A stretch of 46,927 bases of DNA, from assembly GCA_028281625.1 (NCBI GenBank), contig JANQJN010000036.1:1-46927 (forward strand), given 5' to 3'. This DNA is from Emcibacteraceae bacterium. GTDB lineage: Bacteria; Pseudomonadota; Alphaproteobacteria; Sphingomonadales; Emcibacteraceae. The notes under the pieces are model-generated. The model was not told where the DNA came from and searched no databases. It saw only the letters and a list, made by a program, of their open reading frames with translations. The first letter of the stretch is position 1, and every line of letters begins with the position of its first letter. The position numbers and the translations under genes are program-made. Below are positions 1 through 46,927 of this stretch, in pieces.

Positions 1-91
1 CTACCGGATGCTGAAGATCAACCTGCTGAGACGCTGCACAATTATTGAGCAATATCGCGATCGTGATAATGGACAGCTTACTTTTACTCAT
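1..91 (-). CDS. Putative small lipoprotein or secreted protein, 5' part only (runs off left edge)
   Basis: Thirty codons are visible on the minus strand before the window ends. The start ATG at 91-89 overlaps the TGA (90-88) of the upstream 134-residue membrane protein gene as ATGA, a typical coupling arrangement, which is why this start was chosen. The product begins with a short basic stretch, a hydrophobic run (IITIAILL) and then NNC followed by Ala-Ala-Ser, so it looks like a lipoprotein signal peptide. Asn at -1 before the Cys is not a canonical lipobox residue, so lipidation is uncertain. Family and function cannot be judged from this fragment. Confidence 0.5.
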   Translation of the reverse strand, partial: MSKSKLSIITIAILLNNCAASQQVDLQHPV

Positions 92-492
92 TCGCGCACC
101 CCGTTGATCCCGTTAAGACATCTGAGTTTTTCATCGAGACTTGGTTGATCAAAGCAATATTCTATTTGACTGATATTTTCGCTAACCTCCAACTGATTTT
201 CAAGGTTATCCTGGTATCCTGCTATTACCGCCGCAGTCGTCAAAATAACCGTCGTGATTATGCCCTGGAATTTAAAAAATTTCTGGGCTTGAAGCGCTGC
301 AAGCGAAGCAAGAGAAAGCAGCCCAAACGTGCCAAGCGAATATATTCCAAAGAAAAAGAGCATTGCCACGAATGCGTTATATCCAACAACAAAAGACACG
401 GCAGAATTATCCTGGATAACTGAAATTACGCGGCGAACCATTTTATTACTGGACCGTGGTTTTATGTGCTGTCTTCTCATTGTGTTCCGCAT
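88..492 (-). CDS. Hypothetical small two-helix membrane protein
   Basis: I do not recognise a family. The 134-residue product has a basic N-terminus rich in Arg and Lys, then two hydrophobic segments at about residues 31-68 and 77-93, then a polar tail with two Cys (FDQ-preceding Cys and RCL). This predicts an inner-membrane protein with cytoplasmic positive residues. Start choice is open: ATGs occur at codons 1, 5 and 18. Codon 5 (480) has a GGAAC purine stretch just upstream. It is coupled by ATGA to the putative lipoprotein running off the left edge, so the two are probably one transcription unit. The opposite-strand ORF here encodes a very basic sequence and looks like a shadow. Confidence 0.5.
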   Translation of the reverse strand: MRNTMRRQHIKPRSSNKMVRRVISVIQDNSAVSFVVGYNAFVAMLFFFGIYSLGTFGLLSLASLAALQAQKFFKFQGIITTVILTTAAVIAGYQDNLENQLEVSENISQIEYCFDQPSLDEKLRCLNGINGVRE

Positions 493-1040
493 TAATGGTT
501 TTAGTTGGGCATTGGGCTACTCGGAAACATAGCTACCAGTATACCATCATCCGGAAAAATTAAAAGGTTAAAACTAGAAAAAACCCTTATTTTTCAGTGT
601 TTTAGCTTACTTTAACTTTACAACGAGAGCTTAATTATTACGGCCAGACGCTGGCCCTTTGGACGGAGGCGATTTCTTGCAGTAATATAAGTAACGCCTC
701 TACTACGAAGGAGGCTGTCAACAGCCAATATTGGAAATCCGGTATTGAAACATGCGAACTACCTCCAACTCGACGTAATAGTTGCATTATTGTTACGACG
801 AATCATAACTTGGTTGTATATTTAAGCTGAAATTGCGATTTTGTGTGTCACAGAACAGTCCCTCATCAATTTGTAGCATTTTTTGAACCAAGTTAAACAT
901 TTGATTTTATTGATTTATTTCAATAAAAAATTATATATACGACGAAAATTACTAAAATTGTAAATATATTGTTGCGTTAAGATGAAATTTTCTCAACAGT
1001 ATCAAGCAGTGATAGGTGGGGTTAAGTTTAGGGGAGAAAT
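493..1040. other. Gene-free A/T-rich stretch with several inverted repeats
   Basis: No credible ORF is present in these 548 bases. The sequence holds a perfect 6-bp hairpin with 3-nt loop (GGCCAG/CTGGCC, 642-656) and a cluster of mutually exclusive stems at 666-724. The last 150 bases before the 618-residue gene are very A/T rich and contain many TTGA- and TATA-like hexamers, so no single promoter could be chosen. It separates the divergently oriented left-edge pair from the orphan gene and so must hold both promoters. Confidence 0.5.
642..724 (+). other. Cluster of alternative RNA hairpins in the leader of the orphan gene
   Basis: The stem GGCCAG(642-647)/CTGGCC(651-656) is followed by GAGGCG(666-671), which can pair with CGCCTC(695-700). 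GCCTC(696-700) can instead pair with GAGGC(711-715), and CTGT(715-718) can pair with ACAG(721-724). The shared middle strand makes two of the stems mutually exclusive, as in attenuators. There is no clear U-run after either stem, and transcription from this point is not shown, so a regulatory role is only a possibility. Confidence 0.25.
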
Positions 1041-2897
1041 ATGGGGAAGACCAAAAAAGATGCAAAGGGTAAATCTGATAAAGACGCAAAGAAACAGATT
1101 GGTAAGTCTGACGAAAAAGCAACGAAAGAACTAAATAAAGTAGAATTTAACACGCTTCAAAAGCTCGTAGAAGTTAAAAAAAATGCGCCTGAAATATTTA
1201 AGCAGGTCTTTGAAGAGTTCAATGCTACCTTTAAACCAAAAGCTATCGTACATGACAACCGCAAGGGTGTCGCAGGCGCAATTCTTTCCAGACATCTGAA
1301 GTATCATATACTTGCAAGAACGCAAGAAACTAAACAGTCAGCTAGGCCAGATTACAAAGGATTCAAAGAAGAATTCGAAAATTTTCAGGAGTCACTTCAG
1401 CATCATTATGATGGATTCTTGCCGGAAAAGGTAGTTTCGAAAAACGCAATCAACGATTTTTGTAATTTACAATCGTATTATAACAGAGGATCAAAGAAGC
1501 CTTATTTTTACGCCACGTTGGCCCTATATGTAATTTACCTTTATGAAACAAAAAAGTTCGAAAATGACTTGTTTATGACCTTCCTACCGTCATCAGAACG
1601 TGACTTTCCCAAAAAGATAGCGAACTGGCTTACAATTCGAGCAGCTGATGCAACATATAGTCCAGGTTTGACTAGGCTATCCAATCCAGCAGATAGTACT
1701 TATCCGGTCAGCGTGAACTATTACTATACTCCTGGCAACAGGCAAAAACTTAGAGAGTTTCTTGATCGGTATCTTATACAAAGCAATGAAGATCGTCGGC
1801 TAGGTGACGGAGGGGCACATTTTATTTGTTATCGCCCACGTTCAAGCCGCCCGGACAGCTTAATGAAAACATTCTTTTGGCTAAGCCCTTGGTGGTCACA
1901 CGAACCCCATAATCCAAGTAAAAATAAAAATGCTAACTTCGTGAACATATACATTCCACCCGGCCAAGAACGTAAAAGAAGGCCTCGAACAAGAAGAAGT
2001 GCCGGACGTATAATACCCATGGAAGGCGGTATATATTTAATAGGCGGACAACACAATGCCAGTATCGAGAAAGAAAAAGAAAACTTTCCGTTCCAAACCG
2101 CCCTGTGTGCGACCTTTCCCTGGGGTTCGTTGATTTCTGATAATCCGCTTCTGCAAGGAGTTATTATTTCTTCAAATCAAAAATACACCAGTCTTGCCTC
2201 AAAGGTAATGATGCGTGCCACCCCGATTTGTCATTCCAAGGACGTTTACCTAGGAGAAATCAATATTGAAGACCTTGAAGATGATATTGAGAGAGATATG
2301 AAGAATGAAGAAAGAATGTTAGTTGAGCAGGAAATGTTATTTACCGGAATAGAAGCGCAAATAACAAAAAGAGACAGATCAGATTTTATAGAAACAGTGA
2401 TCGAAATTTTTACAGTTTCAAAAGATATTTCAGAAGATTTGGCCAAAGGGGATAACAAGGAAGTCAATAGCCTATTCAACAAATTATCAGAGAAACTAAA
2501 ACATGTTGATCGTGATGGAGAAAAACCAAGAGGGAAAAGCACGAATGACGGAGATGATGAGACTGATCAGAAAGCGGTCAATGAGGAGACTCTAGAAAAA
2601 TTTCTTACCACCATTCAAGATAAATCTTTAACATTTAACCTTGCTTCGAATACAGAAGGACATGCTAAAAACGTTTCAGAAGCTATATTAGAGGGTTGTA
2701 ATAATTATCCAAATGAACGTGTCATCGCAGACGGTTTCGTTAACAAAAAAGGCGAAAAAATGGATGTTGATCATATGAATGCTGATTTAAACAAATATTG
2801 TAAAACAATTACAAGGGCTGAAAAAGTAGACGACAAGGAGATCTTGGAAGAATTCGAAATTGCTAAGCATGTACGATTTGGAGTGCTAAATACTTGA
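1041..2897 (+). CDS. Orphan 618-residue protein of unknown function
   Basis: I do not recognise the whole protein. GGGGAGA lies just upstream of the ATG at 1041. The first ~45 residues are extremely Lys/Asp-rich and look disordered. Residues ~50-220 are helical and polar, with no signal peptide or membrane segment, so the protein is probably cytoplasmic. Residues ~255-400 are richer in Gly and aromatics and run from HFICYRP through GGIYLIGG to LASKVMMRA. The spacing of these blocks recalls the beta-rich C-terminal region of some alphaproteobacterial HTH regulators, though no HTH is visible here. Residues ~415-560 are strongly acidic and possibly coiled. Base composition is more A-rich than the flanking metabolic genes, it stands alone, and a long structured leader precedes it, all of which fits acquired accessory DNA. 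Certainty that it is a gene is high; function is unknown. Confidence 0.85.
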   Translation: MGKTKKDAKGKSDKDAKKQIGKSDEKATKELNKVEFNTLQKLVEVKKNAPEIFKQVFEEFNATFKPKAIVHDNRKGVAGAILSRHLKYHILARTQETKQSARPDYKGFKEEFENFQESLQHHYDGFLPEKVVSKNAINDFCNLQSYYNRGSKKPYFYATLALYVIYLYETKKFENDLFMTFLPSSERDFPKKIANWLTIRAADATYSPGLTRLSNPADSTYPVSVNYYYTPGNRQKLREFLDRYLIQSNEDRRLGDGGAHFICYRPRSSRPDSLMKTFFWLSPWWSHEPHNPSKNKNANFVNIYIPPGQERKRRPRTRRSAGRIIPMEGGIYLIGGQHNASIEKEKENFPFQTALCATFPWGSLISDNPLLQGVIISSNQKYTSLASKVMMRATPICHSKDVYLGEINIEDLEDDIERDMKNEERMLVEQEMLFTGIEAQITKRDRSDFIETVIEIFTVSKDISEDLAKGDNKEVNSLFNKLSEKLKHVDRDGEKPRGKSTNDGDDETDQKAVNEETLEKFLTTIQDKSLTFNLASNTEGHAKNVSEAILEGCNNYPNERVIADGFVNKKGEKMDVDHMNADLNKYCKTITRAEKVDDKEILEEFEIAKHVRFGVLNT

Positions 2898-3023
2898 TGT
2901 TTTAATTAGTATCATTCTGAAAGTATTTAATCAGCCCTATTTCAGTTACATATGATGCGGCACACTGCTTTATCCGCAATTGATTTGCCCCTTTTGGCAA
3001 TAAAGGGAATTAGTTAAAAAATC

Positions 3024-4568
3024 ATGACAGAAACATTTTCGATTATCGACTGGCTGATTGTGGCCAGCTATCTCTCATTGCTGATTGGAATGGGTTGGAA
3101 ATACGCATCCCACAAATCCGCCAATGTGAATGATTATTTTCTGGGCGGAAATCGGATGCCATATCTTGTTGTCGCGGTATCTGTCATTGCCACCACCCAA
3201 TCCGCAGCAACCTTTTTGGGCGGCCCGGATCAGGGATATCGTGGTAACTATACCTATCTGGCAGCAAACATCAGCGCGATCATTGCGTCCGTATTTATCG
3301 CGAAAATTTTGATCCCACGTTATTACGCCATCAAAGCCACAACTGTTTATGAACTGCTTGATAACCGCTATGGACCTGTGGCTATGCGCGCTGCAGGATT
3401 GATGTATTTGGTTGGCCGTCTGTTTGCCAGTGGAGCACGCCTATATCTCGCGGCGATTGCAGTTTCTATGATTCTATTTGGTGATATTGCGGTCATCAGT
3501 ATCATTGGTGCTTCGTTGATCCTGCTGACGCTTGGATTTACCATAACGTTTCTTGGTGGCATTCGCTCCATCATCTGGACCGACCTATTCCAATTCTGCA
3601 TGTATAGTTTTTCAGCGATCGCGATCCTTTATTTATTGCTCGACGCGATTCCGCTTGGGCTAAGCGAAATCATAGTCAGCCTTCGAAATACTCCTGAAGG
3701 TATAAATAAGCTGCAACTGTTTAATTTCGACATGGACTTTGCGGATCCTTACGCAATGATATCCGTCTTCAGTGGGCTTATTCTTCTTTACATCGGTAGT
3801 TTCGGACTTGATCAGGACATTACCCAGCGGGTGCTAACTTGCAAAAATGATAATGAAGGTGCGCGGGCCCTGATCATTTCCGTCCTGATCGGTATCCCAC
3901 TAATTTGGCTGTTTATGACCATTGGTGAGCTTCTATATATTTTCTATGACCGGCTGGATTTGATGGGAGCGGCAGCGTCTTCCGTGACTGACAAGGCATT
4001 TCAAGGTGAAGACATAACCGTTTTTATGTTCTATATCCTAAACGAACTTCCTTCCGGGCTACGGGGCCTGGTCACTGTTGGGGTTATTGCGGCTGCAGTA
4101 TCCACCATCAATTCAGGATTAAACAGTATGTCTTCCGTATTGGTGCAGGACTTCTATCGCCCCCTGATTGAACGCACCACTTCTAAAAGTGAACGACACT
4201 ATGTGATTGCTGGCCAATATGGCATGGCGCTGGTTGGTCTGTGCCTGTTTTTAATGTCAGTACTTTGCTATTATTGGCAGCGCTATTCGGGCCTCCCACT
4301 GCTTGATTTCGCACTTTCGGTGATGGTCTTCGCATATTCAGGGTTACTCGGTGTTTACTTTACCGCTCTTTTTACCAAACGCGGCTCAACCGGTTCCGTA
4401 ATCGCAGCTCTCATTGCTGGTTTTCTGGTGACACTTTTTGGGCAAGGATACATTGTTGATCTTCTTTCAATGCCGGATGGTCTTAAAGGATATGCCTTTA
4501 CGTGGCAACTTTGTATCGGTACGCTGATTTCATTCATAATTTGTGTGATGGGGAAGAAAAATGTTTAA
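3024..4568 (+). CDS. Sodium:solute symporter (SSS family)
   Basis: This is a 514-residue polytopic membrane protein of normal length for the SSS/SLC5 family, expected to use the Na+ gradient to import an organic solute. Visible family marks are the N-terminal YFLGGNRMP segment after helix 1, the ATTQSAATFLGGP stretch in helix 2, and the long run of about 13 hydrophobic helices to the C-terminus. The substrate cannot be read from sequence. Its stop overlaps the start of the downstream amidohydrolase by 8 bases, which ties import to that enzyme and suggests amino-acid-like or N-acyl amino acid products as substrate (inference). No strong ribosome binding site precedes the ATG: the nearest purine run (AAAGGG, 3002-3007) is too distant for usual spacing, so the start is likely but not certain. 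Confidence 0.9.
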   Translation: MTETFSIIDWLIVASYLSLLIGMGWKYASHKSANVNDYFLGGNRMPYLVVAVSVIATTQSAATFLGGPDQGYRGNYTYLAANISAIIASVFIAKILIPRYYAIKATTVYELLDNRYGPVAMRAAGLMYLVGRLFASGARLYLAAIAVSMILFGDIAVISIIGASLILLTLGFTITFLGGIRSIIWTDLFQFCMYSFSAIAILYLLLDAIPLGLSEIIVSLRNTPEGINKLQLFNFDMDFADPYAMISVFSGLILLYIGSFGLDQDITQRVLTCKNDNEGARALIISVLIGIPLIWLFMTIGELLYIFYDRLDLMGAAASSVTDKAFQGEDITVFMFYILNELPSGLRGLVTVGVIAAAVSTINSGLNSMSSVLVQDFYRPLIERTTSKSERHYVIAGQYGMALVGLCLFLMSVLCYYWQRYSGLPLLDFALSVMVFAYSGLLGVYFTALFTKRGSTGSVIAALIAGFLVTLFGQGYIVDLLSMPDGLKGYAFTWQLCIGTLISFIICVMGKKNV

Positions 4569-6288
4569 GAAAAACTATCAACCGCTAACTATCATTTTGT
4601 TGACCTTTCTTTTGTCTACCTGCGGTGATCCGGCTGGTGAAAGCACTCAAATTCACTACGATACGATCATTCAAGGCGGCGTCATTCATGATGGTCTTGG
4701 AAGCCCGGCGATCGAAGGGGACGTTGCAATTCAGAATGACCGTATTGTTGCAGTTGGTGATCTTGGCAATGCAACGGCGGATGACTTGATTGACGCCACC
4801 GGCCTTGTTGTAGCACCAGGTTTTATAAACGTTCTGAGCTGGAGCGATCGTTCATTAATCCACGATGGCCGTGGCATGAGCGAACTTAAGCAAGGTGTTA
4901 CCTTGCAGATTTTCGGCGAAGGAACATCCCAGGGCCCAACCACCGAAGAACTCAAGGAATATGATGAACGAAATCAAGGCGACATCAAATTTGATATTAG
5001 TTGGACCACACTTGGTGAATATCTGAGCTTTTTGGAAAATAAGGGCGTGTCCCCCAATGTGGCCTCCTTTGTTGGGGCAACGACCGTGCGCAAACATGAA
5101 CTGGGTTATGAAAACCGCCTTGCAACACCTGAAGAAATGCTTCGCATGCAGGAGCTCGTGATTAATGCGATGAATGAAGGGGCGCTTGGTCTGGGCACCT
5201 CCCTTATCTATGCGCCGGCAACCTATTCGGATACAAATGAACTTATTGCGCTCAGTAAAGCCGCTGGTGTCTGCGGTGGATCTTATATTTCACATCTGCG
5301 CAGTGAAGGGAACCAGTTTGAGGAAGCATTTGAAGAACTCGTTACCATTGCTCGCGAAGCAAATATCCCTGCAGAAATTTATCACTTAAAAGCTGCCGGT
5401 CAGGCCAACTATTACAAAATGGATCTGGTGATTGAAAGTATAGAAGAGCTGCGTGCTCAAGGTCTGGATATCCGCGCCAACATGTACAGCTATACAGCGG
5501 GTGCCACTGGCCTTGACGCTATGATCCCGCCTTGGATTCAGGAGGGTGGAATTGATAACTGGATCGCCAATATGCAGAATCCAGAGCAGCGTGCTCGTGC
5601 GCTAAGGGAAATGCAGATGCATGACGCAGGTTGGGAAAATCTTGGCCGTGGATCAGGTTACGAGAATGTCATTCCCGTTGGATTTAAAAACCCTGAACTG
5701 CGCCATCTTATTGGCAAGACACTTCTTGAAATTGCCGAAGAAAGAGGAAAATCACCTGAAGAAACCGCAATGGATTTGGTCGCAGAAGATGGGAGCCGGG
5801 TTGGCACTATATATTTCATGATGAGTGAAGAAAACGTGCGTAAAAAACTTAGGCTACCATGGATGAGCTTTGGCTCTGACGCAGGCGCGCAAGCGCCAGA
5901 AGGGCTTTTTCTAAATTCAAGCACTCATCCTCGCGCTTATGGAAACTTCGCACGGGTGCTTGGTAAATATGTCCGTGATGAACAGGTTCTCACATTAAGT
6001 GATGCCATTCGCCGCATGACGTCCCTTCCTGCAACAAATCTGAAACTGGGTGATCGTGGTGTTATAGCGCCAGGATATTTTGCGGATCTTGCAATTTTTG
6101 ACCCCACCGAAATTGCCGATATGGCTACTTTCGAAGAACCGCACCAATATGCCGTCGGCATGGTTCACGTATTTGTAAATGGTGTCCAAGCGCTTGAGAA
6201 CGGTGAGCATACAGGCAATTTTTCAGGGCGATTTGTAAAGCGAGAAGGTTATGAGAATCAGTGCTCAATGGCTGATATCGATCTGTAA
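4561..6288 (+). CDS. Lipoprotein amidohydrolase, D-aminoacylase-like subfamily lacking the HxH motif
   Basis: This 575-residue protein has a lipoprotein signal ending FLLSTC (Cys about residue 21), so it acts outside the cytoplasmic membrane. The amidohydrolase fold is clear: the N-terminal beta segment with GGVIHDG, then APGF at 85-88, His245 in ISHLR, His275 in YHLKAAG, Asp440 in FGSDAG and the THPRAYG segment. In D-aminoacylases the position after APGFI(D/N)V is H-x-H. Here it is L92-S93-W94, and the bridging-ligand Cys of the usual GNCG is Gly121 (GEGT). The binuclear site must therefore be altered. I recall similar sequences with a LSW motif, so it is probably a real subfamily and not decay. 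The start overlaps the symporter gene, with GGGGAAG as ribosome site. The likely role is hydrolysis of N-acyl-D-amino acids or related amides, but the substrate is not established. Confidence 0.8.
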   Translation: MFKKNYQPLTIILLTFLLSTCGDPAGESTQIHYDTIIQGGVIHDGLGSPAIEGDVAIQNDRIVAVGDLGNATADDLIDATGLVVAPGFINVLSWSDRSLIHDGRGMSELKQGVTLQIFGEGTSQGPTTEELKEYDERNQGDIKFDISWTTLGEYLSFLENKGVSPNVASFVGATTVRKHELGYENRLATPEEMLRMQELVINAMNEGALGLGTSLIYAPATYSDTNELIALSKAAGVCGGSYISHLRSEGNQFEEAFEELVTIAREANIPAEIYHLKAAGQANYYKMDLVIESIEELRAQGLDIRANMYSYTAGATGLDAMIPPWIQEGGIDNWIANMQNPEQRARALREMQMHDAGWENLGRGSGYENVIPVGFKNPELRHLIGKTLLEIAEERGKSPEETAMDLVAEDGSRVGTIYFMMSEENVRKKLRLPWMSFGSDAGAQAPEGLFLNSSTHPRAYGNFARVLGKYVRDEQVLTLSDAIRRMTSLPATNLKLGDRGVIAPGYFADLAIFDPTEIADMATFEEPHQYAVGMVHVFVNGVQALENGEHTGNFSGRFVKREGYENQCSMADIDL

Positions 6289-6306
6289 AACGAGAGGGAA
6301 TTCAAT

Positions 6307-7461
6307 ATGATTAGGTACACAGTTACTGCTACGGTCGCACTGGTCCTGGCACTGTCAGGTTGCGCTTCTGAAACCACAGAAACGCAAACCTCCGACTTCA
6401 GCGCTCAAGTGGATAAAATCTTTACCGGCATTGACCGAAACAATGCACCCGGCTGCTCAGTTGGCGTTATACATCAGGGGAGTTTCCTGCATAAAGGCGG
6501 CTACGGCATGGCCAATTTGGAACTTGATATACCACTTGATGAAAATAGTGTTTTCAGAATGGCTTCAGTATCCAAACAGTTTACAGCCATGGCTGTTCTA
6601 CTGCTTGCAGAAGAAGGAAAACTTGATCTGGACGAAGATATCAGAACCTATATGCCTGATCTGGTTGATTATGGTCACAAGGTAACAGCACGCGCCATGA
6701 TTGGACACTATGCGGGTATGGGGGACTACAACATGCTGGCTGACAGCTATGAAGGTCCTGGCGTTGAAAGTGAATTGAATCTGAAGTCTGTTGCCGGCGG
6801 ACCTTACAGACTTGGCAAACACGACTACCTCAGTAATGATGAGTTTTATGATGTCGTGAAAAAAGCTCCTCTTATTCAAGAGCCAAACACCGAATTGATC
6901 TACAGTAATTTTGCCTATTACCTTCTTTCGATCCTTGTGGAACGACAAAGTGGCATGTCTTTACGCGATTATGCGGAAGAAAAGATATTTGCGCCGCTCG
7001 GCATGGATAATACGCTTTTTTATGATGATGGCTTTGAAATCTTGAAAAACAGAGCGAGCGGCTATGTGGCTCGCGAAGATGGTAGCTACGAAATCGACAT
7101 GGCCAACTTGTTCGTGGTTGGTGATGGTGGCCTACACACAAGCGTCAATGATTTTATCAAATGGGATCAAAACTTCTATGTCCCAAAGGTCGGCGAAAAC
7201 CCGGAAGCCATTATTGAGCAAATGAACACACCGACAACAGACCTCAAATTTGATGACACACCTTACGCAAACGGTCAAAATGTGGCTACCGTGTTGGGCC
7301 GTAGAGCCTTTACCCACTCAGGGGGTTGGCTTGGTAGCTCCACCTATTATATGCGGTTCCCTGACGATGAGTTTTCCATCGTTACACTATGCAATGATAC
7401 CCAACAAAATCCATATGATTATGTCCTGGAGATCGCAAAGTTACATTTCGGTGAGGAGTAG
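6307..7461 (+). CDS. Lipoprotein serine hydrolase of the class C beta-lactamase/PBP fold
   Basis: This is a 384-residue protein with a textbook lipobox (LSGC, Cys19). The catalytic signatures of the serine beta-lactamase-like superfamily are all present: S87-x-x-K90 (SVSK), Y199-S-N201 and H337-S-G339 in place of KTG. HSG is common in esterase, D-aminopeptidase and D,D-peptidase relatives, so lactamase activity is not implied. It starts 18 bases after the amidohydrolase stop, with GAGAGGGA upstream of the ATG, and is the third gene of the symporter operon. A plausible role is periplasmic cleavage of D-amino-acid-containing peptides, amides or esters feeding the other two genes. The exact substrate is unknown. 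Confidence 0.87.
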   Translation: MIRYTVTATVALVLALSGCASETTETQTSDFSAQVDKIFTGIDRNNAPGCSVGVIHQGSFLHKGGYGMANLELDIPLDENSVFRMASVSKQFTAMAVLLLAEEGKLDLDEDIRTYMPDLVDYGHKVTARAMIGHYAGMGDYNMLADSYEGPGVESELNLKSVAGGPYRLGKHDYLSNDEFYDVVKKAPLIQEPNTELIYSNFAYYLLSILVERQSGMSLRDYAEEKIFAPLGMDNTLFYDDGFEILKNRASGYVAREDGSYEIDMANLFVVGDGGLHTSVNDFIKWDQNFYVPKVGENPEAIIEQMNTPTTDLKFDDTPYANGQNVATVLGRRAFTHSGGWLGSSTYYMRFPDDEFSIVTLCNDTQQNPYDYVLEIAKLHFGEE

Positions 7462-7560
7462 CATTTCTAAATAAATTTAATTTCTAACTTGAATGTTATA
7501 ATATAACTTATTAGTTTGCACTCGCTAATTTTGGGGGAAATTATCGAAGGAACATGGGAA

Positions 7561-7962
7561 ATGAACAAATTATTTGAGTTAGATTTTTATTTAGACAATA
7601 TCAGAATTCTTGGAATTATTGCGATTCTTGTTGGGGTTGGAACATGGGTCATGGAACTTACCGATCTGGTTTATGTATGCCCATTTTGTCGCGCGCAAAG
7701 AACTGTTATTCTTATTCTTGGAATCTTTATGACGCTACCAAACACCGGTCATTTTATACTGCGTTATGTTACCTGTATCCTGGCCGGCTACGCGCTTGTG
7801 GTTGCCAGCAACCAGCATTTCCGCGGCTGGGTAGCCATTCAAAGAGGTGAAAGAGGATTAATAACTGAAAATTGGTGGATTGATTCCTGGACTCTGTCCT
7901 TCTTTGCGATCTGTATCATCACCGCGCAAGTATGGCTGATATTCTTAAATAAGAATAAGTAA
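7561..7962 (+). CDS. DsbB-like four-helix membrane protein with CPFC-xx-QR motif
   Basis: This 133-residue protein starts at the ATG at 7561, chosen because GAAGGAA lies eight bases upstream; a longer TTG form from 7516 is less likely. Four hydrophobic segments are visible (about residues 14-31, 47-64, 66-84 and 109-129). Between helices 1 and 2 sits C40-P-F-C43-R-A-Q46-R47, the same CxxCxxQR pattern that marks the first periplasmic loop of DsbB, the quinone-coupled disulfide oxidase. The loop between helices 3 and 4 has no cysteine, so the second redox pair of DsbB is missing. This is therefore a reduced relative or a look-alike, possibly a thiol/quinone redox membrane protein. It is not obviously linked to its neighbours. 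Fold assignment is inference. Confidence 0.6.
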   Translation: MNKLFELDFYLDNIRILGIIAILVGVGTWVMELTDLVYVCPFCRAQRTVILILGIFMTLPNTGHFILRYVTCILAGYALVVASNQHFRGWVAIQRGERGLITENWWIDSWTLSFFAICIITAQVWLIFLNKNK

Positions 7963-7963
7963 G

Positions 7964-8311
7964 TTACAAAATTTCTAATACTGATTCTGGAGGGCGACCA
8001 ATTCTGGCTTCGCCCTCTTTTATAACTATGGGCCGTTCGATAAGTTTCGGATTTGCGATCATTCCGGCAATAAGTTCATCGTTACTTAGAGACGGATTAT
8101 CAAGACCGTTCTCTTTATACTCTGCCTCTTTTTTCCGCATAAGATCTCTGGGAGCCATATTTAGCATTGTCAAAATTTCATTGATTTCTTCTGCACTTGG
8201 AACATCCTTTAAATATTCACGAATTTCCGGTTCAATTCCTTTTTCCTGAAGCAATGCGAGTGTCTGACGGGATTTGCTGCAACGGGGATTATGATAGAGT
8301 GTAATAGCCAT
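7964..8311 (-). CDS. arsC: Arsenate reductase family protein (ArsC/YfgD-type, glutaredoxin-like)
   Basis: The product is 115 residues when started at the ATG at 8311, which gives the usual family N-terminus (MAITLYHNPRCSKSR) directly. An in-frame extension to 8398 adds residues not expected for the family. The catalytic Cys11 sits in HNPRCSKSR, and a conserved Arg lies in IERPIV near residue 94. The family reduces arsenate with glutathione/glutaredoxin as donor, but many single-copy chromosomal members far from ars operons (as here) have no shown arsenate role. The gene is alone on the minus strand, divergent from bfd. Confidence 0.85.
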   Translation of the reverse strand: MAITLYHNPRCSKSRQTLALLQEKGIEPEIREYLKDVPSAEEINEILTMLNMAPRDLMRKKEAEYKENGLDNPSLSNDELIAGMIANPKLIERPIVIKEGEARIGRPPESVLEIL

Positions 8312-8399
8312 AAAAAGTGTCCTGAAAAATAATTTGTTTTTCCACTTTATACGCAACTGCCCGATCATTTTCCAATATTTTTCGACGCAACCCGCCAAA

Positions 8400-8446
8400 G
8401 ATAATGAGAATGATTATTAACTTTGTTGACAATCATTCTCAATTGC
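8400..8446 (+). promoter_or_regulatory. Two Fur-box-like sites upstream of bfd
   Basis: Bases 8400-8418 match the classical 19-bp Fur box (GATAATGATAATCATTATC) at 16 of 19 positions. A second, reverse-oriented site at 8428-8446 matches at about 13 of 19 and overlaps the -35 hexamer of the bfd promoter. Both share the core GAGAATGATT. A third copy of this core as AAGAATGATT lies at 8673-8682 before bfr. Iron-loaded Fur would be expected to block the promoter. Confidence 0.7.
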
Positions 8447-8453
8447 ATATAAT
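8426..8453 (+). promoter_or_regulatory. Consensus sigma-70-type promoter of bfd
   Basis: The hexamers TTGACA (8426-8431) and TATAAT (8448-8453) are perfect matches with a 16-base spacer. Transcription would start near 8460, giving a leader of about 20 bases that contains the GGAG ribosome site (8467-8470). Confidence 0.8.
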
Positions 8454-8479
8454 GAGGCCAATATTTGGAGATTCGAAAT

Positions 8480-8665
8480 ATGTATGTTTGCGTATGCAAT
8501 GGATTAAATGAAAATACTGTTCGCGAAGCAGCCCGTAAAAACAAAGGAAGCTTCAGCGCGGTAAAAGTCTATGAAACACTTGGTGTTAAGCCGCAGTGTG
8601 GCATGTGCCTTTGCGACGCACAGAATATCTGCAACACAGAGAAGCAGAACGCCGAGAGCTCCTAA
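8480..8665 (+). CDS. bfd: Bacterioferritin-associated ferredoxin
   Basis: This 61-residue [2Fe-2S] protein has the start set at the ATG at 8480 because GGAG (8467-8470) is correctly spaced and the family begins MYVCVC. The cluster ligands are visible as C4-x-C6 and C40-x-x-C43, the spacing of the BFD-like [2Fe-2S] fold; extra cysteines are at 45 and 51. In well-studied bacteria Bfd docks on bacterioferritin and delivers electrons that reduce and release stored iron. Its position directly upstream of bfr fits this. It has its own strong promoter overlapped by Fur-box-like sites, so it should be switched on under iron limitation. Confidence 0.93.
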   Translation: MYVCVCNGLNENTVREAARKNKGSFSAVKVYETLGVKPQCGMCLCDAQNICNTEKQNAESS

Positions 8666-8730
8666 TCATATTAAGAATGATTTTCAGTATTAAAATCAAT
8701 CACTTAAGCCCAAAATTTTCCCACAATCCA

Positions 8731-8759
8731 TTGACTTAAACCCTCAATAATCATAAACT
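8731..8759 (+). promoter_or_regulatory. Likely promoter of bfr
   Basis: TTGACT (8731-8736) and TAAACT (8754-8759) are separated by 17 bases. The start would be near 8766 with a ~28-base leader including CAGGAGCAGG. This would let bfr be expressed separately from bfd, as expected since storage and release are opposite needs. Confidence 0.5.
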
Positions 8760-8793
8760 ATTGCCCGGATAATAATTCAATCAGGAGCAGGTC

Positions 8794-9273
8794 ATGAAGG
8801 GTGATAAGAAAGTTATTGAGCATCTCAATAAAATCCTCAAAAACGAACTAACAGCAATTAATCAGTATTTCCTTCATAGCCGCATGTATGGTGATTGGGG
8901 TCTAACTGCACTTGAAAAATATGAATATGATGAATCCATCGATGAAATGAAGCATGCTGATGAGATCATTAAACGAATTCTGTTTCTTGAAGGACTACCT
9001 GGACTTCAGCAACTAGGCCGTTTAAAGATCGGCGAGAATGTCACAGAAATGATGAAAGGTGACCTTGCGCTCGAGCTTGAAGGACATGCGGATTTAAAGG
9101 ATGCAATCGAGTATTGTGAATCTGTACGTGATTATGTAACGCGAGATTTGCTCGAAAATATATTGGAAGATGAAGAAGAACATGTCGACTGGCTTGAAAC
9201 TAATCTGGCACTTATCGACAAAGTGGGTGAGAAAAATTACCTACAGTCGCAAATGGGCGACGCCGACGACTAA
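8794..9273 (+). CDS. bfr: Bacterioferritin
   Basis: The 159-residue product has standard length and all key residues at the same numbers as in the E. coli protein: ferroxidase ligands E18, E51, H54, E94, E127 and H130, and the haem ligand M52. It should form the 24-subunit haem-containing shell that oxidises Fe(II) and stores ferric iron in the cytoplasm. The start has a strong CAGGAGCAGG ribosome site. bfd lies just upstream with its own promoter, and a 14-bp-stem terminator follows only 23 bases after the stop. Confidence 0.96.
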
Positions 9274-9278
9274 CAATA

Positions 9279-10334
9279 TTATTTATGATCAAGTCCGATG
9301 GCCTCAGTAACATTACTGAGGCCATCTTTTAGCATTAGCGCTTCAAGCTCTTCATTAATACGGCGCACCAATCCGGGACCACCGTAAACAAGCGCAGAAT
9401 AGAGTTGCACTAAAGAGGCACCAGCCTTGATTTTTGCATAGGCCTGCTCGCCATTTGCGATCCCTCCCACGCCAACCAGAGGTATTCTTCCTTCAGTAAG
9501 TTTGTACATATCTGATAGTATTTTGGTGGATAGCTCAAATAGGGGCCGACCGCTTAATCCCCCTACTTCATCTTTGTGTGCCGACATCAGTCCGTCGCGC
9601 GATAAGGTCGTGTTACTAACGATCAAACCATCCATCTCGTGTTTTAGGATAATTTCCGCAACATCTTCGCATTCACTTTCGTCAAGATCCGGTGCAATTT
9701 TGAGCAGCAGGGGCGGTTTCGTTTCAAGTTCCTCATTATCACGCACAGCTTTTAACTTTGATAGCAACTCATCAAGCGCCTCCCTGCCCTGAAGCGCGCG
9801 TAAGCCCGGCGTATTAGGGGAAGAGATATTGATGGTAAAATAGTCGGCAAGACCAAGCGTTCGCGTAAGACCAATAACGTAATCTGCGATCTGATCTTCA
9901 CTAAGTTTGTTTGCGCCGATGTTCGCACCTACAATACCACGCAGCGGATCACGTTTTTTTAAATTCTCAATATAGTAATCCAGGCCTCGGTTATTAAATC
10001 CCAAGCGATTGATCACTCCTTGATCCTCAGTCAATCGGAATATGCGTGGTTTATCGTTTCCAGGTTGGGCCAGTGGCGTGACAGTTCCTGTTTCAACAAA
10101 GCCAAATCCTTGATCAAGCATGGGTGCGTACACTTCGGCATTTTTGTCAAAACCAGCGGCAAGTCCAACTGGATTTGGAAATTTTATATCCCAAAGGGTT
10201 TGCGCGAGGACCTTAGAATTATTTACGTTGCCAGCAGGTACTAGACCCAGTTTTAGCGCATGGATAGCGGCGCTATGAGCGCGCTCCGGGGATAGCAGGA
10301 ATAAAATTGGTTTTGCTATATCGTACAGACTCAT
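9279..10334 (-). CDS. pyrD: Dihydroorotate dehydrogenase (quinone), class 2
   Basis: This 351-residue flavoenzyme oxidises dihydroorotate to orotate in pyrimidine synthesis, passing electrons to quinone at the inner membrane face. Class 2 is indicated by the N-terminal ~40-residue helical extension, the FPNPVGLAAGFDKN segment and the active-site NISSPNTPGLR, in which the base is Ser and not the Cys of class 1. The C-terminal GVGGIANGEQAYAKI phosphate/FMN-binding part is complete. It follows the DUF952 gene by 15 bases, probably as one operon. Its last codons double as the bfr terminator on the other strand, and it converges on bfr with five bases between stops. Confidence 0.96.
   Translation of the reverse strand: MSLYDIAKPILFLLSPERAHSAAIHALKLGLVPAGNVNNSKVLAQTLWDIKFPNPVGLAAGFDKNAEVYAPMLDQGFGFVETGTVTPLAQPGNDKPRIFRLTEDQGVINRLGFNNRGLDYYIENLKKRDPLRGIVGANIGANKLSEDQIADYVIGLTRTLGLADYFTINISSPNTPGLRALQGREALDELLSKLKAVRDNEELETKPPLLLKIAPDLDESECEDVAEIILKHEMDGLIVSNTTLSRDGLMSAHKDEVGGLSGRPLFELSTKILSDMYKLTEGRIPLVGVGGIANGEQAYAKIKAGASLVQLYSALVYGGPGLVRRINEELEALMLKDGLSNVTEAIGLDHK
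9297..9330 (+). terminator. Intrinsic terminator of bfr, embedded in the pyrD coding sequence
   Basis: Perfect inverted repeat: 14-bp arms at 9297-9310 and 9313-9326 around CA, followed by TTTT on the plus strand. On the minus strand no T-run follows, so it acts for bfr only. All of it is also read as the last codons of pyrD (residues about 336-346). Confidence 0.8.
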
Positions 10335-10349
10335 CGCTTCAAATGCACC

Positions 10350-10670
10350 TTATGGATCCGGAAGTTCTTCGACATTAACTACAGCATCCAGGTTCAATTC
10401 ACCATAGAGATGCGGAAATTTTGCACCATTTCTGGAAACCTCCCACTTCAAATCATTTTCAGGCAGTTTTTCTGTATTCACTGCAATAAGTAGCAATTCA
10501 GATTGATCGGCAAAATGTTTTTCATAGGTGCCCTGCACTTGCTCCCAGGCCGAAAAATGTATAAAGCCATCCCGCGCATCATCTTTGGATCCCCTGTAAA
10601 TACCATTTGCACAAGCATCATCCCATTCGGACTGGGAACAAATTTTATAAATCAGATTTTTCTTACTCAT
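10350..10670 (-). CDS. DUF952 family protein
   Basis: The 106-residue product matches the DUF952 pattern: IYKICSQSEWDDA near the start, FIHFSAWEQV in the middle and FPHLYGELNLDAV near the end. The family has an ADP-ribosyltransferase-like small fold in known members, but no biological role is established. It lies immediately upstream of pyrD in the same direction, an arrangement I associate with alphaproteobacterial genomes. The ATG at 10670 is the only reasonable start. Confidence 0.85.
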   Translation of the reverse strand: MSKKNLIYKICSQSEWDDACANGIYRGSKDDARDGFIHFSAWEQVQGTYEKHFADQSELLLIAVNTEKLPENDLKWEVSRNGAKFPHLYGELNLDAVVNVEELPDP

Positions 10671-10743
10671 CTAAATTCCATAAAAAAACATGTTTTACCG
10701 GGGTGCGATAAAACATGTTGCTAATTTCAAGTTGGTTTGAATT

Positions 10744-11175
10744 TTACTTCTTTCCATCTGATCCTATCGCTGAATTTCCAACAGCTTTGACCATTTCGAA
10801 AATTTTCTTCCTAACGGATGGATCTGTAATTTTGTAGTATGCGCGAACAAGCTCAAGTGTTTCGCGGCGTGACAGTTTATCGACTTCAAAAACCTGTTTG
10901 TTACCTTCGGCCATGCCATCGGCTTTGCGGGTTGTTTCCGGTGCCATTTCATCAAAGAAAAAAGACACTGGAACATCAAGAATGCGCGATAATTGAAACA
11001 AGCGGCTTGAACCAATACGGTTAGCGCCACGCTCATACTTCTGAACTTGTTGAAAGGTTAATCCAAGAGCTTTCCCCAGTTTCTCCTGACTCATGCCAAG
11101 TAGCGTCCTTCTAAGGCGCACGCGTGCACCCACATGAATATCTACTGGATCTGGTGATGATTTGATCATGCTCAT
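10744..11175 (-). CDS. XRE-family HTH regulator (PhrR/PraR-like)
   Basis: The 143-residue protein carries an N-terminal HTH_3/XRE domain at about residues 17-75, running from VGARVRLRRTLLG through the recognition helix FQQVQKYERGANRI to SRILDVPVSFFFDEM. A helical C-terminal tail covers residues ~95-130. In Sinorhizobium and Rhizobium a homologous regulator, PhrR/PraR, lies beside lnt and acts on stress or quorum-sensing genes. The same neighbour relation is seen here. Target genes are unknown in this organism. A minus-strand promoter is visible upstream, so it is likely transcribed independently of lnt. Confidence 0.9.
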   Translation of the reverse strand: MSMIKSSPDPVDIHVGARVRLRRTLLGMSQEKLGKALGLTFQQVQKYERGANRIGSSRLFQLSRILDVPVSFFFDEMAPETTRKADGMAEGNKQVFEVDKLSRRETLELVRAYYKITDPSVRKKIFEMVKAVGNSAIGSDGKK

Positions 11176-11258
11176 TTTTAAAAGTACCTTGTTAAATCTG
11201 GATTTTACAAATACTTCCCGGCCTTACTTCAAGACCAGCCACCCAAAAGTATGTATCT

Positions 11259-11287
11259 TGTTTAGTAGTGATGAGAATTGAGGTCAA
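11259..11287 (-). promoter_or_regulatory. Likely promoter of the xre gene
   Basis: On the minus strand TTGACC (11287-11282) and TAAACA (11264-11259) are 17 bases apart, giving a start near 11252 and a ~77-base leader. It sits between the lnt stop and the xre start. Confidence 0.45.
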
Positions 11288-11290
11288 GCA

Positions 11291-12886
11291 TTATCTTGTC
11301 CTTGTCGAATTTCTCCTAAGCAGTACAATGTTTACGATTATTAATATAACACTAATACAAGCAAAAGTCCATTCTTTAAGGATCGAGTAAACTGTTCTAT
11401 CCTGCAGTTTACTGGGAAGTTCGCTCCTTATTACTCCTCGTTGATCGAGATCAATCTGATTTACGATTCTGCCGTAGGGATCAACAATTGCTGAGATACC
11501 TGTACTGGCTGACCTTATAAGCGGGAGCCCTTCTTCTATGGATCTTACACGTGTCTGCAGAAAGTGCTGCCTCGGCCCTGAGCTGTTACCGTACCAGGCG
11601 TCATTTGTGATATTGAGAAGCCAGTCCGGTCTGTCTTCACTGTTTACCACTTTTCCTGGAAATATTACTTCATAACAAATTAGAACGCCCACTGAAGGCA
11701 TACCTTCGAACGAAATTACGTTGCCATTTTCACCGTGGGAGAAATCCTGTCCACCCGTGAACATTCTGTTTAAACCCAGCGCATAAAAAATAGATCTTAT
11801 GAAACCAGGAATATATTCACCAAATGGCACCAGATGGGTTTTGTCATATATGCCTTGCATTTGACCCTGGTCATCGATAGCAACAAGAGAATTGAATATG
11901 CGTGTGCCTTCAGGATCGCGTTGACGCCGCGGAAAACCCGTCAGCACTGCTCCTCCTTTGTTGTTTAACACCTGGGAGATCAGTTGCCGCCTGGTTGGCT
12001 CTTCTGAAAGCGAATATATAACTGCCGTTTCCGGCCAGATGACGTGGGTCGGTCCGCTCACCTCGTCCCGCTCACTCATGTCCATATGAGTTATTAAGTT
12101 TTTCCCCCAGTTTTGATATGGCCATTTATCCTCTTGTTGAATATTTGCCTGTACAACCCTGAAATCTGTACCAGCTATAAAATCAATGTCGTCAGGAAGC
12201 CTGGAACTGCCGTAAATTGTCAAACCAGCTACAATGACAATTCCGCTCGTCACCGCAGTTATTCTGTGCGCCTTATTCAGAAATAGAAATGGTACGAAGG
12301 TAAGCATAAGAACAAAAACACTTTGCCCATAGCTTCCCCAAATGGCGGTTGATTGCATCAAGACGTCGGAAAAGCCAAGTATATAGCCACTTAAATTCCA
12401 CGGAAATCCAGTAAACAGAAAGCCGCGCACCCATTCACCAATTGACCAAATCAGAATGAAACTTATTGAAATACTGAGCAGATTTTCATTTAACGCCCTA
12501 TTGCGGTATATGTACTTGATACCGCTGGCGACAAAGGCAATAAACAAGGCGAGATAAGACGAAAGTATAGCAACCAGTATATATCCCGCCCAATCAGGCA
12601 CATTCGGCTCAACCGCGGTGCTGTTTCCAATCCAATAAAGACCAACAAAAAAATGACCAAAGCCGAACAAGTATCCTTTTGAAAAAGCCGCTCGATGATC
12701 TGACGATCTCATGGCGATAATCAGCAGAAGTGGCAGCGCGACCATATAAGACGGGAAAAGATACAGCGGCGCAAATGAAAGTGCCGATACCATCCCGAGA
12801 AGCAAAGCAAGTAATTTGCATTTTGCGCTGGAAAGATTGTCCACAAAAGTGCAGATATCATCAATGGTGAAAAGCTTGAGTTTCAT
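11291..12886 (-). CDS. lnt: Apolipoprotein N-acyltransferase
   Basis: This 531-residue inner-membrane enzyme adds the third acyl chain to the N-terminal Cys of lipoproteins. About six to seven hydrophobic segments fill residues 22-225 and a C-terminal helix is near 505-525. Between them is the carbon-nitrogen hydrolase domain with the catalytic triad E286 (WPETAV), K349 (YDKTHLVPFGEY) and C404 (LICYEVIFP). Length is normal. It begins 4 bases after corC ends and is the last gene of the plsC-miaB-phoH-ybeY-corC-lnt run. Several lipoprotein substrates are encoded in this window. Confidence 0.97.
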   Translation of the reverse strand: MKLKLFTIDDICTFVDNLSSAKCKLLALLLGMVSALSFAPLYLFPSYMVALPLLLIIAMRSSDHRAAFSKGYLFGFGHFFVGLYWIGNSTAVEPNVPDWAGYILVAILSSYLALFIAFVASGIKYIYRNRALNENLLSISISFILIWSIGEWVRGFLFTGFPWNLSGYILGFSDVLMQSTAIWGSYGQSVFVLMLTFVPFLFLNKAHRITAVTSGIVIVAGLTIYGSSRLPDDIDFIAGTDFRVVQANIQQEDKWPYQNWGKNLITHMDMSERDEVSGPTHVIWPETAVIYSLSEEPTRRQLISQVLNNKGGAVLTGFPRRQRDPEGTRIFNSLVAIDDQGQMQGIYDKTHLVPFGEYIPGFIRSIFYALGLNRMFTGGQDFSHGENGNVISFEGMPSVGVLICYEVIFPGKVVNSEDRPDWLLNITNDAWYGNSSGPRQHFLQTRVRSIEEGLPLIRSASTGISAIVDPYGRIVNQIDLDQRGVIRSELPSKLQDRTVYSILKEWTFACISVILIIVNIVLLRRNSTRTR

Positions 12887-12890
12887 CAGA

Positions 12891-13769
12891 TTATTTTCGG
12901 TGAACCATAATGTATTTTATATGCCTAGAATCGCCTTCTACAATTTCAAAGCGGATACCATTTTCATGTTCGACGACATCCCCTTTCTGCGGAATATGAC
13001 CAGCCAACTTAAACACAAGTCCGCCAAGCGTATCAACATCTTCGTCATGATCATCACTTAAAAAATCAAGACCAAGTAAGTCTTCCAACTCGTTAATGGG
13101 AAGACGCGCATCAACATGTAGCTTGCCATCAGGAAGCTCTCGCATAAGAACGCCTTCGGCTATATCATGCTCGTCTTCAATATCACCTACGATCTGTTCA
13201 ACAAGGTCCTCGATGGTTAGAAGTCCATCTGTGCCACCATACTCATCCACAACCAATGCCATGTGAATATGGGTTTTCTGCATTTTCGAAAGAAGATCAA
13301 GCAGCTTCATGGAAGGTGGAACAAATAATATAGGACGTTGAATGGACCTAACCGATGGAAAAGCTCTGCTTTCCCTATTTTTTACAAACGCGCTGAAAGC
13401 GTCCTTAATGTGAACCATGGCGATCACTTCATCAAGTGTATCACGGTACACTGGAAGCCTAGAGATCGTACCATCAGCGAAAGACTGCATCATTTCATCG
13501 AATGTGGAATTTTCCTCAATCGCGATAATATCGGCTCTAGGCACCATCACATCATCCACCCGCAGATCCCCAAATGAAAGTGTATTCATGATGATCGAAC
13601 GTTCTTCCGCGCCGAGCGTCCCTTCGTCGGCCTCGATTTCTTCGATAACCTCTTCCAGGCTTTCTTTGAGTTCATGATCAATGGATGATCGGCCGAAGAT
13701 TTTTTTAATGCCGCTCCAAAAGTTACGTTCTGGCTTGTTACTTTCTTCAGTATCTAAGGGTGCCGTCAT
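12891..13769 (-). CDS. corC: HlyC/CorC family CBS-domain protein
   Basis: The 292-residue soluble protein has two CBS domains (roughly residues 75-200, beginning DVMVPRADI and containing [25 protein letters not shown]) and a C-terminal CorC_HlyC domain (about 205-288). Such stand-alone proteins are usually called magnesium/cobalt efflux protein CorC because of linkage to CorA, but the direct function is uncertain; adenine nucleotide binding by CBS is known. It lacks the membrane DUF21 part. The ybeY-corC-lnt order is widely conserved. Confidence 0.93.
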
Positions 13770-13814
13770 GGCGTTTCGCTGAAGCCTCTCTGATTATTGG
13801 TTCAAAACACTATT

Positions 13815-14348
13815 TCACGCTGCATAAGGATCGTCAATAGCAAGATTTTTAAGAAGTTTGGTTTCCCATGTTTCCATGATTTCGGCATCATCATCCTCTA
13901 TATGATCATATCCCAATAAATGTAAAATACCGTGAATGACCAAATGGGTAAAATGATCCTTTAAACTTATGCCCGCGTCAGATGCTTCTGCCACCATGGT
14001 TTCATAGGCAATATAAACATCACCCAAGCTGAGCGGATGATCAGGTGCTTCCTCATCGCCTTTTAAGTAATCCTTCGTCTGCTCCGGATCCAGACCTTCA
14101 AAGGAAAGTACATTTGTAGCTTTATCCTGACTTCGAAAATCGCTATTTAATGTTTGGATGTAAGCGTCATTGCAAAGAACGATGTTAAGTTCCAAATGGG
14201 GAAACTTAACTAATCTCTGTCCTTCAGAGACGTGTGTCACAATCTGCTCAAGCGAACTTGCCACAATTTCCCGATAGTCCGGCAATGCTTTCTGCCAACT
14301 ATCATCTTCAATCGCTATTTCAAGAAAGAACCCGTCAGGAAGCGCCAT
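13815..14348 (-). CDS. ybeY: Endoribonuclease YbeY (rRNA maturation factor)
   Basis: The product is 177 residues, with the zinc-binding motif HGILHLLGYDH giving ligands H139, H143 and H149. The family is a single-strand-specific endoribonuclease needed for 16S rRNA 3' maturation and ribosome quality control. The ATG overlaps the phoH stop as TAATG (one base), so translation is coupled. The central LSFEGLD...LGDVYIA segment is typical. Confidence 0.96.
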   Translation of the reverse strand: MALPDGFFLEIAIEDDSWQKALPDYREIVASSLEQIVTHVSEGQRLVKFPHLELNIVLCNDAYIQTLNSDFRSQDKATNVLSFEGLDPEQTKDYLKGDEEAPDHPLSLGDVYIAYETMVAEASDAGISLKDHFTHLVIHGILHLLGYDHIEDDDAEIMETWETKLLKNLAIDDPYAA

Positions 14349-15367
14349 TACGACTTACTTCTTTCGCGTTGATCATAGGCTTTAACAATTTTACCCACCA
14401 GTTTATGGCGCACCACGTCGGTATCATCAAAATGAATAAAAGAAATATCCTTGATTTTATGAAGTGTATCCAGTGCGTGATTAAGCCCGGAGATGTTACC
14501 ATCCGGCAAATCTACCTGCGAAGGATCGCCGCACACAACCATGTGACAGTTTTGGCCAAAGCGGGTAAGGAACATTTTCATCTGCATTGGTGTTGTGTTT
14601 TGCGCTTCATCCAAAATAACGAAAGCATCAGAAAGGGTCCGCCCTCTCATGAATGCAAGGGGCGCTACCTCAATTTCACCGCGCTCAAGACGTTTTTCTG
14701 TTTGTTCCATGGAAATCATTTTACCGAGCGCGTCATAAAGCGGACGCAGGTAAGGATCTACTTTTTCCTTCATATCTCCAGGTAAGAAACCCAGTTTTTC
14801 ACCTGCTTCCACCGCGGGTCGGGACAGAATGATCCGCTCCACTTTACCCTCAAGCAAGTGAGAAACCGCCATGGCCACCGCGAGAAATGTTTTACCTGTA
14901 CCCGCCGGACCAAGCCCGAATGTCATATTTCCACGTTTTAGAGAGCTAATATATTTCGCCTGATTTACTGAACGTGGTGAAATAACCGCTTTTCGCGTGC
15001 GAATAACGTCTTGCTCATCCGCCACCACTTCACGAGGTTTTGCATAGTTGGTTGTTGGACTGTCAAGCATGTTTACGAGCCTGAGCGCCCCATCAACATC
15101 ACCCGGTGTAACGCCATGGCCCTGCTCCAAACGATGGTAGAGACTTAACAGCACATCTTTAGCGAGCCCACAGGCCTCCTCCGAACCCTCCACAGAAAGC
15201 AAGTTTCCCTTGCCCGAAAGCGTGCAGCCGAATTCATTTTCAATCCTGGCCAGGTTTGAATTATGTTCGCCGTAAAGTGCTGGAAGCAAAAGATTATCTT
15301 CAAACTCCAGAACTGTAGAGATATTGTTAGTTTCGCTATTCTGTTTCATTTGCCAAATTTTATCCAA
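14348..15367 (-). CDS. phoH: PhoH family ATPase
   Basis: The 339-residue protein has a small KH-like N-terminal part (about 20-90) and a PhoH P-loop domain. Walker A is GPAGTGKT at 153-160 and the DEAQN Walker B lies near 255. The family is predicted to be an RNA helicase or nucleotidase; the pairing with ybeY is near universal and suggests a role in RNA metabolism. The start may be the ATG at 15367 or the in-frame ATG six codons later (15349). It begins 5 bases after miaB ends. Confidence 0.94.
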   Translation of the reverse strand: MDKIWQMKQNSETNNISTVLEFEDNLLLPALYGEHNSNLARIENEFGCTLSGKGNLLSVEGSEEACGLAKDVLLSLYHRLEQGHGVTPGDVDGALRLVNMLDSPTTNYAKPREVVADEQDVIRTRKAVISPRSVNQAKYISSLKRGNMTFGLGPAGTGKTFLAVAMAVSHLLEGKVERIILSRPAVEAGEKLGFLPGDMKEKVDPYLRPLYDALGKMISMEQTEKRLERGEIEVAPLAFMRGRTLSDAFVILDEAQNTTPMQMKMFLTRFGQNCHMVVCGDPSQVDLPDGNISGLNHALDTLHKIKDISFIHFDDTDVVRHKLVGKIVKAYDQRERSKS

Positions 15368-15372
15368 ATTAG

Positions 15373-16731
15373 TCAGGCAAGTATACCTTGAATATTAAAT
15401 GGACCCCCTTCGTTGATTTTAACATTTACGATGCTTCCCATCAGGTCTTCCACTGACTTATCACCAATATTAATCTGCACTGCCTGCATGTAGGGGCTTC
15501 GACCAAAAGCAGTTGTTGGTGTTTTGCCCGGTGCTTCTATCAATACCGGTAGCATTTTACCAATGACACTATTGTTAAATTCGGTTTGCTGTTCCTTAAG
15601 AAGTGCCTGCAGTTTCGCAAGCCTTTCCGACTTTATGTCTTCGTCAATCTGATCTTCCATCTGCGCCGCTGGCGTGCCCGGACGCGGACTATATTTAAAG
15701 CTATAGGCTTGTGCATATTTGACTTCGCGCACCAACTCCATCGTTTCTTCAAAATCTTCGTCAGTTTCACCCGGAAAGCCCACTATAAAATCTCCAGATA
15801 ACGCAATATCAGGACGACGCTCCCTGAGTTTTCTGATAATTTCAATATATGTAGCACTGTCATGGGTACGATTCATGGCTTTAAGTACTTTGTCTGACCC
15901 CGCCTGAACCGGCAAATGCAGATAAGGCATGCATTCGGACACATCACGGTGTACTTCAAGAAGTTCGTCCGTCATATCGTGGGGATGCGACGTAGTGTAA
16001 CGAATACGCTCAAATCCATCTATCTTCGCCAGCTCACGAATAAGCTGCGCGAGCCCCCATTCCTCACCAGTCGCAGCCACGCCATGAAAAGCATTCACGT
16101 TCTGCCCAAGTAATGTCACTTCCACCACGCCAGCAGTCGCCAGTTTTTTCGCATCGGCCATAATATCAGCAATGGAACGGGAAAATTCCGATCCCCGAGT
16201 ATAAGGTACGACACAAAAGGTGCAAAATTTATCACAGCCTTCCTGGATGGTTAGAAAGGCCGTCGGTTTTTTCTTAACCGCTTTTTTTGAAAGCTGATCA
16301 AATTTTTCATCCACCGCTAGATCGGTATCTAGAATGCGCGATTTTTCACCGTCCGCCTTGAGCGCCAGTGACTTATTTACCATGTCCGGAAGGTTGTGAT
16401 AAGTCTGTGGACCAAAGACCATATCAACAACAGGGGCCCGTTTCATAATTTCAGCGCCTTCCGCCTGGGCGACGCAGCCGCCAACCGCAAGGACCATATC
16501 TTCGCCATTATTTTTTTTGGCGTTTTTCATTTTTCGGATACGGCCAATATCTGAATAAACCTTTTCGGCTGCCTTTTCACGAATATGACAGGTGTTCAGC
16601 ACGACCAGGTCTGCCCCTTCTGGCGTTTCGGTTTCTTCATATCCCTCAGGGGCCATCACATCAATCATACGTTCCGTGTCATAAACGTTCATCTGACAGC
16701 CATATGTTTTGATATATAACTTCTTCTTCAC
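15373..16731 (-). CDS. miaB: tRNA-2-methylthio-N6-dimethylallyladenosine synthase
   Basis: This 452-residue radical-SAM methylthiotransferase modifies A37 of tRNAs reading UNN codons. The auxiliary cluster ligands are C12 (TYGCQMN), C48 (NTCHIRE) and C86 (GGCVAQ). The radical SAM cluster is C166-x3-C170-x2-C173 (CDKFCTFC), and a C-terminal TRAM domain covers about 385-450. Length and order of domains (UPF0004, radical SAM, TRAM) are standard. It follows plsC by nine bases and is followed closely by phoH. Confidence 0.97.
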   Translation of the reverse strand: MKKKLYIKTYGCQMNVYDTERMIDVMAPEGYEETETPEGADLVVLNTCHIREKAAEKVYSDIGRIRKMKNAKKNNGEDMVLAVGGCVAQAEGAEIMKRAPVVDMVFGPQTYHNLPDMVNKSLALKADGEKSRILDTDLAVDEKFDQLSKKAVKKKPTAFLTIQEGCDKFCTFCVVPYTRGSEFSRSIADIMADAKKLATAGVVEVTLLGQNVNAFHGVAATGEEWGLAQLIRELAKIDGFERIRYTTSHPHDMTDELLEVHRDVSECMPYLHLPVQAGSDKVLKAMNRTHDSATYIEIIRKLRERRPDIALSGDFIVGFPGETDEDFEETMELVREVKYAQAYSFKYSPRPGTPAAQMEDQIDEDIKSERLAKLQALLKEQQTEFNNSVIGKMLPVLIEAPGKTPTTAFGRSPYMQAVQINIGDKSVEDLMGSIVNVKINEGGPFNIQGILA

Positions 16732-16740
16732 TTCTTAATC

Positions 16741-17538
16741 CTACTCTGGGGTGCGTCTAAGGCGCTCAACCATCTTTCTTTCGATAGACCTTTGACAATA
16801 TGCCGATAGTTCTTTTCTGGTCTTAAAAAGATTGCGCGATACTGGCTCAAGGAAGTGTACTTCCACCTCCACATTTTGCTGCCTCAGAAATTCCTTGAAA
16901 TGCGGTCCAATTTCCATTTCGCCGTACCAGGCCACTTTGTTACGGTTTGTTCTGTTGGCTGGCATACAGTTGATGCGCTTGTAAAGCAATGTAACCGGTT
17001 GAACCATGAGCTCTATCGGGCGGCCTTCTTCATCCGCCATGGGGTGTATATAATTTTCAGTCACGCCAAAAAGCGAACTTTTAAACGGAAGCACAGATCC
17101 GCCGTTGGATGTTGTCCCTTCAGGAAACAAAATCAAACTATCGCCACCTTTAATTCGGTCCTGCATTTCCTGTCTTTGAGAATGTACTTCCGTTCTTTTC
17201 TCACGGTCTATGAAGATTGTGCGCTGCAACGTGGATAGATACCCAAGCACTGGCCAGTCAATCATATCGCGCTTGGCAATGAAGCATCCTTTTATGATGT
17301 GACCAAGGATAATAATATCCAAATAAGAAATGTGATTACTGACAAACAGCGTAGGCGACCCTTCAAGGGCATGACCATAGGTTTTGACCCGAATATCAAG
17401 AGCCTGACACATGGATTTATGCACCCAGTGCGGCCAGGCTTTGTACCCCGGAAACCTTAGCTTCTTGAGCAAGATCGTTGGTGGAAGCAATATTCCCAGA
17501 TACACCGCTATTTTCAGTATTTTAAAATACTTTCGCAT
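16741..17538 (-). CDS. plsC: 1-acyl-sn-glycerol-3-phosphate acyltransferase
   Basis: The 265-residue membrane-associated enzyme makes phosphatidic acid from lysophosphatidic acid. The catalytic H69-x4-D74 box is in SNHISYLD and the glycerol-phosphate binding FPEGTTS box is at 139-145. A hydrophobic N-terminal segment (about 8-25) should anchor it. It is first of the run down to lnt, after a likely terminator for fur. OlsA enzymes of ornithine lipid synthesis belong to the same family. Because an OlsB-like gene is in this window, an OlsA role cannot be excluded, though the position next to miaB favours PlsC. Confidence 0.93.
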   Translation of the reverse strand: MRKYFKILKIAVYLGILLPPTILLKKLRFPGYKAWPHWVHKSMCQALDIRVKTYGHALEGSPTLFVSNHISYLDIIILGHIIKGCFIAKRDMIDWPVLGYLSTLQRTIFIDREKRTEVHSQRQEMQDRIKGGDSLILFPEGTTSNGGSVLPFKSSLFGVTENYIHPMADEEGRPIELMVQPVTLLYKRINCMPANRTNRNKVAWYGEMEIGPHFKEFLRQQNVEVEVHFLEPVSRNLFKTRKELSAYCQRSIERKMVERLRRTPE

Positions 17539-17556
17539 TTTAAAGCTTTCTCAAAT

Positions 17557-17590
17557 AAAACAAACACTGCAAGGGATTTCCCGTACAGTG
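17557..17590 (-). terminator. Possible intrinsic terminator after fur
   Basis: On the minus strand, outer arms CACTG/CAGTG (17590-17586 and 17569-17565) enclose an inner GGGA/TCCC stem with a small internal loop. They are followed by TTTGTTTT. It would end the tsaB-rimI-fur unit before plsC. Confidence 0.45.
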
Positions 17591-17649
17591 CCGCCGTCTA
17601 TAGCACTTCAAAACAAAAATAGCTATATTTCTGTTCCTGTGCGTCGTCA

Positions 17650-18060
17650 TCAATTCTCTAGTTTAACACCGTACAGTTCCATGCGGTGATCGACCAGCTT
17701 ATAGCCGAGTTTTCTTGCGATTGCTTCTTGAAGTTTTTCAATTTCGTCATCAACAAATTCGATCACTTCACCGCTTTCAACATCAATCAGATGATCATGA
17801 TGGGTTTCGGTAACAAGTTCATATCGTGCACGCCCGTCGCGGAAATCATGGCTCTCAAGAATATCAGCTTCTTCAAAAAGGCGAACCGTACGATAAACAG
17901 TTGCGATACTGATCTGACTGTCAATTTCCGTAGAGCGACGGTACACTTCTTCCACATCCGGGTGGTCATCAGCTTCAGAAAGTACACGTGCAATAACCCG
18001 ACGTTGATCGGTCATGCGCATATTTTTTTCTATACATAATTTTTCAATTGCTGAAGCCAT
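17650..18060 (-). CDS. fur: Ferric uptake regulator family protein (alphaproteobacterial Fur/Mur type)
   Basis: The 136-residue protein has a winged-helix DNA-binding domain (about 1-83, recognition helix around SIATVYRTVRLF) and a dimerisation/metal domain. Metal-site residues H33, E81, H88 and H90 (in HHDH) are present. The CxxC that follows HHDHLI in gammaproteobacterial Fur is replaced by D93-V-E-S96, as usual in alphaproteobacterial Fur and Mur. Whether iron or manganese is the main signal cannot be told from sequence. It is third in tsaB-rimI-fur, 30 bases after rimI. Near-consensus Fur boxes before bfd make that gene a likely target. Confidence 0.94.
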   Translation of the reverse strand: MASAIEKLCIEKNMRMTDQRRVIARVLSEADDHPDVEEVYRRSTEIDSQISIATVYRTVRLFEEADILESHDFRDGRARYELVTETHHDHLIDVESGEVIEFVDDEIEKLQEAIARKLGYKLVDHRMELYGVKLEN

Positions 18061-18090
18061 TTTAAATTCCTAGTTAATCCATCCTATTTG

Positions 18091-18576
18091 TTAGGCGCCA
18101 AATTCCAGTTGCATAACAAGGGCATCAATTTTGTCGCCCCGATGGTTGTTATAATACCCTTTACGGCGACCAATCTGTTCAAATGAACACTTTTCATAAA
18201 GCCTAATGGCCGCTCTATTATTTTCGCGAACTTCCAGAAATATCCTTTTAATTGCCTGATGTTGCAACCTCTTTATGACCCATTCTAGAAGAAACGTAGC
18301 ATACCCGTTATTACACCATTTTGGCAATATGCAAAAGGTAATAATTTCCACTTCATCGTGCAGTTTCCGGATCAATATAAAACCAACGGGCTTTTGTTTT
18401 TGTTCTATAACATAACCAACTGTACCAGGGATTTTAAAGAGCTCAATAAAGGCTTCTTCGTCCCAGCTTTGCTCAGGCATATCGTTGAATGAACAATTAT
18501 AGAGCCTTGCGAACAGTGCTGCTCCGGTCACCCCTAACTCAGTTACCCTCAAAGACGCATTATCTCTCATCGACAA
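18091..18576 (-). CDS. rimI: GNAT acetyltransferase RimI-like
   Basis: This 161-residue GNAT protein has the acetyl-CoA-binding segment around FCILPKWCNNGYATFLLEW (a variant of the usual RxxGxG/A loop) and the typical EVRENNRAAIRLYEKCSFEQIGRRKGYY near the C-terminus. RimI acetylates the N-terminus of ribosomal protein S18 in E. coli and broader targets in others. The start overlaps the end of tsaB by 17 bases (or 11 if the second ATG is used), implying coupling. The loop lacks the usual Arg-rich QxxGxG pattern, so cofactor binding may differ slightly. Confidence 0.9.
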   Translation of the reverse strand: MSMRDNASLRVTELGVTGAALFARLYNCSFNDMPEQSWDEEAFIELFKIPGTVGYVIEQKQKPVGFILIRKLHDEVEIITFCILPKWCNNGYATFLLEWVIKRLQHQAIKRIFLEVRENNRAAIRLYEKCSFEQIGRRKGYYNNHRGDKIDALVMQLEFGA

Positions 18577-19255
18577 CGACCATTTTAAGTGGCGCTGGCC
18601 TTATGGCGTCTGGTGCCCGCAAATATAGAGGTGATACTTCATGACAGGATTGGGCGTCGTCAATCTTGCTCAAAGCACATATACCAACATATTCGGCGCT
18701 GGGATTATGATATTGTTCCATTTCAAGGCCGGTATAATCAAAAACCAAACTTGCGCCGCTACCGAGCGCCGTGATTAGCTCATCACCCAGCCTCCTTGAA
18801 GCGTTTTCGATTGGTAACGCTTCTGCCGCATCTAGCGGTGTATACGTACCTTCAGACACACTAAATTGCTGTAGGTAAACCTCTCCACGACGAGCATCAA
18901 TTGCCACAGCTACTTTTCCAACAAAGTCTGGATTAAAGGCACAAAACTCACTCACAATTGCCTCAAGAGATGTGACAGAGATAAGAGGTTTGTTAAGAGC
19001 GAGGCCCAGCCCCTTCGCCGTCGAAAGTCCAACACGTACACCAGCAAATGTTCCCGGACCAATCGTAGCTGCAATATAGTTAACATCAGCGAGTTCAATT
19101 CCGGCTTCTTTTTGAACTTCTTCGATCATCGGAAGCAGCCGTTCGACATGACCACGAGCACGCACTTCCTTTTTAGTTGCAAGCACTTTGCGATCTGCCA
19201 CTATTGCTGCAGAACAAGCCCCTAAAGTTGTATCTATTGCCAATATTTTTGTCAT
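18560..19255 (-). CDS. tsaB: tRNA threonylcarbamoyladenosine biosynthesis protein TsaB
   Basis: The 231-residue protein is of the ASKHA-fold TsaD/TsaB family. The N-terminal ILAIDTTLGACSAAI nucleotide-fold start and the GPGTFAGVRVGLSTAKGLGLAL segment (68-88) are diagnostic. TsaB is the scaffold partner of TsaD and TsaE in making t6A37 on ANN-decoding tRNAs. It is the first gene of the minus-strand block and is divergent from the deacetylase gene. Confidence 0.95.
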   Translation of the reverse strand: MTKILAIDTTLGACSAAIVADRKVLATKKEVRARGHVERLLPMIEEVQKEAGIELADVNYIAATIGPGTFAGVRVGLSTAKGLGLALNKPLISVTSLEAIVSEFCAFNPDFVGKVAVAIDARRGEVYLQQFSVSEGTYTPLDAAEALPIENASRRLGDELITALGSGASLVFDYTGLEMEQYHNPSAEYVGICALSKIDDAQSCHEVSPLYLRAPDAIRPAPLKMVVVDER

Positions 19256-19366
19256 TTAAACCATAGCGTTTGCGAGTATAATTTTTGCTCATAATTTGTT
19301 GATTTTTCTGTTATAGTCCGCACCACAACAAATAAATCAGCACAAAATAGTACCAGAGGGAAATAA

Positions 19367-20404
19367 TTGAAGAAACTAATCAGTCATATTTTTCTGTTTA
19401 TTTCATTTATCTCAATTTATCCGTCTTTGTCATTCGCACAAGACGAGGACAGCGCAGTGATTATCATGTATCACCGCTTTGGTGAAGGAAATTTCCCCTC
19501 TACCAATGTGACGCTCGACCAAATTGATCAACATATCGAAGAATTAAGCAAAGACATCTATAACGTTGTGCCACTTAGAACCATCGTTGAGGCGTTTGAA
19601 AATGGAACTCTACTGCCGCCACGTACTGTTGCGATTACCGTTGATGACGCTTATCGGTCCATTTATGAAGAAGCCTATCCTAGATTTAAAGCAGCGAATA
19701 TCCCTTTTACAGTATTTGTACCAACCGAACCCATAAGCGGCGAGAGTGAAAATTCAATGACGTGGGATCACGTCCGGGAAATGGCAGCAGATCCATTAGT
19801 GGATATTGGCCACCATGGACACGCTCACGCTCATTTGACGGAAATTGGTATAAGTAACGCCTTGGCAGACATAGAGTTCGCTGACAATATTTATCGGCAG
19901 GAACTTGGCTATATACCTGATTTAATTGCATTCCCATATGGCGAATATTCTCAAAAACTTATTGACTCAATTTCAGACAGAGGCTTCAAAGCCGGCTTCG
20001 CTCAGTATTCAAGTGCGGCCAGCAGCCGGAACAACTCGCTTGCTATTCCACGTTTTGCGTTCAATGAAAACTACTCTGACATTGAACGGTTTCGATTGGT
20101 GGTAAATTCACGGGCTTTGCCGGTACGGGACATTCTCCCTAAGGATCCCAATCTCGAACAAAATCCACCCGCTGTCGGCTTTACAGTTGACGAATCCATT
20201 GAAGGGCTTTCCGCTATTGGATGTTTCCCTTCTCATATGAGCGATCCTGCTAGTGTTAATCGCATTGGCAATAATCGCATAGAGGTGCGGTTTGCAGAAG
20301 CCTTTCCAACTGGTAGAAGCAGAGTAAACTGCACAATGCCCGGGCCGGATGGCCGCTGGTATTGGTTGGGAATACCTATTTTTAATTTGAATAACCCGGA
20401 TTGA
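19367..20404 (+). CDS. Secreted polysaccharide deacetylase family protein
   Basis: The 345-residue protein starts at TTG 19367, chosen because AGAGGG sits six bases upstream and the signal peptide begins there; no ATG fits. A signal peptide covers ~residues 1-24 (cleavage after SFA). The NodB-like domain shows D93-D94 in TVDDAY (catalytic base and metal ligand) and a His cluster H149-H156 (GHHGHAHAHL) with the H-x3-H metal pair. Known members remove N- or O-acetyl groups from chitin-like, peptidoglycan or poly-GlcNAc chains. A C-terminal ~90-residue extension (about 255-345), with two Cys that could form a disulfide, is not part of the NodB core. The actual substrate is unknown. Confidence 0.88.
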   Translation: MKKLISHIFLFISFISIYPSLSFAQDEDSAVIIMYHRFGEGNFPSTNVTLDQIDQHIEELSKDIYNVVPLRTIVEAFENGTLLPPRTVAITVDDAYRSIYEEAYPRFKAANIPFTVFVPTEPISGESENSMTWDHVREMAADPLVDIGHHGHAHAHLTEIGISNALADIEFADNIYRQELGYIPDLIAFPYGEYSQKLIDSISDRGFKAGFAQYSSAASSRNNSLAIPRFAFNENYSDIERFRLVVNSRALPVRDILPKDPNLEQNPPAVGFTVDESIEGLSAIGCFPSHMSDPASVNRIGNNRIEVRFAEAFPTGRSRVNCTMPGPDGRWYWLGIPIFNLNNPD

Positions 20405-20953
20405 TTATTCTACCGGCTCAACACTTTCCACTTCAGGGATATAATGCTTCAGTAAGTTTTGAATACCATATTTCAATGTTGCTGTTGAACTGGGACATCC
20501 AGAACAGGCCCCTTGCATGCGAAGGTAAACAATACCATCACGAAAACCGTGATACGTGATATCACCGCCATCACGGGCCACTGCTGGACGTACACGTGTA
20601 TCAAGTAGCTCATTGATCTGTGCAACGATCTCAGGATCTGCGTCGCTGTCATCGACTTCAACAGTTGCATCACCAGTTACAATCGGCAGACCCGCAGTAT
20701 AATGCTCCATAATTGTACCAAGCACAGCTGGCTTAAGGTCGTTCCAATCCGCGCCATTGTTTTCGATAGTAATAAAATCAGCGCCCAAGAAAACAGCAGA
20801 AACACCATCAATCTCAAACAGTACCTGCGCGAGCGGAGAAATATCCGCCTCTTCCTTGCTTTCAAAAAACATTGTGCCGGATTCAAGCACCACTTCACCC
20901 GGGATAAACTTAAGGGTGGCGGGATTCGGCGTTTGTTCGGTTTGGATAAACAT
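20405..20953 (-). CDS. NifU/Nfu-type Fe-S scaffold or carrier protein
   Basis: The 182-residue protein has an N-terminal Nfu_N domain (about 1-88, beginning MFIQTEQTPNPATLKF) and a C-terminal NifU domain with C150-x-x-C153 (CSGCPSS), which binds a [4Fe-4S] cluster between two subunits. Such proteins carry clusters to target enzymes. This arrangement is common in Alphaproteobacteria and mitochondria (NFU1). Its stop codon abuts that of the convergent deacetylase gene with no base between. Confidence 0.94.
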   Translation of the reverse strand: MFIQTEQTPNPATLKFIPGEVVLESGTMFFESKEEADISPLAQVLFEIDGVSAVFLGADFITIENNGADWNDLKPAVLGTIMEHYTAGLPIVTGDATVEVDDSDADPEIVAQINELLDTRVRPAVARDGGDITYHGFRDGIVYLRMQGACSGCPSSTATLKYGIQNLLKHYIPEVESVEPVE

Positions 20954-20965
20954 GTATTTTTCCTG

Positions 20966-20992
20966 ACTATTAAGTTCTAGGTCTTAAATAGT
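20966..20992. repeat. Imperfect inverted repeat between uspA and nfu
   Basis: ACTATTAAG (20966-20974) can pair with CTTAAATAGT (20983-20992) with one bulged A around an 8-base loop. It lies 13 bases upstream of the nfu start and has no following T-run. It could be a regulator site or an RNA stem; the function is unassigned. Confidence 0.3.
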
Positions 20993-21030
20993 GTGCAGTT
21001 TGGAATTATTCAAGTTTATTCAGATTAATT

Positions 21031-21504
21031 TTACGCGAATTTATCGAGCTCTTCATCGGTCATATTGCCTGGCACAACGAGCACCGGCATATGAAGTACG
21101 TTAAGAAGTACCTCTCGGAAACTTCGAATGAGCGGACCAGGATCGCCATCCACATCGGCACCAAGCACTAGCAGATGGATATCATGGTCTTCAGCTATTA
21201 TGGCTGAAATAACATCTTCAGGTTTTCCTTTGCGGATTACAGTCTCCGCTTCAAGGCCGGATATCCGCTTAATCTCACGAGCATATTTATCAGTATATTC
21301 AATCGCTTCTTCCATCGCCTCTTCTTCCATCAAATCTTTGACGGACGTCCAATGCTGAAAATCTGCGGGCGGGATGATACGAAGCATCAATATGCTGCCG
21401 CCTACTTTTTCGGCACGTTTACTTGCGAGACGCAGAACTTTCATAAATTCTGGTGTCTCATCAGCGATGATTAAAAATTTCCATTTATTGTCCTGATCGG
21501 ACAT
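21031..21504 (-). CDS. Universal stress protein (UspA family)
   Basis: The 157-residue cytoplasmic protein has the UspA alpha/beta fold: KFLIIADETPEFMKVLRLASKRA at the start, and the nucleotide-loop region LLVLGADVDGDPGPLIRSFREVLLNVLHMPVLVV near the end. The usual ATP-binding G-2x-G-9x-G-S/T pattern is only partly kept, so ATP binding is uncertain. Cellular role of individual Usps is usually unknown. It is probably transcribed with or ahead of nfu. Confidence 0.88.
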   Translation of the reverse strand: MSDQDNKWKFLIIADETPEFMKVLRLASKRAEKVGGSILMLRIIPPADFQHWTSVKDLMEEEAMEEAIEYTDKYAREIKRISGLEAETVIRKGKPEDVISAIIAEDHDIHLLVLGADVDGDPGPLIRSFREVLLNVLHMPVLVVPGNMTDEELDKFA

Positions 21505-21605
21505 ACCAAAACCCTCTATACTTCTATCAAAAAGAAAGCATTATTCTCTCGTAATTTTCGGAGTGTCATACTGCCATCCATGCGCCGCGTTTGGCAAGCC
21601 TATAT

Positions 21606-22562
21606 TTACTTCAGCAGAATATTGGTGATTTCTTTAAGTTGGGTGCGTGCGCGAAGCAGATAAAAGCCTTGTGATGCAAGATGGTTTTGGAACATAAACC
21701 CGTCCACCTCGCAGTTGGATACGATCAGTGGATCCATAGCGATGATTGAGTTAAAGGACGCTTCCATTTCGTCCCAAATGGTCGCAATATCACGGTTTGC
21801 AACCACTTCTTCAAAATCCTTGCGAAGCCCCTGTAAAATCAGACGGTAAGCGTAGGCCTGACCTTTAACATTAAAAAACAAATCATCTGCACCAAAATCA
21901 AACATACAGCCAAAACCGTCATTTACATAAACATCAATGCTTGCGGATGATGTACCCAGGTCGAGGGATATGCGATCCAATGTTGCGAGCAAATTATCAG
22001 CGCGTTTTTCAAACACCGCGTTTCCACGTGCCAATCTTTCATTATATACAATCAACTGGTTCATCGCTTTAATATACTGCTGTTCCGATGTGGAGACCGG
22101 CATCAGGGACGTCGATGGGTTCCACCACCAAATATCGCCTGAATACTGCAGCAAACCCGAAACTTCCTGTAGATCTGGATCTACACTGCTGGAACCGCGT
22201 GTTCGGCCAAGCTGATCCACCAATTCGTAACTAAAACGGGCTATCGCAGAAATGATACCGGTTTGAAAATTCGCCATGTTATCTAGAAAGTAACCAGGCT
22301 TAAAAAAGGGATCGTTGGAAACCCAGCCATTTTGTTCCACTTCTCGTTCAATAAGCGCGATGCTCACGGCGACAGCATTGCTCCCGTTTGTTGAGTTCTG
22401 GGGACCAAAATCCGGATTGTCATTCACCGTATGGATCATCAGCATTCCCACAGGATAATAAAGAAGGAGAAGCACGCCAAAACCAATAGCAATTCGCTTG
22501 AGCGCCTTGCCACTGATGCTGTCTTTTAGCCAATATCCGATATCTTTAATGGTTTCCCACAT
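21606..22562 (-). CDS. DUF2333 family membrane-anchored protein
   Basis: The 318-residue protein has one N-terminal transmembrane helix (about 21-45, IAIGFGVLLLLYYPVGML) and a long, soluble, largely helical remainder expected in the periplasm. The sequence agrees with the DUF2333 family in length and in the conserved WWNPST and IWDEM-like segments. No function is known for this family. It stands between a lipoprotein gene and uspA, all minus strand. Confidence 0.8.
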   Translation of the reverse strand: MWETIKDIGYWLKDSISGKALKRIAIGFGVLLLLYYPVGMLMIHTVNDNPDFGPQNSTNGSNAVAVSIALIEREVEQNGWVSNDPFFKPGYFLDNMANFQTGIISAIARFSYELVDQLGRTRGSSSVDPDLQEVSGLLQYSGDIWWWNPSTSLMPVSTSEQQYIKAMNQLIVYNERLARGNAVFEKRADNLLATLDRISLDLGTSSASIDVYVNDGFGCMFDFGADDLFFNVKGQAYAYRLILQGLRKDFEEVVANRDIATIWDEMEASFNSIIAMDPLIVSNCEVDGFMFQNHLASQGFYLLRARTQLKEITNILLK

Positions 22563-22639
22563 CGTCTGTCCCGCTGATTTATTATATTTTATAGATGGCG
22601 ACTAACGTTGAAATATTCAAGCCCCCAAATTGGCTACCT

Positions 22640-23314
22640 TCAAGTTTCGGGGATTTCAACTGATATCCGTTCCGACGAGCCGCTCTCACCTGGGAAGTTT
22701 GTAAAAAACGCCTGCACCATATAGGGCATTACTTCATGAAGCTTATTATTGCGCCCAGCGCTTTTCACTTCACCTTCGTATAAGTTAAGCGCACCATCCT
22801 CATTCGGTTTAATCACCATTTTTAGATGGCGTGTATATGTCGTATAGGTACGAACCGTTGGCATCATGCTCAATGAATAATATCCGAATGGATCCCAATG
22901 CATCGGATGATAGAAGGCGCTGCGATAATAATAGGGCCGATGATAACCATACCAAGGACGGTAAAAACGACCGTAATAACCTCCGTAATAGCCAAAGCCA
23001 CCCATAGACGGGGAAACACGCGTGATTTGCTTGCCGTCATCGACACCAAATTCCAGCTCAACGATTAGATCAGGATCCTCGCCATTTGCCGGAACATAGC
23101 CAAAGCGGCCAAGTTCATTACCCACCAGCGCCGCATAATTGGCAAATTCAAGACTGCCATTATATGCCGGATCCATAGGCACAATCGCAATGGATTCACC
23201 GTTTGGCTGCGGCAATTGATGAAAACGTGAAACGTTGCTGCGGATTGACTGCGTACAAGACGCAAGCAGGCCTACAAGAACAATTGAAACGATGAGTTTA
23301 TAAATTTTTCCCAT
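22640..23314 (-). CDS. DUF4136-like lipoprotein with Tyr/Gly-rich tract
   Basis: The 224-residue protein has a canonical lipobox (LLASC, Cys20). The N-terminal part (30-100) with SIAIVPMDP and DPDLIVELEFGVDD and the C-terminal part (155-215) with VIKPNEDGALNLYEGEVKS resemble DUF4136 family lipoproteins. Between them, residues 105-148 form a low-complexity tract with 13 Tyr in 44 residues plus Gly, Arg, Pro and His, likely an exposed aromatic loop. The role is unknown; it should be attached to the outer or inner membrane facing the periplasm. Confidence 0.78.
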   Translation of the reverse strand: MGKIYKLIVSIVLVGLLASCTQSIRSNVSRFHQLPQPNGESIAIVPMDPAYNGSLEFANYAALVGNELGRFGYVPANGEDPDLIVELEFGVDDGKQITRVSPSMGGFGYYGGYYGRFYRPWYGYHRPYYYRSAFYHPMHWDPFGYYSLSMMPTVRTYTTYTRHLKMVIKPNEDGALNLYEGEVKSAGRNNKLHEVMPYMVQAFFTNFPGESGSSERISVEIPET

Positions 23315-23374
23315 AACTCCACCTTACCTTTTTACCCCGCACAATTCAAATGCTACTTGAACATTATGGCATAA

Positions 23375-24385
23375 TCAGGGCCGAAGAAAACCCACAATTT
23401 CGTGAACATTTTTGAGGATTGGTGAAGCAATGGCATCTGCGTTCTCTGCACCTTGACGAAGGACACCGTCGAGGTAGGATGTATCATCCATCAAACGGTT
23501 CATTTCTTCTGTTATCGGCCCAAGAACAGAAACACTCAAATCTGCAAGATCTCGTTTAAAATCTGCAAATCCCTTGCCTTCATATTCAAGGCACACATCG
23601 GCCGCATCGCGATCGCTGAGTGCCGCAAAAATATTTATAAGGTTCTTGGCTTCTGCGCGCCCCTCAAGCCCGTCCAGAGTACCGGGCAGCGGCTCACTAT
23701 CGGTGCGCGCTTTTCTTATTTTCTTGGCGATTAGATCGCGATCATCAGTAAGGTTGATGCGACTGTTTTCAGAAGGGTCAGATTTTGACATTTTTGCATT
23801 ACCGTCCCGTAGCGACATCACGCGAGTGGCCGCCCCAAATATAAGCGGTTCTACTTCCGGGAAAAAATCGACACCATAGTCACTGTTAAATTTCTGCGCG
23901 ATATCACGGGTTAGCTCAAGATGTTGCTTCTGATCTGCACCAACCGGCACGTGGGTCGCGAGATACACCAAAATATCCGCCGCCATCAAATCAGGATAGA
24001 CATATAGCCCCACACTGGCCCTTTCTTTGTGTTTTCCTGCTTTTTCCTTAAATTGTGTCATGCGATTAAGCCAACCCATCCGCGCGACACAGTTAAATAT
24101 CCATGCAAGTTCAGCATGAGCCGGTACCTGGCTTTGATTAAAAATGATGCTTTTCTTTGGATCAATACCGCTGGCGAGCATGCCAGCCGCCACTTCACGA
24201 GTTGCGTTTCTTAGGACATCCGGGTCTTGCCATGTGGTGATCGCATGAAGATCAACCACACAAAAAATGGTTTCATAAGTGTTCTGAAGTCCGACCCAGT
24301 TTTTAATGGCCCCTAAGTAATTACCGAGCGTTAAATTTCCAGAGGGTTGAACCCCGGAAAAAATCCGCTGTTTGAAATCTGTCAT
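23375..24385 (-). CDS. trpS: Tryptophanyl-tRNA synthetase
   Basis: The product is 336 residues from the ATG at 24385, which has AAGGAAAG just upstream and gives the usual family N-terminus; the longer in-frame form adds 15 unlikely residues. It is a class I aminoacyl-tRNA synthetase with the HIGH-equivalent [10 protein letters not shown] at 14-23 and KMSKS at 198-202. It charges tRNA-Trp. It lies 84 bases downstream of murJ, in the order typical for Alphaproteobacteria, and could share the mutS-glnD-murJ transcript. Confidence 0.97.
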
Positions 24386-24469
24386 TATCTTTCCTTTTGG
24401 GTATTTTGGACATACCCTTAACTGTTTCAAATATCGCTTCTATATGACGGGGAAATCTGCCTGGGTCAA

Positions 24470-26014
24470 CTATCTCTTTGAAAATAAGGCACGAAGTTCT
24501 TCTTTTTTTACGGTTTTGGTAAGAAAAGTTGAAAGCAAATAAACGCCAAGACCACTGAAGACCAAAATCAGCAGCCCACTGATTTGCTCAGCGGCAGTAC
24601 CATCAATCATTGGGCTGGTATATTTTTGAACCTGCCAGACAACCACCCCCATGATCAAACTACACAATACGTATTTCGCAAGTCGTTTACTCAGCGACCA
24701 TTCAATACGGTAATGCCCACGAAGAATAAGTCCCGTGGAAAGCATAAGCACATTAATCCAGGCCGATACGGCCGTCGCCATCGCCAGTCCCACATGGGCG
24801 AAATACTGCATCAGGATCAAATTAAGGCTTACATTTACGAATAGCGCAACGATAGCAAACTTGAGCGGTGTTTTGGTATCACCGCGTGCGAAATAACCGG
24901 GTACAAACACCTTGGCGAGCACGTATGCCGGCAGACCTAATGAATAGGCTGCGAGAGTAAGCGACGTTTGCGCGGTCGCTGTCGGTGTAAAATTATTGCG
25001 CTCAAACAGTACCTGTATAAGATCTGCAGGAACGATAAAGAATGCCACTGCCGCCGGGATAGTAAAGAAAAGACCCATTTCGATCGCCTGATTCTGGCTT
25101 TTTACCACCTGCTCTTCATTGCCAGCCGCAATACTGCGCGATAGAAATGGCAGAAGTACAGTACCAAGCGCAACCCCAATTACACCGATTGGAAGCTGAT
25201 TAAGCCGATCTGCATAATAAAGATAGGACATGGATGCATCGGGAAGGTAGGACGCGATAATCATATCTAATAGAAGATTTAGCTGGACCACACCTGCACC
25301 TAGCGCGGCTGGCCACATCACGATCAGCAGTTTTTTAACTTTTGGCGTTAACCTTGGAAGCTTGACCCGGATACGGTAGCCAGCATTATAACAAGCGCGA
25401 AATAGGAAAATCACTTGAATAAATCCGGCGACACTGACCGCGATGGCAAGGGTATGAGCTGGTGTTTCCATAACATCTGAGGCAAACAAAAGTGCGGATA
25501 TAAGGCACAGATTTAGGATTATTGGTGTCGCCGCAGTCGCCGCAAACTTTCCAAGTGAGTTTAGAATACCCGCAAGCAGCGAGACCAGCGATACAAACAA
25601 AATGAACGGAAATGTAAAACGCGTAAGGGTAACCGCAAGCGCGAACTTCGCGTCATCACCCACAAATCCATTTGCCATCACATAGATGAGTGCCGGGGTA
25701 AATATTTCAATGAGCGCGACAAAGAACAGCAGGGTAATAGCAAGGCAGGCAAAGGCTTCTTCGGCGAATTTAATCGCTTCTTCTTTGCCGTCTTTTTCAA
25801 GTGTTGCAGAAAATATTGGAACGAATGATGCGCTGAAAGCGCCTTCGGCAAAAAGTCGCCTGAAAAAATTAGGGAGCTTAAAAGCAACAACAAAACAATC
25901 AGTAATGGCGCCAGCACCAAGAACCGCCGCCATCATAATGTCGCGAATAAACCCGAGCACGCGGCTGATCATGGTAAAAATTCCGAAGACAACTGAGGAT
26001 TTGATTACTGACAT
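24470..26014 (-). CDS. murJ: Lipid II flippase MurJ
   Basis: The 514-residue polytopic protein of the MOP/MVF family has about 14 hydrophobic segments. The N-terminus SSVVFGIFTMISRVLGFIRDI and the following GAGAITDCFVVAFKLPNFFRRLFAEGAFSASFVP are diagnostic for MurJ, including the Arg residues that line the central cavity. It moves lipid-linked peptidoglycan precursor across the inner membrane. One base separates it from the glnD stop. Confidence 0.97.
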   Translation of the reverse strand: MSVIKSSVVFGIFTMISRVLGFIRDIMMAAVLGAGAITDCFVVAFKLPNFFRRLFAEGAFSASFVPIFSATLEKDGKEEAIKFAEEAFACLAITLLFFVALIEIFTPALIYVMANGFVGDDAKFALAVTLTRFTFPFILFVSLVSLLAGILNSLGKFAATAATPIILNLCLISALLFASDVMETPAHTLAIAVSVAGFIQVIFLFRACYNAGYRIRVKLPRLTPKVKKLLIVMWPAALGAGVVQLNLLLDMIIASYLPDASMSYLYYADRLNQLPIGVIGVALGTVLLPFLSRSIAAGNEEQVVKSQNQAIEMGLFFTIPAAVAFFIVPADLIQVLFERNNFTPTATAQTSLTLAAYSLGLPAYVLAKVFVPGYFARGDTKTPLKFAIVALFVNVSLNLILMQYFAHVGLAMATAVSAWINVLMLSTGLILRGHYRIEWSLSKRLAKYVLCSLIMGVVVWQVQKYTSPMIDGTAAEQISGLLILVFSGLGVYLLSTFLTKTVKKEELRALFSKR

Positions 26015-26015
26015 A

Positions 26016-28745
26016 CTAAAGTCCCGCCTTCAAAACGTTCATCAGTTTTTCTTCTATTTGCTCCAGCTTCTTGTCGTTGGTAATTTTATGACCAAAAAGA
26101 TCGCGTACGAAGAAAACGGTAATCGCCCGCTCGCCATATGTTGCTATATGCGCGGAATTGATGGAAATTTTAAGATCCACCAGCACTTGCGACAAATCAA
26201 ACAGATAACCGATCCGGTCACGGCCATTTAGTTCAATCACTGTACGGCTGTTACTGGCCTTGTTATCAATCAGTACACGAGGGGCCACTTTGAATACATC
26301 TGTCCTGCGTTTTTTGACCCGCCTGCGATCAAACACTTCTCTCGGCTTAAGCGTACCGGCGAGAGTATCTTTGATATTCTGCTCCAGTTTTTCAAGCTTG
26401 GCCTTATCCTTAAAGACCTGTCCATCGGCATCTTGAATTCTGAATGTATCAAGCGCCATACCGTCTTTGGTAGTAAAAATTCTTGCATCCTGAATAGATG
26501 CACCACTAAGGGCTATGGCACCTGTAAGGCGAGAAAAAAGCCCTGGATGATCTTCAGCGTAGACGCTAAGCTCCGAGATATCTTGGAAATCATCAATATG
26601 AATATTGACCGTGAAATTATCGCCAAACTTGTCTGCCATATCAATCATCAGTGCGTTTCGCACCAAATCTTCGATGGCCACCGCCTGCCAATAGGTATTG
26701 TAAAAACGCTTAGCGTAATTTTCGAATTTTTCGTCGTCCCATTCCGTAAGGGCAACTTTCAAATCCTCTTTTACTCGGTCCACATGGTGGTTGGTTTCAT
26801 ATTTAACCTGACCACCCAGCAAATATTCCTCGGATCGACTGTATAAATCACGAAGCAGCTGCCCCTTCCAACCGTTCCACACTTTTGGCCCAACAGCGCG
26901 AATATCCACGACTGTAAGCACCAGCAGCAACCTTAGAAGCTCCGGACTTTGCACCTGTCCAGCAAAATCGGAAATGGTTTTTGGATCACTTAGGTCCCGC
27001 TTGAACGCAGAAAGTGTCATCAATAGATGCCAGCGCACCAACCAGGCAACGGACTCTGTCTCTGCTTCGGTAAGTCCAAAACGTGGACAGAGTTTATAGG
27101 CCACCTCTTCACCCAATATGGAATGGTCCCCTTTCCGGCCTTTGGCAATATCATGAAGAAAAACAGACAGATAAAGCACTCTGCGAGAAAGAATTTTATG
27201 GACGATTTCATTGGCCAGCGGATGTTCTTCAGCAAGCACACCGCGCTCAACTTCGGACGTAAGCTCAATGGCACGTATGGTATGTTCATCCACCGTATAA
27301 ACATGATACATGTCATATTGCATTTGCGCGACCACCCGGCCAAAGTCCGGCACAAAGCGACCAAGCACCCCAACTTCATTCATCAGGCGAAGAGCGAAAC
27401 CCGGACCTTCCTTGAAGGTCATAATCTCTAAAAACAGTTCGTTGGCACGCGGATCATTTCTGGTTCGCCCGCGAATAAGACGTAAATTTTGTCTGATCAT
27501 GCGCAGTGCCCTTGGATGAACATCAAGACCATATTTTTGCGCAACATAAAAAATTTCAATCATTTTAACCGGATCTTTTTCCAGAACAGCAGCATTCTTT
27601 ATGCTGATACGACTGCCCTCGATTGGAAATCCATCTGCGCTCGGAGACCGGAAAGAGAAGTTTGCAAGGCGTAGTTTTGGCTTACGTTTGTGCTTTTCTT
27701 CAAGATAAGCGCAGAATATCCGCGTTAGATCGCCAACATTCTTTGCGGTGAGAAAAAAGTGTTTCATAAAACGTTCAACACCCGACATATTGGGCCGGTC
27801 CGCATAATCAAATTTTTCGGCGAGTGTTTTTTGCACATCAAAAGTAATACGTTCTTCTGGTCTGCCAGCCATATAGTGAAGATGAAACCTCACTGCCCAA
27901 AGGAAATCCTCCGCCTTTTGAAATTCCCTGTATTCGTCGTCGGTGAACACGCCTTTTTTAACAACTTCGCTAACCCTATGAACTTTATAGATAAATTTCG
28001 CAATCCAGAAGAGAGTATGCAGATCTCGAAGACCGCCTTTTCCTTCTTTAAGGTTGGGCTCAACCACATAACGGGTATCCCCAAGTCGTTTGTGACGGTC
28101 GTCCCGTTCTTTTAGTTTTTGTTCAGTAAATTCCGGCGCATTACCTTTTACGATTTGCTTGTCATATTTTGAAATCAACTCGTCAAACAGGCTTTTCTCA
28201 CCCCAGATATAGCGCATTTCCAGAAGCGATGTCTTCACCGTTAAATCTGTATCGCAAAGTCGAATACTCTCGTCCACGGTTCTCACCGCATGGCCAACCA
28301 CAAAGCCCATATCCCAAAGCATATAAAGCATGTATTCGATCACCTGCTCACTCCAGGCGGTTTTCTTGTAGGGAAGAATGAACAATAGATCGATGTCGGA
28401 ATAAGGGGCCATTTCCTGACGGCCATATCCACCAAAGGCTGCAAGACAGAGCTTCTCGCTTTGTGTCGGATTGGGAACATGATAAATATAGTCCGTCACG
28501 ACATCGTAAAGCATATGGACTATTTCATCGGTGAGAAAACTTTGGGCATTTGCAAGATTTACCCCCGTTTCACCACTGTCGGCACGCGCACGAATTTTTT
28601 CAAAGCCATGATCATAAGCGTCTTTAAACAATTTAAGAAGCGGTGTTCTGATTTGATCAGAGCGATATTTATCTTTAATCGCCTCAAGCTTTTGCGCTTG
28701 ATCCTTGCGATCAAAAATGTCGCGATGATTTTTAATCCTGATCAT
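26016..28745 (-). CDS. glnD: [Protein-PII] uridylyltransferase/uridylyl-removing enzyme
   Basis: The 909-residue bifunctional nitrogen sensor adds and removes UMP on PII proteins in response to glutamine. The nucleotidyltransferase motif GGYGRQE is at 105-111 with metal-binding D117 and D119 in YSDIDLLF. The HD hydrolase domain shows H531-D532 in FLHDIAKG. Two ACT domains occupy about 735-905 and sense glutamine. Length and domain order are standard. It sits four bases after mutS and one base before murJ, the typical alphaproteobacterial order. Confidence 0.97.
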   Translation of the reverse strand: MIRIKNHRDIFDRKDQAQKLEAIKDKYRSDQIRTPLLKLFKDAYDHGFEKIRARADSGETGVNLANAQSFLTDEIVHMLYDVVTDYIYHVPNPTQSEKLCLAAFGGYGRQEMAPYSDIDLLFILPYKKTAWSEQVIEYMLYMLWDMGFVVGHAVRTVDESIRLCDTDLTVKTSLLEMRYIWGEKSLFDELISKYDKQIVKGNAPEFTEQKLKERDDRHKRLGDTRYVVEPNLKEGKGGLRDLHTLFWIAKFIYKVHRVSEVVKKGVFTDDEYREFQKAEDFLWAVRFHLHYMAGRPEERITFDVQKTLAEKFDYADRPNMSGVERFMKHFFLTAKNVGDLTRIFCAYLEEKHKRKPKLRLANFSFRSPSADGFPIEGSRISIKNAAVLEKDPVKMIEIFYVAQKYGLDVHPRALRMIRQNLRLIRGRTRNDPRANELFLEIMTFKEGPGFALRLMNEVGVLGRFVPDFGRVVAQMQYDMYHVYTVDEHTIRAIELTSEVERGVLAEEHPLANEIVHKILSRRVLYLSVFLHDIAKGRKGDHSILGEEVAYKLCPRFGLTEAETESVAWLVRWHLLMTLSAFKRDLSDPKTISDFAGQVQSPELLRLLLVLTVVDIRAVGPKVWNGWKGQLLRDLYSRSEEYLLGGQVKYETNHHVDRVKEDLKVALTEWDDEKFENYAKRFYNTYWQAVAIEDLVRNALMIDMADKFGDNFTVNIHIDDFQDISELSVYAEDHPGLFSRLTGAIALSGASIQDARIFTTKDGMALDTFRIQDADGQVFKDKAKLEKLEQNIKDTLAGTLKPREVFDRRRVKKRRTDVFKVAPRVLIDNKASNSRTVIELNGRDRIGYLFDLSQVLVDLKISINSAHIATYGERAITVFFVRDLFGHKITNDKKLEQIEEKLMNVLKAGL

Positions 28746-28749
28746 AAAT

Positions 28750-31470
28750 CTAGTTTGCCAAATCTCTTAATTTATAAAGTATTTCAAGGGCTTCCCTCGG
28801 GCTAAGGTCATCGGGATTTATACTGCCCAGCTCTTTTTCCAATTCCGATGGCCCAACTGGCTTTGCGTTCAACTTTTCTTGCATCACAGAAAATAATGGC
28901 AATTCAGCACTAAGAGCCTTCATCTTTTGCCCTTGTGCAACACCTTGCCCTTCATGTCCGCCCTGCTCCAGACTGTGAAGCACCTGTTTTGCCCGTTCGA
29001 CAACGACTTCCGGAAGTCCCGCAAGTTTTGCCACCTGAATACCATATGATCTGTCTGCGGAACCCTGCGCCACTTCATGAAGAAATATCACTTCACCGTC
29101 CCACTCTTTCACCTTCATATAATAAAGGGCTAAATGCTTAAGTTTCTCTGCCAGCGCTGTCATCTCATGATAATGTGTCGCAAATAAGCCCCGTGCCTTA
29201 TTAACTTCATGTAAGTGTTCCACTGCCGCCCAGGCAATCGATAGCCCATCATATGTGGCCGTACCCCGACCTATTTCATCAAGGATCACCAACGAACGTT
29301 CAGACGATTGATTAAGAATAGCCGCTGTTTCAACCATTTCCACCATGAAAGTTGAACGCCCACGCGCAAGATCATCGGATGCACCGACACGGCTGAAAAG
29401 CCGGTCCACAATTCCAATATGCGCTTTTCGCGCAGGTACAAAGCTTCCCATTTGAGCAAGGATCGCGATAAGAGCATTTTGCCTTAGAAAAGTACTTTTA
29501 CCCGCCATATTCGGCCCTGTAATCAGCCAAAGACAGTTTTCTTCACCAAGATCGCAGTCATTAGCCACGAAATTGCCTTCAAGGTTTTTCTTCAAAGACG
29601 CTTCCACAACAGGATGGCGTCCACCCTCCACTTCAAACGAAAGACTGTCGTCAACGACCGGGCGAATATAATTATTCTGCACCGCAAGCTCTGCCAGTGC
29701 AGATCCTGTATCAAGCATAGCAAGTGCGGACGACGCCAGAATAATTGCTTCCCAATCGCCAAGCACTTTAACAACAAGTTTCTCAAACAGTTCATGCTCC
29801 AGACTTAACGCCCTGTCAGCGGCTTGCCCAATTTTACCAGCCAGCTCCGCGAGTTCAGGCGAATTAAAACGAACCGCATTGGCAAGTGTCTGACGGTGGA
29901 TAAATTCTTCATTGAGCGGCGCCGTCATCAATTTATCTGCATGTAGCGCCGTGACCTCAACAAAATACCCAAGCACATTGTTATATTTTATCTTTAGCCC
30001 GTTAATGCCGGTTTTTTCACGGTAACTCACTTCAAGTGCAGCGATCAGACGCTTACTTTCGCTTTTTAAAGTTTGAAATTCGTCAAGAGGTGGATGATAT
30101 CCTTTAGCGATGAAATTGCCATCCCGAATAATGAGCGGCGGATCAGGTAGTAACGCCCTTCGCAGCTCATCAACAATGGCTGCATGGTCGCCAAAATTTT
30201 TAAGAATTTTTTCCAAATGATCAGCGTGATGGCTAATCTGACCCTCGGCTCTCGCAATATTTTGCTCGATAATTTGGCGAATATGAAAAGACTGGTCAAG
30301 TGCATCCCTTACCGCAGCAAGGTCCCGTGGTCCACCGCGACCGACCGAAAGACGCGACATGGCCCGTTCAAGATCCGGACAGCTTTTTAATAGTCCACGC
30401 AGTTGGTTTCTAAGTGCCTCTTCATTCAAAAAATAGCCGACGAGGTCAAGCCTTTGATTAATTTCTTCAGGATCCGTAAGTGGAGCACTTAGATAACTGC
30501 CCAACAGCCGCGCACCTGCACCGGTGATTGTTTTATCGATTGTCGCAAGAAGGCTACCCTGCTTTTCCCCTGATAGCGTTCTGTTAAGCTCGAGATTGCG
30601 CCTTGTCGATCCATCAATCAACATGACCGCATCTTCACCTACCAGCTTGGGCCGCTTGAGCTTAGGCATTTTCCCTTTTTGGGTTTCTTCTAAATAACTG
30701 ATCAGTGCACCGCAGGCCGCTAGTTCGGCGCGACCGAAAGCACCAACGCCATCAAGGGTGTTTACCTCATACACTTCTTTTAGTTTCTTTTCAGCAACAC
30801 CGCTATCAAACAGACTCCGTTCAACTGGGCTGATGATATGCTGAAAATCGTCCAGAACATCCACCAGATCGCCTTTATCAAGTAAATGAAACGGAACAAT
30901 TAGCTCCCCCGCTTGCAATCGTGCAAGCTCGGCATCCAGGTTTGCTGGCATCATTTTGCTGACATAAAAATCGCCAGTAGTAATATCAAGCCAAGATAGT
31001 GCGTATTTCCCTTGTGCCGATGATAGCGCCGCCAGATAATTATGGGCTCTGGCATCCAACAGGTTTTCTTCCGTGATGGTGCCAGGGGTTACCAGGCGGA
31101 TCACATCGCGCTTCACCACCGCTTTGCTACCTCTTTTTTTAGCTTCTGCAGGATCTTCCATTTGCTCGCAGACAGCAACTTTGAAGCCTTTACCAATCAA
31201 TCGGGAAAGATAGTTTTCGGCCGCGTGGACGGGTACACCACACATGGGGATGTCTTCCTCCATATGTTTACCGCGTTTGGTAAGTGTAATATCAAGGGCC
31301 GCAGATGCCTTTACGGCATCATCAAAGAACAGTTCGTAAAAATCCCCCATGCGATAAAAAAGAAGATATTCCTGATGCTGTTCCTTGAGTTTAAGGAACT
31401 GCTCCATCATTGGCGTGGTCTTACTTCCCACTTTCTTTTTCGCTTTTTTCTCTGTTACTTGACTGGTCAT
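28750..31470 (-). CDS. mutS: DNA mismatch repair protein MutS
   Basis: The 906-residue MutS1 has the mismatch-reading F44-Y-E46 motif in GDFYELFFD, connector, lever and clamp regions. The ATPase has Walker [10 protein letters not shown] at 652-660 and a [12 protein letters not shown] signature about 80 residues later. The C-terminal ~60 residues carry the helix used for tetramerisation. It recognises base mismatches and recruits MutL. First gene of mutS-glnD-murJ, starting at an ATG preceded by GGGCAGGA. Confidence 0.97.
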
Positions 31471-31514
31471 GTCCTGCCCAAAGACTAATGTTATTAATAA
31501 TTAATGGATTCTAC

Positions 31515-32345
31515 TTAGTCATCCCAAAGGGATAAATATCTGCTTTCTAACCGATCAATGGGCAGCAGGATAAACACATCGGTGGTGCCAAATTGTTCGT
31601 CAATTACAGCACCATCACCAATATAACACCCAAGCCTTAAGTACCCCCTGATGAGTGGTGCCAGCGCACGGATTGCCTGTTTACGATTATATTCCCCATC
31701 CACGAAATAATCCATTCTCTGATATAAATCTTTTACGGCAGGAATGTTATATTCATCCGGCGTTTTGTGTTGGTCATAAAGATAGCTGAGCGGAAGCTCA
31801 AGCGCGTTTTGGTTTGTGCCTGGAAGGCTCGCGCAACCGAAAAGGTAGGCTATTTTATGCTTATCAATATATCGCGCTATAAACTTCCACATAAGATGCA
31901 TAACTGCATTTGTACGATATTCTTCTTTAACGCAGCTACGTCCCAGCTCAAGTAGCTGTCTATCCCCCATGAGTTTTCTGAAATGCGTATTATAAAGACT
32001 TGTAAGATCAAATTCGGATGAAGAATAAAAATCTTCTTTTTTGTCGACTAATTCTTCGCGCAGCAAACGGTAGGTTGCGATAACGCGATCATCACCAGTT
32101 TTTGAATTGTCAAAAGCAAGTAAATGGTCACAAATCTCGTCAAACTCATCAAAATCCCTTTTCTCACTTTCAACAACGTCGCATGGAGTTGCGTTCATTT
32201 CTTCAAAGAATATTTTGTACCGAAGCCTTTGGCCGGCTTCAATTTCCTGAATGCTACGTGCGAGCCTCACCTCAAAATCGCCGCTGATTACACATATTGG
32301 GTCATCATCATTTATTTTTTTATATTTTTGCGCAGCAATATTCAT
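31515..32345 (-). CDS. OlsB-like GNAT acyltransferase (ornithine lipid/hemolysin-like)
   Basis: The product is 276 residues from the ATG at 32345, preferred because the next 27 upstream codons look unlike the family. The sequence EVRLARSIQEIEAGQRLRYKIFFEEM and the central LELGRSCVKEEYRTNAVMHLMWKFIARY are characteristic of the OlsB/ putative hemolysin acyltransferase family. OlsB attaches a 3-hydroxy fatty acid from ACP to ornithine. A partner OlsA acyltransferase is not adjacent, although a PlsC-family gene is at 16.7-17.5 kb. Ornithine lipids are used by many Alphaproteobacteria under phosphate limitation, so that role is likely but not certain. Confidence 0.85.
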   Translation of the reverse strand: MNIAAQKYKKINDDDPICVISGDFEVRLARSIQEIEAGQRLRYKIFFEEMNATPCDVVESEKRDFDEFDEICDHLLAFDNSKTGDDRVIATYRLLREELVDKKEDFYSSSEFDLTSLYNTHFRKLMGDRQLLELGRSCVKEEYRTNAVMHLMWKFIARYIDKHKIAYLFGCASLPGTNQNALELPLSYLYDQHKTPDEYNIPAVKDLYQRMDYFVDGEYNRKQAIRALAPLIRGYLRLGCYIGDGAVIDEQFGTTDVFILLPIDRLESRYLSLWDD

Positions 32346-32482
32346 AAAGACCGTGTACCTTTTTAAGTTCCCCAGTTTTACCGAAACTGAGAAATGATAT
32401 AGCCAATTGAAGCATGTACCAAACAATTTTTTAAGAGATTTTTACAATACTAAAGTTACGCGAAAACGGCTATCATGGCGAT

Positions 32483-32878
32483 ATGACCATCGACAAAGAC
32501 GTATATAGGGGAAAATGTGAGGTATGCGGCGCGTCCGCGCCTGTACACTTGATGCCGCACCCCGAATATAAGTGTCGTTTTTGTGGATTTAAGAAGGTTT
32601 TTTCCGAAGATAATATCTATGACAATGATGATCTATGTTTTGCAAAAGATGTGAATCTTTTCTTTAAAAAAAAGCGAGACTTGACGATGCGTGGCGAAAC
32701 ATTTGAACTGGTCGTCCCCGTAAAACGCTTTTACAAAGAACCTGCACCCCTGCCCGGGCAGGTCAATTTTTTCAAATCAAAAAACATTATGTTCCTTCTG
32801 GAGCAGCACGGTTTTCAATTGGTGAGCCGAAAATCACGCTTTTCAACGGCATTATGCCTCATCGTGCGCAAGGTCTGA
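32483..32878 (+). CDS. Zinc-ribbon protein resembling a methyltransferase without its SAM-binding core
   Basis: This 131-residue protein begins at the ATG at 32483. The N-terminus has a four-Cys zinc ribbon, C-x2-C (CEVCG) and C-x2-C (CRFCG), 18 residues apart. The last 45 residues (PLPGQVNFFKSKNIMFLLEQHGFQ) resemble the final strand-helix of zinc-finger SAM methyltransferases, where a related FF/FS-x-K-x-L-x-x-L-L-E-x-x-GF motif follows the catalytic fold. The glycine-rich SAM loop and Rossmann core between them are absent, and the middle is only ~60 residues. It may be a deletion derivative or a small adaptor protein. Its 3' end overlaps the convergent ampG-like gene by 27 bases. Confidence 0.6.
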   Translation: MTIDKDVYRGKCEVCGASAPVHLMPHPEYKCRFCGFKKVFSEDNIYDNDDLCFAKDVNLFFKKKRDLTMRGETFELVVPVKRFYKEPAPLPGQVNFFKSKNIMFLLEQHGFQLVSRKSRFSTALCLIVRKV

Positions 32879-34231
32879 TTGCTTTTTATCCAGATTTTCA
32901 ATTTTCTTGATCCAAAAGAGCAACAGCACACCTGGAACAGCTAAAATTGCAGTGATGATGAAGAACCAGAACCAGCCTGTCGCTTCGACGATGTAACCAC
33001 TTGGGGACGATAAGATTTTAACGGTAAACTGGTTTAGCGCACTGAGCAACGCAAATTGGGTTACCGTAAAGGAGCGATTGCAAAGAAGTGACAAATACGC
33101 CACCAGTACGGTTGCCCCCATCCCGGTCGCAAAATTCTCAAATCCCATAGTAAAGGCAAGGAAATAAGGGTTTGTACCAACGACATATAAAGCAGAAAAA
33201 GCAAGATTGGATGCCAGTTGCAAAATAGCGCATATCAGCAGGGCTCGCCACAAACCAACTTTGCTCATGAGAGCGCCACCTACCGCAAAACCAGCCAATA
33301 ATGCCCAAAAACCTACCAGTTTGCCGGAATTGGCAATCACAATGTCATCAAACCCCAGGGAAAGAAAATACTTCGTTTGCAGTGAAATCGCCAGGCTATC
33401 ACCCAGCTTATAAAATACCGCAAATAACAAAAATACATACCAGCCGCGACGGGTTAGAAACTCTTGAAACGGCGCAACAACTGTCATGTAAAACCAAGCA
33501 GAATATTCACGAAACTTACCTGAACCTACATCCCTTTTTTCAAGGATTTCTTCTAATTCTGCCTCGATTTTCAGTTTCTCTTCGGTAATTTTTGGTTGTG
33601 GTTCGCGCATAAGCAATGCTGCAGTTATCCCCACTACCATTGTGAAACTGCCCAGGATGAACAAAAGTGACCAGTCTATTTCCAACAGCGTATAGACGTA
33701 AATCACGCCGACTGAAAAAACGATACCTGCAATCCTGTAACCATAAATATAATAGGCAGCACCAGCAGCCTGCTCGTCATCTTCAAGTACTTCAATTCGG
33801 AAGCCATCGATAACAATATCCTGTGTTGCACCAAACAATGCGATAAAGAAGGCAACCATATAGGTTTCTGAATAATTATCGAGTGGAGACGTAAATCCTA
33901 GCCAGGCAATGCTGCAAGCCAGTAGCGCTTGCGACAATATAAGCCAGCTTCGCCGCTGTCCTAACAGCTTGTTAAGTATTGGAAGTTTTACCTGATCAAC
34001 CAATGGCGACCAGAGAAACTTTATGGTGTATGGGAGTCCAGCTGCTGCAAGCAAACTAATCTCACTAGGACTAAGGTCAATTTTGGATACCCAGTAACTA
34101 AGCGCACCAGTGAGAACACCATAAGGAACACCAGAAGAAAATCCCAGAAACAGGATCGCTAGCACCTTTGGCTTTAAATACACCATCAGCGCTTCGCCTG
34201 TATTTTTTTCTACCTGAGATTCCTGTGACAA
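32852..34231 (-). CDS. AmpG-like MFS permease
   Basis: The 459-residue protein has about 12 transmembrane segments. The start of the fold, LAILFLGFSSGVPYGVLTGALSYWVSKIDLS, followed by PYTIKFLWSPLVDQ and the QRRSW loop, is the signature of the AmpG branch of MFS permeases. These import anhydro-muropeptides released from peptidoglycan for recycling. Substrate inference is from family only. It lies downstream of a TetR gene (77-base gap) in the same direction, which may control it. Two in-frame ATGs (34231 and codon 16) are possible starts; the second is closer to the conserved N-terminus. Confidence 0.87.
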   Translation of the reverse strand: MSQESQVEKNTGEALMVYLKPKVLAILFLGFSSGVPYGVLTGALSYWVSKIDLSPSEISLLAAAGLPYTIKFLWSPLVDQVKLPILNKLLGQRRSWLILSQALLACSIAWLGFTSPLDNYSETYMVAFFIALFGATQDIVIDGFRIEVLEDDEQAAGAAYYIYGYRIAGIVFSVGVIYVYTLLEIDWSLLFILGSFTMVVGITAALLMREPQPKITEEKLKIEAELEEILEKRDVGSGKFREYSAWFYMTVVAPFQEFLTRRGWYVFLLFAVFYKLGDSLAISLQTKYFLSLGFDDIVIANSGKLVGFWALLAGFAVGGALMSKVGLWRALLICAILQLASNLAFSALYVVGTNPYFLAFTMGFENFATGMGATVLVAYLSLLCNRSFTVTQFALLSALNQFTVKILSSPSGYIVEATGWFWFFIITAILAVPGVLLLFWIKKIENLDKKQSDLAHDEA

Positions 34232-34308
34232 AAATATTACTCTGAATGTTTATCTTAACACAGAGTGGCCGATGATTGTGGCGAGGTCAAGACCCATTAC
34301 ATGGCCAA

Positions 34309-34866
34309 TTACATAGACCGTATCCAGGACCGAAGCTGGATAAGTTGACTTTTAAACATTTGCGCGTCTCCTGTCACTTTCACGAGCAGCAGAAGTCCGC
34401 TCACAGCAGCCATCAGCCGATCTCCCTGATCAACAGCAGATTCGGTTTTCAGCATGATGATAAACTGCTCATCAAGCCATTCATGCATCATTTCCAGAGT
34501 CTCAATGGCAGATTCCGCAAGATCATTATCGAGATTTCGAACATCGTAATAGAGGTTGAAAATCGGATGACCCTCTGCTGCAAGGCTGTCCGCATTTTCG
34601 TATAAGTCATCCAGAAAAAGGCTAAGGCGCTGTCGGCAATTATCATTTTCATCATATTTTTTAAAGGTTCTTTTGAGTTCCTGAGAATAGGACTTGAGCA
34701 CCTTCAGACAACATTCTTCAAGGGATGAGAAACATTCATCAAATTCATCGGCACTTACCTTCGCGGCCTTAATAATATGTTCAGCTTCGGACGCATTATA
34801 GCCACGCTTTTGAAATTCTTCTTTGGCAGCGCTTATTATTGTTGTTGACGTTGCTCGTTTATTCAT
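34309..34866 (-). CDS. TetR-family transcriptional regulator
   Basis: The 185-residue protein has an N-terminal TetR HTH (about 6-50: TIISAAKEEFQKRGYNASEAEHIIKAAKVSADEFDECF) with a somewhat divergent recognition helix, and an all-helical ligand domain. No ligand can be read. It is 77 bases upstream of the ampG-like permease gene in the same direction, so a shared transcript or local control is likely. A short palindrome CCACAGTGG (34896-34904) lies upstream but is too weak to call an operator. Confidence 0.8.
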   Translation of the reverse strand: MNKRATSTTIISAAKEEFQKRGYNASEAEHIIKAAKVSADEFDECFSSLEECCLKVLKSYSQELKRTFKKYDENDNCRQRLSLFLDDLYENADSLAAEGHPIFNLYYDVRNLDNDLAESAIETLEMMHEWLDEQFIIMLKTESAVDQGDRLMAAVSGLLLLVKVTGDAQMFKSQLIQLRSWIRSM

Positions 34867-35065
34867 ATGTACCCCTTAAGCCATTAGCACAAATGCCACA
34901 GTGGTAGCCTAGCACTAAAATTCTAGTCCATAATTTTACGCGTATATTTACTTTGAATTGACTGCTGAGAAATGATCCTAATCGAAGGATACTAACTTTT
35001 TATTATATTTAATTAAAAATGTTACGGAATTAAGGCTACTTGAAATCGGCGCCTTCTCAAAGCAT

Positions 35066-35091
35066 AAAAAAAGCCGCTTGAAAAAGCGGCT
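35066..35091 (-). terminator. Intrinsic terminator of rpmB
   Basis: On the minus strand the stem AGCCGCTT/AAGCGGCT (35091-35084 and 35079-35072), with a 4-base loop, is followed by TTTTTT at 35071-35066. It is GC-rich with a good U tract, starting 26 bases after the rpmB stop. Confidence 0.9.
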
Positions 35092-35116
35092 CTTCGAAAT
35101 TCTTATCAAACAGCAA

Positions 35117-35404
35117 TTAGGCAGCAGCCAATTTTTTCTTGATGCTTTTTTTCAGGCGTCTTGCTTTAAGCGACAGGTTTGTGTCATTTGCCTTAACAAG
35201 GAAATTATCAAGTCCGCCATTATGCTCGACACTGCGAAGAGCATGTGCAGAAATTTTCATCTTAACAGATTGACCAAGAGCGTCGCTCATCAGTGTCACT
35301 TTAGTAAGATTCGGACGGAATTTACGACGGGTTCTGTTAAGCGCATGGCTTACATTGTTACCGCTCATTACAGCTTTGCCTGTTAGTTCACATACACGTG
35401 ACAT
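35117..35404 (-). CDS. rpmB: 50S ribosomal protein L28
   Basis: The 95-residue basic protein begins [23 protein letters not shown] and continues with [12 protein letters not shown], characteristic of L28 in the alphaproteobacterial form with a C-terminal Ala/Lys tail. It is a component of the large ribosomal subunit. It is monocistronic: its own promoter at 35487-35515 and a strong terminator directly after. Confidence 0.97.
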
Positions 35405-35486
35405 CGTTTTTTCCTTAACTTAAATTCGTATCTTTCAAGGCTCATCCATGAGAATCGTCATGGGGCCATTTAAAACTTGAAAGCGG

Positions 35487-35515
35487 TATATAGGGGAAAG
35501 CAATATGTACGTCAA
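35487..35515 (-). promoter_or_regulatory. Promoter of rpmB
   Basis: On the minus strand TTGACG (35515-35510) and TATATA (35492-35487) are separated by exactly 17 bases. The start would be near 35480, leaving a ~75-base leader that includes a small CTCAT/ATGAG hairpin. Confidence 0.75.
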
Positions 35516-35672
35516 GAAATATAAGCTGTTTTTTGATATTTTTTTGTGCTTCAAATATCAAGTGTTTTTAAAGGATTCGCTTATAATTTTAGGTCGTCAA
35601 TCGGCCACTTTGACCAATCGCGTCGCGCAGGATATATTAGCTACAAATAATAGTTAGGTGGGAAGGTTATTT

Positions 35673-36665
35673 ATGGGAAGTTTGAAGAAAGTGGGCGTAG
35701 TGGCGATACTGTTGGCGGTATTGGCATTTGTTTATCCAACTGACTATAGTTCCTATCTTATTCCATTTGAAGATAAGGTTTATGAAATTGTAGGTGAAAA
35801 TCTTGAAGCCGAAGTAATTGCCGAAGGTTTTACCTTTACTGAAGGACCTGCCTGGCATGCGGAACTCGGTAAACTTTATTTTTCAGATATAGCGGAAAAT
35901 AAGGTGTATATCTGGTCAGAAATGGATGGCACGACGCTGGAACTTGATCCTTCAGGAACTAATGAAAATATTGAAGGTTTTAGTCAACCAGGCATAAATG
36001 GTATTTTGGTAGTCCCCGAAACCGGTCAGCTCCTAGTCGCAAATCATGGCCTGCGCTCATTACAGTTTATTGATCCGGCAAGTAAAGGTCGACTAACGTT
36101 GACCAATGGCTTTCAAGGCAAAAAATTTAATAGTCCCAATGATATAACCCTTTCTCGCGATGACGCCATATATTTTACTGACCCGCCTTACGGCCTTGCG
36201 GGCTGGAATAATTCTCCACTTAAGGAATTAGGGTTTAATGGGGTTTATAAGCTTTCGCCCGATGGGGACGTCACTCTGATAGACGATAGCTTATCGATGC
36301 CAAATGGTATTCATCTCACCCCTGATGAAGATTTTCTCTATGTCGCAGTTTCAGAAGCCATAAGTCCCGCCATCTATCGCTATCAAAAACAGACCGACGG
36401 CAGTTATGGGAACCGACAACTTTGGTTTGACGGCCGGCCTTATCTTGAAGATCGATATATTGGTACAACTGATGGCCTAACAGTCAGCTCAGACGGAATG
36501 GTCTTCGCAACTGGACCCGGTGGTGTTTTTATTATTGAACCGGAAGGCAAAGTGCTAGGACTTATCGCTTTTGACAGACCAGCGGCCAATTGTACGCTTG
36601 GGGAAGATGAAAAAAGCCTGTTTGTCACCGTTTCAAATCGAGTTGTTCGTATAAGACTACGCTGA
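35673..36665 (+). CDS. SMP-30/gluconolactonase/LRE-like beta-propeller protein
   Basis: The product is 330 residues from the ATG at 35673, preferred over an upstream GTG because GGAAGG is six bases before it. A hydrophobic N-terminus (7-20) predicts export or anchoring. The propeller carries the family metal-site pattern: E57 in TEGPAWH, an Asn in SPNDITL and an Asp in PNGIHLTPDEDFLY. Relatives hydrolyse lactones or phosphotriesters with a bound divalent metal. It is followed, 19 bases later, by a lipoprotein amidohydrolase gene, so a joint role in lactone or acyl-amide hydrolysis outside the cytoplasm is plausible but unproven. Confidence 0.86.
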   Translation: MGSLKKVGVVAILLAVLAFVYPTDYSSYLIPFEDKVYEIVGENLEAEVIAEGFTFTEGPAWHAELGKLYFSDIAENKVYIWSEMDGTTLELDPSGTNENIEGFSQPGINGILVVPETGQLLVANHGLRSLQFIDPASKGRLTLTNGFQGKKFNSPNDITLSRDDAIYFTDPPYGLAGWNNSPLKELGFNGVYKLSPDGDVTLIDDSLSMPNGIHLTPDEDFLYVAVSEAISPAIYRYQKQTDGSYGNRQLWFDGRPYLEDRYIGTTDGLTVSSDGMVFATGPGGVFIIEPEGKVLGLIAFDRPAANCTLGEDEKSLFVTVSNRVVRIRLR

Positions 36666-36684
36666 GAGTTTGAGGGAGGGAAAA

Positions 36685-38247
36685 ATGAAAAAGTTGAGTA
36701 TGTTAGTGATCGCGCTCTTGCTCGTGAATTGCGGTCAGTTAGAAAACACTGGAATTAGCGCCGATATTCTTATTTCAGGCGGAACCGTTTACACTGGCCG
36801 TAATGAGGCACCTCAGTCCCTTGATATTGCCATTAATGGAGATCAAATTACCTATATAGGCCCTGTGGGCGCGGAAAATTTCAATGCGGACCGGATTATT
36901 GATGCAACGGGGCTGATTGTTGCGCCCGGGTTCATTGATCCTCATACCCATTCGCTAGGAAATCTGCAGGATCCTGACCGCAAACTAAACGCCAACTATC
37001 TAACCCAGGGGGTCACAACCGTGTTTAACGGCAATGATGGCGGCGGGCCAACCAACATTCGCGAAACCCTGGATGAATTGGAAGAAAATGGCATCGGAAC
37101 AAACACGGCGCTGTTCGTAGGACAAGGTGCTGTAAGGCGCTCCGTAATGCAAATGCGTAATGAGCCGCCCACCTACGGTGAACTGGAAATCATGAAAGGC
37201 CAGGTCCGGGTTGCAATGGAAGAAGGGGCACTTGGCCTATCCACCGGATTATATTATGCACCGGGCAGCTATTCATCAACAGAGGAAGTCATTGAATTGG
37301 CAAAGGAAATCGCACCGTATGACGGTATTTATGAAAGCCATATTCGCGATGAAAGCACATATAACATTGGCCTCTTGAGCGCGATCAAAGAAGTGATTGA
37401 TATTGCTCGCGCTGCCGAGATTAAAGGACATGTGGGTCATATAAAAGCCCTTGGTGTTGATGTTTGGGGGCAGTCAACCGACGCGATTGCAATGATTGAG
37501 GCCGCTCAAGCAGAAGGCCTTCGGATCACCGCCGACCAATATCCATGGCTCGCCACCGGAACCGGGGTGGTGGGAGCGCTTCTCCCCCGTTACGTGCAAG
37601 AAGGTGGGGTGGAGGCCATGCATGCACGACTTCGTGACCCGGCACAACTGACTCAAATAAAGGCCGATATGGCGGAAAACATGCGTAAACGTGGTGGGCC
37701 AGATGCATTGCTGCTTTCCGGCGGCAACGGGAATATGGTCGTGGGTCGCACCCTCGGCGAAGAAGCAGCAGCACGGGGGAAAGATCTCATCGATACCGCC
37801 ATAGAAATCATTTTTGAAGGTGGCAGCAATATTGCTAATTTCGCCATTGATGAAGACGACTTGCGGGCCTTTATGCAAAAACCCTGGGTGATGACATCCT
37901 CAGACGGAAGTTTCGGCCATCCTCGCAAATTTGCCACCTTCCCCACCAAGTACCGGGAATATGTAGTAAATAAAGAATATGTCACTCTGCAGGATTTCAT
38001 TCACCGCAGTACCGGTTTGACAGCCGATACCTTCAAATTATGTGACCGCGGTTACATCGATACCGACATGTTTGCAGATATCGTAATCTTCGATGCCGAC
38101 GAATTTGCGCCGGTTGCAGATTTCGTAAATCCGCGGGAGCTTTCTGTGGGCGTGAAGTATCTTGTAGTTAATGGCGGCCTTGCCATTGATAATGGTGAAC
38201 TGACTGGAGAATTATATGGTCGGGGGCTGACCCGCTGCACCCGTTAA
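36685..38247 (+). CDS. Lipoprotein D-aminoacylase/amidohydrolase with intact HxH
   Basis: The product is 520 residues from the ATG at 36685, which has GAGGGAGGG just upstream. The signal ends LLVNC (Asn at -1 is unusual for a lipobox). Metal-site residues are H87 and H89 (FIDPHTH), H219 (ESHIRDE), H252 (GHIKALG) and D407 (TSSDGS). The position of the bridging Cys of classical D-aminoacylase is D118 (GNDG). The family hydrolyses N-acyl-D-amino acids; the Asp substitution points to a subfamily of different specificity. Second gene after the SMP-30-like protein and ended by a strong bidirectional terminator. It is a paralogue of the 4.6-6.3 kb enzyme. Confidence 0.85.
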   Translation: MKKLSMLVIALLLVNCGQLENTGISADILISGGTVYTGRNEAPQSLDIAINGDQITYIGPVGAENFNADRIIDATGLIVAPGFIDPHTHSLGNLQDPDRKLNANYLTQGVTTVFNGNDGGGPTNIRETLDELEENGIGTNTALFVGQGAVRRSVMQMRNEPPTYGELEIMKGQVRVAMEEGALGLSTGLYYAPGSYSSTEEVIELAKEIAPYDGIYESHIRDESTYNIGLLSAIKEVIDIARAAEIKGHVGHIKALGVDVWGQSTDAIAMIEAAQAEGLRITADQYPWLATGTGVVGALLPRYVQEGGVEAMHARLRDPAQLTQIKADMAENMRKRGGPDALLLSGGNGNMVVGRTLGEEAAARGKDLIDTAIEIIFEGGSNIANFAIDEDDLRAFMQKPWVMTSSDGSFGHPRKFATFPTKYREYVVNKEYVTLQDFIHRSTGLTADTFKLCDRGYIDTDMFADIVIFDADEFAPVADFVNPRELSVGVKYLVVNGGLAIDNGELTGELYGRGLTRCTR

Positions 38248-38275
38248 AAAAGGGGCGGAATATCCGCCCCTTTTT
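38246..38275. terminator. Bidirectional intrinsic terminator
   Basis: The stem AGGGGCGGA (38251-38259)/TCCGCCCCT (38263-38271) with a 3-base loop is flanked by A5 on the left and T4 on the right. It therefore serves both the amidohydrolase gene (plus) and the DUF1624 gene (minus), whose stops are 36 bases apart. Confidence 0.9.
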
Positions 38276-38283
38276 ACAAAACC

Positions 38284-39567
38284 TTATAGATAACTTAACC
38301 ACCAATCCTTGCGGCGACGCTTTACATCCGCCACCCATTTACAGAAAGGATAAAGCAGCGCAACCACGATTATCCAGCCAGCATAAACGCCCACCAGATC
38401 AACACCATATCCTTCAGGATAAAAAGGGAAGAACTTAAAGACATCATCGAAGGAATGCCCCTGTGCCATACCAAGAAGCATGGCAAGTGCGTGAATGAGG
38501 TATAGATGCGCCACATAAAAGGCGAAAGGTACCCGACCAAACATTACCAGCACATCTTTAACTTTGCCTTTGACTTTATCAGCATGGCCGCAGATGATCG
38601 CCATGATTCCAAGGGTTGCCAATAGATAAAGCAGGCTAGCGGGATATTTGCTTACATTCATGAAATCAAAAACGGTGGCGAGGAAACCATATTCCTGAAC
38701 CTGCCACGGATTCGGATCGCCGTAAATGCCAGCAAGGCGAAGCGCCAGAAACGCACCCAGCATAATAAGACCAGCATTAATCAGATAAGCATTTCGCTCA
38801 GCCGCTGGTTTTTGAAAGATATAGGCGGTGCCATAGCCTACCAGCATCAGACCTACGCACGGGATTAGCGGATAGAAAGTGTTGACATAAAACTGACCAA
38901 GAATAACCGAGTTTTGCGAATAAAATGTAATCCATAGCGGATCCGTTCCATCACCAAAAGGCGCACCACTCGGCCAGTAAGGCTCAAGCAGATTATGACC
39001 AAAGACTATGGCAAGCCCGATTATGAGACATACCCGTGGTCCCAGAAACAGCACACCAGACAGAATAATCATGCTGGCACCCAATGCCCAAATCACCTGC
39101 AGGAAGATGATGGTAAGACCACCAACTGCTTCTTCACCAAATGGGGTAAAGGTCCAGGCTGTTGATATGATGGTCAGTTCCATAATCACCAACCAAACGC
39201 CACGTTTGAAAACAAAGCCGGAAAGCTCCTTCGCCGTTTTACGCGCAGCCATAAGACCGACAGACGTTCCCGCCAGGAAAATAAAAGTTGGTGCACAAAG
39301 GTGAGTGATCCAACGTGTAAGGTAAAGCCCGATTCCAATATCAGGTTGAGCCATTGGATCCTGAACGCCCCCCATCATCATAAAATCACGCACATGATCC
39401 AGCGCCATAATCAGGATCACGAGACCCCTGACCATGTCGATATTGCTTAGGCGGTATGCCCGCTTGTCGGTGTTTTCATTTGCTGCCGTATAATCCACCG
39501 AAGGGACAAATACGGGGCCATAATCCTTTTCGGCCACTTGATTTTTTCTAATTGCAGTCATAATCAA
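38284..39567 (-). CDS. DUF1624 family polytopic membrane protein
   Basis: The 427-residue protein has about ten hydrophobic segments after a ~35-residue soluble start. RLSNIDMVRGLVILIMALDHVRDF followed by WITHLCAPTFIFLAGTSVG matches the DUF1624/heparan-alpha-glucosaminide N-acetyltransferase-like acyltransferase superfamily. There the conserved DHxRD and TH..AP elements form the acyl-transfer site. These proteins are thought to acylate sugars or lipids across the membrane, but no substrate is known for this branch. The start is the ATG at 39567 or the third codon. Single gene, ending at a shared terminator. Confidence 0.85.
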   Translation of the reverse strand: MIMTAIRKNQVAEKDYGPVFVPSVDYTAANENTDKRAYRLSNIDMVRGLVILIMALDHVRDFMMMGGVQDPMAQPDIGIGLYLTRWITHLCAPTFIFLAGTSVGLMAARKTAKELSGFVFKRGVWLVIMELTIISTAWTFTPFGEEAVGGLTIIFLQVIWALGASMIILSGVLFLGPRVCLIIGLAIVFGHNLLEPYWPSGAPFGDGTDPLWITFYSQNSVILGQFYVNTFYPLIPCVGLMLVGYGTAYIFQKPAAERNAYLINAGLIMLGAFLALRLAGIYGDPNPWQVQEYGFLATVFDFMNVSKYPASLLYLLATLGIMAIICGHADKVKGKVKDVLVMFGRVPFAFYVAHLYLIHALAMLLGMAQGHSFDDVFKFFPFYPEGYGVDLVGVYAGWIIVVALLYPFCKWVADVKRRRKDWWLSYL

Positions 39568-39818
39568 TTCCTTGTTCTTATTTTGAAACCTGATGTGATC
39601 TCTTCACGGTGTCAGTTATAGGAAATCCATAAAACCACTGCTTGAGTAGCGCATGGAAAGTGGTTGGTGACTAGCTGCGTTTAGCTGAGGTTTGCATGTG
39701 GAAAGCGTGAAGAGGCCCAGAAAAGTGAGGAACTCCACACGCTGGCGACTAGTTACATTCCACTTTGCGTTTAATCTCTTGATTATTTTTCTTTTTATTT
39801 CATATACATAGAATTTTT
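39568..39818. other. Gene-free stretch upstream of marR
   Basis: It holds the 5' region of the DUF1624 gene and a segment with extended dyad symmetry (39657-39766). A 77-residue minus-strand ORF here has no ribosome site or recognisable sequence and was not accepted. No promoter is clear except near the MarR operators at its right end. Confidence 0.4.
39657..39766. repeat. Long-range imperfect inverted repeat
   Basis: Arms at 39657-39674 and 39749-39766 match at 14 of 18 bases in inverted orientation. A nested stem AGCGTG (39704-39709)/CACGCT (39738-39743) lies in the 74-base interior. It could be a structured RNA or a small degenerate element. No target-site duplication was seen. Confidence 0.35.
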
Positions 39819-39860
39819 TTGACAATATAATTGTCAAAATATTTGACAATTATATTGTCA
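39819..39860. promoter_or_regulatory. Tandem palindromic operators for the MarR regulator
   Basis: A perfect 19-bp palindrome TTGACAAT-ATA-ATTGTCAA (39819-39837) is followed by a 17-bp one TGACAAT-TAT-ATTGTCA (39844-39860). Centres are 24 bases apart, just over two helical turns. The second lies between the -35 and -10 of the marR promoter, so binding would repress. Size and symmetry suit MarR dimers. Confidence 0.8.
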
Positions 39861-39871
39861 TTATCTAAATT
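39843..39871 (+). promoter_or_regulatory. Likely promoter of marR operon
   Basis: TTGACA (39843-39848) and TAAATT (39866-39871) are 17 bases apart. Start near 39878, leader about 27 bases with TGAGG before the ATG at 39905. Confidence 0.6.
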
Positions 39872-39904
39872 GTTTAAGCTATTAGTTCAAAAATGAGGTT
39901 CAAA

Positions 39905-40351
39905 ATGAGCTCTGAGATAAAGAATTTAAAACTCGTAATTGATGAGATTAGACATTGCTTCAATGTACTGAAATTCACTGCCGACGAATTGCACAGTGAC
40001 ATTGGCATTAATGCTTCAGCAAGAGCTGTCATGGAAAGCCTATATCCCGATGAAGAAAACACTGTGCCAGAAATAGCGCGGAGCAAAGGTGTTTCAAGAC
40101 AACACATACAAGTTATTGTCAATCACCTGTTAAAATCTGATCTGATTGAAAGTAGGAATAATCCACGGGACAAACGTACATTTTTGCTGTCACTTTCCAA
40201 ACTTGGAAAAAGCAAATTTGATGTAATTCGGCGCCGCGAAACAGACTTTATTCGCGACATTTCAGAGAATTTCACGGACAAAGAAATCGCTACCACCTCT
40301 AGAGCGATTAACAAATTAACTCAACTAATCAAAGGATACGAAAATGACTAA
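39905..40351 (+). CDS. MarR-family transcriptional regulator
   Basis: The product is 148 residues from the ATG at 39905, chosen for the GAGG five bases upstream; an ATG four codons earlier is possible. The winged helix runs from about 35 to 105: ARAVMESLYPDEENTVPEIARSKGVSRQHIQVIVNHLLKSDLIESRNNPRDKRTFLLSLSKLG, a textbook MarR core with the D-x-R wing. Helices at both ends form the dimer. Two strong palindromes directly upstream make autorepression likely. Its stop overlaps the next gene by 8 bases. Ligand unknown. Confidence 0.92.
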   Translation: MSSEIKNLKLVIDEIRHCFNVLKFTADELHSDIGINASARAVMESLYPDEENTVPEIARSKGVSRQHIQVIVNHLLKSDLIESRNNPRDKRTFLLSLSKLGKSKFDVIRRRETDFIRDISENFTDKEIATTSRAINKLTQLIKGYEND

Positions 40352-40580
40352 CGACAGCGAGCATAATGTAGGCAAAATAACAAAGAACATTTTTTACATA
40401 GCAACCGCAGCGTTTCTTTGGAGTTTATTGCTGATGTGGACCTGGAACACTGTTGCAATGGAAGTATTTGACTTGCCGAAAGTGCAGTTCAAACACACTT
40501 TCTTGGTAGCCATTAACTTGGTAGTCCTGTTATTTTTTAGAACTGTAAGCAGCAGAAACCGACGACATTTTAAGAGCTAG
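40344..40580 (+). CDS. Small two-helix membrane protein in the marR operon
   Basis: The 78-residue protein has two predicted membrane helices (about 16-37 and 47-64) joined by a short loop (MEVFDLPKVQFKH) and a basic C-terminus (SSRNRRHFKS), suggesting both ends are cytoplasmic. I recognise no family. The ATG overlaps the marR stop by 8 bases, so it is translated from the MarR-controlled transcript. The downstream methyltransferase starts 22 bases later. Confidence 0.65.
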   Translation: MTNDSEHNVGKITKNIFYIATAAFLWSLLLMWTWNTVAMEVFDLPKVQFKHTFLVAINLVVLLFFRTVSSRNRRHFKS

Positions 40581-40602
40581 TGAGCTTTTTTGATAGAACG
40601 AC

Positions 40603-41235
40603 ATGCACTTACAACAATATATAGTAGGCCAGTTCAAACAACCAGCCGGTAAGATTGGAAAACTTGCCGGTTGGATTATGGCCAACCGCAAATCAAACAT
40701 TAAAAGAAGCCAGCTTACTATCGATGCTTTAAAAATTAAGCCCAATGACCATGTTTTGGAGATTGGCTGCGGGCCCGGTGTCGCCCTTAAGGAAGTTTTA
40801 ATACGGTTAGAAAGCGGTAAGCTGGTAGGACTAGACCATTCGATCGAAATGATCACTCAGGCAGAAAAAAGGTGCATGGATGCAATATCTAACAATAAAC
40901 TCAAACTGATGCTGGGAAAATTTGAAACAACTGACTTCAGCGAAAACTTTTTTGATAAAATTTTCTGCGTTAATGTAATTCAATTTTTTGACGATCAGTT
41001 TGCAGTACTGGAAAAATCATTTGAAATATTAAAGCCTCAAGGTTCGATAGCAATTACTTATATGCCAAGATCAAAAAATCCTACCCGTGAAAAAGCGTTG
41101 CATATGGCAAGTACTGTTACAAATCATTTAACGGATATCGGATTTGCAAATGTACAAACACTTATACACAAATTTTCGCCCGCCCCAGCTGTTATAGTTT
41201 TAGGTAGTAAACCGCTTGAAACCTCATATAAATGA
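40603..41235 (+). CDS. Class I SAM-dependent methyltransferase
   Basis: The 210-residue protein has motif I VLEIGCGPGVALKEV at about 50-64 and the acidic end of strand 2 as GLDHS. Motif II/III is represented by FDKIFCVNVIQFFDD, followed by ILKPQGSIAITYMPR; together these are the Methyltransf_11/25 fold. The first ~45 residues carry an FKQPAGKIGKLAGWIMANRK stretch, as in small-molecule methyltransferases. Third gene of the marR operon, so it is probably induced by the MarR ligand and may detoxify it. The acceptor is unknown. Ribosome site before 40603 is weak. Confidence 0.88.
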   Translation: MHLQQYIVGQFKQPAGKIGKLAGWIMANRKSNIKRSQLTIDALKIKPNDHVLEIGCGPGVALKEVLIRLESGKLVGLDHSIEMITQAEKRCMDAISNNKLKLMLGKFETTDFSENFFDKIFCVNVIQFFDDQFAVLEKSFEILKPQGSIAITYMPRSKNPTREKALHMASTVTNHLTDIGFANVQTLIHKFSPAPAVIVLGSKPLETSYK

Positions 41236-41369
41236 CACTGTCAAAACAGGAGCTGGAAGGTTCTAAGCGATTACCGCGCATATGAGACAGAGTAATGGGA
41301 AAGTGTGAAGATTGACAAAGACACTGAAAATAAAGGATAATTTCAGTTGTATTTTTGCCGGGATTCTAT

Positions 41370-42209
41370 ATGTCATTTCGCTTAATCACACTCACTGCGC
41401 TAACCTTAATCGCCTTTGCCGCCAACTCGGTCTTTGCCAGATTGGCTTTGGTAGACGCGAGTAATGATCCTGTAAGTTTTACACTGGTACGTTTATTTGC
41501 TGGTGCCCTTCTACTTTCTTATATCTTTTTAAAGAATGGTAAAACAGAACCACTGCGTCTCAATTTTAAAGCAGTTTTTCTTCCGCTGATGCTGTTTTCA
41601 TATGCGATATTCTTTTCGCTTTCCTATGTTGAAATAGAAACCGGAACAGGTGCACTCATTTTGTTTGCCAGCGTGCAACTAACGATGATGCTGATTGCCA
41701 TCAGCCACGGGCAATATTTAAATGGTATTGAATGGGGTGGTTTTCTGCTCGCGTTCGGTGGGTTGGTCTACTTACTACTTCCCGGCATTGGTGCCCCGCC
41801 CCTGTTGGCAGCAATATTGATGGCACTATCCGGCATATCATGGGGATTTTATTCCGTTTGGGGGCAAGGCGCACAAAATCCGATTCTGCTGACCTCCAGA
41901 AATTTTGTACTGACTGTCCCACTTGTTGTGATACTTGCTCTCATCTTTAAGATTGAACTTACCACTGAGGGCTATATGTGGGCGATACTTTCCGGCGCTA
42001 TCACATCCGGCCTTGGATATATCCTCTGGTACATTGTGCTTAAGGAACTCACCACCAGCACTGCAGCGATATTACAGCTCAGTGTGCCAGCCATCGCCGC
42101 TTTTGGCGGAGTATTATTCCTGCAGGAAGCACTAACCACCCGTCTCATCATTGCCACAGCACTGATTTTCAGCGGGATACTGGTCAAGATCCGAGCTGGG
42201 AAGAAATAA
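41370..42209 (+). CDS. EamA/DMT-family transporter
   Basis: The product is 279 residues from the ATG at 41370. About ten transmembrane helices form two EamA repeats, the first starting LITLTALTLIAFAANSVFARLAL with SFTLVRLFAGALLL, the second with SGISWGFYSVWGQGA and the closing IAAFGGVLFLQEALTTRLIIATALIFSGI. Family members export amino acids, metabolites or toxic compounds. It lies 134 bases after the methyltransferase gene, so it could be in the same unit or separate. It converges on the sugar dehydrogenase gene with five bases between stops. Confidence 0.9.
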   Translation: MSFRLITLTALTLIAFAANSVFARLALVDASNDPVSFTLVRLFAGALLLSYIFLKNGKTEPLRLNFKAVFLPLMLFSYAIFFSLSYVEIETGTGALILFASVQLTMMLIAISHGQYLNGIEWGGFLLAFGGLVYLLLPGIGAPPLLAAILMALSGISWGFYSVWGQGAQNPILLTSRNFVLTVPLVVILALIFKIELTTEGYMWAILSGAITSGLGYILWYIVLKELTTSTAAILQLSVPAIAAFGGVLFLQEALTTRLIIATALIFSGILVKIRAGKK

Positions 42210-42214
42210 TTAGT

Positions 42215-43624
42215 TTACTCTGTCACGAGCCGGATTACGCCATCACGCTTATTAAGCAAAAATAATTTCCCGTCGATGGTATGAGCCAGTCGCACATCCG
42301 CCCGGTAAGATTCTGATTTACCCTGTTCTACATTCTTTTCCTGGATCACTTGTAGAAAAGTTTTAATTTCGCCCTCATCGCGCAGAAGAATTCGGCGGAT
42401 CGGATCCTGGCCACCAGGTGAGTTATCAGCGGAAACATAGAAAATCTCACCACTGGGAAGATCACCAAAAATAATCAGATCATTGAGTTGTGGTACTTCA
42501 CCGTCGCGATAAACCGCAAGTCCGCTTGAGGCCGCGCCAGAGCTTTGCATTAGCGGATCCTGTTGATCCCACTCCGCCACTGGGTAAACCATATCAGGAT
42601 CCGCTTGTGGGCCTGCCATGTCAACGCCATTACGGCTCACATAACGATAACTTGCTTCCCAGACTTTCCAGCCCAGGTTGGCACCATTATGGACCGGACT
42701 TACCTCTTCAATTGTGTTTTGACCAATATCCGCTACATACATCTGACCGGTTTTACTATCCCAAGCGAGACGATTGGGAGAACGCGCCCCAATTGCATAG
42801 AGCTCACCTAAGGCAGAACTATTACCCACATAAGGATTATCGGCTGGAATGCCGTACTTTCCGTTGGTGCTATTAGATCCCAATGGATTTATGCGCAGGA
42901 TTTTTCCAAAAATAGACGTAAGCATTTGCGACATATTCATCGGATCGCCGCCACTACCACCATCGCCATTGCTGATATAAAGGTTGCCGTAATCGTTCGA
43001 TCCCGGCGCAGCAAGTGGATTGAAAGCAATCTGACCACCATTGTGGTTGCCGAACGGTTGTTCCATGCGCATCAATTCGCGTGGCGCTTCACCATCATAG
43101 ATGGCGGCACTTGCATCGTTGGCCGTCCATTCCAGTAACAGCGTATCATGAGCGTCATTGCCACCCTCAGGTCTAAAATCCGGAGTAGGATTCGTGTTTG
43201 AGGTATCCAAAAGCATATAAATTTTGCCATAACCCGGCGCACCTGCCTGATTAAATTCTGGATGAAGCGCCAGCCCTGTAAAACCACGCTCAAGCACTGT
43301 CCAGCGAAGATCAACACCCCATTTATCGTCATTGAGGTTTATATATTCAGTAACGTCACCGCTTTGAGACAGGGTATAAAGCACACCTTGGAGATCATTG
43401 ACAAAATAACGGTCGCCGCCCGGTTCCCGCTCAAGATCCATGGCTAAGGCCGTTTGATCATCAATGTCCGGCAGCGTGGCAAATTCTTGATAGCCAATCG
43501 TAATCACATCTTCATAGGCTTCGATAAAATCAGGATAAGGGTCGTTGACGGCTTGCCCGCACGCCTGGGCGGTCAACATACCAGATAACATGAAAATTTT
43601 TACGAATTGAGATTTACCAAACAT
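42215..43624 (-). CDS. PQQ-dependent sugar dehydrogenase-like exported protein
   Basis: The 469-residue protein has an export signal ending TAQAC (about residue 22), so it may be lipidated or cleaved by signal peptidase I. The GSDH (glucose/sorbosone dehydrogenase) six-blade propeller is recognised by GFTGLALHPEFNQAG, the PQQ-site segment PFGNHNGGQIAFNP, the Gly/Asp-rich SNGDGGSGGDPMN loop that binds Ca2+ in relatives, and LYAIGARSPNRLAWD. The family oxidises aldoses or related alcohols in the periplasm with PQQ. No PQQ synthesis genes are in the window. It is 11 bases after meaB, probably cotranscribed. Confidence 0.86.
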   Translation of the reverse strand: MFGKSQFVKIFMLSGMLTAQACGQAVNDPYPDFIEAYEDVITIGYQEFATLPDIDDQTALAMDLEREPGGDRYFVNDLQGVLYTLSQSGDVTEYINLNDDKWGVDLRWTVLERGFTGLALHPEFNQAGAPGYGKIYMLLDTSNTNPTPDFRPEGGNDAHDTLLLEWTANDASAAIYDGEAPRELMRMEQPFGNHNGGQIAFNPLAAPGSNDYGNLYISNGDGGSGGDPMNMSQMLTSIFGKILRINPLGSNSTNGKYGIPADNPYVGNSSALGELYAIGARSPNRLAWDSKTGQMYVADIGQNTIEEVSPVHNGANLGWKVWEASYRYVSRNGVDMAGPQADPDMVYPVAEWDQQDPLMQSSGAASSGLAVYRDGEVPQLNDLIIFGDLPSGEIFYVSADNSPGGQDPIRRILLRDEGEIKTFLQVIQEKNVEQGKSESYRADVRLAHTIDGKLFLLNKRDGVIRLVTE

Positions 43625-43635
43625 TTTGGATCCCC

Positions 43636-44598
43636 TTATTTTGTATTAAGTGTTTTAAACAACTCGCTCGCCGCCGCGAGCGGTGTTATTCGCTTCTCCC
43701 TCACTTCCCTGATAGTGTCTGACATTTCGCCTGAATTTTCAAGTTGAACCTGCTGAAGCATCAATTCATTGAGCTCGGTCCAGATGGCGGATACTGTTTG
43801 CTCTTGCCGGCGACTTTCGAATTCGCCATTTTTCTCCATAATGTCTTTAAACGATTTTATTTTCTCCCAGACCTTATCAATGCCAGTGGTATTTAGGGCG
43901 CTTGTTTCCAAAACGTCGACTGTCCAATCAGGATTTTTAGCTTTCATTAGGTGAAGCGCGCTCCTGACATCTGCACTAGCAATATTGGCGGCACTCACAA
44001 AATCGCCATCCGCTTTATTAATGATTACAAGATCAGCCAGCTCCATAATCCCGCGCTTAATCCCCTGAAGATCATCACCGGCGCTGGGCGATAAAAGAAG
44101 TAAGAACATATCCACCATGTCGGCCACTGCTACTTCCGACTGACCGACACCAACCGTTTCAACAATTATCACCTCGTACCCAGCCGCTTCCAAGATCATC
44201 ATCGCTTCGCGAGTGTAACGGGCAGTACCACCAAGTGTACCTTTGGACGGAGTAGGCCTGATGAATGCAAGTTCATCACGTGCCAGTTCTTCCATTCTTG
44301 TTTTATCACCTAGGATGGAGCCACCAGAAATCTGTGACGATGGATCCACGGCAAGTACGGCAACTTTAATTCCCTGCCCTGTAAGCAGCTTGCCAAAACT
44401 CTCAATAAAAGTAGATTTTCCGACGCCGGGTACGCCCGTTAGACCAATGCGAATTGTATTACCGGTATGTGGGAGAACCTCATTCAAAAGCGCCTGCGCT
44501 TCTTTCCTATGATCGATGCGAGTAGATTCAATAAGCGTAATTGCCTTGGCGATGGCCCTGCGTTTTCCAGCAACAATTTGTTCACCAAGGTCGCTCAT
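43636..44598 (-). CDS. meaB: Methylmalonyl-CoA mutase-associated GTPase MeaB
   Basis: This 320-residue G3E-type GTPase has Walker A GVPGVGKS at 55-62. The switch III region and DPSSQISGGSILGDKTRM (about 84-101) are characteristic, as is the base-recognition NKAD near 195. It protects and reactivates the B12-dependent methylmalonyl-CoA mutase. The mutase itself is not in the window, so it must be elsewhere. It follows the TetR gene by one base in the same direction. Confidence 0.94.
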   Translation of the reverse strand: MSDLGEQIVAGKRRAIAKAITLIESTRIDHRKEAQALLNEVLPHTGNTIRIGLTGVPGVGKSTFIESFGKLLTGQGIKVAVLAVDPSSQISGGSILGDKTRMEELARDELAFIRPTPSKGTLGGTARYTREAMMILEAAGYEVIIVETVGVGQSEVAVADMVDMFLLLLSPSAGDDLQGIKRGIMELADLVIINKADGDFVSAANIASADVRSALHLMKAKNPDWTVDVLETSALNTTGIDKVWEKIKSFKDIMEKNGEFESRRQEQTVSAIWTELNELMLQQVQLENSGEMSDTIREVREKRITPLAAASELFKTLNTK

Positions 44599-44599
44599 A

Positions 44600-45196
44600 T
44601 TATGATCCAGTCACCCCTTCGGTTACCAGCTTAAGAACTTCGCTGGTCAGTTCGTCTTCCTTAACCGGTCCGTCTGATTTATACCAGCTGGTAAGGCCAT
44701 TTAAGCTGTCGAAAAGCAGGATCGCAAGTATAGTAGAATTGCAGTCGCGGATAGATCCATCTTTAATACCACGGCGGATAATCTCACGGACTCGATTTTC
44801 GATATCCTTATGATTTTGAATGCTTTTTTCAGCCAATGCTGGATCTTCCATTTGGCCGCGATGACGCACATGGCATCGGGCAACATCGTCAGTGATGATC
44901 GGAATATAGCGAGTTATGAAGTTATAAAGCATATCATAACCACTCACTTTTTCAGCCATAACATCATCGAGCATTTCATTGATCCGGCCGCAGGTTACTT
45001 CCTCACATTTGACCAAAATATCTTCTTTGTTTTTTATGTAATAGTACAAAGTAGGTTTTGTGACATTTTGCATGCGCGCGATATCATCAAGGGAGGTTTT
45101 ATAATAGCCCCGTTCCATAAAAGCTTTGGATGCGTTTCGTAAGATCACATCCAATTTTTGCTGTCGCTTTTCTGCTCTACTCAAGCTTTTTTGCAT
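44600..45196 (-). CDS. TetR-family regulator near fatty-acid degradation genes
   Basis: The 198-residue protein has an N-terminal HTH (about 10-55: LDVILRNASKAFMERGYYKTSLDDIARMQNVTKPTLYYYIKNKEDIL) followed by a C-terminal helical domain of the type found in TetR_C_33-like repressors of acyl-CoA or fatty-acid use. It is divergent from the thiolase gene, and a 16-bp palindrome sits in the shared control region. It probably senses an acyl-CoA, by analogy only. Cotranscribed with meaB. Confidence 0.9.
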   Translation of the reverse strand: MQKSLSRAEKRQQKLDVILRNASKAFMERGYYKTSLDDIARMQNVTKPTLYYYIKNKEDILVKCEEVTCGRINEMLDDVMAEKVSGYDMLYNFITRYIPIITDDVARCHVRHRGQMEDPALAEKSIQNHKDIENRVREIIRRGIKDGSIRDCNSTILAILLFDSLNGLTSWYKSDGPVKEDELTSEVLKLVTEGVTGS

Positions 45197-45229
45197 TTAT
45201 GTCCGCCCGATGCATGATATACTATTATC

Positions 45230-45258
45230 TTGCTTATAAATTGTGACTTGTTTATAAC
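45230..45258 (+). promoter_or_regulatory. Likely promoter of the thiolase operon
   Basis: TTGCTT (45230-45235) and TATAAC (45253-45258) are spaced by 17 bases, with start near 45265 and a ~57-base leader ending in GGAG before the ATG at 45322. Confidence 0.6.
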
Positions 45259-45274
45259 GTTACTCGATAGTAAC
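45259..45274. promoter_or_regulatory. Palindromic operator, likely for the divergent TetR protein
   Basis: GTTACT-CGAT-AGTAAC is a perfect inverted repeat with 6-bp arms around CGAT, directly after the -10 hexamer and over the predicted start site. Size and position suit a TetR dimer acting as repressor of the thiolase operon and of itself. Confidence 0.65.
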
Positions 45275-45321
45275 ATATTTTAATTCTTAAAGCACACCTT
45301 AATTTTTTTTGGAGAAATTTA

Positions 45322-46506
45322 ATGGCCGAAGAGCAAATCGTAATTGTTGGTATGTCTCGCACACCAATGGGTGGATTTCAAGGTGATTTTGCCTCTGTCA
45401 CTGCGCCAGAACTGGGCGCAACCGCAATCAAAGGCGCCATGGCCGGAACGAATATTGCACCGGAAGATATCGATGAAACCATCATGGGATGTGTACTTCC
45501 CGCCGGTATAGGGCAAGCGCCAGCACGTCAAGCATCAATCGGCGCAGGTCTGCCGCACAGCACAGCGTGCACCACTGTGAACAAAATGTGCGGTAGCGGC
45601 ATGGAAACCGTGATCCAAGCTCATAATGCCATTGCAGCTGGTCGCTCGCAGGTTGTCGTCGCGGGCGGGATGGAAAGTATGTCGAACGCGCCTTATCTTC
45701 TTTCCAAAATGCGTAGTGGCGCGCGCATCGGCCATACGGAAGCAAAGGATCATATGTTCCTGGACGGCCTTGAAGATGCTTATGACAAAGGCATTTTGAT
45801 GGGCGTTTTTGCGGAAAGAACAGCGGAAAAGTACCAGTTTACCCGTGAAGCACAGGATGATTATGCAATTACATCACTATCCCGTGCGAATGAGGCGATT
45901 GAAAAAGGTTATTTTGATAGCGAAATCACGCCGGTTACCGTTAAAAGCCGCAAAGGTGAAACCGTAATCGATACTGACGAGCAACCCGGCAAGGCCCGCC
46001 CGGAAAAAATTCCATCGCTTCGTCCGGCATTCGCAAAAGACGGTACAGTAACTGCTGCCAACGCCAGCTCCATTTCGGACGGCGCATCTGCGCTGGTTCT
46101 GATGAAAGAAAGCGAAGCAGAAAGCCGCGGGCTTAAGCCACTGGCCAAAATTATCGGGCACAGTGTCCATGCGCAGGAACCGAACTGGTTCACCACTGCA
46201 CCCGTGGGCGCAATGAAAAAGCTGTTTGAAAAAACCGGCTGGACAGATGACGATGTAGACCTTTATGAAATTAACGAAGCGTTTGCGGTTGTCACTATGG
46301 CGGCGATGCATGAACTTAATCTCTCCCATGATAAAGTGAATGTGCATGGCGGGGCATGTGCCCTTGGCCACCCGGTGGGATCTTCCGGCTCACGAATCAT
46401 CGTTACGCTGATCGCGGCCCTTAAAACTCACGGCAAAAAACGTGGCATTGCAAGCCTTTGCATTGGTGGTGGGGAGGCAACAGCTGTCGCTGTTGAATTG
46501 ATGTAG
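45322..46506 (+). CDS. Acetyl-CoA C-acyltransferase (thiolase)
   Basis: This is a 394-residue thiolase with the full catalytic set: C90 (NKMCGSG), N-E-A-F near 317, H350 in GGACALGHP and C380 in CIGGGEA. The usual GHPIGASGAR reads GHPVGSSGSR, a mild variation. The enzyme catalyses reversible cleavage of 3-ketoacyl-CoA or condensation of acetyl-CoA; degradation is favoured by the acyl-CoA dehydrogenase gene one base downstream and the TetR regulator upstream. GGAG lies nine bases before the ATG. Confidence 0.95.
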   Translation: MAEEQIVIVGMSRTPMGGFQGDFASVTAPELGATAIKGAMAGTNIAPEDIDETIMGCVLPAGIGQAPARQASIGAGLPHSTACTTVNKMCGSGMETVIQAHNAIAAGRSQVVVAGGMESMSNAPYLLSKMRSGARIGHTEAKDHMFLDGLEDAYDKGILMGVFAERTAEKYQFTREAQDDYAITSLSRANEAIEKGYFDSEITPVTVKSRKGETVIDTDEQPGKARPEKIPSLRPAFAKDGTVTAANASSISDGASALVLMKESEAESRGLKPLAKIIGHSVHAQEPNWFTTAPVGAMKKLFEKTGWTDDDVDLYEINEAFAVVTMAAMHELNLSHDKVNVHGGACALGHPVGSSGSRIIVTLIAALKTHGKKRGIASLCIGGGEATAVAVELM

Positions 46507-46507
46507 A

Positions 46508-46927
46508 ATGAGATTTACTGAAGAACAGAATATGATCCGTGACATGGCGCGGGACTTTGCGCGCAAAGAACTGGCGCCACATTCCGCACAGTGGGACCGT
46601 GACTGTGCCTTTCCTGTCGGTGTGCTTCATAAAATGGGTGCGCTTGGCCTGATGGGTATGACAACTTCCGACGAATGGGGTGGCGCGGGCACGGATTATG
46701 TGGCTTACGCGCTGGCACTTATGGAAATTGCTGCCGGTGACGGGTCCATCAGCACGGTGATGAGTGTCACCAATTCACCAAGCCTGTCGCTGATTGAAGC
46801 GGCCGGCACCGAAGAACAGAAGCGCGAGATCCTTACGCCGCTTGCGCAAGGGGAAAAGTTTGTTGCTTTCTGCCTTACCGAGTCCGGGGCAGGGTCGGAC
46901 GCAAGTAATCTGAAGACCAAAGCGATT
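46508..46927 (+). CDS. Acyl-CoA dehydrogenase, N-terminal part (cut by right edge)
   Basis: One hundred and forty codons are open from the ATG at 46508 to the window end. The start MRFTEEQNMIRDMARDFARKEL, the GLMGMTTSDEWGGAG segment and the flavin/substrate region FCLTESGAGSDASN are characteristic of the ACAD family. It should oxidise acyl-CoA to enoyl-CoA using FAD and pass electrons to ETF. One base separates it from the thiolase stop, so it belongs to the same operon. Chain-length class cannot be judged from this part. Confidence 0.93.
   Translation, partial: MRFTEEQNMIRDMARDFARKELAPHSAQWDRDCAFPVGVLHKMGALGLMGMTTSDEWGGAGTDYVAYALALMEIAAGDGSISTVMSVTNSPSLSLIEAAGTEEQKREILTPLAQGEKFVAFCLTESGAGSDASNLKTKAI

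Follow-up and report, generated by a model that had tools for sequence, protein, structure and literature searches.

A strand-1 HxH motif is close to a signature of the amidohydrolase superfamily. The described enzymes nearest to the protein analysed here, the D-aminoacylase of Alcaligenes and PpOngB, belong to subtype V (subtypes are named according to PMC12017989 and to PMC12753220, a paper that deals with subtype VIII). PpOngB is reported to use a single zinc, bound at the beta site by Cys/His/His, and Asp368 serves as the base and also as the acid. PpOngB does not require a further metal at the alpha site, such a metal attenuates activity in the Alcaligenes enzyme, and the change of either HxH histidine to Ala abolished PpOngB activity. 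Lys254, Tyr285, Tyr194 and Arg379 are listed among the residues binding the acetamido and carboxylate groups of the substrate, Ser291 also binds substrate, and His68 of the HxH motif and the ligand Cys97 are 29 residues apart (all PMC12017989). In subtype IV, the GlcNAc-6-phosphate deacetylase NagA of E. coli is described as mononuclear, with Q-x-N where HxH is expected. In the mycobacterial NagA, conversion of HxH to QxN leaves a weak activity and conversion to AxA none, and Glu127 lies 71 residues after His56, the first HxH position (PMC6016474). The coordinating residues given for the Klebsiella NagA are E131, H143, H195 and H216 (PMC12409433), and the mycobacterial E127 is taken here as the counterpart of E131.

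The window, meaning the whole stretch of DNA analysed, is 46,927 nt long (Emcibacteraceae bacterium, assembly GCA_028281625.1, contig JANQJN010000036.1, forward strand), and hosts a gene for a D-aminoacylase relative that lacks HxH and carries a glutamate, Glu120, in the loop that in subtype V provides the cysteine ligand. Proteins with this loop are called hereafter Glu type, and those with Asp or Cys at the ligand place Asp type and Cys type, respectively. A literature search conducted largely outside subscription journals found no published description of the Glu type. An enzyme described in a paper on bile salt hydrolase was considered as a Glu-type candidate and discarded, as it is reported to bear HxH and a predicted Lys bridge (PMC13081902). 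UacY has been proposed as a D-aminoacylase homologue (PMC12507026), and more such genes have been reported from marine Gemmatimonadetes (PMC11596202).

Gene, fold and active-site residues

The original prediction, made by reading the DNA alone, held that the frame is intact, and the gene is indeed open over its whole length, without interruption. Features of the window are collected in Table 1.

Table 1. Location of the relevant genes and residues in the window, with the evidence for each
Feature	Position	Strand	Basis
Amidohydrolase gene, D-aminoacylase fold, Glu type without HxH, 575 aa	4561..6288	+	Translated open frame, PF07969, structure model
Cys21, in lipobox-like LSTC after a hydrophobic stretch	4621..4623	+	Read from translation
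L92-S93-W94, at the HxH place, strand 1	4834..4842	+	Translation, alignment
Glu120, end of strand 2, proposed third metal ligand in the place of Cys	4918..4920	+	Invariance
Tyr217, counterpart of PpOngB Tyr194	5209..5211	+	177/177 Glu-type rows without HxH
His245, proposed metal ligand, strand 5 in the superfamily count	5293..5295	+	281/281
His275, proposed metal ligand, strand 6 in the superfamily count	5383..5385	+	281/281
Lys277, counterpart of substrate-binding PpOngB Lys254	5389..5391	+	177/177 Glu-type rows without HxH
Tyr309, counterpart of PpOngB Tyr285	5485..5487	+	177/177 Glu-type rows without HxH
Asp440, proposed catalytic base/acid, strand 8	5878..5880	+	281/281; role according to PMC12017989
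Arg458 (HPR), counterpart of PpOngB Arg379	5932..5934	+	177/177 Glu-type rows without HxH
Sodium:solute symporter gene, just upstream, 8-base overlap	3024..4568	+	PF00474
Beta-lactamase-fold serine hydrolase gene, downstream	6307..7461	+	PF00144
Paralogue, Asp type with HxH (H92-T93-H94; D123 in GNDG)	36670..38247	+	

The best NCBIfam model for the 575-aa protein is NF006560 (PRK09061.1, amidohydrolase family protein; E 1.8e-56), with a score of 191.5 bits that is far under the cut-off of 340. By sequence, the nearest solved proteins are the D-aminoacylases 1rjp and 1m7j, followed by 9g5m (a Klebsiella D-acylase), PpOngB and 3gip (an N-acyl-D-glutamate deacylase). A structure model based on 75 aligned sequences, those of the window protein and 74 relatives, has a mean pLDDT of 93.6. 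In VIA-align it matches 1v4y with a Z of 55.1, and 1m7j, the D-aminoacylase of Alcaligenes faecalis, with a Z of 54.9 (rmsd 1.7 over 467 residues, 36% identity in the alignment). The top nine rows are the same in Foldseek and VIA-align, and consist of D-aminoacylases, N-acyl-D-amino acid deacylases and PpOngB; VIA-align Z values are 53.8-55.1 for these rows, versus 33.0 for the next one. As modelled, the protein belongs to the amidohydrolase superfamily and has the TIM-barrel plus beta-domain fold of 1M7J and 3GIP. Its LSTC motif is presumably a lipobox, judged by the lipobox rule, and the gene product is a probable exported lipoprotein.

The fold over nearly the whole chain, the two ligand histidines, the catalytic Asp and the Lys/Tyr/Arg of the substrate pocket are common to the window protein, 1M7J and PpOngB (9KB1). 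Residues H245, H275 and D440, which on first reading had been noted as retained, are all found as placed, and represent the subtype V set of two ligand His and one catalytic Asp on strands 5, 6 and 8. The substrate-pocket residues K277, Y309, R458 and Y217 are kept as well, and the Ser of the subtype V pocket is replaced by Ala; the correspondences with PpOngB given in Table 1 were derived from the 1m7j alignment combined with the published numbering. The window protein differs from these two enzymes in having Glu for the Cys ligand, a loop shorter by one residue, and no HxH.

The presence of L92-S-W94 at the HxH place is borne out both by the codons and by the alignment with relatives. These sequences indicate that LSW is the usual form of the motif and not the sole one, which answers the question, raised at the outset, of its invariance across the subfamily: of a set of 81 proteins (those from 80 loci plus the window protein) 73 have L at position 92, 69 have W and 12 have H at position 94, and all have S93. 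The invariance of S93 and the near-invariance of W94 within the LSW branch suggest a role, and not mere relaxation. One same-genus orthologue (L099), 75% identical to the window protein, reads LSH, so that Trp and His are swapped at position 94 between close orthologues.

The bridging Cys had been equated with Gly121. This is one residue off, because in the same 81 proteins E120 is identical in all and position 121 is G in 73, which argues that the Cys place is taken by Glu and not by Gly. The Cys ligand that defines subtype V after strand 2 is absent, the loop of the window protein being GE-G. In the profile alignment the strand-2 loop is F-G-E-G-T-S in the window protein versus T-G-N-C-G-I-S in 1m7j, hence one residue shorter; E120 is set over the Asn that precedes the Cys, and the alignment by itself is compatible with either the Asn or the Cys position. 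L92, at the first HxH position, and the loop residue E120 are 28 residues apart, versus 29 for the PpOngB pair, which fits a one-residue deletion. In the model E120 is located two residues past the predicted strand 113-118, and E120, H245, H275 and D440 are each found at the end of a predicted strand or at most three residues after it.

Loop type and HxH across the family

Family members were gathered in two samples. The first includes 226 full-length distinct sequences out of 253 matches from several searches, and the shares of the types within it are biased, as queries were mainly of the Glu type. The second was obtained by using two Cys-type queries (L148, L147) in genomes of the phyla of L045 and L016, labelled Acidobacteria and Bacteroidetes, and 58 of its 66 matches were kept, one partial sequence and seven repeats being left out. 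The resulting 284 full-length members were reduced to 281 by dropping two rows in which the loop could not be classed (L235_m2_0 and L112_p2_0) and a misaligned one (L072_m1_3120); all three carry HxH, none has a Glu loop, and they would not oppose the pattern described below.

Classed by the strand-2 loop residue, the 281 proteins comprise 184 with Glu, 66 with Asp, 28 with Cys and 3 with His. Of the Glu proteins 177 lack HxH and seven have it intact, and all the 97 remaining proteins possess it; as the 281 rows are related by descent, this association goes back to a single evolutionary event or to a few. The second sample, taken alone, gives the same picture (18/19 Glu proteins, 0/39 others). 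As judged from these alignments, the loss of HxH goes beyond chance, as it affects a whole clade and is coupled to the Glu loop. None of the 177 proteins has the first His, and 38 have a His at the third position. The forms observed at the HxH place are LSW (98), QSH (20), MGQ (9), MDQ (8), LSH, LGQ and LGH (6 each), and others.

Position 120 is Glu in all the 184 Glu-type rows, and E120, H245, H275, K277, Y309, D440 and R458 are unchanged in all the 177 that lack HxH. The seven Glu proteins with HxH have no Y217. The counterpart of PpOngB S291 is Ala in 77, Gly in 65 and Ser in 32 of the 177. In the Asp type E120 is aligned with Q, P, N, A, V or L, and in 27 of the 28 Cys-type proteins with N. 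The loop accordingly holds only possible metal ligands, the counterpart of E120 being not ligand-like in the Asp and Cys types. It is rather probable that the strand-2 ligand has four forms in one family (Cys, Asp, His, Glu), HxH being lost, among the sequences seen, solely with Glu.

A few other features of the family are worth reporting. In L151, L154 and L220 (3/281) the loop is of the fourth type, SLHSG or GLHSG, where the ligand place is occupied by His; these proteins have HxH. A His following the predicted strand 166-169 (VGH) is found in 52/66 Asp and 21/28 Cys proteins, in 3/177 Glu proteins without HxH and in 0/7 of those with HxH; the window protein has A173 (5077-5079). The family is strongly expanded among genomes labelled Gemmatimonadota, the phylum of L084: 93 of 101 feature a family match at E <= 1e-50, and one genome, G274, has 13 matches. 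A search for further Cys-type rows in 200 genomes of Proteobacteria, with L132 as query, matched 5 genomes and yielded no new rows.

Trees were built from representatives only (87 and 62 rows), upon removal of the motif columns, and are unrooted. The Glu type makes up one side of a single branch in the 87-row tree (SH-aLRT 96), and corresponds to one change in the 62-row tree. The loss of HxH takes one change in the former and two in the latter, in which the base, with the HxH plus Glu proteins, is poorly resolved and the bootstrap had not settled. As the Glu type is a single clade and HxH is still found in seven of its members, Glu was probably acquired before HxH disappeared on one or a few occasions. 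Relatives are found in records labelled Proteobacteria, Bacteroidetes, Acidobacteria, Gemmatimonadetes, Chloroflexi, Verrucomicrobia, KSB1 and Heimdallarchaeota.

A candidate single-metal site and its alternatives

Quite likely, the Glu type has a Glu/His/His single-metal site, with Asp440 as general base, in an exported lipoprotein-like hydrolase. In the loop after barrel strand 2, shorter by one residue, the zinc-binding Cys would be replaced by E120; a single metal, probably a zinc ion, would be bound at the beta site by E120, H245 and H275 together, its water molecule being activated by D440, from which the leaving nitrogen would subsequently receive a proton. Strand-1 HxH would have been lost after Glu arose, leaving the alpha metal site unable to form in the usual way. 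A PpOngB-like chemistry on a Glu/His/His metal is the simplest reading. The original prediction of a mononuclear, or differently metallated, remodelled site survives in part: a constrained, lineage-wide remodelling toward one metal fits the data, and the assignment of the ligands does not, in view of the invariant Glu in the Cys loop. The implication of the prediction, that a pair of catalytic metals was reduced to one, also falls, as a single zinc already suffices in PpOngB, a relative of known structure. On this comparison the change would consist in the loss of an alpha site that is not in use and of the HxH histidines, both essential in PpOngB, and not in fewer catalytic metals. Nothing obvious replaces these histidines in the window protein, which counts against the proposed site, as do the constancy of S93 and W94 in the LSW branch, the setting of E120 over the Asn in the profile alignment, the His found at the third position in 38 of the 177 proteins, the Ala or Gly that most of them have for the pocket Ser, and the lack of Y217 in the seven Glu proteins with HxH.

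It is unlikely that a normal two-metal site survives, with other residues, as E120 bridging and another acidic residue, holding the alpha metal. The conservation of D440 in 281/281 proteins would suit such a site, as would the acidic residues at positions 116 and 272, which are Glu in 36 and 39, respectively, of 39 representatives of the LSW branch. The window protein itself, however, has Q at 116, the HxH positions are inconsistent (the first is L, Q, M or N, the third W, H, Q, G or M), and PpOngB is reported to need one zinc (PMC12017989). The reading of the original prediction, in which nothing takes over from the third ligand and a single metal is held just by H245, H275 and D440, agrees with the invariance of both His and of the Asp, but is made very unlikely by a Glu that is invariant in precisely the loop where relatives have Cys, Asp or His.

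Among the relatives with the superfamily fold in the structure comparison of the model are the CRMP proteins, which are non-enzymatic. The Glu type might similarly be no longer a hydrolase, and have kept fold and metal for binding or other chemistry. This would explain the lack of residues reported to be essential in PpOngB (PMC12017989), but in 177/177 proteins no change is seen in the ligand His pair, in the catalytic Asp or in the four substrate-binding residues, and such a loss of function seems most improbable.

The window gene has been compared at the codon level with five close relatives. Values of pS are 0.71-0.78, near saturation, versus pN values of 0.12-0.19, and the low pN denotes purifying selection, as expected of a working gene. 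Of 12 same-genus genomes, seven have an orthologue 66-82% identical to the window protein, one of these orthologues being cut by a contig end. A random decaying copy with unconstrained motif positions, which had been raised at the outset as the outcome contrary to a deliberate change, is excluded for practical purposes, since in spite of the missing motif and of the stops or frameshifts found in the matched stretch of 6/80 relatives, and not in the window copy, the frame is intact, codons are constrained, and both same-genus orthologues and relatives in many phyla exist. The sequences thus point to the Glu type as a real, constrained and widespread variant of the D-aminoacylase family.

The Glu/His/His site proposed above has a precedent in NagA of E. 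coli and Klebsiella, which it would resemble in having one metal, Glu and His ligands, and no HxH. The window protein is not a NagA member, as its Glu is found 28 residues after the strand-1 motif, versus the 71 reported for the mycobacterial NagA, and NagA 3egj matches the family profile weakly (E 4.5e-06, over 40 C-terminal positions). The NagA Glu comes from another position of the chain, and the resemblance would therefore be a convergence. On balance we favour, with some reserve, a new ligand class of the superfamily, in which a strand-2 Glu and two His operate with no HxH, arisen independently of NagA. A large natural clade without HxH, flanked by Glu neighbours that have it, is a ready series for asking what the second metal site is for, and under which conditions it may be lost. 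The label 'D-aminoacylase' spans several different metal sites.

Neighbouring genes, export and paralogues

The symporter gene adjoins the amidohydrolase gene in at least 4/80 loci (L006, L007, L009, L011), all close kin; a fifth, weak symporter match is located 707 bases away in L025. The serine hydrolase, for which D-aminopeptidase is the best NCBIfam model, with a score under its cut-off, was matched in at least 4/80 loci and is adjoining in at least two (L008, L065). All these counts are lower bounds, as many loci are on short contigs. Because adjacency of the symporter is limited to four close kin, the context leaves the substrate unsettled, and the gene neighbourhood, with the serine hydrolase adjoining in two loci, was discarded as a guide to it. 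Frames 1041-2897 (618 aa) and 7516-7962 (148 aa) have no Pfam match at E 0.001.

Export was considered as the cause of the Cys loss, as a thiol ligand might be disfavoured outside the cytoplasm. In a first rough count, signal-like N-termini were found in 139/161 Glu, 28/45 Asp and 3/10 Cys rows. The larger sample, analysed under a laxer rule, does not support the hypothesis, as figures are 167/176 for Glu, 59/65 for Asp and 20/28 for Cys (23 if Tat-like signals are included), both detection rules being crude.

The paralogue at 36.7 kb keeps HxH, as had been stated. It had also been indicated as a natural comparison, but its GNDG loop makes it an Asp-type protein, also lacking Cys, and not a matched control. 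Three more family members are present in the genome among the matches listed, this one and others on contigs 51 and 162. All three have HxH and Asp loops (GNDG, GQDG, GLDG), and are 32-39% identical over the aligned stretches; no Cys-type member was found among the listed family matches of the genome. A second family member is present on the fetched stretch in 18/80 loci (L018, L020, L021, L026, L032, L039, L054, L055, L057-L061, L065 and four others). Six of these are Glu proteins without HxH (LSW/NSM), eight are Asp and one is Cys with HxH, one has HxH and an unread loop, and two are unreadable. An Asp-type HxH relative is thus found within the fetched stretch in 8/80 loci, as in the window, where the two genes are 30 kb apart. 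The HxH paralogue of the window is located beside a membrane acyltransferase gene (38284-39567, minus strand; PF07786), related to heparan-alpha-glucosaminide N-acetyltransferase.
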